This document shows positions 1 to 53,078 of a stretch of 53,078 bases of DNA, piece after piece. Source of the stretch: Thermoguttaceae bacterium (GTDB taxonomy: Bacteria > Planctomycetota > Planctomycetia > Pirellulales > Thermoguttaceae); contig JARKPK010000116.1 of the NCBI GenBank assembly GCA_029975295.1, positions 1 to 53,078 on the forward strand, in the 5' to 3' direction. Numbering within the stretch: position 1 is the first letter of the stretch; the number at the start of each line of letters is the position of its first letter. The position numbers and the translations under genes were made by a program. The notes beneath the pieces are model-generated. The model was given only the letters and a program-made list of their open reading frames with translations, was not told the DNA's origin and ran no database searches.

Positions 1-69
1 CCGCCACGGCCGACGCGCCTCCGCCGATCACACCTCGTCGATCAACCTTCGTCCGTCAACCAGAACCGA

Positions 70-903
70 TCAGCCTGCCCCGATCAGCGTGCGCAAGTGT
101 TCCAAGCTGCGCCGGGCTTGCTCGACCGTGCCGCATTCCACGCTCAGCACGATGTCGCGCGGAGCGCGGCGGCAGATGTCGATCACGCGGGCCCAGTCGA
201 TCACCCCGTCGCCGCATGCGCAGCCGACCGGTGTGCCGGTTACTTTGCCGCGTTCGGCCTCCGATTGACCGACCGAGATGTCCTTCGCATGCAGGTGGAC
301 GAGCCGATCGACGACCGATTCGAGCCAGGGATAGGGATCTTCGCCCGCCAGGAACGAGTTGCCCGTGTCGAAGTTGATGCCTACGGCAGGCGATGGGACC
401 AGCCGGTAGATGCGGTCCAATCCGGCCGGCGTTTTGCTGTATTGCTGGTGCGGCTCCAGTCCGATGAGGATGCCGCGCAGCTCGGCCGCCGCGGCCGCTT
501 CGTGCAGCGTGTAGCGCATCAGCATGTGGTCTTCCTCGACGGTGGTCCAAGCGGGCTTGGGGCCTTCGTCGGTGTTGACCACCGGCGCGCCGCATTCGGC
601 CGCAAACCGGATGGCGTGCTTGAGGTATTCGACGCTGATCTCCGGTTTGCACAACGGCGTATGGGCCGACAGGCCCGAGAGCTTCACGCCCGCCCGTTCC
701 GCCGCCCGTTTCACTCGGTAGGGATCGTCCCAAAGCGAAACGCTGTGGAAATAGCCGGCCTCGCTCAGCAGCTCGCGGCCCCAATGGACCATCGGCTCGA
801 TATACTCGAAGCCGAGTTGAGCGGCCTTCTCGACACCCCATTCGAACGACTTGTCGTCGTGACGGACGAACTCCATGTTCACGCCGATAGCCAGTTTGCC
901 CAT
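70..903 (-). CDS. Sugar phosphate isomerase/epimerase-like TIM-barrel protein
   Basis: A 277-residue protein of the xylose-isomerase-like TIM-barrel superfamily (AP endonuclease 2 / sugar epimerase type). The likely metal set of this fold is visible: E150 (in GLEPHQQY), D179 (GINFDT), H205 (HLHAKD) and E246 (SVECGT). The family isomerises or epimerises small sugars, inositols or keto sugars; the substrate cannot be told from sequence. The frame stays open to 1182, but I chose the ATG at 903 because AAGGGGAA lies 6 bases upstream and the conserved N-terminus (MGKLAIGVNMEF) begins there. There is no signal peptide, so it is probably cytoplasmic. A loop with two cysteines (VGCACGDG) follows the histidine motif. 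It stands alone, divergent from lipA. Confidence 0.85.
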   Translation of the reverse strand: MGKLAIGVNMEFVRHDDKSFEWGVEKAAQLGFEYIEPMVHWGRELLSEAGYFHSVSLWDDPYRVKRAAERAGVKLSGLSAHTPLCKPEISVEYLKHAIRFAAECGAPVVNTDEGPKPAWTTVEEDHMLMRYTLHEAAAAAELRGILIGLEPHQQYSKTPAGLDRIYRLVPSPAVGINFDTGNSFLAGEDPYPWLESVVDRLVHLHAKDISVGQSEAERGKVTGTPVGCACGDGVIDWARVIDICRRAPRDIVLSVECGTVEQARRSLEHLRTLIGAG

Positions 904-1773
904 GACGATTCCCCTTTTCGGTTCGGGTCGGTAGGTGCGTTGCGTTCTGTTTTGTTGAGGCTGCGGTGGGTTTTCGGGTTTGATTCGTCGACCGTCCGAC
1001 GCGCAATGGATCAGTTCATTCCCCGGCGGCCCGTGGGAGCAACGCCCGGGCGGCCGGCATTGGCCCCGCGGGCCGAAATGCTGCGTGTCGGCGGTTTGCC
1101 CCACGCCCGGCCGTCCGATACGATAACTGCATACGGAACTTGCAGACGCATCGTGTGCCGCGCTGGGAGGCGCGAACCGCACTGGAGCTTCCCGCAGGAA
1201 GCAGCGGCGGCCGACGCATTAGTTTACGGGCCGTCGGGGCGGCAACGCAATCGACACGGCGGCCTGAGCCCGATTTTCGCCTCCACAACTTCGAGGGAGC
1301 AACATGCGCGGCACGAACGGGGCATGAATGTTGCCATCCTGGCGCGCACTGTGCGCACGGCGGTCGGTGGGTGGCCACTGCGCCAGCAGAACTGCTCGGC
1401 AAGCTTCGATGGGGTGGCCGCGATAGCTCCGCTATCGCGGTGCCCTAAGGCACAAGAGGTCGCTAACTCGTGCAAGCGGATTGCGTGTACGACTGACTGA
1501 TTACTTGCACACCTCTTGCCGCTTGCGCGGCCGGGATAGCAAATAGCTATCCCGGCCACCCTTGAGCGTCGTGTTGGATCCACCGGCTTCGTCGTGTCCG
1601 TGTGATTACGTTGCCGCACCGCTTTCATCGGGCGACGTGCCCGAAAAGTTCGGCCGGAAGGAGTTGATCAGCGCCCGTCGTTTGCTCAGCGATCAAACGG
1701 CGGCAATCGGTGTTCTCGCACCTTTGGTTCCCAATCGACCTTGTTTTCCAGTTATTCGAATCCGAATCCGAGT
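904..1773. other. 870-bp intergenic region between divergent genes
   Basis: No credible gene in either direction. The open frames here have no family resemblance and arginine/alanine-rich, shadow-like composition. The region must hold the promoters of the divergent isomerase-like gene and lipA; I saw no strong -35/-10 pair. Its notable content is the multi-palindromic element at 1413-1560. Just before lipA is a short direct repeat of GAATCC. Confidence 0.6.
1413..1560. repeat. 148-bp multi-palindromic REP/MITE-like element
   Basis: The ends are 15-base inverted repeats with one mismatch (1413-1427 and 1546-1560). Inside are: a perfect 10-bp hairpin with loop TCC (1418-1427/1431-1440); a 5-bp hairpin (1440-1444/1449-1453); a nested stem of CAAGAGGT (1453-1460) with ACCTCTTG (1511-1518) enclosing GTGCAAG (1470-1476) with CTTGCAC (1504-1510); and a perfect 12-bp hairpin with loop AAATA (1529-1540/1546-1557). 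This resembles REP/BIME or a non-autonomous mobile element. I saw no second copy in the window. Confidence 0.6.
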
Positions 1774-2727
1774 ATGTCGGCCAAAACCGATCCGCTTCGA
1801 ACCGATTCCGCACCCGCGACTGAAGCGCAGGCGCATGCCCCCTGCGGCGCGGCAGGTGTCGTTGCCCACGTGTCGGGCAGTTCGGGGCTGCCGCGCTGGC
1901 TGAAACGGCGGGTGCCCAAGGGCAATGCGAACCACTACACCGCGCGGCTGTTGGCCGAGTTGAACCTGGCCACCGTGTGCGACCACGCCCGATGCCCCAA
2001 CCGCATGGAGTGCTACGCGCGGCACACGGCCACGTTTCTGCTGCTCGGTTCGGTGTGTACGCGGCAGTGCCGGTTTTGCGGGGTGAGCAAGGGCCGGCCC
2101 GAGCCGCCCGATCCCGACGAACCGCAGCGCGTGGCCGAGGCCGCCCGGCGGTTGGGGTTGCGGCATGTGGTGCTCACCTGCGTAACGCGCGACGACCTGC
2201 CCGACGGCGGCGCCGCGCATTTCGTGCGGACGATTCAGACGGTGCGTCGGGCCGCCGAGGCGGCGATCGAAGTGCTGCCCAGCGACTTCGGCGGCAACCT
2301 CGATGCCGTCGATCTGCTGCTCTCGGCCGAGCCCGACGTTTACAACCACAACGCCGAAACCGTGCCGCGGCTTTTCCCGTTGGTTCGCGGTCCGCAGGCC
2401 AACTACCGCCGCACGCTGGAGATGTTCCGCCACATTCGCCGCCGCCGGCCGACGATGCCGCTGAAAACCGGGCTGATGCTCGGGCTGGGCGAAACCGACG
2501 ACGAACTGCTCGACACATTAGTGGATTTGCACCAAGCGGGCTGCCGGCTGCTCACGTTGGGGCAGTACCTTCGGCCCGGCACGGCCCAAACGCCCGTGGC
2601 CCGCTATGTTCCGCCCGAGGACTTCGAACGCTGGAAGCTGCGGGCCGAGCGCATCGGCTACGCGCACGTGGCGGCCGGGCCATTCGTCCGTTCGAGCTAC
2701 CATGCCGCAGAGATGCTGGCCGAATAG
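1774..2727 (+). CDS. lipA: Lipoyl synthase
   Basis: Radical-SAM enzyme that inserts two sulfurs into protein-bound octanoyl groups to make lipoyl cofactors. The 317-residue protein carries both iron-sulfur motifs of the family: the auxiliary cluster C69-x4-C74-x5-C80 (CDHARCPNRMEC) and the radical-SAM cluster C95-x3-C99-x2-C102 (CTRQCRFC). The C-terminal RSSY (306-309) holds the serine that ligates the auxiliary cluster. The frame is open from a TTG at 1741, but the ATG at 1774 gives the usual N-terminus; no clear ribosome site precedes either. Its natural client in this window is the E2 subunit encoded at 48410-49798. Convergent with the lipoyl-like gene; no lipB is adjacent. Confidence 0.95.
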   Translation: MSAKTDPLRTDSAPATEAQAHAPCGAAGVVAHVSGSSGLPRWLKRRVPKGNANHYTARLLAELNLATVCDHARCPNRMECYARHTATFLLLGSVCTRQCRFCGVSKGRPEPPDPDEPQRVAEAARRLGLRHVVLTCVTRDDLPDGGAAHFVRTIQTVRRAAEAAIEVLPSDFGGNLDAVDLLLSAEPDVYNHNAETVPRLFPLVRGPQANYRRTLEMFRHIRRRRPTMPLKTGLMLGLGETDDELLDTLVDLHQAGCRLLTLGQYLRPGTAQTPVARYVPPEDFERWKLRAERIGYAHVAAGPFVRSSYHAAEMLAE

Positions 2728-2740
2728 CCGCATTCCGCGC

Positions 2741-2762
2741 TGGCCTGCCGGCCGAAAGGCCA
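2741..2762. terminator. Hairpin between convergent lipA and lipoyl-like gene
   Basis: TGGCCT pairs with AGGCCA around a 10-base loop in the 61-bp gap between two convergent genes. There is no T-run directly after it, so a bidirectional terminator role is inferred from position only. Confidence 0.3.
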
Positions 2763-2788
2763 CTCTGAAAAGCATTGGTGTTTTCGCA

Positions 2789-3058
2789 CTATGCGATTCC
2801 GTTCACATCGTCCTCGTCGGCCGATTCGACCTCGGCCACGGCCTGGCCGGGCAGAACCTCATCGCCTTCGGCCGCCAGCTTGCGGGTCAGTCGGCCTTCC
2901 ACCGGGCTGGAAAGATCCCAGGTGATCGGCCCGCACAGCAGCTCCGCCACGGGCGTTCCCGGCCGAACGTGCCCGCGCCGGCGAACCAACCACGAGCTCA
3001 GCGTGATCGGCTCGCCCAGGTCCATCTCGGGCACAATGATCGCATACACTCGCGGCAT
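2789..3058 (-). CDS. Lipoyl/biotinyl-domain-like protein lacking the acceptor lysine
   Basis: An 89-residue stand-alone protein with the shape of a lipoyl/biotinyl domain: an N-terminal IIVPEMDLGEP segment, a glycine turn, then SSPVEGRLTRKL and GDEVLPGQAVAEVE, matching the second half of E2 lipoyl domains. Where those domains have the lipoylated DK, this one has GP (43-44), so it cannot be modified at the usual site. I chose the ATG at 3058 because GAAGGA sits 5 bases upstream; the in-frame ATG at 3064 would overlap that site. It lies 74 bp downstream of the cupin gene on the same strand and faces lipA. Role unknown; a degenerate carrier or a structural/regulatory domain are both possible. 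Confidence 0.7.
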   Translation of the reverse strand: MPRVYAIIVPEMDLGEPITLSSWLVRRRGHVRPGTPVAELLCGPITWDLSSPVEGRLTRKLAAEGDEVLPGQAVAEVESADEDDVNGIA

Positions 3059-3132
3059 CGGCATCCTTCGGTCGTTCCGCAATCGCTGTTGACGGCAGTT
3101 CTTTCGCCGGCAATGGTTGCCGGCAAGTGTTG

Positions 3133-3531
3133 CTACGGCGGGCAGCAACCGCACCGGCCGCCGGGCGGCGCCTCGTCGGGGAAGAACAGATCGTCGTCGT
3201 CGATGTCGGGAATGCCCACCACGAGCACGCGCATTCGGCCTACCGCCCCGTGAACCACGCCCGGAGGAATATGCACCATCGTGCCCGGCCGGAGCGGATG
3301 CTCGACGCCGTCGAGGATGATTCCGCCCTCGCCTTCGAGCACATAGTACAACTCGACGCCGCGGCGATGGTAATGCGGCCGAGCCCCGTCGATATCGACC
3401 ACGTGCGCCCAGGCGGCCACCTGGTCGTCGTCGCGGCTAATGAGCCGGTAGCGCCAGCCGCAGGTGCTGCGTTCCTTCGGCGACTCCGACTCGTGGCGAA
3501 TCAACGTGCGAAGCGGTGCGGTCGGTTCCAT
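3133..3531 (-). CDS. Cupin-domain protein
   Basis: A 132-residue single-domain cupin. The metal-binding pattern is visible: H53 and H55 (RPHYHRRG), E60 (GVELYYVLEG) and H94 (PPGVVHG), with the second cupin box HIPPGVVH. Small cupins of this type bind sugars, organic acids or act as dioxygenases; nothing here fixes the substrate. The tail ends in a short cysteine-rich GGRCGCCPP, unusual for the family and possibly a metal or redox site. GGGG lies before the ATG. It sits between cdsA (176 bp upstream) and the lipoyl-like gene (74 bp downstream), all on the minus strand and probably co-transcribed. Confidence 0.85.
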   Translation of the reverse strand: MEPTAPLRTLIRHESESPKERSTCGWRYRLISRDDDQVAAWAHVVDIDGARPHYHRRGVELYYVLEGEGGIILDGVEHPLRPGTMVHIPPGVVHGAVGRMRVLVVGIPDIDDDDLFFPDEAPPGGRCGCCPP

Positions 3532-3707
3532 GGTTCACCCCTGTGGCGCCTTGCCGTGCGCGATCGATGGTTTGCGTCAGGAGTTCATCTTCGGCATTTT
3601 CGCGTCCTCGGCTTACTGGCGAGGGCCGTTGCCGCCCGCAGCCGAAGCCCGCCTGCCGCCGCCGGTTTTCAACCCGTTCGCCCGATCACATGCGCTGCCC
3701 GGGCCGA

Positions 3708-4577
3708 TCAACCGCCGAGCACAAAGCGCCAGCAGAGCCAGGCAATCGGGGCAGCCAACAGCAGCGAGTCGATCATGTCGAGCACGCCGCCGAAGCCGGG
3801 CAGCCAACGGCTCGAGTCTTTCAGGCCGGCATCTCGCTTCAGCAGCGATTCGGCCAGGTCGCCCAACATGCCCGCCACACCCAACACCAACCCCACCAGC
3901 AGCGCCTTGCCCGCCGGGGCGGGCGCCAGCCCCCACGAGGCGAACTGCGCCGGCAACGCGGTCAAACAAAGATACGCGCCGCCGGCGGCGAAAGCCAGGT
4001 GGCCGACGGCCCCTTCGATCGTTTTGCCCGGACTGATCTTCGGCACGAGCTTGCGCCGTCCGATGAGCCGACCGACGGTGTACGCCCCGACGTCGCCCAA
4101 TTTGACGGCGGCCAGCATCGTCAGCACGGCCGACATGCCGAACTGCATCCGCAAATGCACCAACAGGGCCGCGGGCAGGCCGAGATAGACCAGCCCCATG
4201 CCCGTGGCGGCCAGCCGCCGGCTGGTTTGCCCGGGCTGCCGGTAGCGGATCATCTCGGCAATCATCGCCCCGGCCATTGCAAGGCCCATCGTCGCCAAGG
4301 TCACCAAGCCGGCGTCGGCCGGCGTGAGCACCGGGCAGAGCCATGCGGCCCAGGCCGCCGCCGTGGTCGCCACCGCGCCGACGATCAGCCAGAAACGATT
4401 GCCGGGCGCTTCGGCGGCCGAAAGAAGCCGGGCCAGCTCGTCGGCCCCGGCGGCCGTGAAGACCAGCAGCACCGGCATCAGCCAAACGCCGGGCACGGCC
4501 GAGCGCGCATCGAGCCACGCCAGACCGACCAGCACGGCCGCCAACGAAAAGCCCAAAACCAGTCGCCAAATCAACAT
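3708..4577 (-). CDS. cdsA: Phosphatidate cytidylyltransferase
   Basis: Makes CDP-diacylglycerol from phosphatidic acid and CTP, the entry point to phospholipid synthesis, in the inner membrane. The 289-residue protein is largely hydrophobic with several membrane segments. The family hallmarks are present: KLGDVGAYTVGRLIGRRK followed by KISPGKTIEG, and the C-terminal signature SLLKRDAGLKD...LPGFGGVLDMIDS (about 244-272). That signature differs from the enterobacterial consensus PGHGG..DR.DS at two positions (His to Phe, Arg to Met). The frame is open further upstream, but the ATG at 4577 gives the standard membrane N-terminus MLIWRLVLGF. Followed at 176 bp by the cupin gene. Confidence 0.92.
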   Translation of the reverse strand: MLIWRLVLGFSLAAVLVGLAWLDARSAVPGVWLMPVLLVFTAAGADELARLLSAAEAPGNRFWLIVGAVATTAAAWAAWLCPVLTPADAGLVTLATMGLAMAGAMIAEMIRYRQPGQTSRRLAATGMGLVYLGLPAALLVHLRMQFGMSAVLTMLAAVKLGDVGAYTVGRLIGRRKLVPKISPGKTIEGAVGHLAFAAGGAYLCLTALPAQFASWGLAPAPAGKALLVGLVLGVAGMLGDLAESLLKRDAGLKDSSRWLPGFGGVLDMIDSLLLAAPIAWLCWRFVLGG

Positions 4578-4862
4578 TACTGCCTCGAATGTGTGTCGCG
4601 CCGGCTTGTCTTTCGGCCCGCATCGTCCGCCGCGGTTGCACTGGTCGCAAAGGGCGCCCGAAGCTGCGGCCGCGGCGCGCCTTCGGCGGTGTCTTGCTTC
4701 TTCGGCCGCAGACGCCTTCGAACCAGCAACTCTGATTCCCCCGCTGACGCACGCACGACCGGCCGCGCGCCTGTGCGGCATCCAGCCGCAAGCATCCGAC
4801 CGCAAGCAGCCAACCGCAAGCGTCAAACGCGCTGCGTCAAACGATCGGCAATCGCGGCGCAA

Positions 4863-6323
4863 CTACTCCGTGCCGCCGATGGGGAACTCCACCGGGTCGC
4901 CGGCCTTGCGCAGCTCCTCGGCCAGCAGCGCACGCATTTGGGCAACACGCTGGGCATGTTCGGGCCGAGCGGCGAGATTATCCATTTCCCACGGGTCGGC
5001 TTCCAGATCGAAAAGCTGCGTGTGCCGCGCACCTTCCACCCGATACTCGATCAGCTTGAACCGCCCTTGGCGCACGGCCCGCTGCTGCTGCCGATAACCG
5101 GCAACGATCTGCTTGCGTCCCTTAGCGCCGGCGCCTTCGATGATCGGACGGAGGCTCTCCGCGTCGCACGGCGGCGGCTGCGCGCCGGCCCAATCGCACA
5201 CAGTGGCGAACAGGTCGTGTAGATACACCAGCGCGTCGCTTCGGCCCGCGGGAATGCCCGGCCCGGCCGCCACCAGCGGCACCCTCAGGCTATGGTCGTA
5301 AAGGTTCTGCTTGCCCATCAGCCCATGTTGACCGACAGCCAGCCCGTTGTCGCCGGCGAAAACGACGATCGTATTCTTTCCGAATCCGTTGGTTTCCAGC
5401 GCGTCGAGCACGCGGCCGATCTCGCGATCCAGGTGCGAGATCATCGCGTAGTAGTCGGCGATGTGGCGGCGGACTTCGTCGGCCGGCCGGGGCAGCGGGG
5501 CCAGCAGTTCGTCGCGCACCCGCAGCTCGCCGTTGTCGAAGGGATGCTGCGGCAGGAAGTTCTTCGGCAGTGGGATCGCAGCCGGGTCGTACATGCGGGC
5601 GAACTCCGCCGGAGCGGTCCGCGGATCGTGCGGCGAAGTGAGCGAGAGATAGAGGAAGAACGGCTTCGGGCCGCGATGCTCGCCGAGCAGCCCAACGGCC
5701 GCATCGCAGAACAACTCGGTGGAATGCCGCTCGACGATCCGGGGTGGGCTCAGAGTGCGCTGGTCGGTCAGGTCGCGGAGCGGCACGCGATACTGGTCGC
5801 TCATGCCGCCGAGAAAGATCGCCCGGGCCTTGTCGAACCCGCGGATCAGGCTGGGCGCTTTGTTGTGCCATTTGCCCACGGCATAGGTGGCGTAGCCCGC
5901 ACCGCGCAGCACTTCGCCCAAGGTGGTTTGGCCCGCCAGGTCGTCGTCGGCCCGCCACAATCCCCGCCCGCTATGGAGCATCGCCCGGCTGGGCACGCAC
6001 ACGGCCGGCTGCGTGCTGCCCATGATATAGGCGTGGGTGAAGGCAAAGCCGCGTTCGACGAGCCGATCGATCCGCGGCGTGCGAATTTCGCGGTTGCCCA
6101 AGGCGGCGATCGTGTCGAATCGCTGATCGTCGGAAAGGATCAGCAAGATGTTCGGCCGATCGGACGTAGGCGACGTTTCCGCCCGGCCCGACCGCGCCGC
6201 GCGCTCGACCGCGGCAGACGATGCGGATTGCTCCGCCGAACGCGCCGCGGCCGCAAACAGGCCGGCGCCAACCGCGGCAACGCACACAACGCCGCACCAT
6301 CGGACCGAAGGGAGTTTTTTCAT
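4863..6323 (-). CDS. Exported formylglycine-dependent sulfatase
   Basis: A 486-residue type I sulfatase of the iduronate/N-acetylglucosamine/choline-sulfatase superfamily. It has a signal peptide (MKKLPSVRWCGVVCVAAVGAG, cleaved near ARSA), the N-terminal metal motif PNILLILSDDQ (D65, D66) and the C-x-P-S-R motif at C109-R113, whose cysteine is converted to formylglycine. C-terminal motifs include FAGDNGLAVGQHG and KQNLYDHSLRVPL. It should remove sulfate esters from polysaccharides outside the cytoplasm; the substrate is not evident. The ATG at 6323 is chosen over upstream codons because the signal peptide starts there and AAAGG lies 10 bases before it. An agarase-like hydrolase (34648) shares the window but not the locus. 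Confidence 0.93.
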   Translation of the reverse strand: MKKLPSVRWCGVVCVAAVGAGLFAAAARSAEQSASSAAVERAARSGRAETSPTSDRPNILLILSDDQRFDTIAALGNREIRTPRIDRLVERGFAFTHAYIMGSTQPAVCVPSRAMLHSGRGLWRADDDLAGQTTLGEVLRGAGYATYAVGKWHNKAPSLIRGFDKARAIFLGGMSDQYRVPLRDLTDQRTLSPPRIVERHSTELFCDAAVGLLGEHRGPKPFFLYLSLTSPHDPRTAPAEFARMYDPAAIPLPKNFLPQHPFDNGELRVRDELLAPLPRPADEVRRHIADYYAMISHLDREIGRVLDALETNGFGKNTIVVFAGDNGLAVGQHGLMGKQNLYDHSLRVPLVAAGPGIPAGRSDALVYLHDLFATVCDWAGAQPPPCDAESLRPIIEGAGAKGRKQIVAGYRQQQRAVRQGRFKLIEYRVEGARHTQLFDLEADPWEMDNLAARPEHAQRVAQMRALLAEELRKAGDPVEFPIGGTE

Positions 6324-6782
6324 CAGATCGCGCCTTTCGCTGTGGGGAACGCAAACCGCCAATCAACACCAATGCGTGCGAAAAGGCAAGCCCCCGCCGC
6401 GAAGAAACGCGAAGGCGCACAAAGGGGCAAGGTCCGGCCGCGAAGTGACACAAGGGCGTCCGGAGGGAAAAACTCGCGGGAAGACGGCAGGAAAGATGAT
6501 TTCGCCGACAGTTCTTCGGCTTTCGGTCCGATGCCGCCGGCGCCTCGTTTGCGGCCGGTCGGTGGCTCCGCGAGCGGGGCGATTTCCGGCGGTTGCGCGC
6601 CTGACGCGCGTTCGATCGGCCGGCGGACCCGAGACGCGGGGCGGGTTTGCAATTCGGCTCCGTTTGCGACACAATTGAACTCGCTTTGCGCCGGTTTGAG
6701 TGTGGGCGCGTCTGCTTCGCGGAGCCGAGGGGCGGCGAAACGCGGCAGGCCGCATTGGGCTTTGAAATGAGGGGAATAAGCG
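6324..6782. other. 459-bp intergenic region between divergent sulfatase and aroDE
   Basis: No gene recognised. It contains a purine-rich stretch (6395-6455) of short repeated units ending in GAAG, CAAAG or CAAGG, which may be a decayed repeat, and a possible promoter for aroDE at 6647-6675. Confidence 0.5.
6647..6675 (+). promoter_or_regulatory. Possible sigma-70 promoter of aroDE
   Basis: TTGCAA (6647-6652), a 17-base spacer and CACAAT (6670-6675). Each hexamer matches consensus at four of six positions, and the site lies 107 bases before the TTG start. Confidence 0.3.
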
Positions 6783-8276
6783 TTGTCCACGATTTGCGTC
6801 AGCATCGGTCGGGGTCGGCATCGGCACATGATGGCCGAGCACAAGCATTTGGTCGAACAGGGGGCGCGGCTGGTCGAACTGCGTCTCGACTACATCAACG
6901 GCGAGGTCAACATACGGCGGCTGTTGGCCGATCGGCCCTGCCCGGTGGTCATCGCCTGCCGCCGCGATCGCGACGGGGGCAAGTGGAGCGGCTCGGAGGA
7001 GTCGCGCCGGTTGCTGCTGCGCACCGCCATTGCCGAGGGCGCCGACTACATCGACCTGGAAGACGACATTGCCGCCGAGGTTCCCCGATACGGGCGATGC
7101 AAGCGGATCATCAGCCATCACGATTTCCGCAAGACGCCCGACGACCTCGATTCGCTGCATCAACGCCTCTGCTCGCTCGATCCCGACATTGTGAAAATCG
7201 CCTGCATGGCCAACCACCCGCACGACAACCTGCGCATGCTCGAACTGGTTCGCCGCAGCTCGGTGCCGATGATCGGGCTGTGCATGGGCGATATCGGTTT
7301 GCCGACCCGCGTGCTCGGGGGAAAGTTCGGCGTGCCCTTCACCTACGCCACGTTTCATCACGAGCGGGCCTTGGCGCCCGGCCAACTCTCCTATCAGCAA
7401 ATGAGCGAGGTGTACCGGTATGAATCGATCGGGCCCGGCACCGAAGTGTTCGGCGTGGTGGCCGATCCGGTGGGCCACAGCCTCAGTCCGTTGATCCACA
7501 ACGCGGCGTTTCGGCATTTCGGCATGGATCGCGTCTATGTGCCTTTCCGGGTGCCGCGTGAAGACCTGGCGCAGTTCATCGACGAGGCGCCGGCCCTGGG
7601 GGTTCGTGGGCTGAGCGTCACGATCCCGCACAAAGAGGCGGTGATCGCCAAGCTCACCGAGGTCGATGGCGCGGTCCGCGGCATCGGCGCGTGCAACACC
7701 GTCGTGTACGAAGGCGACAAGCGATTCGGCTTCAACACCGACTATCGGGCCGCCATGAGCAGCCTGGAAGACGCGCTGCGCATTCCCGCGGGCACGGAAA
7801 AACCCCTGGCCGGAAAGACGGCGCTGGTGCTCGGCTCGGGCGGGGTGGGCATGGCCATCGCCTTTGGGTTGATCCGCCGCGGGGCGCGGGTGGTGGTGAC
7901 CGACGGGCTGTCCAAGCAGTCGGCCGCGCTGGCCCAGCGGCTCGGGTGCGTCGCCGTCGATTGGAACGCGCGGCATAATGTGTCGCCCGACTTGCTCTTC
8001 AATTGCACTCCGGTGGGAATGCACCCGGAGGTCGACGCCACGCCGTTCGACAAACACTACCTGAAGCCCTCGATGCTCGTGTTCGACGCGGTGTACAATC
8101 CCGAAAACACCTTGTTGATTAAAGAGGCCCGCAGCCGCAATTGCACCGTCGTGACCGGCGTGGACATGTTCGTCCGTCAGGCATGTTTGCAGTTCAAGCA
8201 TTTCACCGGCGTCGATGGACCGTCCGAATTGATGCGCGACGTGATCAAACGCGCCACCTCGGCCGCCAAGCATTGA
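6783..8276 (+). CDS. aroDE: Bifunctional 3-dehydroquinate dehydratase / shikimate dehydrogenase
   Basis: A 497-residue fusion of two consecutive shikimate-pathway enzymes. Residues 1 to about 215 are type I dehydroquinase (AroD): ELRLDY, the catalytic SHHDF (H112/H113) and the Schiff-base lysine K138 in VKIA. Residues from about 222 are shikimate dehydrogenase (AroE): GHSLSP (shikimate binding), VTIPHKEA with K284, GACNTV with N305, FNTD with D320, the NADP loop GSGGVG (351-356) and NCTPVGMHP. Such fusions are known from plants, chlamydiae and planctomycetes. It starts at TTG with GAGGGGA about 8 bases upstream; the first in-frame ATG would cut into the first strand of AroD. aroK follows after 98 bp. 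Confidence 0.95.
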   Translation: MSTICVSIGRGRHRHMMAEHKHLVEQGARLVELRLDYINGEVNIRRLLADRPCPVVIACRRDRDGGKWSGSEESRRLLLRTAIAEGADYIDLEDDIAAEVPRYGRCKRIISHHDFRKTPDDLDSLHQRLCSLDPDIVKIACMANHPHDNLRMLELVRRSSVPMIGLCMGDIGLPTRVLGGKFGVPFTYATFHHERALAPGQLSYQQMSEVYRYESIGPGTEVFGVVADPVGHSLSPLIHNAAFRHFGMDRVYVPFRVPREDLAQFIDEAPALGVRGLSVTIPHKEAVIAKLTEVDGAVRGIGACNTVVYEGDKRFGFNTDYRAAMSSLEDALRIPAGTEKPLAGKTALVLGSGGVGMAIAFGLIRRGARVVVTDGLSKQSAALAQRLGCVAVDWNARHNVSPDLLFNCTPVGMHPEVDATPFDKHYLKPSMLVFDAVYNPENTLLIKEARSRNCTVVTGVDMFVRQACLQFKHFTGVDGPSELMRDVIKRATSAAKH

Positions 8277-8374
8277 CCGGCTGCGTCGAACCGTTGCGCC
8301 GCGGCGGCTTTGAAAAAGGGGCCGAAGCGAGCAAGCGCGCGCTGCCAATCATCCCGATCGAGAACAACCAACCG

Positions 8375-8929
8375 ATGGACGACATTCCGCAATTCGTCAG
8401 TTTGATCGGCTATCGGGCCACGGGCAAAACGAGCGTCGCGCGGTTGCTTTCCGCGGCGACGGGTTGGCCTTGGACCGACGTTGACGAGCAGATCGAGGCC
8501 CGGGCGGGAAAGTCGATCGCCCGAATCTTCGCCGAAGTCGGCGAACCGGCTTTTCGCGATCAAGAGTCGGCGGTCGTGGCCGACTGGTGCGGACGCCGGC
8601 CGTTGGTGCTTTCCACCGGCGGCGGCACGCCGTTGCGCCCGGAGAACCGCCGGGCGCTGCGGTCGGCCGGAAAGGTCGTGTGGCTCACCGCCCGGCCCGA
8701 AACGATTTGGGCGCGGATGTCGGCCGACGCCACAACCGCCGCCCGACGCCCCAGCCTGACCGACAAGAACCCCTGGGACGAAATCGTCGCCCTGCTGGCC
8801 GTGCGCGAACCGATCTACCGCGAAACGGCCGACTTGGTGATCGACACCGAAACAGCCACCGTCGAACAGATCGCCGCCGAGATTGTTCGCCGGCTGTCTC
8901 TGCCGGTCGAGAAGGGAAGTGGGCCGTGA
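8375..8929 (+). CDS. aroK: Shikimate kinase
   Basis: Phosphorylates shikimate with ATP, the step after the AroE activity encoded just upstream. The 184-residue protein has the P-loop GYRATGKT (12-19), the substrate residues D35/D37 in WTDVDE, R61 (AFRDQES) and the GGG of STGGGTPL (80-87). A lid region with several arginines follows (RRPSLTDKNPW) and then VREPIYRE. Size is normal. The ATG at 8375 is the only start that keeps the domain intact; the ribosome site is weak. Its stop codon overlaps the GTG of the prepilin peptidase gene (GTGA), so the two are probably translationally coupled. Confidence 0.95.
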   Translation: MDDIPQFVSLIGYRATGKTSVARLLSAATGWPWTDVDEQIEARAGKSIARIFAEVGEPAFRDQESAVVADWCGRRPLVLSTGGGTPLRPENRRALRSAGKVVWLTARPETIWARMSADATTAARRPSLTDKNPWDEIVALLAVREPIYRETADLVIDTETATVEQIAAEIVRRLSLPVEKGSGP

Positions 8930-10164
8930 TCGCCGTTTCGACGCCGCCGGCGCCGTCGATCGTCGTAACGCTGGCGTTCCTCATTGGCGCAGTGCTGGGC
9001 GCCGCCGCCAACGCCGTCGCGGCCGCAATGTGCCTTCCGCCGAAACCCTCGCCGTGGCGCGGGGGCGGTTCGGGCGGATTCGCCTCGCGGTTGCCGCTGA
9101 TCGGCTGGTGGTTCTTCCGCGAGGGTTCAACCGCGTTCCGGCTCCGCTCGGCCGCAATCGAACTGCTCTCGGCAGCCGGCTTGGCCGTTTGGTGCTGGCA
9201 CGTAACGGTTCGCGGAGCGCTGCTGCCGGCCGATTTCGGCGCCCGATGGTTGACCGATCCGGCCAACGTCTATCCGCCGCTGCTGGCCCAGGGATTGTTG
9301 TTCGGCCTGATGTTGGCGGCGTCGCTGATCGATTTTGAAGAGAAGATCATTCCCGATGCCATCACCGTGCCCGGCGCGTGGGCGGGCTTGTTGTTGGCCG
9401 CGCTGTTGCCGGGATCGTTGCCGCCGATCGTCGTTTTTCTCGAAGGCGCCCCAGCGCCCACGTTCGACTTCGTTCGCCTTTCCGCTCCGCACCCGTGGCC
9501 GGCCGCGCTCGACGGCGGGCAGTGGCCTGCGCTGGCGCTGGCCGCGTTCTGTTGGTCGGCGTGGTGTTTCGCGCTGCTGCCGCGCACATGGTACACCCGT
9601 CACGGTTGGCGGCGGGCGGCCGCGCTGTGTTGGGCGCGAGTGCGCCGCGAACCGGCCGCGAAGTTCATTGCCGCGATGGCCGCGGTGGGAATGGCGCTGA
9701 TCGTCGCCGTGTGGCTCCACGGCGGACGGCCATGGGCCGGCCTGCTGACCTCGCTGACGGGCATGGCGGCCGGCGGCTCGATGATTTGGGTGGTGCGAGT
9801 CGTTGGGCGAACCATGCTCGGCCGCGAGGCGATGGGCTTCGGCGATGTTACCCTGATGGCGATGATCGGCTCGTTTCTCGGCTGGCAAGCCTGCCTGCTG
9901 GTGTTCTTCTTGGCGCCGCTGGCCGGTTTGGTCATCGGCGGGCTGCAATGGCTCGTGCGCCGCGATCACGAGGTTCCGTACGGGCCGTTCCTCTGCCTAG
10001 CGGCCGCCGGTGTCGTGGTCCGCTGGCCCGCGCTCTGGCCGTGGCTGGCCGACCTTCTCGCCCTCGGTTGGTTTGTCGCCCTGGTGCTGGCCGCTTGCGT
10101 CGTGCTGTTGATCGCCTTGTTGGGGGTGCTGCGGGTGGTGCGCGGACTGCTGGGGGGCAACTGA
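8926..10164 (+). CDS. Prepilin peptidase (A24 family), atypical
   Basis: A 412-residue polytopic membrane protein of the type IV leader peptidase family, which removes the leader of prepilin-like proteins at the inner membrane. Both catalytic aspartates are recognisable: D136 in [12 protein letters not shown] and D307 in MGFGDVTL. Two things are odd. The N-terminal methylase-like domain is degenerate, without the paired CxxC motifs. And the two aspartates are about 170 residues apart, with extra hydrophobic and arginine-rich sequence between them, far more than in the enterobacterial enzymes. The GTG start overlaps the aroK stop, with AAGGGAAG upstream. No pilin or secretion gene lies in the window. 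Confidence 0.85.
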
Positions 10165-10294
10165 CCGGCGGGCCCGGCGGGCAAAGCCTTATACCCGGCG
10201 GGCGGCTGGCTGCTCGAACGGGGGCGGCCGATGCGAATCGAAGCGTCGGGCATGCGGCGTCTCAACGTCCGCGTCCCAGCCGATCAACGGTGCA

Positions 10295-10327
10295 ATCGGT
10301 CGGCGATCGGTCGGCGATCGGTCCGCC
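10295..10327. repeat. Short tandem repeat, 11-bp unit
   Basis: ATCGGTCGGCG occurs twice in tandem (10295-10305, 10306-10316), followed by a third diverged copy ATCGGTCCGCC. It lies just upstream of the putative glnS promoter. Confidence 0.7.
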
Positions 10328-10330
10328 ACG

Positions 10331-10359
10331 TTTTCACGGGCGGGGCGATTCATTAGAAT
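10331..10359 (+). promoter_or_regulatory. Likely sigma-70 promoter of glnS
   Basis: TTTTCA (10331-10336), a 17-base spacer and TAGAAT (10354-10359). The -10 matches five of six consensus bases. It is the best such pair upstream of glnS. Confidence 0.45.
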
Positions 10360-10604
10360 ACGGATCTTTGTCGGGGGGTGTTTGTCGCCCGGTGCGGGCT
10401 TCCCCGAGCCCTGCTGCCGGAGCCGGGCTTGGCCGATGCGAGCGTCGCCGACCGTCGCGCAACCCGAGCGATGGTCGGGCCCCGGGCGGGCTCAACGGCC
10501 GCGTCGGGAAGGCGCGGCGGCGTTGGAGAACGTCGCTGCGGGGTCGGCACGGCGGCGTCGGCACGGCGGGGCATCGGCCGCGTTTTTTCAGGAATCGGAT
10601 CGTT

Positions 10605-12392
10605 ATGGCGGAAAACAATCGTTCGGCTTCGACTGAGGATTCGGGCAACAAGGAAGGCTCCGACTTCATCCGCGAGATCATCCGCGAGCACAACCGCTCG
10701 GGCCGATTCGGCGGGCGGGTCCACACGCGGTTCCCCCCGGAGCCCAACGGCTATTTGCACATCGGCCACGCCAAGTCGATCTGCCTGAACTACGGCATTG
10801 CCGCCGACTTCGGCGGGAAGTTCAACCTGCGGATGGACGACACCAACCCGGAAAAGGAGGAACAGGAATACGTCGATGCGATCATCGACGATGTCCGTTG
10901 GCTCGGCGCCCAGTGGACCGGCATGCGCGACGACGACCCGCGGGCGGGCGTGATCTGGGCCTCCGACTACTTCCAGCAAATGTACGATTGGGCCGTCGAG
11001 CTGATCCGCAAAGGGTTGGCCTTCGTGTGCGATCTGACGCCCGACCAGGTGCGCGAGCATCGCGGCACGTTGACCGAGCCGGGCCGCGACAGCCCCTACC
11101 GCAACCGCTCGATCGAAGAGAACCTCGACCTGTTCGACCGGATGCGCCGTGGCGAGTTCCCCGACGGTTCTCGCACGCTGCGGGCGAAGATCGACATGAA
11201 CTCGCCCAACTTGAACCTCCGCGATCCGGTGATGTACCGCATCGTTCACGCCACGCACCACAACACCGGCGACAATTGGTGCATCTACCCGATGTACGAT
11301 TGGGCGCACGGGTTGGAGGATTCGATCGAGGGAATCACCCATTCCATCTGCACGTTGGAGTTCGAAAACCACCGCCCGCTCTACGATTGGTTCATCAACG
11401 CGATCAATCTGGGGCGCACCGACGACGGCAGCGGGCCGTGGGGAAAAAAGATCCACCATCCGCAGCAGATCGAGTTCGCCCGGCTCAACCTCACCTACAC
11501 GGTGATGAGCAAGCGGAAGCTGTTGGAGTTGGTCAAGGGCGGTCATGTCCGCGGCTGGGACGATCCGCGAATGCCCACGATCTCGGGCTTGCGGCGGCGC
11601 GGAGTGCCGCCCGAGGCGATTCGCAACTTCTGCTCCACGATCGGCGTGGCGAAGGTCGAGGGAGTGGTGGAAATCCAACTGCTCGAACACCACATCCGCG
11701 AGCATCTCAATCGCGCAGCCCCGCGGGTGATGGCCGTGATGAAGCCGCTGAAGGTCGTGATCGACAACTACCCGGAAGGCCGAGTGGAATTCCTCGAAGC
11801 GGTCAACAATCCGGAAGACCCCGCGGCCGGCACGCGGCAAGTTCCTTTTTCGCGCGAAATCTACATCGAGGAAGACGACTTCCGCGAAGACCCGCCGAAG
11901 AAATATTACCGCCTCTCGCCCGGGGCCGAAGTGCGGCTCCGCTGGGGCTACCTGATCCGGTGCGTGGGCGTCGATAAAGATCCGGCCACGGGCCAGGTGG
12001 TGCGACTGCACTGCACGTACGATCCGGCCACGCGCGGCGGCAACGCGCCCGACGGCCGAAAGGTGAAGGGCACGATCCACTGGGTTTCGGCCGCCCATGC
12101 CGTGCCGGCCGAGGCGCGGCTCTACGATCACCTTTTCACCAAGCCCGACCCCGACGACGTGCCCCCCGGCGGCGACTTCAAAGACTGTCTCAACCCCAAC
12201 TCGCTGCAAGTGGCCGCCTGTTTGGTCGAACCGAGCTTGGTCAACGCGGCGGCCGGCTCGCGCGTGCAATTCGAGCGGGTGGGCTACTTCTGCGTCGATC
12301 GCGATTCGACGCCCCAACGCCCGGTGTTCAACCGTACCGTCACCCTGAAAGATAGCTGGGCAAAGGTCGAAAAGGCCTTGGCCGGCGGTTAG
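10605..12392 (+). CDS. glnS: Glutaminyl-tRNA synthetase
   Basis: Class I aminoacyl-tRNA synthetase charging tRNA-Gln with glutamine. The 595-residue protein, slightly longer than the 554 of E. coli, has the HIGH motif in [14 protein letters not shown] (H52-H55), typical GlnRS blocks ([37 protein letters not shown]), the KMSKS equivalent [10 protein letters not shown] (about 300) and the C-terminal anticodon-binding beta-barrels. GlnRS rather than bacterial GluRS is indicated by the C-terminal barrels and GlnRS-specific blocks, so Gln-tRNA here need not depend on GatCAB. The ATG at 10605 gives the short N-terminal extension [15 protein letters not shown], with CAGGAA about 10 bases upstream. 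Confidence 0.96.
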
Positions 12393-12523
12393 AACGCAGC
12401 GGCGGTTTGGATCAAGAAAGGTATTGACGGCTGATCGGAACGCCGCGACCTGGATCAAAAGGCATCGGCGGCTGATTGGACCACTGCGGGTTCGATCAAT
12501 AAGCGCTGCCCGCTGGTTTAGGA
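12393..12523. repeat. Three imperfect tandem units of 41-47 bp
   Basis: Each unit runs roughly GCG...TGGATCAA..AAGG.AT.G.CGGCTGATYGGA. The third copy is the most diverged. The array begins at the glnS stop codon. Confidence 0.5.
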
Positions 12524-12956
12524 AGCGGCGGCGGAGATTGCGCTGTTTCGCTGCGAGGCGGTCGCGGTTGCAGTATCGCAACATCTTGTTTGGCATAAGT
12601 TTCTGCGCCCTGATCGGCGACGATCGGCTGCCGGCGAACAGCCCGGGGCTGCGCGCTTCCTGTCGATGGGGCCGCACCGCCGTTGCAATTGCCGTTCGGA
12701 AAACCACGGACTGGGGAACTTCTTGGCCTTGGCGCCCGTCTGAAAGACTGCTTGCGGCGGAGGCGGTTTGTTGCGGCCAACGGCATCGGGGGCGAAGTGC
12801 AATGGCTGAGGAGCCGTGCGTTGCTCTGCCTGCGTCTGCAACGTCGGGCGGCCGATGGGAAGGCCCGCCCGGCCAAGGCCGTGCCTGACGCAACAGGGCC
12901 AAGTGTGGCCGACGGGAGCCGGATCAACATCTTTTCTTTGTTCGGAGGGGTTCGTT
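12393..12956. other. 564-bp intergenic region with imperfect tandem repeats
   Basis: No convincing gene: a 154-residue plus-strand frame from 12424 is arginine/tryptophan-rich and resembles nothing I know. Directly after glnS lie three imperfect copies of a 41-47-bp unit (12393-12439, 12440-12480, 12481-12523) sharing GGATCAA and CGGCTGAT cores. Confidence 0.5.
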
Positions 12957-15083
12957 ATGACGTATCGAATGGCTGCGATGGGCGCCTGCGCGCTGTTGCT
13001 GGCTGCCGGGGCCGTTTCGGCCGCCGAAGAAGCGCCGGCGATCCCGCTGAAGCGGGTGGTGCTGTTCAATTCCGGGGTGGGCTTCTTCGAACACTCCGGC
13101 ACGGTCGAGGGCAACGCGAAGATCGACATGCGGTTCAATGTCCGCGACATCAACGATCTGCTCAAGAGCATGGTCGTGCAGGATTTCGACAAAGGGCAGA
13201 TTTCCACCGTAACCTACGGTTCGAAGGATCCGATCAGCAAAACGCTGAAGACCTTCGCGGTCGATCTCACGTCGAATCCGACGATGGGCCAGTTGCTCGC
13301 GCAGCTTCGCGGCGAGCAAGTCGAAGTGGAGGCGCCGGGCAAGACGTTGGGCGTGATTCTCGGGGTGGAAGTGCGGAAGAAGAAGGTGGGCGAGAACGAG
13401 TTCCAAGAGATGGAGTTCCTCAACCTCGTCACCGAGGCCGGCCTGCGGAGCATCGCCCTGGAACAGATCACCTCGATCCGCCTGACGAATAAGACGATCG
13501 ACGAAGAACTGCGCAAGGCGCTGACACTGCTCGCCTCGTCGCTTTCGACCGACAAGAAGACCGTGTCGCTGGGATTCACCGGCGAGGGCAAGCGTCGCGT
13601 GCGGGTCGGCTACATTCAAGAGACGCCCGTCTGGAAAACCACCTATCGGATGATCCTCGGCGAAGAGAAACCCGTGCTGCAAGGCTGGGCGATTGTGGAA
13701 AATACCTCCGAGCAGGACTGGGCGAACGTCGATTTGCGTCTGCTGAGCGGCCGGCCGATTTCGTTCACCATGGACTTGTACGAACCGCTGTACGTGCCGC
13801 GGCCCGAGGTCGAATTGGAGCTGTACGCTTCGCTGCGGCCTCAGACCTACGGCCAAGACCTCGCCCGGCGCGAAAAGGAGTTCGCCGCGCTGCGCCAGGC
13901 CGATCCGGGGGCCGTTGCCGGGTTCGGCGAGCGGCGGGCGGCGGCCCGCGACGAGCAGCTAGCGATGAACCGCGCCCTTCAGGCGAAAGCCGCGCCGGGC
14001 GCGCCGCCGATGGCTGCGGCAGCCGTGATGGACGCGGCCGAGAAACTTGCAGAAGGAAAAGGCGATTCGGGCGGAGGCGGCTGGGCCGGTCCGGGCCGCG
14101 TTCGCTCGGCGGCCGCCACCGGCGACGTGGGCGAGAGCTTCGAGTACCGCATCAGCACGCCGGTCAGCCTGCCCCGTCAGCAATCGGCCATGCTGCCGAT
14201 CGTCGATGAGGAAATCCAGGCCGAGAAGGTGTCGATCTACAATCCCCGTGTCCATGCCAAGCACCCGCTGGCCGGACTGCGGTTCACCAACTCGACCAAG
14301 CTGCATCTGATGCAGGGGCCGATCACCGTCTTCGACGAAGGCGCCTACGCCGGCGACGCGAAGATCGAAGACATCCCGCCGGGCAGCCAACGGCTGCTCA
14401 GCTACGCGATGGACCTCGACACCGAGGTGGCCCCGCAAAGCAAGAGCCATCCCGACGAGTTGCTCAGCGTGAAGATCATCAAGGGCACGATGCACGCCTC
14501 GCGCAAGTACGTCCGCTCCACCGAGTACACGGTGAAGAACTCGGGCCGGAAGGCGAAGAAGGTGCTCATCGAGTCGCCGTTGGATCCCAACTGGAAGCTC
14601 ACCAAGCCGGCCGAGCCGGCCGAGAAAACGCGCGACCAGTACCGCTTCCTCGTCGAGGCCAAGCCGGGCGAGCCGACCAAGCTGGTCGTCGAAGAAGAAC
14701 GGACCGATACGCAGTATCTGGCCCTGACGAACATCGACGACGGCACGATCCGGTTCTACTTGGGCGCGCCGGTGGTGAGCGAAAAGGTGAAAATGGCGCT
14801 GGCCGAGGTCGTCAAGCGAAAACAGGAGATCGCGCAAACGATGATCGCCCGGCAACAGGCCGAGCAGCGGATCGCCGCCATCGAGCAAGACCAAGCGCGG
14901 ATCAGCCGCAATATGGGCCAGCTCGATCGGCAGAGCGATGTGTATAAAAGCTACGTGAAGAAATTCAGCGACCAAGAGGCCGAGATCGAAAAGCTCCGCG
15001 GGCAGATCACCGAGCTGCAAGCCAAAGAGCAGTCGCTCCGCAAGGCGTTGGACGAATACCTCATCGGGCTCGACCTGTCGTAA
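12957..15083 (+). CDS. Exported DUF4139-like protein with C-terminal coiled coil
   Basis: A 708-residue protein with a signal peptide (MTYRMAAMGACALLLAAGAVSAA). The start of the mature part (KRVVLFNSGVGFFEHSG, then VRDINDLLKSMVVQDF) and the middle (TYRMILGEEKPVLQGWAIVENTSEQDW) match the DUF4139 / mucoidy-inhibitor-like family, a beta-rich domain of unknown function. The N-terminal coiled coil that usually precedes it is missing. Instead a predicted coiled coil rich in E, K, Q and R lies at the C-terminus (about 610-705). A low-complexity Ala/Gly segment sits near 340-380. GGAGGGG precedes the ATG. Probably periplasmic; no partner gene is adjacent. Function unknown. Confidence 0.75.
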   Translation: MTYRMAAMGACALLLAAGAVSAAEEAPAIPLKRVVLFNSGVGFFEHSGTVEGNAKIDMRFNVRDINDLLKSMVVQDFDKGQISTVTYGSKDPISKTLKTFAVDLTSNPTMGQLLAQLRGEQVEVEAPGKTLGVILGVEVRKKKVGENEFQEMEFLNLVTEAGLRSIALEQITSIRLTNKTIDEELRKALTLLASSLSTDKKTVSLGFTGEGKRRVRVGYIQETPVWKTTYRMILGEEKPVLQGWAIVENTSEQDWANVDLRLLSGRPISFTMDLYEPLYVPRPEVELELYASLRPQTYGQDLARREKEFAALRQADPGAVAGFGERRAAARDEQLAMNRALQAKAAPGAPPMAAAAVMDAAEKLAEGKGDSGGGGWAGPGRVRSAAATGDVGESFEYRISTPVSLPRQQSAMLPIVDEEIQAEKVSIYNPRVHAKHPLAGLRFTNSTKLHLMQGPITVFDEGAYAGDAKIEDIPPGSQRLLSYAMDLDTEVAPQSKSHPDELLSVKIIKGTMHASRKYVRSTEYTVKNSGRKAKKVLIESPLDPNWKLTKPAEPAEKTRDQYRFLVEAKPGEPTKLVVEEERTDTQYLALTNIDDGTIRFYLGAPVVSEKVKMALAEVVKRKQEIAQTMIARQQAEQRIAAIEQDQARISRNMGQLDRQSDVYKSYVKKFSDQEAEIEKLRGQITELQAKEQSLRKALDEYLIGLDLS

Positions 15084-15490
15084 GGCGGGCGAAATGATTT
15101 CCCCAAGACCGTGGAAGAACCGCCGGCCGTGACGGAAAGGAGATCCATCCGCCCATCAACCGCCCATCGACGCGGCGGCGCAGGCGAATGATCGCAGATC
15201 AACGCGGAAGGCCGTTTCCAATCGCGGTGGATTTCGAAACGCCAGCGGGGAACAAAGACAGCCGACGGTGCGGCCCAGCGGGTCGCCCGGCGGCTGTCGT
15301 GCTTTCTTCTTGCCGCCAAGTACGTTCGGACGCGGCACAATCACCCCACGCTCACAATCGCCCAGGCTGCCGCGCCATCGGGCACGAGCGATTCAGAGGC
15401 CACCGGTCCGCTTGCGCCGGCTCGGGCGGCCGGCGGTTCGACTTTCGTCGCAACTGAGCGGAACGTCCGCGCAAAACAGCCCGCGAGGGA
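15084..15490. other. 407-bp intergenic region between convergent genes
   Basis: No gene recognised on either strand. A strong ribosome-site-like AAAGGAGAT near 15137-15145 is not followed by a start codon at usable distance, so I attach no meaning to it. Confidence 0.5.
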
Positions 15491-15709
15491 TCACGGCAAC
15501 AGCGAGACAACCCGTTTGCGGCCATCGTCTTCGATGGTGATTTTGTTCTCGCGGGCCAGCCAGCCGACCGCCTGCATCACCGTGTCGCGCGGCTCGTCTA
15601 CGGCCTTGACCAGTTGCGCCATGCTCAACGGGCCCTTGGCCGAAAGCACCCTCCATACCGCGCCGGCTGTCTCGCCGATATTGGCTACGATCGAGTTTCC
15701 GTCCGACAT
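15491..15709 (-). CDS. Small winged helix-turn-helix protein (DUF2582-like)
   Basis: A 72-residue protein that is a single winged-helix domain: helix (IVANIGETAGAVWRVL), helix-turn-helix (PLSMAQLVKAVDEPRDTVMQAVGWLARE) and a wing (KITIEDDGRKRVVSL). It fits the small DUF2582-type winged-helix family found in planctomycetes and Bacteroidetes. It could bind DNA or another macromolecule; no target is known. The ATG at 15709 is chosen over the open upstream frame because GGGAGG lies 9 bases before it and the domain begins there. It is 144 bp downstream of the unknown 1024-residue gene's stop, but on the same strand and transcribed away from it. Confidence 0.8.
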   Translation of the reverse strand: MSDGNSIVANIGETAGAVWRVLSAKGPLSMAQLVKAVDEPRDTVMQAVGWLARENKITIEDDGRKRVVSLLP

Positions 15710-15853
15710 GGGAACCGACCTCCCGCTTGGGGATTGGCGAAGACTCCGCAATCTACATAGTCTGCGGACTTGAACACAAGTATATCGGATCGGATTCCCG
15801 CTGCAAGGGTTTTCGCCCAAAGCCCGTCTCGCCAGGGCATTCGCACTATCCGG

Positions 15854-18800
15854 TCATCGACGCAGCAGGTAGTTGCGCAAGCCGTTGGCGGTGCGTTTCG
15901 GGCCCAGCGCTACGCCCAGCCAACCGTCGTCGATCGAGCATTGAGTGATTTCCAGGTCGCTCAGGGCCTCGGGCTGAAGCAGGGTGTCGGGCGTCAGCGT
16001 CCAACTGGAATTGCGCGAGAAGGTTTTCGAAAAAACGCTGCGCAGGGCGATCTGGCCGCCGGTGTTCAACCGCGTGCCCGCCAGATGAATGATGCCGTCG
16101 CGGACCAACTCGGCCGTGCGTCCGTTGAGCTGCGGTTTGTAGTAGGCGCGCACTTGGAAGTCGCGCCATACGCGCGGCGATTTGCTCAGTTTGGCGATGC
16201 TCAGGTGGATGCCCAACTGCCCTTCGCTCAGGCTGACGTAGAGGGCGTTTTGCTGGGCGAAGCTGATCTGCACGTCGTCGTTGTCGTGGTCTTCGTCGAT
16301 CACGTCGAGCCGGTTGAGTTTGGCCGAAAGGTGTTGTCGCAACTCGGGCAGCGTAAACGTTCGCCCGTCAAGCTCCAACCGCGAGAGGGCGTTGTTCAGG
16401 GCCGATTCGTGAACTTGGAGGCTAGCCAGGCTGTCGGCCGGGGCTTGCGGTCGAGCGGTGTGGCTGCCCAGTTGATCGTCGCCGGCCAAGCGCAATCGCA
16501 TGGCCACGCGCTCGCTGGTCGTTTCGGCCGAAATCAGTGTCGGACGCAGTTGAATCGCCTCCATCGGGCGGACGAGCTTCTCCTGCAACCGCGTCGAGGC
16601 CTGCTCGAATTGGGCGGTGGTTTCGGCGTCGATTTTCTGCCGAGCCTTGCGGGCGATCTTCCACCGCAGTTCGCGCTCGGCGGCCGGTTTGTGCTGTTCG
16701 TGTTGTTGCACGGCCACGCGGCTGGCAATGGCCCCCAAAAGCGGCACGCCGTCGAGATTGGTTTCCAACCCCTGCAACCGCGAGTTGCTGTGGACGTTGA
16801 TCTGCGTCGGCTCGGCGCGAACCCCGTCGAGATCGAGCTCGATGTTCTTCCGCGCCGTGTAGATCGTGTTTCCCCGGTTATAGAACGTGGCCGGTCCGGC
16901 GTTCGAGGCGGTGAACGACGACACCTCGCCGTTGATCTCCAAGGCCATCCGAATCCGCGACGGGTCGGGCACCAGGCGGACCGCCACGTCGCTGGTGATC
17001 ACGCTCTGGCCTACGGTGGGTACGCCCTGCACCGTTTCGTTCACCGCAGCCGTTTCCGGCGGGCGCGATGGCAGCATGCGATTCAGCAGCTTCTCGCTCA
17101 CGGCAAATCGCAAATTGGCGTTGCGATAGTGGACTTCGATTCGGCGGGCAAGCTGGCGCTGCCCCGGCAGCGGCGAATCGGCCAGCGCGCGGCAATCGGC
17201 GGCCAGACGGCGCGCTTCCGACTGGCGCGGCAAAAGCTCGAACTCCTCAATGTTCCGCAACACCTGCGAGACGTCGGCCGGCCGAGCGTCGAGCAAGGCC
17301 AGGGCCGCGGTCAACGAAGCCACCGTGGGCCCGTCGATCAGCGTGCGTTGTTCGGGCGTCAGTTGCGGACCGGCGATGCGCCGCCGATACTCGGCGGCCA
17401 ACGGAGCGGACGGCAGCCCGCGGTGCACTGACGCCCGCAACGACTCGATCAACAAATAGTTTCGCCAGGGGCGACCCTCGGCCGTGTTCGGCAGCAGCGA
17501 TTCGACCTTCTGCAAGGCGGCGTCAATCCTCGCGCGGACTTCGGCGGCAGCCTCGGACGGATCGGCCGGCGGACGGTTGGCCGCCACGGCATGCCGCCAC
17601 ACGTCGGCCCGACGCGTGATCGCATAGCCGGCCTGCCGCAAGCGCCGAGCCAGATTGCGGTCGTCCACTTGGGCGGCCAAGCCCGCTGCGTCGAGGGCCA
17701 ACTGATCGAGCTGATCGCACAGGCTCACCATCGTCTCGGGCTGGGCCGCGGCCGCCGACAGCCCGCGCAGCGCCTGCTGCACCGATTTGGCCCAACTGCG
17801 CGATGCCGCCGTTTGGCCGAGCGCGTCCATCTCGCCGAGCAATGCCTTCGGTTCGGGCCACACGATGCCGCCCAGCGAGTCGCCCATCGGCGGCGGCGAC
17901 GGCTGGCGGGGCGCGATTTCGGCGGGCCGCTCGGTCCCTTGCGGTTCCCGTGCTGGCGGCGGTTGCGGAGCCGGTTCGTCGGGCTCGTCGGCCGGCGGTT
18001 CAAGCAGGCGCTGTTCAACCGGCGTGGGCGGCGAGGGCGAGAACTGGTCGGATCGTTCCACCGGCGGCGCAAATTCGCCGGCCGCCCGTCCACGCGATGG
18101 ATCGTCGGTTCCGCTCCGCGCGCCTTGACGGTCGCGCAAGGGAATATAGGCCAGCTTCGGCAGAAGTTGAGCGGCGCGCTCGTCGGGCGAAAGCGGTGCG
18201 CCGACGCCGGTTGCGGACGATTCGTTCGCGCCGACTGCCGGCTTTCCGACCGACGGCGCCAAGGCCGCCTCGGGCTGTTGCGGCACCTCGGCCGAATCAA
18301 CGTCGTCCGGCAGCGGATCGGCCGGAACGGCGCGATCAACCAGATCGCTGTTGGCCGGCCGTGCCTTACTGTCCGCTGCGTTGACAGACCGACCAGCGCC
18401 TAGCGACCCTGTTGCCGACGGTTCGCTCTGCGAGTGATCGGCCGAGTAAGGCGCTTCGGTAGGGCTGGGCGACCAGGCCAGCGGCAACGGGGCATTTCCA
18501 ACGCGAAGAGGGTTGAGCAAGTCGTCCGCCCGATTGCCCCGATTCCCGGCTTCGGCAGCGCTAGTCGCCGGGGTGGGTGACGACTCGGGGCGGGCGAGCA
18601 CAGTCGGCGCGGCGGACGCGGCCTCATGAGGCCCGGCCGACAGGGCCCCTGCTGTCGGCGGCAGGGCAGCGACACTCAGGTCGGTTGTCGGCTCGGTGGG
18701 AGCCGGGGGAATGGCCAGCGGGATGGTTGCGGCAGGAACGTTCGGGGCATCGGCAAGGCTAAGTGGCGCAGTCGCGTCGGCCGGCACTGCGGCAGACCGA

Positions 18801-18928
18801 TCGCTTCGCTGGGCATCGCCCGTGCCATCGACCGGCACCGACATATGCAGCGAGCCGGCCGCAAGCAGCAAACAGACTGAACCCACGGCGAGCACGGGCC
18901 AGAAATAATCGCGACGCGGTTCCGCCAT
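15854..18928 (-). CDS. Large membrane-anchored protein of unknown function
   Basis: A 1024-residue protein I do not recognise. It starts MAEPRRD and then has one membrane segment (about 9-27), so it is probably anchored in the inner membrane facing the periplasm. Residues about 30-330 are a Pro/Ala/Ser-rich low-complexity stalk. About 340-600 is helical and rich in A, L, Q and R. From about 605 the sequence is less biased and looks like a folded alpha/beta region, including ARKNIELDLDGVRAEP, VHSNSRLQGLETNLDGVPLL and RLNTGGQIALRSVFSKTF; it may contain two similar halves. The frame extends to 19108, but the ATG at 18928 immediately precedes the membrane anchor, with GGAG upstream. The length of this non-repetitive frame and its coding-like third positions support a real gene. 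Likely restricted to planctomycetes. Confidence 0.75.
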   Translation of the reverse strand: MAEPRRDYFWPVLAVGSVCLLLAAGSLHMSVPVDGTGDAQRSDRSAAVPADATAPLSLADAPNVPAATIPLAIPPAPTEPTTDLSVAALPPTAGALSAGPHEAASAAPTVLARPESSPTPATSAAEAGNRGNRADDLLNPLRVGNAPLPLAWSPSPTEAPYSADHSQSEPSATGSLGAGRSVNAADSKARPANSDLVDRAVPADPLPDDVDSAEVPQQPEAALAPSVGKPAVGANESSATGVGAPLSPDERAAQLLPKLAYIPLRDRQGARSGTDDPSRGRAAGEFAPPVERSDQFSPSPPTPVEQRLLEPPADEPDEPAPQPPPAREPQGTERPAEIAPRQPSPPPMGDSLGGIVWPEPKALLGEMDALGQTAASRSWAKSVQQALRGLSAAAAQPETMVSLCDQLDQLALDAAGLAAQVDDRNLARRLRQAGYAITRRADVWRHAVAANRPPADPSEAAAEVRARIDAALQKVESLLPNTAEGRPWRNYLLIESLRASVHRGLPSAPLAAEYRRRIAGPQLTPEQRTLIDGPTVASLTAALALLDARPADVSQVLRNIEEFELLPRQSEARRLAADCRALADSPLPGQRQLARRIEVHYRNANLRFAVSEKLLNRMLPSRPPETAAVNETVQGVPTVGQSVITSDVAVRLVPDPSRIRMALEINGEVSSFTASNAGPATFYNRGNTIYTARKNIELDLDGVRAEPTQINVHSNSRLQGLETNLDGVPLLGAIASRVAVQQHEQHKPAAERELRWKIARKARQKIDAETTAQFEQASTRLQEKLVRPMEAIQLRPTLISAETTSERVAMRLRLAGDDQLGSHTARPQAPADSLASLQVHESALNNALSRLELDGRTFTLPELRQHLSAKLNRLDVIDEDHDNDDVQISFAQQNALYVSLSEGQLGIHLSIAKLSKSPRVWRDFQVRAYYKPQLNGRTAELVRDGIIHLAGTRLNTGGQIALRSVFSKTFSRNSSWTLTPDTLLQPEALSDLEITQCSIDDGWLGVALGPKRTANGLRNYLLRR

Positions 18929-19514
18929 GCTCCGTTGTCTCCCTCCGTGGCTCGACACGCAGCTATCGCCAAGACGAGGCAGGCAAAGACCGCCAGACGA
19001 TTCCCCCAGCCTTGCGGCCCGGCCGATCCGGCCTCGTCGTCCCAAGAGCACCGTTCCGTCGGTGCCGTTTGAAGGGATCGCCCGGTTTCGCCCTGAATCG
19101 GGCAGCACATCCCACCCTGGTCGCTGCCGCCTCGCTCCGCGGTAGAATCAATCAGCCCGCCTGAAACTCAACTGCCCGCCCACCGACACCTTGCGGTATC
19201 GCCTTAAATCGGAGAACCGGCCCGGCGGAATGAAGCGGCTTTTTCGGCTGGATCAAAAAGTGGGGCGAATAGGCAATATAGAGCAGGGCGGCTAATTAGG
19301 CCTGTGCGTTTCGTGCTAGTCATGCCGCAGGACACCATCGGATCGGTTGTTTGCACACCCCCCAATGGCCATTTCGCCCCAATGGTTCTGTTCGGATCGT
19401 TTCTGCTCAAACGTGTGGGGGCTCGCGGCTCGAACGGTAATCCGCTGGTGGCTGTAACCGATTCGACCGGCGGACGGCGATCGCTCCGTCCCGATGGTGC
19501 AATTCAACGGCGAA
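18929..19514. other. 586-bp intergenic region between rsmD and the large gene
   Basis: No gene seen. It contains a GGTAGAAT octamer (plus strand, 19141-19148), similar to the -10 region proposed for glnS, but no matching -35 and no plus-strand gene downstream. AT content is raised near 19230-19330. Confidence 0.45.
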
Positions 19515-20156
19515 TCACTCGTCCGGGGTGCGATACAGGGCCATCACCGCTGGCGGATAGGGCCGAATGTCCCACCGCTGCGGCTCAGGCAGCAAGGCCA
19601 GATCGAACCGGTCGTCGGCCTCGACCGCAAGCACGCTGCCTGGCGGGCAACGGCCGACCAGTTTGCCGATCAGCTTCAGCATCTCGTCGGTTCGGGCATG
19701 AAAGAATTCCCACGGTGGCGAACAGAAGACGATCCAGCGGGCGTTCGACGGCAACTCGTCTCCGGGCTGCCAAAGGAAGGCGCTGCCGACGACGACTTCG
19801 TACCGCGACTCATCGAGTCCCAAGCCGGCCGCATTGCGGCGGATCAGCCCGGCCGTGGGAATATGCCGTTCGATGAATACGGCTCGGGCCGCCCCGCGGC
19901 TGAGGGCCTCGAATCCCAACGCGCCCGTGCCCGCAAACAAATCCACAGCCACGCTGCCGACGACCGTTGGCCCGATCAGGTTGAAAACGGCCTCGCGCAG
20001 TCGGTCTTTCATCGGCCGGGTGCGGGCATCGCCGGAGTACTCGATCTTCCGCCCGCGAAACGCCCCGCCGATGATCCGCAGCCCCAGCGGACGGCGCGCA
20101 GCCGAAGACGAGTCCGTCGGTCGGGGAGTCGATTCACGCCGGCGGCGAGCGGTCAT
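19515..20156 (-). CDS. rsmD: 16S rRNA (guanine-966-N2)-methyltransferase, RsmD family
   Basis: A 213-residue SAM-dependent methyltransferase that modifies G966 of 16S rRNA during 30S assembly. Family blocks: LRIIGGAFRGRKIEY (about 26-40), TRPMKDRLREAVFNLIG, the SAM-binding DLFAGTGALGFEALSRGA (72-89) and VFIERH. The catalytic (D/N)PPY motif of the family reads SPPW here (146-149), two substitutions in the active-site tetrapeptide. About 20 extra basic residues precede the domain. The ATG at 20156 is the first in frame. Usually neighbours coaD; it does not here. Confidence 0.88.
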   Translation of the reverse strand: MTARRRRESTPRPTDSSSAARRPLGLRIIGGAFRGRKIEYSGDARTRPMKDRLREAVFNLIGPTVVGSVAVDLFAGTGALGFEALSRGAARAVFIERHIPTAGLIRRNAAGLGLDESRYEVVVGSAFLWQPGDELPSNARWIVFCSPPWEFFHARTDEMLKLIGKLVGRCPPGSVLAVEADDRFDLALLPEPQRWDIRPYPPAVMALYRTPDE

Positions 20157-20836
20157 TCTTGTGTCTCACAAAGCGGGAGAGCGTGCCTGACAAAGGAAAA
20201 GGATGTTGGGCCGTCCGCCAAGTCAAGCCCGGGATTTGCGGACGAAACGTTCCTCGCAGCGAACGTTGTCGATCGGGTCGGAGCAACGCGGGAAGCCTTC
20301 TACGAACCGTCGCTGCAACGTCGGCCGCGCTGAGTGCCGCTTTCCGGTTGATCCATCGGCGCCCAAGGTGCGCAATCGTTGCGCAACGCACGCGGTCGCC
20401 CGAGGCGATTCGCTCCGGCGCGCCGGGTCCATTCCCGCGCTTGCCGGCGGCGCGCCGCTTCGGTTGTCGCGCCCTTGTGTTTATGATACGCTGCGGGCAG
20501 CCCGCAACGAAGCCATCGTTGCAAGAAAGAAGACGGTGGCGTCTCGGAGGGGCGATGTCAACGCGGCCGGCCAACGAGAGGCCGGACCAAGCCCAGGAAC
20601 GCATCGGCCTCGGCCGTAGGCAATGTTCCGCGTCTGAGGATCAATGGCGTATGGGAGAATCGCTCGTCCGGCTCGCAAGAGGCGGCGGCCTGTTTCGACT
20701 TCGGGCGATTGCCCGTCGGAGGCCAAGTTGCGGTCGAGCGGTGGTTCAACGTGAAATCGGGAAGATCGGGCCGTTGTTGTCGAAACAGGAAGATCAGCGG
20801 CGCGGCACGGTTGCCGCCACAAAGGAGTAGGTTGAG
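20157..20836. other. 680-bp intergenic region before the cyclophilin gene
   Basis: No gene recognised. A plus-strand frame of 223 codons (20159-20830) has shadow-like Arg/Gly/Ser-rich composition and no family resemblance. TTTATGATAC near 20480 could be a -10 region, without a good -35. Confidence 0.5.
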
Positions 20837-22135
20837 ATGCAGAACGAGAGAATCGCTTTGGTGCGGGTGCGTTGGTTGCGTTGTCGCGGCGCGGTTTTGC
20901 TGGCGGCGGCGTTTCTCGGTTGTGCGTTGAGTTGGGCATCGGCGGCCGAGTCGCCGACGGCCGATCAGCCGCCTGCGCCACCCTCCGGCCCATCGTTGCC
21001 GCCGGGCGAGGGCGCAGCGCCGCCGGCCGCTGCGGGAACCGGCAATGCGCAGCCGGCGGAAGGATCGACCGCCGACGACGCAGCCGCCCGCATCGCCGAA
21101 GATCGGGCCGCTCACTTCGCCAAGGTGTTCGCGCAATGGAAAGATCTGTTGGCTCGGTTGGGGACGTTGCAAAACCAATATCGTCAAGTGCAGGGCGACC
21201 AGCGGGCCGAAGTGGAGAAACAATGGAACGCGTTGATGCAGGAGGCCGAAAAGATGCGTGTTGAGTTGCAATCGGCGGCGGAAGAAGCGTACAAGGCGAA
21301 GCCCAATGCCGACCCGGAGCTTGTCGAACTGTTAGTGAGCATTGTCCGCTCATCGGTTCGGTACGACGACTACGAGAACGCCCTGCACGTGAGCAAGCTG
21401 CTGCTCGAACATCGGGCCGATGAGAAAGAGAAAACCCTGCCCAATTTGGCGGGCATCGCGGCGTTTCAGGCCGGCGATTTCGCCTTGGCCGAGCAATACT
21501 TCAAAAAGGCGGCCGAGCTGAAAACCGTGGACATGACCAGCCGGGAGCTGATCGCGCAAATCCCGCAGTACAAACAGCTTTGGGCGCGGGAACAAGAGAT
21601 TCGCAAGGCCGAGGCCGAGGCCGACAATCTGCCCCGCGTCTTGCTTCGCACCAGCAAGGGCGACATCGAAATCGAACTGTTCGAGAACCAGGCGCCGAAC
21701 ACGGTGGCCAATTTCATCTCGCTCGTGGAAAAAGGGTTTTACAACGGACTGTCGTTCCATCGCGTGCTGCCGAACTTCATGGCCCAAGGCGGCGACCCGA
21801 AAGGCGACGGCACGGGCGGCCCCGGCTATCACATCGCCTGCGAATGCTATCGGCCCGACTACCGCCACCACTTCCGCGGCACGCTGAGCATGGCCCACGC
21901 CGGACGCGACACCGGCGGATCGCAGTTCTTTCTGACCTTCGTGCCGACCGGGCATCTCGACGGGCGGCACACGGCCTTCGGAAGAGTGGTGAAGGGAATG
22001 GACGTTCTGGCGAAGCTGCAACGGCGCGATCCCGAATCGCCTCGCCCGCCCGAGCCCGACAAGATCATCGAGGCCAAGGTGCTGCGCAAACAGGCGCACC
22101 CCTACGAGCCGAAGAAGGCGGATCACAACGGTTGA
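20837..22135 (+). CDS. Exported cyclophilin-type peptidyl-prolyl isomerase with N-terminal helical region
   Basis: A 432-residue protein. A signal peptide ([23 protein letters not shown]) is followed by a Pro/Ala-rich linker, then a helical, TPR-like region (about 85-255, including [20 protein letters not shown] and [17 protein letters not shown]), then a complete cyclophilin domain (about 265-425). The domain has [36 protein letters not shown] and [19 protein letters not shown], so the active-site Arg, Phe, Gln and His are present. It should catalyse prolyl cis-trans isomerisation in periplasmic protein folding, the helical region probably binding partners. AAAGGAG lies upstream of the ATG. 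Convergent with frr. Confidence 0.92.
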
Positions 22136-22169
22136 TCGCTCGGCCGAGCGAACCAGCGGAGGCCGGCCC

Positions 22170-22200
22170 GCCGGCGGGCAGTGCGAACATTCCCGCCGGC
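22170..22200. terminator. Bidirectional GC-rich hairpin between cyclophilin gene and frr
   Basis: A perfect 9-bp stem, GCCGGCGGG (22170-22178) with CCCGCCGGC (22192-22200), around a 13-base loop, in the 67-bp gap between two convergent genes. No T-run, so termination is inferred from stem strength and position. Confidence 0.5.
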
Positions 22201-22202
22201 GT

Positions 22203-22763
22203 TCAGCTTTCCATCACTTCCTGTTCGCGGGCCTTGGCCAAGTCGTTGGCCTGCGCCTCGTATTGCTTGATCAGGTCTTGGATTTGATCCTTGATCGAGG
22301 CGCAATCGTCCTCGGAAAGCTCTTTGCTTTTCTCGGCCTGGTCGGCATCGCGATTGCCGTCGCGGCGGATGTTGCGCAAGGCGACCTTCGTTTCCTCGGC
22401 CAACTCCTTGACGCGCGCCACCATCTTGCGGCGCATTTCGGTGGAAAGAGGGGGCACGTTCAGGCGGATCACCCGCCCGTCGTTCTGCGGATTGAACCCG
22501 AGATCGCTGACCTGAATGGCCTTCTCGATGTCTTTCAACGTGCCCGGATCGTAAGGTCGAATGACAATCTGATTCGGTTCCGGCGCGGCCACCGCGGCAA
22601 TTTGCTTGATGGGTGTGGGCGAGCCGTACACCTCGACGCGCAGCGAATCGACCAAGCCCGGGTTGGCCCGACCCGTGCGGATGCCGGCCAAGTCGGCCTT
22701 GAGCTTGCGGATGGCCTTGTCCATGCGGTCTTCAACGTCGAGAAGGATGTCGTCTCCAGTCAT
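22203..22763 (-). CDS. frr: Ribosome recycling factor
   Basis: Releases ribosomes from mRNA after termination together with EF-G and IF3. The 186-residue length is normal. Family blocks are clear: MDKAIRKLKADLAGIRTGRANPGL, VEVYGSPTPIKQIA, IRPYDPGTLKDIEKAI, PPLSTEMRRKMV and VALRNIRRDGN. The ATG is preceded by GGGAG at 8 bases. It is the last gene of rpsB-tsf-pyrH-frr, 99 bp after pyrH, an order conserved across many bacteria, and ends just before a strong hairpin. Confidence 0.97.
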   Translation of the reverse strand: MTGDDILLDVEDRMDKAIRKLKADLAGIRTGRANPGLVDSLRVEVYGSPTPIKQIAAVAAPEPNQIVIRPYDPGTLKDIEKAIQVSDLGFNPQNDGRVIRLNVPPLSTEMRRKMVARVKELAEETKVALRNIRRDGNRDADQAEKSKELSEDDCASIKDQIQDLIKQYEAQANDLAKAREQEVMES

Positions 22764-22862
22764 CGTCGTGGCTCCCGTGCTCAGTTCGTCGGCACCGACC
22801 GTTATTCCCTGATGGCGATTGTTCCCCCGAAGGCGTTGCCGGGGGCGGTTTGCTTGCCCCGC

Positions 22863-23612
22863 TCAGCCGGCGGCGCCGGCGCGAATCAGCGTTCCCACGC
22901 GGCGGCCGAGCACGGCCTGCTCAATCAGCCCTTGCTTGCGGAAGTTGAACACCATGATCGGCAACGAGTGCTGCCGGCACTTGGTCACAGCTTCGTGATC
23001 CATCACGCGGAGGTTCTGCCGGAGGAAGTCGTCGTAGCTCAGCTCGCCATAGAGCACGGCATGCGGGTTGCGCTCCGGATCGTCGCTGAACACGCCATCG
23101 ACCCGAGTGGCCTTCAGCAAACAGCCGGCCTCCAACTCCAACGCCCGTTGGGCCGCAGCAGTGTCGGTCGTGACAAACGGGCTGCCCGTGCCCGCCGCGA
23201 GGATCACCACGCGGCCTTTCTCCAGGTGCCGTTGCGCGCGGCGGCGGATATACGGCTCGGCCACGTTGTGCATTTCGATGGCGCTCATCAGCCGGGTTTC
23301 GCATCCGAGCGATTCCAGCGCGTCTTGCAGGGCCAGCCCGTTCATCACCGTGGCCAACATGCCCATGTAGTGGGCCGTGGCCTCGCGGATGCTGGAATCG
23401 CCGGCGCTGAACTGCGCGCCGCGGAGGATGTTCCCGCCGCCAATGACGATGGCCAACTGCACGCCGTGCTGGGCCGCCTGATAGGTTTGCCGCGCGATGT
23501 GCAGCACCGCGTCCATGGCGATGCCTCGCTGCCCGGCATGGACGAAGCCCTCGCCGGAGATCTTCAGCAGCACGCGCGGCCAGCGCGGCCCAGCCGAATT
23601 CGCATCCGCCAT
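22863..23612 (-). CDS. pyrH: UMP kinase
   Basis: Phosphorylates UMP to UDP for RNA and cell-envelope precursors; a hexameric amino-acid-kinase-family enzyme regulated in many bacteria by GTP and UTP. The 249-residue protein has [60 protein letters not shown] and [13 protein letters not shown], all diagnostic. A strong GAGAGGAG precedes the ATG. It lies 50 bp after tsf. Confidence 0.97.
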
Positions 23613-23662
23613 GATCTTCTCCTCTCAATGAAACCGCGAAACACGGGAAGCGGGCCGAACCG

Positions 23663-24493
23663 TCACTCCTTCGGCAATTCGAAGTGGACGAAACGAACGA
23701 GCTTCATGCCGCCTTCCTGGGCCACTTGGGCCACGGTCTTCGACGGCTCTTTGACGAACGGCTGATCGGCCAAGCAGCATTGCGCGAAGAAATCGCGGAG
23801 CCGCCCCTCGACCATCTTCTCGATGATCTTTTCCGGCTTGCCCTCGGCCCGGGCCGCGTCAGACAGAATTTCGCGCTCTTTGGCCACTACGGCCGGATCG
23901 AGCTCTTCTTTGAAGGTCACCGAAGGCCGCATGGCGGCGATGTGCATGCAGATGTCTTTGGCCAACTCGGCCGACCCGCCTTCGACTTGCAGCAGCACAC
24001 CGACAGCGCCGTTGTGATGGGCGTAGCCGCCGCAAGTGGCGTCGATCCGCACGATCCGCTCCACCTTGAACGCCTCGCGGATGCGGTTGTTCAAGTCGTC
24101 GAACTGCTGTCGCAGCGTCATGCCCTTCTTGCTCGGCGAAGGCTGATCGAGCAGTTGATCGCCCGAGCCCGCTCCCGGTCCGGTCGCCAACTGCAACACC
24201 AAGTCGTTGGCCAGTTGCACGAATTCTTCGTTGTTCGAAACCGGCGCGCTTTCGCAACGCAGGTCCACCATTGCGCCGCGCTTGGCCGCGAAATCAACAT
24301 ACACGGCCACCCGGCCGGCGGTGGTCGAACGGCCCGATCGCTTTTCGGCCACCTTGGCGCCGGCCTTGCGCAACAGTTCGATGGCCTTCTCTTGGTCGCC
24401 GCCGGCCTCTTCCAAGGCCTTCTTGCAGTCCATCATCGGCAACCCGGTTTTGCTCCGCAAACTCTGTACGGCGGCGGCAGTAATCTGAGCCAT
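23663..24493 (-). CDS. tsf: Elongation factor Ts
   Basis: Guanine-nucleotide exchange factor for EF-Tu. The 276-residue protein begins with the UBA-like domain AAAVQSLRSKTGLPMMDCKK, carrying the family's TGxxMMDCKKAL motif, followed by GGDQEKAIELLRKAGAKVAEKR and the dimerisation core (VDLRCESAPVSNNEEF, HIAAMRPSVTFKEELDP). The frame is open upstream, but the ATG at 24493 gives the family N-terminus with AGAGGA at the right distance. 287 bp separate it from rpsB, wide for this operon; I see no gene there. Confidence 0.96.
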   Translation of the reverse strand: MAQITAAAVQSLRSKTGLPMMDCKKALEEAGGDQEKAIELLRKAGAKVAEKRSGRSTTAGRVAVYVDFAAKRGAMVDLRCESAPVSNNEEFVQLANDLVLQLATGPGAGSGDQLLDQPSPSKKGMTLRQQFDDLNNRIREAFKVERIVRIDATCGGYAHHNGAVGVLLQVEGGSAELAKDICMHIAAMRPSVTFKEELDPAVVAKEREILSDAARAEGKPEKIIEKMVEGRLRDFFAQCCLADQPFVKEPSKTVAQVAQEGGMKLVRFVHFELPKE

Positions 24494-24780
24494 GGTTATC
24501 CTCTGTTGTTGGGAATGATTGATCGATTGTTCAAAACGGTTCCGCGAGTGTCGTACCCCGCCCCCTCGACGAAGCGGCGCAAGCAGTCTGGCGAACCGCC
24601 GCCGCATTGCGTTGCGACAACCGCGCGGCGACGATGCCGCTGCCCCCCGTGCGCCCGAGTCGGGCGCCCCGGCGCGTCGAGGCCGTCTGCGGCAAGCGCA
24701 GCGATGTCCCTATTCGGGGGCGGCCCGGGCGGCGCAAGGCAACTGGGGCGCGACCGGCGCGAGCGATTTGCGGGCCGGGT

Positions 24781-25512
24781 TCAGCCGGTGGCAGCCGGCG
24801 CAGCGGATTCGCCCGTTTTCAAGTCGCCCGTCGAAGCGCGGCCCGAAAGCACGGCGTCGGCCAGCAGCCGCACGATCATCTCGATCGAACGGATGCTGTC
24901 GTCGTTGCCGGGGATAGGCAGATCGACTTCGTCGGGATCGCAGTCGGTGTCGATCAGCGCAATGGTGGTCAGCCCCAACCGCCGCGCCTCGCGAACAGCG
25001 TTCTTTTCCTTCCGCGGGTCGATCACCACGAGGCACTCGGGCAGCCGGTTGAGCGTTCGCAAACCGTTCAGGTTGCGATACATTTTGCGGTGTTCGCGGT
25101 TGAGCGCCGATTGCATCTTCTTCGAGTAGTTCTTCCATTCTTCGCTGGCGCGAAGGGCCTCGAGCTCTTCCAACCGGCCCAGCCGCCCGCAAATCGTCCG
25201 GAAGTTGGTCAGCGTGCCGCCCAACCACCGATCGCTCACAAACGGCATGCCGCAACGGGTGGCTTGCTGTTCGATCACGTCGGCCGCCTGTCGCTTCGTG
25301 CCGACGAACAGCACCAAACCGCCGCCCGATGCCACGCGCTGCAAATACTTCCGCGCGCGGAGCAGCCCGCGGACCGTCTCGCGGACGTCGATAATGTGAA
25401 TCAGATTGCGGCGGCCATAAATGTACGGCCGCATCTTCGGGTTCCAGCGACTGGCGCGGTGACCGAAGTGAACCCCAGCCTCAATCAGGTCCTTAACAAG
25501 CACTGTGGACAA
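24781..25512 (-). CDS. rpsB: 30S ribosomal protein S2
   Basis: Small-subunit protein bound late in 30S assembly. The 243-residue protein has [64 protein letters not shown] and [22 protein letters not shown] place the start at TTG (25512): AAGGAG lies 7 bases before it and it yields [17 protein letters not shown], the family N-terminus; the longer frame to 25569 has no homology. First gene of the operon with tsf, pyrH and frr. Confidence 0.96.
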
Positions 25513-26056
25513 GCGACAACTCCTTCGCAACGGCACACCGGCAAAGTCCCCGCGGCCCATTGGCGGCACTTGGGGCGTCCGGCGTTAGAAATACTTAATC
25601 GGTCAGGGTTGAAATCGCCCGCACCAGGGACGCAATCGCCTTGGACCGTTCAAGGCGTTGAACCCTATAGGTTATCGCCGAACCCCGGCGGCGACAAGGG
25701 GTTCCGCGCGAGAAACCGGCCACCCGGTTGCGCGGTCAACCTGGTGCGCCGTAACCGACGGATTACGGCCTTCCCGGCGATTCGGCAGCCGTCAATCGGC
25801 GTCACCCCCGCAATCTCGGGACAATTCGAACGGGGCCGCGGAACGGGCAAAACGGCGAGATCGCAGTGCCGTTTGGGAGCGTTTTTTCGGCGGCACTCCA
25901 CGGAGCTATGCGAATAACCGCTTGCGGAACAACCGTTTCGGGCGCAAAATCACAATCGATGCGGTCGGCGCTGTTCGCCCCGAGGCCGAGTGGCCCTGGG
26001 CCGGAGTTCGCCATCGAAATCCCGACCCTTTCTCGCCCACCCGAAAGGATTATGCC
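25513..26056. other. 544-bp intergenic region between divergent rpsB and propeller gene
   Basis: No gene. It must hold the rpsB operon promoter and that of the plus-strand gene. The noteworthy content is two adjacent palindromes at 25648-25671. AT-rich sequence at 25584-25602 may belong to the rpsB leader or promoter, but I cannot define hexamers. Confidence 0.5.
25648..25671. promoter_or_regulatory. Adjacent palindromes upstream of rpsB operon
   Basis: GTTCAA-GGCG-TTGAAC (25648-25663) is directly followed by the palindrome CCTATAGG (25664-25671). It lies 136 bases from the rpsB start and 385 from the divergent gene. A protein-binding site is possible; no regulator is identified. Confidence 0.35.
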
Positions 26057-27391
26057 ATGACCCGTGCCGGCCGAAAACAAAATCCTCAGTTCGGTCCTCG
26101 TCGATGCTCGGGCGGTCTCCACGAGGCGAGCCGGTGGCGCGCGCCGCGCCGGGCCTGCTGGTTCCTATCGCTTTTGGGCTCAGTTCTGGCCCTGCCCGCG
26201 GCTGCTTGCAGCGACGATTGGCCGCAGTTTCGCGGCCCCGGCGGCCTGGGCGAAACCGACGCCATCGAGCTGCCCCTGCCGTGGACCGAAAACGATTTCG
26301 TTTGGCGGGTCAACCTGCCCGGCAAAGGGCATAGTTCGCCGGCCGTGCGCGGCGGACGGGTTTATCTGACCGCCGACAACGAGGCGACGGGCGATCTGAT
26401 CGTGCTGGCCTACAGCGCCCGCGATGGCAAGCCGCTGTGGCGCAAACAGATTCCCGGCAACACCTACAAGCTTCATCAATTCAACAGCTACTCGGCCGCG
26501 ACCCCCGTGGTAGACGAGAAGCGGCTCTACCTGAACTGGACGACCCGCGAGTCGCACTTCGTCGCCGCGATGAACTTGGACGACGGCTCGATCGTCTGGC
26601 AGCGCGATTTCGGACCGTTCAGCGCCCAGCACGGCGCCGGAGCCTCGCTGGCCCTGTGCGGCGATCTGGTGATCGTGCCCAACGATCAAGATGGCCCGAG
26701 TTTCTGCGCAGCGCTGAACCGCGAAACGGGCGAAACGGTGTGGAAGGTCGATCGCAAGTCGGTGCGGGCGGCCTACGGCACCCCGTTGATCTATCGGCCG
26801 AATCCAACAGCAACTCCGCAAGTGATCCTTTCGAGCATGGCGCACGGGCTGACGAGTTTGAACCCGGCCGACGGCGCGCTGAATTGGGAGATCTCGCTGT
26901 TCACGTTTCGCACGGTCGGTTCGCCCACCGCGGCGGGCGGGGCGATTCTGGCCGGCTGTGGCGAAGGCGGCAGCGGCAAACGCTTCGTCGCGGTTGCCCC
27001 GGGCGATGCCGCCCAGGGTGTCGAGCCGAAGGTCGCTCACGACTTCGAAGGCGCGTTGCCCTACGTGCCGATCCCGGTGGCCCACGGAAAGCTGGTGTTC
27101 TTGTGGAGCGATGCGGGCGTGGTCAGTTGCTATCAGGTCGATTCGTGGAAGATGCTGTGGCGCGAACGGGTGGGCGGCAAATACTTCGCCTCGCCGATTC
27201 GGGTGGGTGAAAACATCTTCTGTCCGTCGCGCGAAGGCGAGATGGTAGTGCTTGCCGCTGCGCCCGAGTATCGCCTGGTCGCCCGATGCCCCATGCCCGA
27301 AGGGACGCACGCCACACCGGCCGTGGCCGAGGGGATGATGTTCGTGCGGACCTACGGCCAGTTGTTCGCCGTGGGCAAGCCGCGGCCGTAG
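26057..27391 (+). CDS. Exported PQQ-like beta-propeller protein
   Basis: A 444-residue protein with an N-terminal signal or anchor (about 30-55: WFLSLLGSVLALPAAA) followed by a beta-propeller of the PQQ/quinoprotein-repeat type. The first blade starts DDWPQFRGPGGLGE, a sequence very common in planctomycete secreted propellers. Repeats such as VVDEKRLYLNWTTRE, DDGSIVWQRDFGPF and ADGALNWEISLF carry the typical xxGxxxW. The same fold occurs in BamB and in alcohol dehydrogenases; the catalytic residues of the latter are not evident, so a binding or scaffolding role is more likely. AAAGGA precedes the ATG at 26057; the frame is open to 25658 but that part is not protein-like. Confidence 0.88.
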   Translation: MTRAGRKQNPQFGPRRCSGGLHEASRWRAPRRACWFLSLLGSVLALPAAACSDDWPQFRGPGGLGETDAIELPLPWTENDFVWRVNLPGKGHSSPAVRGGRVYLTADNEATGDLIVLAYSARDGKPLWRKQIPGNTYKLHQFNSYSAATPVVDEKRLYLNWTTRESHFVAAMNLDDGSIVWQRDFGPFSAQHGAGASLALCGDLVIVPNDQDGPSFCAALNRETGETVWKVDRKSVRAAYGTPLIYRPNPTATPQVILSSMAHGLTSLNPADGALNWEISLFTFRTVGSPTAAGGAILAGCGEGGSGKRFVAVAPGDAAQGVEPKVAHDFEGALPYVPIPVAHGKLVFLWSDAGVVSCYQVDSWKMLWRERVGGKYFASPIRVGENIFCPSREGEMVVLAAAPEYRLVARCPMPEGTHATPAVAEGMMFVRTYGQLFAVGKPRP

Positions 27392-27581
27392 CGAATTTGC
27401 CCCGTGCCGGTTGGGCGATCGGCCTGTGCGGCGATCGGCGGCTGCGGCGGCTGACACCAATGATTACAGACCGCCATGTGGCGAATGGTTGCAAATCGTT
27501 GCGTTGCGAATTCCGGCAGGGGAATCGGCTGGCAGGGGAAGTTCGGCCCAGGGGCAAGGGTTCGTTGAGCGAGGGGTTGCG

Positions 27582-28703
27582 ATGCTGCACTTTCTGATCA
27601 TGGCCGGCGGTTCGGGCACGCGGTTTTGGCCTGAAAGCCGCATGCGGCGCCCGAAGCAATTCCTGCCGTTGAGCGGGCCGAGTTCGATGATCCGCACGAC
27701 GGTCGATCGGCTTGGCCCGATGGCCTCGCCCGAACGGGTTTGGGTGGCCACAACGGCGCCGCTGGTGGGCCAAGTGGTCGAGCAGTTGCCCGAGGTGCCG
27801 ATCGAGTCGATCATCGTCGAGCCGTGCGGGCGGAATACGGCCCCGTGCATCGGGTTGGCGGCGCTGATGATCGTCCGCCGCGATCCCGAGGCGGTCATGG
27901 CTGTGATGCCGGCTGACCATGTGATCGATCCGCCCGACGGGTTTCGCCGCCAGTTGGCCGCCGCGGCCGAGATGATCGAAGAAGAGCCCGATTGGCTGAT
28001 CACCTTCGGCATTCGGCCTACCTATCCGGCCGAGAGCTTCGGCTACATCGAGCGCGGCGAGAAGTATCGGCCCGCGGCCGTCGCCTTGGGATTGGAAAGC
28101 GAAAGCGAATCGCCGGCCGCCGAGCTGCCGATCTATCGCGTCCGGCAATTCCGCGAAAAACCCTCGGCCGAACGGGCCAAGCAGTTTCTGGCGCGCGGCA
28201 CGTTCTACTGGAATGCGGGCATCTTCGTGTGGAAGGCGAAAACCGTGCTGGCCGCGCTCGAGCGGCATCAGCCGGAGCTGTTCGCGCGATTGACGGCGAT
28301 CGGCTCCGCCCTGGGCACACCGCAGGCGGTCGAAGTGCTGCGCCGCGAGTTCGCCGCGATGACGGCGATCTCGATCGACTATGCCGTGCTGGAGCATGCG
28401 GCCGAGGTGCTGATGATCGAGGCCGCCTTCCCCTGGGACGACCTGGGCAGTTGGCAAGGACTGATGCGCTTGCAGGGCGGCGACGCGCAGAGCAACGTGG
28501 TGGCCGCCAAGCACGTCGGTTTGAACACGTCCGGCTCGTTGATCCGTTCGAGCGACGACCACCTGATCGCCACGATCGGCGTGCGCGACCTGATCATCGT
28601 CCACACGCCCGACGCCACCTTGGTGGCCAACAAGCACGACGAGGAATCGGTTCGCCAACTGGTGGCCGAACTGAAGGCTCGCGGCTGGGAAGAGTATCTC
28701 TAA
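27582..28703 (+). CDS. manC: Mannose-1-phosphate guanylyltransferase
   Basis: Makes GDP-mannose from mannose 1-phosphate and GTP for polysaccharides and glycoconjugates. The 373-residue protein has the nucleotidyltransferase signature MAGGSGTRFWPESR with PKQFLPL (7-30), PCGRNTAPCIGLAAL, VMPADHVI, SFGYIERGE, REKPS and FYWNAGIFVW. It is the short form, without the fused phosphomannose-isomerase cupin domain. GAGGGG precedes the ATG at 27582. The glycerate kinase gene follows after 23 bp, so the two probably share a transcript. Confidence 0.93.
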   Translation: MLHFLIMAGGSGTRFWPESRMRRPKQFLPLSGPSSMIRTTVDRLGPMASPERVWVATTAPLVGQVVEQLPEVPIESIIVEPCGRNTAPCIGLAALMIVRRDPEAVMAVMPADHVIDPPDGFRRQLAAAAEMIEEEPDWLITFGIRPTYPAESFGYIERGEKYRPAAVALGLESESESPAAELPIYRVRQFREKPSAERAKQFLARGTFYWNAGIFVWKAKTVLAALERHQPELFARLTAIGSALGTPQAVEVLRREFAAMTAISIDYAVLEHAAEVLMIEAAFPWDDLGSWQGLMRLQGGDAQSNVVAAKHVGLNTSGSLIRSSDDHLIATIGVRDLIIVHTPDATLVANKHDEESVRQLVAELKARGWEEYL

Positions 28704-28726
28704 AGGCGGCCGCGGGCGGTGCGGCG

Positions 28727-30313
28727 ATGACGGTGAAGCGCATGGCGGCAATCGACTCGATGAGCGAACGACTTCGGGCCGACGCGCTGCGCATTTGGCG
28801 GGCCGGGGTCGATGCCGTGCGTGCCGAGCGGCTGATTGCCCAGTGGGTCGCCGTCGAGGGCGATCGTCTGCGGATCGGCGACGAGCGCATCTCGTTGGAA
28901 ACGATCGACCGCATCTGCGTGCTGGGAGCGGGCAAGGCGTCGGGCGCGATGGCCGCGGCGATCGAAGCCGCCCTTGGGCCCGAGCTTGCCGCGGCGAAGC
29001 GTCTGCACGGCTGGGTGAACGTGCCGGCCGACTGCCTTCCCGCCGGCGCGGCGACTGCCGACATCGCGACTGGCGCAACGCCCACCGATGGCGCCGCGGA
29101 TCACGAAAAAGAACTGAGTAGTGCGAAAGCACCAACGCTGCGGATCGTGCTTCACCCCGGCCGCCCTCCCGGCGTGAACGAGCCGACGCCGCAGGGCGCC
29201 GCCGGCGCCGAGCGGATTCTCGAGCTGGCGTCGGCCCTCGGCCCGCGCGACCTGTGCTTGGCGGTCATTTCCGGCGGGGGCTCGGCCCTGCTGCCCGCCC
29301 CGGCGCCGGGGATCACGCTGGCCGACAAGCTGGAAGTTACCCGCTACCTGAGCGGCGCGGGCGCGAACATCGTTCAACTCAACACGGTTCGCAAACAACT
29401 CAGCCGGATCAAAGGCGGCGGACTGGCCCGCGCGTGCCGGGCGGCCCGCATGATCGTGCTGGTGATCTCCGACGTGCCAGGCGATCCGCTGGATGTGATC
29501 GCCTCGGGCCCGACCGTGCCTGACCTTTCGACGGCCGACGGCGCGCTCGGCGTGCTCGACGCCTTCGCCGCGCGCGATGCTGGACTGCCGCCGCGCATTT
29601 TCGAATACTTAGAGGGAAAAGCCTCTCTTGAACGCCAGGCTCGGCGCACGGCAGTGGGCGAAACGACCGTTTCCCCAAGCCCGGCCGCCGCAATCGAAAC
29701 GCCCGAGAGCCAACACCAAGGGCATCCCTGCGATTGGACCACGCCGGCCGGCTGCCGGGTAACGCACCTGATCATCGGCAACAACGCCCGAGCCGTCGAT
29801 GCCGCCGGGGCCGAGGCCGAACGGTTGGGCTATCAGCACGCGATGATCTCGGCGGCCGGCCCAGAGGGCGCGGCCGAAGAGGTGGGCCGGCACCTGGCCG
29901 CGATGGCCCTGCGGATGCGGAGCCAAGAGGGTCCCAACTGCTTGATCAGCGGCGGCGAGCCGGTGGTGAGTTTGGTCGATCGTTCGATCCGCGGACTGGG
30001 CGGGCGGAACCAGCAGGCGGCGCTGGCGGCCGTCGATGCACTGTGGTCCGACGGCGCCGCCGGCGTTGTGGTACTTTCCGGCGGAACTGATGGCGAAGAC
30101 GGCCCGACCGACGCCGCCGGGGCCGTTTGCGACGCAGTCGCGATCGCGCGGGCGAAACAGCTTCAGCTCGATCCGCGCGATTATCTTCGCCGCAACGACG
30201 CCTACACCTTCTTCCGCCTGGTCGATGGGCTGATCCGCACCGGGCCGACGCATACGAACGTTTGCGATGTGCGCGTGGTGCTCGTCGACCGGCGGCAGAA
30301 TCGCCCGTTTTAG
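28727..30313 (+). CDS. Glycerate 2-kinase (MOFRL family)
   Basis: Phosphorylates D-glycerate to 2-phosphoglycerate, linking glyoxylate, serine-cycle or sugar-acid breakdown to glycolysis. The 528-residue protein has the N-terminal domain blocks VLGAGKASGAMA, SGGGSALLPAP, NTVRKQLSRIKGG, SDVPGDPLDVIASGPTVPD and the C-terminal MOFRL domain with GGTDGEDGPTDAAGA. It is longer than the usual 420-450 residues because of two insertions, one rich in Ala/Thr (about 105-135) and one near 300-330. Start at the ATG 23 bp after manC; a second ATG five codons on is possible. Convergent with the DUF1598 gene. Confidence 0.9.
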   Translation: MTVKRMAAIDSMSERLRADALRIWRAGVDAVRAERLIAQWVAVEGDRLRIGDERISLETIDRICVLGAGKASGAMAAAIEAALGPELAAAKRLHGWVNVPADCLPAGAATADIATGATPTDGAADHEKELSSAKAPTLRIVLHPGRPPGVNEPTPQGAAGAERILELASALGPRDLCLAVISGGGSALLPAPAPGITLADKLEVTRYLSGAGANIVQLNTVRKQLSRIKGGGLARACRAARMIVLVISDVPGDPLDVIASGPTVPDLSTADGALGVLDAFAARDAGLPPRIFEYLEGKASLERQARRTAVGETTVSPSPAAAIETPESQHQGHPCDWTTPAGCRVTHLIIGNNARAVDAAGAEAERLGYQHAMISAAGPEGAAEEVGRHLAAMALRMRSQEGPNCLISGGEPVVSLVDRSIRGLGGRNQQAALAAVDALWSDGAAGVVVLSGGTDGEDGPTDAAGAVCDAVAIARAKQLQLDPRDYLRRNDAYTFFRLVDGLIRTGPTHTNVCDVRVVLVDRRQNRPF

Positions 30314-30378
30314 ACTGCGCCGGCACGATTACTCGCGCCGGCCAGACGAGTTGTGCCCGGCCGGCCCGTGGCGCGCGA

Positions 30379-31740
30379 TCAGTCCCACCACCATTGGCCC
30401 GGGGCCAGATTCGGCTGGGTCTGTTCGTAGGTCTTAGCGACCGCGCCCTTCTCGTCGGCCTTTGCTTGTGCGACGGCCGTGGCGGCGTCAATCGTCACGC
30501 CGCCGCCGATGGGCGTCATCAGCGTATTGCCGCGCCACATGGCGTTGATGGCCGCCGGGGCCCTCTTGGGCGTTTGATAGGTTTGTACGGTGAACTTCCC
30601 TTCGTTGCCGAACAGCTCCATCCGCCAACCCGACTTGCCGTAGAAGTCTTGCTGCTGAATGTAGGCGGCCGCGATCGTCAGGTCGATCAGGTTCCGCAGT
30701 TCGGCGAACACCGGCGATCGCTCGGCCAACTCGGGATAGCGGCGGGTGAACTCGAAGGTCCACGCTTGGCTCGCCTTGTTCGAGCTTTGACCGGCCTGCC
30801 GCTTGCCCTCGGCCGTGACCAGTTCGCCTTCGCCGACCAGTTTGACGCCGTCACCCACCAGTTCGGCGGCCAGCTTGTCTTCACTGACACGAACGCATTC
30901 GTAATCGGGCACGAAGAACCACCGCTCCAGCGCGTTGCGGCTGACCTGGGCGGGGCTGGCCCGATCCACGTAGCTGACCATGCGGATCGGCGGCTGCTCC
31001 AGCCCGATGCCGATCAGCTTCATGCGGTAGTCGGCCTCGACGAGCACCTGCGCGAAACGGGTGTTCGGCGCAATGCCGCTGATGCTCACGGTGTGCGCGC
31101 CCAAGCTGGTTTGCAAGCCTTCGACAATCTGCATCGTTTGTTGCGGCACGGCGCGGCTGCCCCAAGTCCGCAGGAATTGCTGCATGGCGGCCAGGCCTTC
31201 TTCGGTCGGGTCGATCGAGCAACCGATCAGGCGGGTGGGCTGCTTGCCCGGCGGAAATGCCCGCAAAGCCACAACCGCGTCTTGCAGCTGCACCACCGGG
31301 CGGCGCGTGGTCAGGCCGATCACTCGGCCGGAGATGTCGGTCATCCAACCTTCGGCCGGGCCGGCCAACACGATGTCTTTGCTTTCGGGGTAGTAGAACA
31401 CATATCGAACGCGGAGCAATCCGGCCAGATTGCGCATCTCTTCGGTGGCCGCTCCGTCGCGGTTGCGGATCGCGTCTTCAAGCCGGTTGAGAGAAATCTT
31501 CCGCAGCTTGCTAAAGGCACTGACCTTCGGATCGAGCGACGCCTTGGCCGCGGCCATGCGTTGCTGCGTCAATTGCCCGGTCGGGTCGCTGAACACCTTC
31601 ATCTGCAACACGCCCTCGGCATCGACCACCACGCCGGCCTGATTGCCGAGGTCTTGGGCCAACGCCGCCGAGCCGCATCCCCAGAGGACCGCGGCCGACA
31701 GCACCACGCTCAATCGGCGAAGTTCGTTCCAACAACGCAT
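30379..31740 (-). CDS. Exported DUF1598 protein
   Basis: A 453-residue secreted protein of the DUF1598 family, known almost only from planctomycetes, function unknown. A signal peptide (LSVVLSAAVLWGCGSAALA) is followed by AGVVVDAEGVLQMKVF. The central family blocks are RNLAGLLRVRYVFYYPESKDIVLAGPAEGW, SIDPTEEGLAAMQQFL and LIGIGLEQPPIRMVSYVDRA; the region about 310-400 has FVPDYECVRV and RRYPELAERSPVFAELRNLIDL. It ends in a tryptophan-rich PGQWWWD. Start at the ATG at 31740, with AGGAGAG 8 bases upstream. It is divergent from the methyltransferase/MTHFR gene, across 730 bp. Confidence 0.85.
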   Translation of the reverse strand: MRCWNELRRLSVVLSAAVLWGCGSAALAQDLGNQAGVVVDAEGVLQMKVFSDPTGQLTQQRMAAAKASLDPKVSAFSKLRKISLNRLEDAIRNRDGAATEEMRNLAGLLRVRYVFYYPESKDIVLAGPAEGWMTDISGRVIGLTTRRPVVQLQDAVVALRAFPPGKQPTRLIGCSIDPTEEGLAAMQQFLRTWGSRAVPQQTMQIVEGLQTSLGAHTVSISGIAPNTRFAQVLVEADYRMKLIGIGLEQPPIRMVSYVDRASPAQVSRNALERWFFVPDYECVRVSEDKLAAELVGDGVKLVGEGELVTAEGKRQAGQSSNKASQAWTFEFTRRYPELAERSPVFAELRNLIDLTIAAAYIQQQDFYGKSGWRMELFGNEGKFTVQTYQTPKRAPAAINAMWRGNTLMTPIGGGVTIDAATAVAQAKADEKGAVAKTYEQTQPNLAPGQWWWD

Positions 31741-32301
31741 GAGAAGACTCTCCTGTTCCAGAAGCACTCGTTCATTCCGCCGGCACGAACCGCCGCGCTG
31801 TCACCCAATCGCTCAACCAAACCCGATCGCTGAAAAAAACGGTCGCCAATGCTTCAACGAAAGGCCGCACGCCGCAAAGCGCACAGCCACAGCCACAGCC
31901 ACAAGCTCGCCCCAACCGGACCGCGCGAGCCGTTGTCGACCGGCGTCGCTCCAGCGGTCGATTCGCGGGGCACGCCGCCCAATGGTCGGGCACGCCCCCC
32001 AAGGCCTGTATCAATCGATAGTAATTACCCTCGGGGGGTAAAGCAAGCAACAGCCGTGCGTTTGAGCCGTTTGCCGCCGGGGCGGGCCCTCTTGAAAAGA
32101 TAACTTACGATTCCGGCGGGAACCGCTCTATCTGCCCATCGAACCGGGTAGAATGCCGTTGTATTGCGGCACGAAGCCGGAGCGGCCCTCCTCGCCTTGC
32201 CCGAATAGCGGCCGCGCTTCCGGGGAACGGCCGCCTGTCCATCGCTCACTCGTCCCCTCCGGCGCATCGCCGTGGGAACCGCTCGAAGTTCGCCCATGCC
32301 A

Positions 32302-32332
32302 CGGGTCGCAGCCACCCGAGGGCTGACAGCCC
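32302..32332 (+). repeat. Two adjacent hairpins (REP-like)
   Basis: CGGGT-(7)-ACCCG at 32302-32318 and GGGCT-GAC-AGCCC at 32320-32332. The second overlaps the -35 of the promoter proposed at 32323-32351, so it may be an operator or just a repetitive palindromic unit. Confidence 0.4.
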
Positions 32333-32351
32333 GCTTTGAAGATGCTATGCT
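32323..32351 (+). promoter_or_regulatory. Likely sigma-70 promoter of the methyltransferase/MTHFR gene
   Basis: CTGACA (32323-32328), a 17-base spacer and TATGCT (32346-32351): five and four of six consensus matches. It implies a leader of roughly 110 bases. Confidence 0.45.
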
Positions 32352-32412
32352 GACGGGCAGCAGCGGCAGAGTACGATCGTGATTTTATATCTCTATATCT
32401 AGCAAGTATTTG

Positions 32413-32447
32413 CGCCTTGCATCTCGATGGAACGAGTAGGCAAGGCG
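32413..32447 (+). promoter_or_regulatory. Strong hairpin in the 5' leader
   Basis: CGCCTTGC (32413-32420) pairs with GCAAGGCG (32440-32447), and CTCG (32423-32426) with CGAG (32433-32436) inside it, leaving the loop ATGGAA. It ends 15-24 bases before the two possible start codons, close enough to affect ribosome access. It matches no riboswitch class I can recognise by eye. Confidence 0.5.
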
Positions 32448-32470
32448 GCTCAGTTGGTTGGATGGCCGAT

Positions 32471-34291
32471 ATGTCGGAGCTCTCCGAGGCGCTAGCCCGC
32501 GGTGTGTTGGTTTTTGACGGGGCGATGGGCACCGAACTCTATCGCCGCCATGTATTTACGAATCGCTGCTTCGATGAACTCTGCCTTTCCGAGCCGAAGC
32601 TGATCGCCGACATCCACCAAGCGTACTGCGAGGCGGGCGCGGATGTGCTCACGACGAACACATTTGGGGCCAATCGTGTTACGCTGGCGCAGTTCGGCTT
32701 GGCCGAACGTCAGGCCGAAATCATCCGCGCCGGCGTGCGGTTGGCCCGGCAGGTGGCTCAGTCGGCCTCGCGGCCGGTGTATGTGGTCGGGTCGATCGGG
32801 CCGCTGCCCCAGCAGCCCGAACATGCCCCCCTGCTCAGTCAGATGATCGCCGAGCAGGTCGAGGCGCTGCGAGAGGAAGTGGTGGACGCGGTGATCTTCG
32901 AGACGCAGCCGACCCGGGCCGCGCTCGAGCAGTGCGCCGCGGCGATGAGCCGCACGCCCGAGGTGCCCTACATCCTTTCGTTCGTCGTCGATGGCGATGC
33001 CGAGTCGGCCGCCGGCGAGCCGATCGAACGGATGCTCGCGCCGTTGCCCGACGGGCCGCAACCGATCGCGTGGGGGATCAACTGCGGCGTAGGGCCCGAC
33101 GGGCTGCTCCTGGCGGTCGAGCGCGCGGTGAAGCTCACCCGGCTGCCGTTGATCGTGCAACCCAATGCCGGCATGCCCAAAGAGGTGGGCAACCGACGCA
33201 TCTACCTCTGTTCGCCCGAGTATTTGACCACCTACGCGCTGCGTTACATCAACCTGGGCGTGTCGGCGGTGGGCGGTTGTTGCGGCACCACGCCCGAGCA
33301 TATCCGCGAAATGGCCAAGGCGGTCAAGCCGTTGGCCCGAGCGGCCGTCACCCGAGCCACGCTGAGCACCGCGGCAGCCCCCCCGCCCAAACAATCGGCG
33401 CCGTTGGCCGAGCGGACCCGACTGGGCCGCCGCTTGGTCGAGAAGCAATGGGTCACCACCGTCGAACTGGTTCCCCCGCGCGGATACGATCTGGCATCGA
33501 CGATCGAAAAGAGCAAACTGCTGCAACAGCGAGGCGTTTCGGCCATCAACATTCCCGACGGCCCGCGCGCAAGCTCGCGGCTCTCGCCGATCATCACCGC
33601 CTATCGGATCCAGCAAGAGGCGGGCATCGAAGCCATCTTGCACTTCTGCTGCCGCGATCGCAACCTGATCGGCATGCAGGCCGACTTGCTCGGCTGCGCC
33701 GCCTGCGGCGTGCGCAACATCTTGTTCATAACCGGCGATCCGCCGAAGATGGGCAACTACCCGAACGCCACCGGCGTGTTCGACACCGACTCGATCGGCA
33801 TGGTGGCCGTGCAGCGGCGGCTCAACTGCGGCTTGGACTTGGGCAGCCAGCCGATCGACCCGCAAACGTTCGCCGTCATCGGCGTCGGCCTCGATCCCTC
33901 GGCCCTCGATCTGGAACGAGAGATCGACCGCTTTCGACAAAAGGTCGAGGCCGGGGCCGAGTTCGCCATCAGCCAGCCGGTGTTCGATCCCGACGCGCTG
34001 CTCCGCTTCCTCGATCGCGTGCAACACCTGGGCGTGCCGGTGATCGCCGGCATCTGGCCGTTGTCGAGTTACCGCAACGCCCTGTTCATGCGCAACGAGG
34101 TGCCGGGCGTCGTCGTGCCCGACTGGGTGATGGAACGCATGGCCGCGAAGGAAACCCGCGAAGGCCAGTTGGCCATGGGCATCGAAATCGCCCGCGAGGC
34201 GGTGGCCCGCGTCCGCGACCGCGTGGCGGGCATCCAGGTTTCGGCCCCGTTGGGCAAAGTGGAAACCGCCCTGGCCGTGATCGAGGCGTAA
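32471..34291 (+). CDS. Bifunctional homocysteine S-methyltransferase / 5,10-methylenetetrahydrofolate reductase
   Basis: A 606-residue fusion. Residues 1 to about 290 are a homocysteine methyltransferase barrel (VFDGAMGTELYRR, ADVLTTNTFGANR) with the zinc cysteines in GINCGVG (about 204) and GGCCGTT (about 268-269). From about 330 the sequence is a methylenetetrahydrofolate reductase (TVELVPPRGYD, HFCCRDRNLIGMQADLLG, NILFITGDPPKMG, EFAISQPVFDP, GIWPLSSYRNA). The fusion is known in bacteria such as Bacillus (YitJ) and planctomycetes. It makes methyl-folate and may transfer a methyl group to homocysteine to form methionine; the cobalamin domain of MetH is absent. Start could be 32462 or 32471; neither has a clear ribosome site, and I prefer 32471 by likeness to relatives. 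Confidence 0.93.
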   Translation: MSELSEALARGVLVFDGAMGTELYRRHVFTNRCFDELCLSEPKLIADIHQAYCEAGADVLTTNTFGANRVTLAQFGLAERQAEIIRAGVRLARQVAQSASRPVYVVGSIGPLPQQPEHAPLLSQMIAEQVEALREEVVDAVIFETQPTRAALEQCAAAMSRTPEVPYILSFVVDGDAESAAGEPIERMLAPLPDGPQPIAWGINCGVGPDGLLLAVERAVKLTRLPLIVQPNAGMPKEVGNRRIYLCSPEYLTTYALRYINLGVSAVGGCCGTTPEHIREMAKAVKPLARAAVTRATLSTAAAPPPKQSAPLAERTRLGRRLVEKQWVTTVELVPPRGYDLASTIEKSKLLQQRGVSAINIPDGPRASSRLSPIITAYRIQQEAGIEAILHFCCRDRNLIGMQADLLGCAACGVRNILFITGDPPKMGNYPNATGVFDTDSIGMVAVQRRLNCGLDLGSQPIDPQTFAVIGVGLDPSALDLEREIDRFRQKVEAGAEFAISQPVFDPDALLRFLDRVQHLGVPVIAGIWPLSSYRNALFMRNEVPGVVVPDWVMERMAAKETREGQLAMGIEIAREAVARVRDRVAGIQVSAPLGKVETALAVIEA

Positions 34292-34647
34292 GCATTGCAT
34301 CGCCCGGCTGCGGCAAGTATCTTCCAGTGCCGGTCGTCCGATCGCAACTTCGGCGCGAAGATGCTCGTTCGGCCATCGGACCGTGTGCAAGATCAACCGA
34401 AGCCCGCAACAACAGCGCGGACAATCAGACGCGGCCCGCGCTGCCGGCCATCGAATGCGGCCCAAGCCGAAGAAAACGCTGGCAAACCGCTTCGCTGCAA
34501 TCGGGGCCGCTTTCCGCGTTGTGTGAACAACCTTTTTTGGGCGACATCGATGTTTTTTAGCGGCGTCGATACTTTTGGGGCGACACAACTTTACCGAGGT
34601 TTCGCTCGTCGGCGCCGGCCTTTTCGCCCTGTGATGGAGAATCTGCG
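34292..34647. other. 356-bp intergenic region
   Basis: No gene. It contains three imperfect 20-bp units, each starting with a T-run (34533-34552, 34553-34572, 34573-34592). The T-runs could act as terminator tails for the upstream gene, but no good stem precedes them. Confidence 0.45.
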
Positions 34648-36228
34648 ATGAAGTCGGCCTGCGGTCGCGCAGTGTGTTGGGCGCTCGTGGCGGTGGCCGT
34701 GGTCGCGTCGATGGCCGTTCGGCTCGGCGCGCCGCAGGCTCGGGCGGCGGATGTTGCACCCGCTGCGGCGCAAGGGGCGAAATCGGCCCAAGGCGGCGGG
34801 GGCGCCGCCGCATCGGCGCCCAAGGCCGAGTCGCCAGCCCAGCCGACCCGGCCGGCCGAGCCGATCATCGTTAAGGTCAAACGACGGCCGACCGATCCGA
34901 AGTGGATGGAGATGCCCGCCCATACGCTCGACCAGTTGCCTCCGCCGGCCGTCGCCGAACTGGGCAACGACGCGTTGAGCCGCTTTGGCGGCTGGAAAGC
35001 AAAGCAGGCGAAGGCCACCGGGTTTTTCCGCGCTGAAAAGATCGGCCCGCGGTGGTGGATCGTCGATCCCGAGGGCTTTCTCTACCTCAGCGTAGGCATG
35101 AACGGCGTTCGCGGCGAAGGCACCGAAACAGTCCGCGCCGCGTTGCAAGAGAAGTTCGGCACGGCCGAGCGCTGGGCCGAGTTCGAAACCCGGCGGCTCC
35201 GCGAGCACGGGTTCAACTCGCTGGGGGCCTGGTGCGAAGTGGCCCTGTTCCGCGGCGTCGCCCAACCATTGCCTTATTGCATGGAAGGCGTCGGGGCGAT
35301 GGCCGGCGGCGTCGGGCCGGGCCAGGGGCGCACCAAGGGCGGCTTCATGCGATCGTTCGGCACACGCTTGGGCGTGGCGCGGCAGGGAACCGGCCACTCG
35401 CTTTATCCCAGCGACTGCATGCCGATCTTCCATCCGCAGTTCGCCGAGTTCTGCGACGAGCACGCCCGGCCGTTGGCCGCGCTGAAAGACGATCCCTTCC
35501 TGCTGGGCTACTTCACGGATAATGAGCTGCCGATGCCGAAGCTGGACAACTTCCTCGCCCTCGATCCCGACGACGAAACGATGGGCTCCAGCCAACGCGC
35601 GGCGCGGCAATGGCTCGACGCCCGTCGCGGCCCCGGCGCCGCCCCGACCGACGCCGACCGCGACGCCTGGATCGAGCACGCCTTCGACCGCTACTTCGCC
35701 GTCGTCACCAAGGCGATTCGCAAGCACGACCCGAACCACATGATCTTCGGCTCGCGGTTCTACGGCGCGGAGAAGAACAAGGCGGAGGCGTTTCGGGCCG
35801 CCGGCCGCTACTGCGATGTGATCGCGGTGAACGTCTATGGCGTGTGGCGGCCGAAGCCCGAAATGATCGACCGCTGGGTTCAATGGTCGGGCCGTCCGAT
35901 CATCGTCACCGAATGGTACGCCAAAGGAATGGACAGCGGCTACGCGAACAACAGCGGGGCCGGCTGGACCGTGCCCACCCAACGCGATCGCGGGCTGTTC
36001 TATCAAACATTCACGCTCGGGCTGCTCGAATCGCCCGGCTGCGTCGGCTGGCACTGGTTCCGCTACATGGACAACGACCCGGCGAACACCACGGCCGACC
36101 CCTCCAACCGCGATTCGAACAAGGGAATCGTGAGCATTCGCTTCGAGCCCTACGAACCGCTGCTCCAGTTGATGCGGCCGTTGAACCGCCGCGTTTACCC
36201 CCTGGCCGAACGCTTCGCCCGGCAGTGA
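34648..36228 (+). CDS. Exported agarase-like glycoside hydrolase (GH50-type)
   Basis: A 526-residue protein with a signal peptide (about 1-33) and an Ala/Gly/Pro-rich linker, then a TIM-barrel hydrolase resembling GH50 beta-agarases and related families. FFRAEKIGPRWWIVDPEGFL matches the start of that domain. Likely catalytic acids are E293 in YFTDNELP (acid/base) and E422 in VTEWYAKGMDSGY (nucleophile), followed by TQRDRGLFYQTFTLGLLES and GWHWFRYMDNDP. It should cleave a beta-linked, possibly algal, polysaccharide outside the cell; the exact substrate is not certain and agar is only the best-known one. GGAGA precedes the ATG. Confidence 0.78.
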   Translation: MKSACGRAVCWALVAVAVVASMAVRLGAPQARAADVAPAAAQGAKSAQGGGGAAASAPKAESPAQPTRPAEPIIVKVKRRPTDPKWMEMPAHTLDQLPPPAVAELGNDALSRFGGWKAKQAKATGFFRAEKIGPRWWIVDPEGFLYLSVGMNGVRGEGTETVRAALQEKFGTAERWAEFETRRLREHGFNSLGAWCEVALFRGVAQPLPYCMEGVGAMAGGVGPGQGRTKGGFMRSFGTRLGVARQGTGHSLYPSDCMPIFHPQFAEFCDEHARPLAALKDDPFLLGYFTDNELPMPKLDNFLALDPDDETMGSSQRAARQWLDARRGPGAAPTDADRDAWIEHAFDRYFAVVTKAIRKHDPNHMIFGSRFYGAEKNKAEAFRAAGRYCDVIAVNVYGVWRPKPEMIDRWVQWSGRPIIVTEWYAKGMDSGYANNSGAGWTVPTQRDRGLFYQTFTLGLLESPGCVGWHWFRYMDNDPANTTADPSNRDSNKGIVSIRFEPYEPLLQLMRPLNRRVYPLAERFARQ

Positions 36229-36348
36229 CGGCTACTACCTCTCTGCCGGGGATTCCAGGGGTTTCGCCTCGCGCCAATCACGAATCGGAGGTTCGGCCTC
36301 GGCCGATCTGCCGATCCGCGTCCTTTTCTTGAAAACCGAGCAAATGCA

Positions 36349-36378
36349 TTGGAATTCCCTTCCGACCACTGCGATAAT
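36349..36378 (+). promoter_or_regulatory. Likely sigma-70 promoter of katG
   Basis: TTGGAA (36349-36354), an 18-base spacer and GATAAT (36373-36378): four and five of six consensus matches. The start codon is about 190 bases downstream. Confidence 0.5.
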
Positions 36379-36484
36379 ACGTTGCGAAGATTGGGATGAG
36401 CGAGTTCTCTTTCGAGCGACGGCTTCTCCCCAAAGTGGTACACGCGGCAGAGCGTCCCTTCGATGTGGGCGCAGAACTTGGACT

Positions 36485-36508
36485 GAGGTTGGTTGACAAC
36501 CCAACCTC
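36485..36508 (+). promoter_or_regulatory. Hairpin or operator in the katG leader
   Basis: GAGGTTGG (36485-36492) pairs with CCAACCTC (36501-36508) around the loop TTGACAAC. It lies 58 bases before the katG start, within the presumed leader. It could be an RNA hairpin or a regulator-binding site; no peroxide regulator gene is in the window. Confidence 0.4.
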
Positions 36509-36554
36509 GAGAGAAGCAACAAGGTCTGTTGCGATCTCTCCATACGGCGCGTGA

Positions 36555-38942
<2,388 letters not shown>

Positions 38943-39175
38943 CGCCGTGTTTTCAGGCGGCGGCGGGCGAGATACCGAAGAGATTGATGCCGACTTTTCT
39001 GGCCGCCGGGGCTTCCTCCATTAGTGCGTCGGGAGACTCCGCGGCAGCGATGCGACCCTCGCGAGCCGGCCTGACGTCGGTCGGCCTGCTCGCATTTCTA
39101 TCCCGAGATTTGAAAGCCATTCGCCGCGGAGCCCAACGCGCCGCTTGTTCCGAACAACTGTTGGCCCTTGGACAA

Positions 39176-39745
39176 CTACTTTCCGCCAACGGCGAAGCCG
39201 AGCATCGTTAGCGCAACGGCGAATCCCAAGACGGTCCATACGGCATTGCGGTCGACTCGCCCTCCGGCTGGTCCCAACCCGAAGCGCGGCCCCTGCCCAT
39301 GCCAAAGCCACAAGCCTGCCGGGGCCGTGGCTGCGCCGAACAGCCAAAGTTGCCACCGCTGTGATCCGTAGAACAACATCTCGGCGCAGTCTCCTGCCAA
39401 GTAAAACGATCCGACGCCGATGTAAAGCCCATTGGCCAACAAACAGAAACCGGCGAAGAACCGCAGAGCGAAGGCCCAGGGCGCCCTCGCCGCGGCGGCC
39501 GCCCCCCAAAACAATAACGGCACGAGCGCGCCGAAGATCGGACCGGCCCAAACCACAACGCCCGGCTGAGGGTTCTCGGCCAGATCCGTCCGCGAGATCG
39601 TCAACGGAGAGAGCACCACTTGGGCTACGCGGCCGCCGGTTAGCCAGGCGCCGACAATGTGGCCGGCTTCGTGAACAGCCTGCATCCCCAACCACGATGC
39701 CCATAAAGTGGAGACAATCAGTACAACTTGAGGAACACGGCTCAT
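39176..39745 (-). CDS. M50-like membrane zinc metalloprotease
   Basis: A 189-residue polytopic membrane protein. The first membrane helix carries HEAGH (H25-H29) in the context QAVHEAGHIVGAWLTGG, the zinc motif of site-2/M50-type proteases, followed by VWAGPIFGALVPLLFWGA as in that family. The second M50 motif (NPDG) is not obvious; AGDCAEMLFYG near 120 may stand in for it. It may be an intramembrane protease or an inactive relative. Start at the ATG at 39745 with AGAGGA upstream; the longer frame is not protein-like. No substrate gene is adjacent. Confidence 0.7.
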   Translation of the reverse strand: MSRVPQVVLIVSTLWASWLGMQAVHEAGHIVGAWLTGGRVAQVVLSPLTISRTDLAENPQPGVVVWAGPIFGALVPLLFWGAAAAARAPWAFALRFFAGFCLLANGLYIGVGSFYLAGDCAEMLFYGSQRWQLWLFGAATAPAGLWLWHGQGPRFGLGPAGGRVDRNAVWTVLGFAVALTMLGFAVGGK

Positions 39746-39955
39746 TCGATTCCTCTTGTTAAACGCATGGACTGGTCCACCATCGTCTGCCCTGGGCGTC
39801 TCGCTGTACTGGGAAGAATTCTCTCCGCGTCCGCTCGACTCGGGATTGTGCGGCGATCGGAGTTCACAGCTCCGCCGCCGGCGGGCGTTCGGTCGAACTT
39901 GAGAGGCGTGCGGTCCGATTGAATCCACGCGATTCAATCCGGACGGCCATTCGAA

Positions 39956-40270
39956 TCAATCACAACAGCGACGCGGGATCGCGTAGGCCAACCATAAGCT
40001 CAGCCCGCATCCGAGAATCAGCAGGCCCAACGCCGCCGAAAGGTGAACGGCGTCGAGCATGAACCCGTCGGCCAGCGGATCGAAACTCGACGGCGTATGC
40101 GTTGCCCGAAGCAGTCGTTCGCCGAACACGCAAACAAGCAGGCAGCACGCCGCCGAACCGATCAGCGCCCCTGCCGGCCGCCGCGCATGCCGATAACCGA
40201 CCGCGCAGCCCGCGCCGATCAACAACTGAACGGCCGCTGCGCATACAATCAGAAGAAGCATGATTTCCAC
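39956..40270 (-). CDS. Small membrane protein of unknown function
   Basis: A 104-residue protein with three likely membrane segments (about 4-25, 34-50, 74-96) and a cysteine-rich tail (PRRCCD). I do not recognise it. The GTG at 40270 has GGGAG 8 bases upstream; an ATG three codons later is the alternative. It sits between the M50-like protease gene (210 bp downstream) and the LpxH-like gene, all on the minus strand. Confidence 0.55.
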   Translation of the reverse strand: MEIMLLLIVCAAAVQLLIGAGCAVGYRHARRPAGALIGSAACCLLVCVFGERLLRATHTPSSFDPLADGFMLDAVHLSAALGLLILGCGLSLWLAYAIPRRCCD

Positions 40271-40297
40271 GGCGTTGGCTCCCGGGCGGCGCCATTC

Positions 40298-40349
40298 GTC
40301 TTGCCGCCGAAAATGATAGCGTTGTCTTGCCGCTGGAAATGATGGCTCG
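40298..40349. repeat. Tandem repeat of 26 bp
   Basis: Two copies of a 26-bp unit beginning GTCTTGCCGC (40298-40323 and 40324-40349). The first 23 bases differ at three positions. It lies immediately upstream of the small membrane protein gene on the minus strand, where its promoter or leader should be. Confidence 0.6.
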
Positions 40350-40561
40350 GCGTCGCTGCCGGGTCAAGAGCGCGTTCTCTTCCTATTTCGCCTCGAAGGC
40401 GAAACAGCGTTCGATCCCTCATTCACTCTTTGGGGAAGCGGGCGGTTGTCAAGCCGTCGATCGGCGACAAGAGGCGATCGCCCCGGCAACGGCGCGTTCT
40501 GCCGACGAAGCGTCGCAACTGGGCACGGTCGCATTGCCACGCGCCGGCTTTGCCGAAGGCC

Positions 40562-41431
40562 TCAATCGATCATCGCCTCGACGATGCGGAACCGCGTGCC
40601 TTTAATCGGCGCGCCGCCGTTGTGGAACTCCAGCCCGCCGTAGCGGTAGTGCGACAATTCGCGGTGCGTGTGTCCGAAGTACACGTGCCGCACGCCCGCC
40701 TCGGGGCCTTGGCCGATGTCGCGGAGGTAGTGGAGGATGCGTCGGGCGACGGTCCGCCGCGGATAGACCACCGCGGGCAACGGGCGATGCAGTTGCCCGG
40801 CCACGGCCCAATCGTACAGCCGCCGCCACAACGGGCCGCGCTGCTTGTGGTGGAGCCAACGGGCGCGCCGATGGGCCAGGCTTTCGGCCGTCGAAAACCG
40901 GTCGGCCACGTCGCCGTGCAGAAAGATCGCCCCGTTCCGCCGGTAGTAGAACCGGTGCCAGGCGAAGTTCGTCACCTCGGCCTGCACGCCGTCGAGCCGA
41001 TCGAGGAAGCCTTGGTGGTAATCGTGGTTGCCCAGCAGGAACTCGAACCGGCAATCGGGGCACGCTCGGGCCAACTCGGCCAGCCACACGGCGGCCGCTT
41101 CGACCGCGTAGCCCAACGACCCGTGGTGCGCCCAGCGGAAGTCGAAGATGTCGCCGCCCAGGACAAAGAGCCTCGCATCGCGGGCGGCCCGTTGAATTGC
41201 CTCGAGCCACAGATGGGCCATCGAGCGGCTGGCGAACAAGTGCAAGTCGGAAACGAAGTAGGCTCGGCCGTTGTGCTGCTGCTGAGCGGCATTGGCGACT
41301 AAGGCAACGATCTCCCATCGCTGCGCGATTTCGCCGGTCGACGGTTCCGCACCGACGCCACCGGCCGCGCGTGATGCCGCAGCGATGCTGGTCTTGGCCG
41401 CGGCGACGGGTTCTCTGCTCGGTGTTTTCAT
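40562..41431 (-). CDS. LpxH-like metallophosphoesterase
   Basis: A 289-residue calcineurin-type phosphoesterase. The metal motifs are in order: FVSDLHL (D-x-H), GGDIFDF, GNHDYHQGF, LHGD and GHTHREL. The GGDIFDFRW and NHDYHQGFLD context is like UDP-2,3-diacylglucosamine hydrolase (LpxH), which removes UMP in lipid A synthesis, and planctomycetes carry other lpx genes. It is somewhat longer than E. coli LpxH (240) because of about 50 extra N-terminal residues with no ribosome site before the ATG, so the true start may lie downstream. Confidence 0.75.
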   Translation of the reverse strand: MKTPSREPVAAAKTSIAAASRAAGGVGAEPSTGEIAQRWEIVALVANAAQQQHNGRAYFVSDLHLFASRSMAHLWLEAIQRAARDARLFVLGGDIFDFRWAHHGSLGYAVEAAAVWLAELARACPDCRFEFLLGNHDYHQGFLDRLDGVQAEVTNFAWHRFYYRRNGAIFLHGDVADRFSTAESLAHRRARWLHHKQRGPLWRRLYDWAVAGQLHRPLPAVVYPRRTVARRILHYLRDIGQGPEAGVRHVYFGHTHRELSHYRYGGLEFHNGGAPIKGTRFRIVEAMID

Positions 41432-41937
41432 CGGGAGAAAAGATGCCTACCTATTGATCCAACAAGAAATGATCGTTCCAAAAATCGTCGGCCTTGCTGT
41501 CGGACTTTCTGCGGTCGGCCGGGTTGCAGATCACCGACCCGGAAAGCCGCCGCTCCGACCGCGGTCTGCTCGTCGCCTCCGCAACAGCAAGCCTTCAAGC
41601 CGCAGCACGTGCCGGCCGCCCAGGCGACACTTTGATTCTACCGCGCTTAGCAAGCAGGCGCACAATGCCGGGCGGCGGCCGTTTCTGCCAACGGCCTCGC
41701 TTCACCGCGGCCGCGACGGGCTTATCCCGCCGTGAATGTTCTCAATCGGCTTACTGCACTGCCGGACAAGCTGGCAGGGGCGCCCAATCCGACCGCAGAG
41801 AGCCTACAAGCGCGAAAATGCAGCCGCCTGCAGAAGCCCCCCAAGTCATCCGAAACCGGCCGCAATCTCTCGCGGTGATCGTTTCCGTACGGTGATCTTG
41901 TGCGCGGATTGGCCAGGAGGGCCGCACTTGGGCGGTG
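41432..41937. other. 506-bp intergenic region
   Basis: No gene recognised. A minus-strand GGTAGAAT (41635-41642) resembles the -10 region proposed for glnS and could belong to the LpxH-like gene's promoter, but the nearest -35-like TTGTGC is 19 bases away. Confidence 0.45.
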
Positions 41938-43359
41938 TTACTTTTCGGTGCGAACACCGATGTAGAGATCGGGCGCGTCGCCGGGCCGTGGGGCGGGCGA
42001 CGCAGCAACGCCCGCTTGTCGGACGATCATGCGAAAGCCCCAGAGCCCATCGGAATCGACCACGGCCAGCACCGGGCTCTGGCGGTCTTCGTCCACGGCC
42101 AACAGGTGCCACGATCGCCCGCGATCGGCCGTGCCCCAGATTTCCACGCGCTCGACCGCGCCGGCCAACGGGTTGATGTCGTATTCCAGTTCGATCTGGC
42201 GGGTGGCCACCCAACGAACGGCCGATTCATCCACCGACGGGGCTTCCGTTGGTTTTGCGGCCGGGGGAGCGGAAGTGTTGGATTCCGGACCAGATTCGGT
42301 CGGGGCATGTGTCGGGGCGGCGAGGGCGGGGTGGGCGGCTGCCGGGGCATAGTCGCCCGAGGGCGGGGCGGCCTCGGCCTTCGATCGCCAACGGTTTTCG
42401 GCCAGACCGGCGGCAGGCCCGCTGCCCGGCGTCGGCGTAGTATCGTCGTTGGGAATCGCCGAGGGCCCGACGGCAACGATTGCGTGACCGACGGCGAAGT
42501 TGCCCGCCGCATCGGTCGTTTCGGCGCGAATCTGCACCTCGCCGGCGGCATAAGGCTGCCATTGGACTTTGCCTTGGGTGATCGCGCCGCGGCGCTGAAC
42601 GTCGTCGGTTTCCAGCGGGATCGCCTGCCAAAGCCCCTGGTCGCCAACACGGTAGGAGAGCTTTAGCGTATCCAACTTCGGCAGCGGTTCTTCGAGTGTC
42701 CAAGTCAGCTCCACCAAGCCTCCGGGCGCGGGCTTGGCCGAAAGCTCCAAACGCGGCGGCGCAGTGTCGATCGCCACGCGCATGCCGGGCGCAGTGATTT
42801 TCGGCGGCCGAGCTTGGCCCTGCCGATCGACCGTGCGCACGGCGAACCAGTATTCGCCATCGCTGGCGGCGCGGAAGAGGAACTGCCGCTGCGTTGGCTC
42901 GGCGCGGGTGTACAACTGCCAAGTCGCGCCGCGATCGCCCGAGACATAGAGCTGCACCTCTCGCGGCGCCTGGCCGGGGTTTTCCGGCGGTGTGATGCGA
43001 AACGGAATGGCGAAGAAGTGCTGCTTCGTGGCGACAATTTGCGGCAACGGCGGCGCTGCGGAGTCCGTGCCCTGCGGTTTCTCCGTCCCGGTGGGCGCGC
43101 CGGCGGCGACCTGCGACCGTGACGGGCCCGCGCCGGTGTTGGGGGAAACCGATCGACCAACCGGTCCCGAGGGTTGAACGTTCTGCGGCCGCCCGGAGGG
43201 TGGAAAGTAGAATGGACGGGTCGGCGCGTTGGTTTGCGGTGAACGGGCCGCCGGCTGCGATGCTGCTGCCTGCGGCGCGCGCGATGAGCCCGGAGCCGCC
43301 GACGAATTCGCAGCGGCCGAAAGCACGAGCACGCCGATCCACGCTGTCCAAGCGGTCAT
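41938..43359 (-). CDS. Secreted protein with Asp-box motifs, unknown function
   Basis: A 473-residue protein with a probable signal peptide (MTAWTAWIGVLVLSAAANSSAA) and a Pro/Ser/Ala-rich stretch to about 105. A beta-rich region follows with an Asp-box S140-W147 (SGDRGATW), then DGEYWFAVRTVDRQGQ and a domain with DTAPPRLELSAKPAPGGLVELTW, typical of Ig-like or fibronectin-like modules. A Pro/Ala linker leads to a second Asp-box-like TADRGRSW near 420. Asp-boxes occur in sialidase-type propellers and other secreted beta proteins; no catalytic motif is evident. The ATG at 43359 has no ribosome site. Divergent from the FAD oxidoreductase. Confidence 0.65.
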   Translation of the reverse strand: MTAWTAWIGVLVLSAAANSSAAPGSSRAPQAAASQPAARSPQTNAPTRPFYFPPSGRPQNVQPSGPVGRSVSPNTGAGPSRSQVAAGAPTGTEKPQGTDSAAPPLPQIVATKQHFFAIPFRITPPENPGQAPREVQLYVSGDRGATWQLYTRAEPTQRQFLFRAASDGEYWFAVRTVDRQGQARPPKITAPGMRVAIDTAPPRLELSAKPAPGGLVELTWTLEEPLPKLDTLKLSYRVGDQGLWQAIPLETDDVQRRGAITQGKVQWQPYAAGEVQIRAETTDAAGNFAVGHAIVAVGPSAIPNDDTTPTPGSGPAAGLAENRWRSKAEAAPPSGDYAPAAAHPALAAPTHAPTESGPESNTSAPPAAKPTEAPSVDESAVRWVATRQIELEYDINPLAGAVERVEIWGTADRGRSWHLLAVDEDRQSPVLAVVDSDGLWGFRMIVRQAGVAASPAPRPGDAPDLYIGVRTEK

Positions 43360-43557
43360 TGTGTTTGGGTTTGTTGCGGGGGCCGGCGGCTGGCTTGCCC
43401 GATTGCCCTTCGGCCCTGCCCATCCCGCCAATGGCGCATTTCTTTCGCCCCAGCGCGCCGTTATCGGTTGCCCGCAAGGCTAAACTTAAGCACAATACCT
43501 TTACAATCGGCAAAATAGGGAACACGCAAGAATTCCAGCAATTCGGAGAACCGCGAC

Positions 43558-45285
43558 ATGTCATCCATTGGACTTAGCAGGGTCGGTGCGTTCTTGGCAG
43601 CCGTGGGAATCGCGGTCGGAACTGCGCGGGCGGCCGAAGGCCCAGTGGCTGCGCCAGCCCGGCCTCAGACCCAAGACTACGACGTGGTGATCTACGGCGG
43701 GACCAGTGCGGCCGTGACTGCCGCGGTGCAAACGGCCAAGATGGGCAAATCGGTCGTGGTGGTCAGCCCCGACAAGCACTTGGGCGGCCTTTCCGCCGGC
43801 GGACTGGGCTTCACCGACACAGGCAATAAGGCGGTCATCGGCGGGCTGAGCCGCGAGTTCTATCATCGGGTGTGGAAACACTATCAGCAGCCCGAAGCGT
43901 GGCGCTGGCAAACCCGCGAGTCGTTCGGCAACAAAGGGCAAGGCACCCCGGCCATCGACGGGGCGTGGCGCACCATGTGGGTCTTCGAGCCGCACGTCGC
44001 CGAGAAGGTGTTCGATCAATGGATCGCCGAGCACAACATCGCCCTGGTGCGCAACGCCTGGCTCGACCGCGAAAAAGGCGTTGCCAAGCAGGGCCGGCGC
44101 ATCGTGTCGATCGCCACGCTCGACGGGCGCGTCTTCCGCGGGCGGGTGTTCATTGACGCCACGTATGAAGGCGACCTGATGGCCGCCGCCGGCGTTTCGT
44201 ATCACGTGGGCCGCGAGGGGCGCGACGCTTACGGTGAACAATGGGCCGGTGTGCAAACCGGCGTGTTTCATCACGCCCATTATTTCAAGAAGGCGGTCGA
44301 TCCCTACGTCGTTCCCGGCGATCCGACCAGCGGGCTGCTGCCGCGGATCAGCGCCGACCCGCCCGGCGAAAAGGGCCAAGGCGACCGTCGCGTGCAGGCC
44401 TATTGCTTCCGCATGTGCCTGACGAAGCACCCGGAGAACCGTCTGCCCTTCCCCAAGCCCGATGGCTACGACCCGAAGCAATACGAGCTGTTGCTGCGCG
44501 TCTTCGCCACCGGCTGGCGCGAGTTGTTCGTCAAATACGATCCGATCCCCAACGCCAAGACGGATACGAACAATCATGGGCCGTTCAGTTTCGACAATAT
44601 CGGCTACAACTACGACTATCCCGAGGCCTCGTACGAGCGGCGCCGCGAGATCATCGCCGAGCACGAACAGTACCAAAAGGGGCTGTTGTATTTCATGGCC
44701 AACGATCCCCGCGTGCCCGAGGATGTGCGCACAGCCGTGGGCCAGTGGGGGCTGGCGAAAGACGAGTTCTTGGACAACGGCCATTGGCCGCACCAGCTTT
44801 ATATCCGCGAGGCGCGGCGGATGATCGGGCGATTCGTGATGACGGAGAACGAGCTGCTCAAACGTCGGCCCACGCCCGAGTCGGTCGGGATGGGCTCGTA
44901 CACGATCGACTCGCACAACGTGCAGCGCTACGTAACGCCCGAGGGCACGGTGCAAAACGAGGGCGACATCGGCGTGCCGTTGAAGCCGTATGAGATTTCC
45001 TACGGGTCGCTCGTCCCCAAGCAAGAGCAATGCGAGAATCTGCTAGTGCCGGTGTGCGCCGGCAGTTCGCACGTGGCCTACGGATCGATCCGTATGGAAC
45101 CGGTGTTCATGATCTTGGGTCAATCGGCGGCCACGGCGGCCGTGTTGGCCGTCGAGGGCGAGAAGGCGGTGCAAGAGGTCGACTACGACACCCTTCGCGC
45201 CCGTCTGCTGGCCGACGGACAGGTCTTGGAATACGCTCCGCCCGAGGCAACGCAACGGCCCGAAGCGAAAGACCGCAAGCAGTAA
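43558..45285 (+). CDS. Exported FAD-dependent oxidoreductase
   Basis: A 575-residue protein with a signal peptide (about 1-26) and an N-terminal FAD fold, VVIYGGTSAAVTAAVQTAKM with HLGGLSAGGLGFTDTG. It belongs to the FAD-dependent oxidoreductase family PF12831, abundant in planctomycetes and often found with polysaccharide-degradation genes. Other family blocks are FIDATYEGDLMAAAGVSYHVGRE, DSHNVQRYVTPEG and PVCAGSSHVAYGSIRMEPV. The substrate is unknown, possibly a sugar or sugar acid. GGAGA precedes the ATG. Confidence 0.88.
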   Translation: MSSIGLSRVGAFLAAVGIAVGTARAAEGPVAAPARPQTQDYDVVIYGGTSAAVTAAVQTAKMGKSVVVVSPDKHLGGLSAGGLGFTDTGNKAVIGGLSREFYHRVWKHYQQPEAWRWQTRESFGNKGQGTPAIDGAWRTMWVFEPHVAEKVFDQWIAEHNIALVRNAWLDREKGVAKQGRRIVSIATLDGRVFRGRVFIDATYEGDLMAAAGVSYHVGREGRDAYGEQWAGVQTGVFHHAHYFKKAVDPYVVPGDPTSGLLPRISADPPGEKGQGDRRVQAYCFRMCLTKHPENRLPFPKPDGYDPKQYELLLRVFATGWRELFVKYDPIPNAKTDTNNHGPFSFDNIGYNYDYPEASYERRREIIAEHEQYQKGLLYFMANDPRVPEDVRTAVGQWGLAKDEFLDNGHWPHQLYIREARRMIGRFVMTENELLKRRPTPESVGMGSYTIDSHNVQRYVTPEGTVQNEGDIGVPLKPYEISYGSLVPKQEQCENLLVPVCAGSSHVAYGSIRMEPVFMILGQSAATAAVLAVEGEKAVQEVDYDTLRARLLADGQVLEYAPPEATQRPEAKDRKQ

Positions 45286-45447
45286 ACGACCAACGATCGC
45301 TGTTGATCGTTCGAGCGCCGCGGTTGATCGCGCTGATGCCGAGCGATCCGCCTACAGCCGGGAGAAGTGCGATTCCGGGCCTTCGAACGCTCGCGTTCCG
45401 CGCGGTTGGCGCCGCGGCCCCGCACCGCAAGCGCTGACAGGGCCGGT

Positions 45448-45477
45448 TTGACGCTGGGCGGTCGCCCGGCGTAAAAT
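45448..45477 (+). promoter_or_regulatory. Probable aceE promoter with palindrome in the spacer
   Basis: TTGACG (45448-45453), an 18-base spacer and TAAAAT (45472-45477): five of six matches in each hexamer, the best promoter in the window. The spacer contains the palindrome GGGCG-GT-CGCCC (45456-45467). Start codon 69 bases downstream. Confidence 0.65.
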
Positions 45478-45546
45478 GCCTCTCTGGCAATTAATGGCGC
45501 CCGGTTTCTCCGCGGCCGACGACGAAGGACTCTACAGGATGTTCGC

Positions 45547-48273
<2,727 letters not shown>

Positions 48274-48409
48274 CGCGCAGCGGCGCACCGATCAGATTGC
48301 GCAATCATCGCAACCATCGACAACGCCGGCCGAGATCGGTCGGCACGACGGATTCGCATACCGAGAACGACGCGAACAACGGATGGAAACGGACTGATAG
48401 GAGCACGGC

Positions 48410-49798
48410 ATGGCGATCGAATTCAAAGTGCCCGAGTTGGGCGAAAACATCGAAAGCGGCGACGTGGTGAACGTCTTGGTCCAAGAGGGACAAACGATCG
48501 CCGGCAACACGGGCGTGATCGAACTGGAAACCGACAAGGCCGTGGTGGAGATTCCCTGTCCGCACGCGGGCCGGGTGTCGAAGCTGCTGGTGAAAAAGGG
48601 CCAGTCGGTCAAGGTGGGCCAAGCGATTCTGATGATCGAGCCGGAAAACGGCGAGCCGACGGAAGCGGCCGCCGGCAGCGCATCGGGCGGATCAAGCAGC
48701 GCTGTTGCCGCCTCCGCCCCGCCGACATCGTCGTCCGCAGCGACGGCGGCAGCCGCAGCCACGCCGCAGGCAGCACCCAATCCCGCAACGGCGGCATCGG
48801 CGGCCGCGGCCCATGCGGCCCCTCGGCCCCCGCTCGGCTCGGCCGGCGGAACCGACGACGCGGCCATTCCCGCCGGCCCGGCGGTGCGCCGCTTGGCGCG
48901 CGAGTTGGGCGTTGATCTTCGGACCCTTAGCGGCAGCGGCCCGCACGGGCGAATCACGATGGAAGACGTTCAGGCGGCCGGAAGCGGGTCGGGCGGCTCT
49001 GCGGCGCGGCATGGGGCAGCAGCCGCAGTCGGCTCGGCCCCGGCAGCGCAGCCTTATCAGCCGGTGGTTCCCTCCGGCGAGGCCGGCCGCGACAACTACG
49101 GCCCGGTGATCCGCGAGCGGATGCCCAAGATCCGCCAAACGATCGCCTCGCAGATGGTCAAATCGGCGACGACGATCCCGCATGTAACGAACTTCGACGA
49201 CGCCGACATCACCGAGTTGGACAGCCTCCGCCGCGGCGTGCCGCAGGGCTTTCTGCCCGAGGGTGTCAAACTGACGCTGATGCCGTTTGTGGTTCGGGCA
49301 TGCGCACTGGCCCTGCGGCGGCATCCGGTGATCAATGCTTCGCTCGACGAGGAAACCCAGGCGATCGTCTATAAGCAATATGTGAACATCGGCATCGCCG
49401 TCGATACTCCGCGCGGACTGGTCGTGCCGGCGCTCCGCGACGCCGATCGGCTGACCATCGTGCAGATCGCCGCCCAGTTGGTGCAGATCGCGGCTCGGGC
49501 GCGGGCGGCCCAGTTCGCCGTCGAAGAGCTGCGCGGGGGAACGTTCACCATCAGCAACCTCGGTGCGGTGGGCGGCACGTACAGCACGCCGATCATCAAT
49601 CATCCCGAGGCGGCCATCTTGCTGCTGGGCCGCAGCCGGATGCTGCCGGTGGTTCGCGACGGCCGGATCGAGCCGCGGCTGATGCTGCCGCTGAGCTTTT
49701 CTTACGACCATCGGCTGATCGACGGAGCGGCCGCCGCCCGCTTCCTCGGCGAGGTGATCGACTGGTTGCAGTCGCCCGCCAAGCTGCTGCTCGTGTAA
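48410..49798 (+). CDS. aceF: Dihydrolipoamide acetyltransferase, E2 of pyruvate dehydrogenase
   Basis: Core subunit that carries the acetyl group on lipoyl-lysine and transfers it to CoA. The 462-residue protein has one lipoyl domain (1-80) with the acceptor K43 in ETDKAVVEI, an Ala/Pro-rich swinging linker (about 88-150), a peripheral-subunit-binding domain (AVRRLARELGVDLRTLSGSG) and the acetyltransferase domain with the catalytic H434-x3-D438 (YDHRLIDG). E. coli has three lipoyl domains; one is common elsewhere. TAGGAG precedes the ATG. It is the expected target of the LipA encoded at the left end. Confidence 0.96.
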   Translation: MAIEFKVPELGENIESGDVVNVLVQEGQTIAGNTGVIELETDKAVVEIPCPHAGRVSKLLVKKGQSVKVGQAILMIEPENGEPTEAAAGSASGGSSSAVAASAPPTSSSAATAAAAATPQAAPNPATAASAAAAHAAPRPPLGSAGGTDDAAIPAGPAVRRLARELGVDLRTLSGSGPHGRITMEDVQAAGSGSGGSAARHGAAAAVGSAPAAQPYQPVVPSGEAGRDNYGPVIRERMPKIRQTIASQMVKSATTIPHVTNFDDADITELDSLRRGVPQGFLPEGVKLTLMPFVVRACALALRRHPVINASLDEETQAIVYKQYVNIGIAVDTPRGLVVPALRDADRLTIVQIAAQLVQIAARARAAQFAVEELRGGTFTISNLGAVGGTYSTPIINHPEAAILLLGRSRMLPVVRDGRIEPRLMLPLSFSYDHRLIDGAAAARFLGEVIDWLQSPAKLLLV

Positions 49799-49838
49799 AG
49801 AACCGTTCCACTGAACCCGACACGGCGAGGGAGAAAAC

Positions 49839-51068
49839 GTGTTGACGAACTTTCGCGTGATGCGCTGTGCGGTTTCGATGTTTATCGCCGCCCTCGTGGC
49901 GACGATCGCCGCGGGGCCGACCTCCGCAACGCGGGCGGCCGCGGGCGAACCAGTCATCGACGCCGACTTTCCCGGCGGGAACATCATCGTCGAGCGGACC
50001 GAGGGCGATACCGTCTTTCTGCGCCAAGACCTGCGCGACACCGAAGGCCATTGGTTCTATTGGTCGATGCGCGTCCGCGGGGCAGCCGGGCGGACACTGA
50101 CCTTTCAATTCACCAGCGGCGACGTGCTCAGCCGTCGCGGGCCGGCCTACAGCCTCGACGGCGGGAAGACGTGGGCCTGGCTGGCCGACGATCACCCCGA
50201 CGGCCGACGCTTCCGATTCGCCTTTCCCGCCGAGGCCGACGAGGTCCGCTTTTGCACGGCCGTTCCCTACGTCGAGGCCGATCTGAAACGCTTCCTGCGG
50301 CAGTACGAGGGCAATACGCATCTTTCGGTCGAGGAACTGACCAAATCGCGCAAGGGCCGAGCGGTCGAGCGGCTGCGCGTCGGGCGAATCGAGGGCGAGC
50401 CCGACGTGCGGATTCTCATCACCTGTCGGCATCACGCCTGCGAAACGATGGCCGCCTGGGTGCTCGAAGGAATGATCGCCGCCGCCTTGGCCGACGACGA
50501 TCTGGGGCGGTGGTATCGGCAACACGTCGAACTGCTGGCCGTGCCGTTTGTGGACAAAGACGGCGTGGAAGACGGCGACCAAGGAAAGAACCGCAAGCCG
50601 CACGATCACAACCGCGACTACCTGGGAGACCCGATCTATCCCGAGGTGGCGGCGCTGAAGGATTTCGTCCCGCGGTGGTCGAAGGGCAAACTGGTCGCAG
50701 CCCTGGATCTGCACTGCCCCACGCTCCGCGGCGGCAAGAACGAGCAACTTTCGTTCGTAGGCAGCCGGTATCCGAGCGTTTGGGAGCAGCAGCAGAAGTT
50801 CGCCGAGATCGTCGCGCGGATCAATAGCGGCCCATTGCCCTACGACCCGAAACACAATGTCCCATTCGGCACCGAGTGGAACAAGCTGCCCGAGGCGAAA
50901 AGCTTTTCGGCATGGGCGGGCGCCCTCGAAGGCGTGCGGCTGGCGGGCACCTGGGAGATTCCCTATGCGAACGCCGGCGGAAAAGCGGTAACAGTCGAGT
51001 CGGCCCGCAGCTTCGGGCGCACGCTGGCCGAGGCCCTCCGCGAGTACCTTGCGCCAAGTTCGCGCTGA
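49839..51068 (+). CDS. Secreted M14 zinc carboxypeptidase, cytosolic-carboxypeptidase-like
   Basis: A 409-residue protein with a signal peptide (about 8-35), then a beta-sandwich domain (about 40-150: YWSMRVRGAAGRTLTFQF, PAYSLDGGKTWAWL) like the N-terminal domain of cytosolic carboxypeptidases, then an M14 domain. Zinc ligands: H199-x2-E202 (HHACE) and H292 (ALDLHCP). NRKPHDHNRDY (251-261) holds the substrate-binding Arg, and a glutamate in GTWEIPYA is the likely catalytic base. It would trim C-terminal residues of proteins or peptides. The start is GTG with GAGGGAG upstream, 40 bp after aceF; an ATG seven codons on is possible. Confidence 0.85.
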   Translation: MLTNFRVMRCAVSMFIAALVATIAAGPTSATRAAAGEPVIDADFPGGNIIVERTEGDTVFLRQDLRDTEGHWFYWSMRVRGAAGRTLTFQFTSGDVLSRRGPAYSLDGGKTWAWLADDHPDGRRFRFAFPAEADEVRFCTAVPYVEADLKRFLRQYEGNTHLSVEELTKSRKGRAVERLRVGRIEGEPDVRILITCRHHACETMAAWVLEGMIAAALADDDLGRWYRQHVELLAVPFVDKDGVEDGDQGKNRKPHDHNRDYLGDPIYPEVAALKDFVPRWSKGKLVAALDLHCPTLRGGKNEQLSFVGSRYPSVWEQQQKFAEIVARINSGPLPYDPKHNVPFGTEWNKLPEAKSFSAWAGALEGVRLAGTWEIPYANAGGKAVTVESARSFGRTLAEALREYLAPSSR

Positions 51069-51097
51069 ATCAGCGCGATTTCGCGTTGTTCAGCGCG
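51061..51097. terminator. Inverted repeat between convergent genes
   Basis: CGCGCTGAA (51061-51069, containing the stop codon) pairs with TTCAGCGCG (51089-51097). The loop contains a second small hairpin CGCGA/TCGCG (51074-51085). It lies at the end of the carboxypeptidase gene, which converges on the next gene; no T-run. Confidence 0.35.
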
Positions 51098-51305
51098 GCT
51101 GCGAGTTTCGCCCAGCCGGAAACTCGCCGGTTCCGGCGATCGAACGCTCGGCCTTAGGCGACAACCCAGGCATTAGCGCCAACGATCGGCCTGAAGCGCC
51201 ATCGCTCGGCGTTATTCGCCGAAGCGCAGGTCGCCCCAGTCACCTCCAAATCGCCGCTGGCGCAACTTTGCCGCCAAACGCCTTCCGCGGCGCCGGGCCG
51301 GCGGT

Positions 51306-53078
51306 TCAACGCGGCTCTTCGAGCGGCTGTTCTCGTACCATCGGCGGGTGCTCGCGCTCGTCGAGCGGAGCATCGGAGGGCGGAGCCAACGGCGTCGGGC
51401 CGCCGCTTGATCCAAGCGCCAAGGCGAAGCGCAGCAGGGCGAAGTAGGCGTCAAATCGGGCGCGGACTTCGCGCGCGGGCTCCTCCATCCACGTTTCGCC
51501 CATGCGGGCGTCTTGGAACAGTTCGCCGCAGCCCACCGCCAGCACCGCCCCCCGCCCGTGCCGGGCCAGGGCCGCCACCGGTTGCCCGCCGGCGCGGAGC
51601 ACCACCGTGCCGCCCTCGACGCGGCGGCCTTGCTCAAGCCGGTCGGCGGGCCAGACGGGCAGCGGCGACGCTTCGCCGGGCGTCAGCTCGCCGGTTTGCG
51701 CCGCCGCCGAAGGCATCGACAGCCGGAACGGCCACAGCAGGCTGTTGGCCGTCGAATCGGTGTTGTCGGCCGAATCGATCACCACCACCACCCCGCCCTC
51801 GCTTACAAATTGGCGGAGGCGCTCGATGTAGGCGTCGTCGGGCGCGCGGCCCGGATGAAAGACGATCACAATGTTCGAATCGAACACATCCAACCCGTGC
51901 CGCCGGGCGACGAACCAGCCGAGCCGCTGGATCCACTGCTCGGCCAGGCCGAAGCCGCGACCCTCGCCGGTGGTGTACGGCCCCTTCGAAAGGGCCGCTT
52001 CGCCGATGCCGCGATCGACCGCAGCCAATGTGAACGAACGCCGCGGTTCGGGCCGCGGCATGCCCGCCCGCTGAGCGGCCGCCAGCGACTCGACCCCGAC
52101 GGCCCAACCGCTGATCGCCGCGGCAAGCAACAGCGGCCGAGCCAAGCCCGCACGCAAGCCGGCCAAGGCGATTGCGCCGCCGGCCAAACCGGCCGCGGCC
52201 AACAGCACGCCCAAGCGGAACGACCAACGCCCCCACGGCCCCCACGGTTCGCTGCGATTGAGCCATTCGATCATGCCGAACATGATGTCGGCCTTGCCCT
52301 CTTGCGGCAGGCAGAAGTTCGAAAAGATCGTCGAATCGGTGAACGCCGTCACCCGCCCCAGGCCGAAGGTCGTCGTCCACACTTGCACGAACGCGCCGTA
52401 GCGCATTTCGGGCACGTGCTGAGGAACGGGATGGAAGTTGTCGGAGTGATAATGATCGGGCCCCATATTGAACAGCCCGCCCGAGCGGATCACCGCCCGG
52501 CCCAAACTGCGGCCCGGATCGATCGAACACGACACGGCGAAATCCATCGGCGGCATGTGCTGCACAATCGGATGGGCCGCCCAGGGCGGCGCATAACGCT
52601 GCTCGTAGGCCGATTCGCCCAGGCTGAACAACAAGTCGGGCCGATAGACGAACCCCATCGGGCGAACGATGTCGTTGATGATCGTTCCGCTGCGGGCGTA
52701 GTTGGTGTGGTCGCCGATCAGCAGCAGCCCGCCGCCGCTGCGGACGAACTCGTGCACGGCGGCGATCTCGTCGGGCGTGTAGCGCTCGGTGGGGGTTTTG
52801 ATGACCAGCACGTCGCACTGCGAAAGCGCGGCGCGGTCGATCTTCTGCTCGGGCATCAGCCGCGAGGTTTCGTAGTAGCGCGAAAGCCAGTCGTAGATCA
52901 CGTAGTAGTTGTAGCCCGAGCCCTCTTCGAACACCCGCGGCTCGACATACCAGCGGGTGTCGTAGGGCCGATCAGTCGGTTCCCATTGGCTTTTGCGTTC
53001 GACGAACATCACGCGGCCGTCTTTGCGCGGGCCCGGCGGCGCATAGTGCAGCGCCCAGGCCGCGGCGAAACCGGCCGC
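51306..53078 (-). CDS. Membrane protein with two GATase1-like domains (5' end beyond the window)
   Basis: The 3' part of a gene: the frame is open to the right edge, and the residues before the first internal start (YAPPGPRKDGRVMFVERK) are protein-like. The visible 590 codons contain a Rossmann-like domain (DVLVIKTPTERYTPDEIAAVHEFVRSGG, GLLLIGDHTNY), a long segment including DSTIFSNFCLPQEGKADIM, two to three membrane helices (about 265-320 from the internal GTG), and a second Rossmann-like domain (NIVIVFHPGRAPDDAYIERL, VVVIDSADNTDS). Both resemble the glutamine-amidotransferase-like domains of DUF4350/GldG-type proteins, without a catalytic Cys. GldG proteins work with ABC exporters, but no such neighbour is visible here. 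Confidence 0.7.
   Translation of the reverse strand, partial: AAGFAAAWALHYAPPGPRKDGRVMFVERKSQWEPTDRPYDTRWYVEPRVFEEGSGYNYYVIYDWLSRYYETSRLMPEQKIDRAALSQCDVLVIKTPTERYTPDEIAAVHEFVRSGGGLLLIGDHTNYARSGTIINDIVRPMGFVYRPDLLFSLGESAYEQRYAPPWAAHPIVQHMPPMDFAVSCSIDPGRSLGRAVIRSGGLFNMGPDHYHSDNFHPVPQHVPEMRYGAFVQVWTTTFGLGRVTAFTDSTIFSNFCLPQEGKADIMFGMIEWLNRSEPWGPWGRWSFRLGVLLAAAGLAGGAIALAGLRAGLARPLLLAAAISGWAVGVESLAAAQRAGMPRPEPRRSFTLAAVDRGIGEAALSKGPYTTGEGRGFGLAEQWIQRLGWFVARRHGLDVFDSNIVIVFHPGRAPDDAYIERLRQFVSEGGVVVVIDSADNTDSTANSLLWPFRLSMPSAAAQTGELTPGEASPLPVWPADRLEQGRRVEGGTVVLRAGGQPVAALARHGRGAVLAVGCGELFQDARMGETWMEEPAREVRARFDAYFALLRFALALGSSGGPTPLAPPSDAPLDEREHPPMVREQPLEEPR

Follow-up and report, generated by a model that had tools for sequence, protein, structure and literature searches.

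The window analyzed here, a stretch of 53,078 nucleotides from a Thermoguttaceae bacterium (contig JARKPK010000116.1), contains a palindrome-rich element located between two divergent genes, both supported by Pfam matches, which encode a xylose isomerase-like TIM barrel protein and a lipoyl synthase-like radical SAM protein (Table 1). An earlier reading of the sequence (the original prediction) had placed the element at positions 1413-1560. The element is real, but it is one base wider on each side and extends from 1412 to 1561. It consists of two facing units of a 48-50 nt repeat, with their heads outward and a spacer of 52 nt in between. In each unit, a GGGT[A/G]G head is followed, in this order, by hairpin 1, hairpin 2 and a CAAGAGG tail. 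Copy A has the head GGGTGG and the second hairpin GTGCC-CTAA-GGCAC, and its base 1440 is able to pair in either hairpin 1 or hairpin 2. Copy B shares both head and tail with copy A, but differs in hairpin 2 (GCCGC/GCGGC), and the stem of its hairpin 1 is GGGATAGC/GCTATCCC.

Table 1. Position of the two REP copies, of their parts and of the flanking genes in the window.
Feature	Position	Strand	Evidence or remark
REP copy A	1412..1459	+	71.7 bits with covariance model R1 (E 1.1e-15, search of the window)
GTGG guide-type tetranucleotide of copy A	1414..1417	+	sequence; abuts hairpin 1 on the 5' side
Hairpin 1 of copy A, 10 bp, 3-nt loop	1418..1440	+	sequence, DNA fold, covariation
Hairpin 2 of copy A, 5 bp, CTAA loop	1440..1453	+	sequence, RNA fold, model, covariation
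CAAGAGG tail box of copy A	1453..1459	+	model R1
Spacer between copies A and B	1460..1511	.	inner 7-bp stem 1470-1476/1504-1510
REP copy B, head at 1561	1512..1561	-	model R1, 61.9 bits, E 2.6e-13
GTGG guide-type tetranucleotide of copy B	1556..1559	-	sequence, model R1
Xylose isomerase-like TIM barrel protein, flanking gene outside the element	70..906	-	PF01261, E 7e-29
Lipoyl synthase-like radical SAM protein, flanking gene outside the element	1774..2727	+	PF04055, E 8.4e-19; PF16881, E 7.7e-7

The stems described in the original prediction were all recovered. The terminal inverted repeats, given there as 15 bases with one mismatch, measure 17 nt with 94% complementarity (1412-1428/1545-1561), and the perfect hairpins of 10 bp (1418-1427/1431-1440) and 12 bp (1529-1540/1546-1557) are present. 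The 5-bp hairpin (GTGCC-CTAA-GGCAC, 1440-1453) and the 8-bp stem in the middle (CAAGAGGT/ACCTCTTG, 1453-1460/1511-1518) can be read directly from the sequence, and the 7-bp stem nested inside the latter (GTGCAAG/CTTGCAC, 1470-1476/1504-1510) is also found. One hairpin had been overlooked, namely the second hairpin of copy B itself (GCCGC-GCAA-GCGGC, 1531-1518 on the - strand). Given this additional hairpin, the element is made of two equivalent units. Such a density of stems had been judged unlikely to arise by chance, and in fact the RNA fold of 1413-1560 gave a z score of -6.4 and the DNA fold of 1412-1561 a z score of -7.4, with none of 200 shuffled sequences being equally stable in either case. 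The full-length fold and the terminal hairpins had also been proposed to be mutually exclusive. This holds for the extended terminal pairing of 15-17 bp, which competes with hairpin 1, but the heads can pair despite the hairpins. The predicted DNA fold of the + strand combines head-to-head pairing, tail-to-tail pairing (AAGAGGT/ACCTCTT) and all four hairpins simultaneously, and therefore the two states are not strictly exclusive.

Multiple copies of the element, as expected for a repeat, were found in the genome (5.01 Mb in 190 contigs), where blastn returned 28 alignments, two of which are the window itself. The covariance model R1 was built from the 44 units of alignment A1, which come from six source genomes (three of 47 distinct units were dropped, two being artefacts and one an extension of a unit already in the set). 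The search of the genome with this model gave a moderate number of places, 34 at E ≤ 0.1 on 18 contigs including the two of the window, and 30 of them reach E ≤ 1e-5. Five pairs have their heads outward, i.e., those in the window, on contigs C95, C14 and C174, and around a transposase gene described below; the remaining close pairs are tandem. Four of 30 units carry a hairpin 2 of the B type, and each of these partners an A-type unit with heads outward and a spacer of 52-142 nt. The C95 and C14 pairs have a common spacer and part of one flank in common, and in another genome (G004) a pair with a near-identical spacer recurs beside a transposase gene. A query spanning the spacer of the window element (1456-1515) found nothing else in the genome at E ≤ 1, leaving movement of the window copy itself a supposition. 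As for extragenic position, open reading frames of at least 250 aa span 10 of 24 repeat loci and 338 of 480 control sites nearby, although in GC-rich DNA such a test is weak.

The repeat was detected at E ≤ 1e-4 in at least 56 of 196 genomes of the order. A sequence unique to its genome and absent from relatives had been named as the outcome that would speak against a repeat family; on the contrary, at least 55 of the 195 other genomes in the order sample contain it. In the class sample it is present in at least 45 of 148 genomes, at least 27 of these being outside the order, and in the phylum sample in at least 7 of 199, at least three of them outside the class. The three scans scored no more than 30 to 41 matches per genome, so that high counts per genome are lower bounds and positive genomes can be missed, as in the case of G030, which is positive in the class scan and not in the order scan.

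The original prediction had suggested looking for a Y1 transposase of the RAYT type. The genome contains three Y1_Tnp genes, one of which is bracketed by inverted copies of the repeat. This gene (C178:4775-5284) encodes a protein of 170 aa, P0001, and lies between repeat copies at 4642-4689 (+) and 5291-5338 (-), whose heads point outward. The upstream unit differs from copy A of the window only in the loop of hairpin 2. P0001 matches the NCBIfam model NF047646 (REP_Tyr_transpos) with 113 bits, the cut-off being 80, and the IS200 model with 34.7 bits, which is under the cut-off of 55 bits. The closest solved structure is 4er8, TnpA-REP (E 0.0002). The 22 members of alignment A2 all share His60, His62, Trp110 and Asn135, and nearly all have Tyr131. 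P0001 therefore has the properties of a RAYT: the HUH motif, one catalytic Tyr and the REP_Tyr_transpos profile. Among the residues that contact GTAG in the E. coli enzyme, W94 and Q95 are kept, whereas E100, H101 and R104 are replaced by Ala116, Phe117 and Tyr120, according to an ungapped alignment to 4er8. In the text of PMC6006769, the contact residues of E. coli are described as not all strictly conserved, so they do not define every subclass of RAYTs.

Alignment A2 comprises 22 of 31 loci of the P0001 clade. Loci L109, L116, L119, L122, L123, L125 and L126 were omitted for brevity, and L053 and L113 were excluded because their genes contain stops. In these two loci, the RAYT gene with in-frame stops still lies between units (L053) or beside units (L113), showing that decaying REPtrons exist. 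When named genomes were scanned with P0001 alone, no matches were obtained; when they were scanned with alignment A2, the best 80 of 316 relatives were kept. Among the matches listed, the named clade loci (L127-L133) comprise five from planctomycetes, one from a "bacterium" and one, partial, from a Desulfarculales (L132). According to the model, the unit is present at each of the seven, and these labels fit a planctomycete as the host of the window element.

The repeat accompanies this clade of enzymes. The model matched within 450 bp of the RAYT gene at each of the 38 clade loci examined, 29 having units on both sides and nine on one side, whereas it gave no match at E ≤ 0.01 at 95 loci of other Y1 transposases, the other two of this genome among them. 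The structure is thus tied to the enzyme. Clade copies that are broken or incomplete (L054, L055 and L067) were kept out of the set of 38 along with further fragments, and three loci of the set (L048, L049 and L052) come from source genomes of model R1. At the 29 two-sided loci, the nearest units have heads outward in 17 cases, tails outward in seven and the same direction in five. A strict, model-free pattern test detected units on both sides at 16, on one side at seven and on neither side at eight of 31 clade loci. With the same pattern, none of 22 other Y1 loci was positive and no unit appeared over 20 rounds of shuffled flanks. As for the seven named clade loci, the pattern was found on both sides at L128, on one side at L127, L131 and L132, and not at L129, L130 and L133; in the named genomes, none of 13 other flanks and none of 73 other loci read whole contained it.

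At the level of whole genomes, the clade enzyme was found at E ≤ 1e-25 in 24 of the 196 genomes of the order. The repeat is present in at least 22 of these 24 as compared to at least 34 of the 172 without a clade RAYT (Fisher test 5.6e-12, uncorrected for kinship). Without five model-source genomes, the figures are at least 19 of 21 and at least 32 of 170, respectively (Fisher test 9.7e-11, again uncorrected for kinship); the sixth model-source genome, G005, is absent from the listed genomes of the order sample. Two genomes with a clade RAYT, G121 and G171, gave no repeat in the genome scan, and have weak matches at their RAYT genes (L116, L112 and L125). The presence of the repeat in at least 34 of 172 genomes without a clade RAYT at E ≤ 1e-25 would have to be accounted for by gene loss, a more divergent RAYT or incomplete assemblies.

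The units from different genomes allowed an analysis of covariation. In alignment A1, 78 double-change cells were counted, in both hairpins, as compared to 20.3 in shuffles, and the covariation score was 0.377 as compared to no more than 0.086 for slid partners. The number of pairs with a double change and that of further pair types were reached by 65 and 101 of 500 shuffles, respectively, and hence show no clear excess. In the 116 matches at transposase loci, double changes occurred in 13 of 14 pairs and 374 cells were counted as compared to 90.2; no measure was reached by any shuffle, in an alignment that was fitted to the model and is hence biased towards it. The hairpin structure is under selection, with compensatory change in both hairpins. 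Among the 108 distinct units at RAYT loci, 90 contain GT[AG]G (GTAG in 24, GTGG in 66), and the tail opens with CA in 98. A pyrimidine precedes the head in 49 of 59 units of one set and in 73 of 108 of the other, a share too uneven to yield a firm target rule. At nine loci (L050, L051, L053, L076, L107, L111, L113, L116 and L123) hairpin 1 is much longer, giving units of 85-88 nt in which head, hairpin 2 and tail are kept.

A strongly folding sequence about 210 bases 5' of the lipoyl synthase-like gene might also be taken as a structured RNA leader or attenuator of that gene. However, no Rfam family reached its gathering score in the window, and the lipoyl synthase loci of 17 relatives, some with short upstream flanks, gave no model match at E ≤ 1, whereas the locus itself gives both copies and the family occupies its 34 places on 18 contigs. 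A lipoyl synthase leader RNA is thereby largely refuted, and we consider it extremely unlikely. The window element is very probably a mobile repeat rather than a gene-regulatory RNA. The mobility could be that of a MITE belonging to an ordinary DDE or IS200/IS605 transposon, as inverted termini, dispersed copies and the match of P0001 to the IS200 model might suggest; nevertheless, that match stays under its cut-off while REP_Tyr_transpos is above its own, and the units both flank the gene in inverted orientation and occur gene-free at many places, which, in a search that covered the Y1 genes, leaves a MITE next to no probability.

Gyrase binding is among the roles credited to REPs. The units might thus be REPs that are now immobile and kept for host functions, such as gyrase binding, formation of mRNA ends or termination. 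In the text of PMC3733652, roles of this kind, gyrase binding aside, are credited to REPs elsewhere, and the covariation indicates that the structure is maintained. On the other hand, this structure follows the enzyme (38 of 38 clade loci vs. 0 of 95 other Y1 loci), and the window copy lies between divergent genes, where a terminator scan of 900-1800 gave a single site, at 1709-1722, outside the element and at chance rate. We regard retention for host functions by immobile units as improbable, and note that host functions are compatible with mobility. No sigma-70-like sites were found in 900-1800, and no tRNA was found in the window.

The REP/BIME reading put forward in the original prediction was correct, because two places found by the model bracket, heads outward, a RAYT gene on another contig. 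A REP is defined in the text of PMC6006769 by a tetranucleotide, GTAG or GTGG, that is followed after 0-2 nt by a fully paired stem measuring 7 bp or more, and here GTGG at 1414-1417 is followed by a stem that starts at 1418. The arrangement of a REPIN, i.e., inverted REPs with guides outward and a short spacer, is seen in four dimers and in the RAYT bracket of this genome, and that of a REPtron, a RAYT flanked by inverted copies of one REP, is seen on C178. The element at 1412-1561 is therefore very probably a REPIN, that is, a non-autonomous single-strand-DNA element mobilised by the cognate RAYT of C178, the chemistry of which we infer.

The REPtrons of E. coli (Y and Z REPs) and Pseudomonas (REPINs), in which REPINs or BIMEs are combined with a RAYT, resemble the present system in several respects: GT[AG]G at the foot of the hairpin, inverted dimers with heads outward, dimers of two REP subtypes, a RAYT flanked by inverted REPs and more than one RAYT/REP pair per genome. 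Dimers of unlike REP units are also known in enterobacteria, according to the text of PMC3733652. The difference is that the units described here add a second hairpin and the CAAGAGG tail box. REPs are described in the same text as palindromes of 20-40 bp; ours, with two hairpins in 48-50 nt and relatives of up to 88 nt, depart from a single palindrome of this size, which is a usual description and not an exclusion rule. Di Nocera et al. (2013; text of PMC3733652) mention GTAG repeats of a planctomycete, R. baltica, genes for tyrosine transposases that have repeats at their flanks, and double-palindromic flanks or TIRs at some RAYT-like genes; the R. baltica repeats were compared with our family by this description. 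The string AAGAGG is absent from that text, figures aside. The text of PMC6006769 describes a class 3 of TnpAY1, found mainly in Planctomycetes (11 of 24), Acidobacteria and Proteobacteria, and attributes to this class and to subclass 2.6 "atypical secondary structures" without the GT[AG]G consensus. The units described here, unlike those of class 3 and subclass 2.6, possess GT[AG]G, and P0001 has DHVH, WQ and YMHANP where class 3 has NHVH, W[TA] and YV..EQ, in a comparison of motifs only (Table 1 of PMC6006769). No description of a two-hairpin REP with a CAAGAGG tail was found in the literature text searched, which mostly leaves out subscription journals. REPs, REPINs and RAYTs are known; as far as this text goes, and figures of PMC3733652 aside, a constant hairpin 2 and CAAGAGG as parts of a REP are apparently undescribed.

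In the text of PMC8266576, the Y1 REP transposases assayed (from E. coli, S. maltophilia and Marinomonas) are reported to bind a single-stranded hairpin and to cut at CT, with GT[AG]G serving as guide. The Marinomonas enzyme also cuts at CA, which only positions 2 and 4 of GTAG read; with a GTGG guide, CA cutting persists less efficiently and CC cutting is allowed (PMC8266576). By analogy, the units of the window element would fold when the region is single-stranded, for instance in the lagging-strand template. The RAYT, with its HUH motif and catalytic Tyr131, would then dock on hairpin 1, take GT[A/G]G as guide and cleave at a nearby dinucleotide, and might thereby move or copy the segment between both heads. 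The likeliest site of the cut would be at or near the CA that opens the tail, since CA is read by guide positions 2 and 4 alone and it is position 3 that varies here; a CC site is also conceivable. Unlike partners in a pair (A and B) may keep the two sets of hairpins from forming a single long cruciform.

More tentatively, the clade may represent an order-wide RAYT lineage (class-wide, judging from the repeat) with a bipartite REP, in which hairpin 2 and CAAGAGG would be obligate and would place the CA cut, and the guide would be read by residues (Phe117/Tyr120) other than those of the E. coli type. We hold this to be possible, although somewhat doubtful. If true, the reading of a bipartite REP would be a distinct mode of recognition among Y1 single-strand transposases. 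One set of probably intergenic repeats is now tied to one transposase clade, and the choice of the cut site directed by the guide becomes testable in a further lineage. The 108 units, with a near-constant head, a near-constant tail and free hairpin sequences, constitute natural covariation data that point to the parts the enzyme should read.

The genome also contains a second REP-like system. The Y1 gene on contig C85 (locus L031) is bracketed by a different repeat with a single hairpin (GGGTGCCACTGCCGG...), whose copies (GGGTGCCACTGCCGGCTTGNCCGGCAGTGC) are located at 1480-1509 (+) and 2176-2205 (-). This repeat carries, by inspection, GTGC at the guide position, and its family counts 38 copies in the genome at up to two mismatches, the control giving none. 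As many as 22 of the 34 two-hairpin copies have a member of the C85 family no more than 200 bp away, in 20 cases on the same strand, as compared to about 0.3% expected at a random spot. Such neighbours, found on C14, C17, C44, C103, C157, C159, C174 and other contigs, are composite repeats from two RAYT systems; the window element is not among the copies near the C85 family. A palindrome, GGGTGCCACGGCGGGCTTGTCCCGCCGTGC, recurs near several repeat copies (in the flanks at L004 and L005) and looks like a sub-variant of the C85 family.
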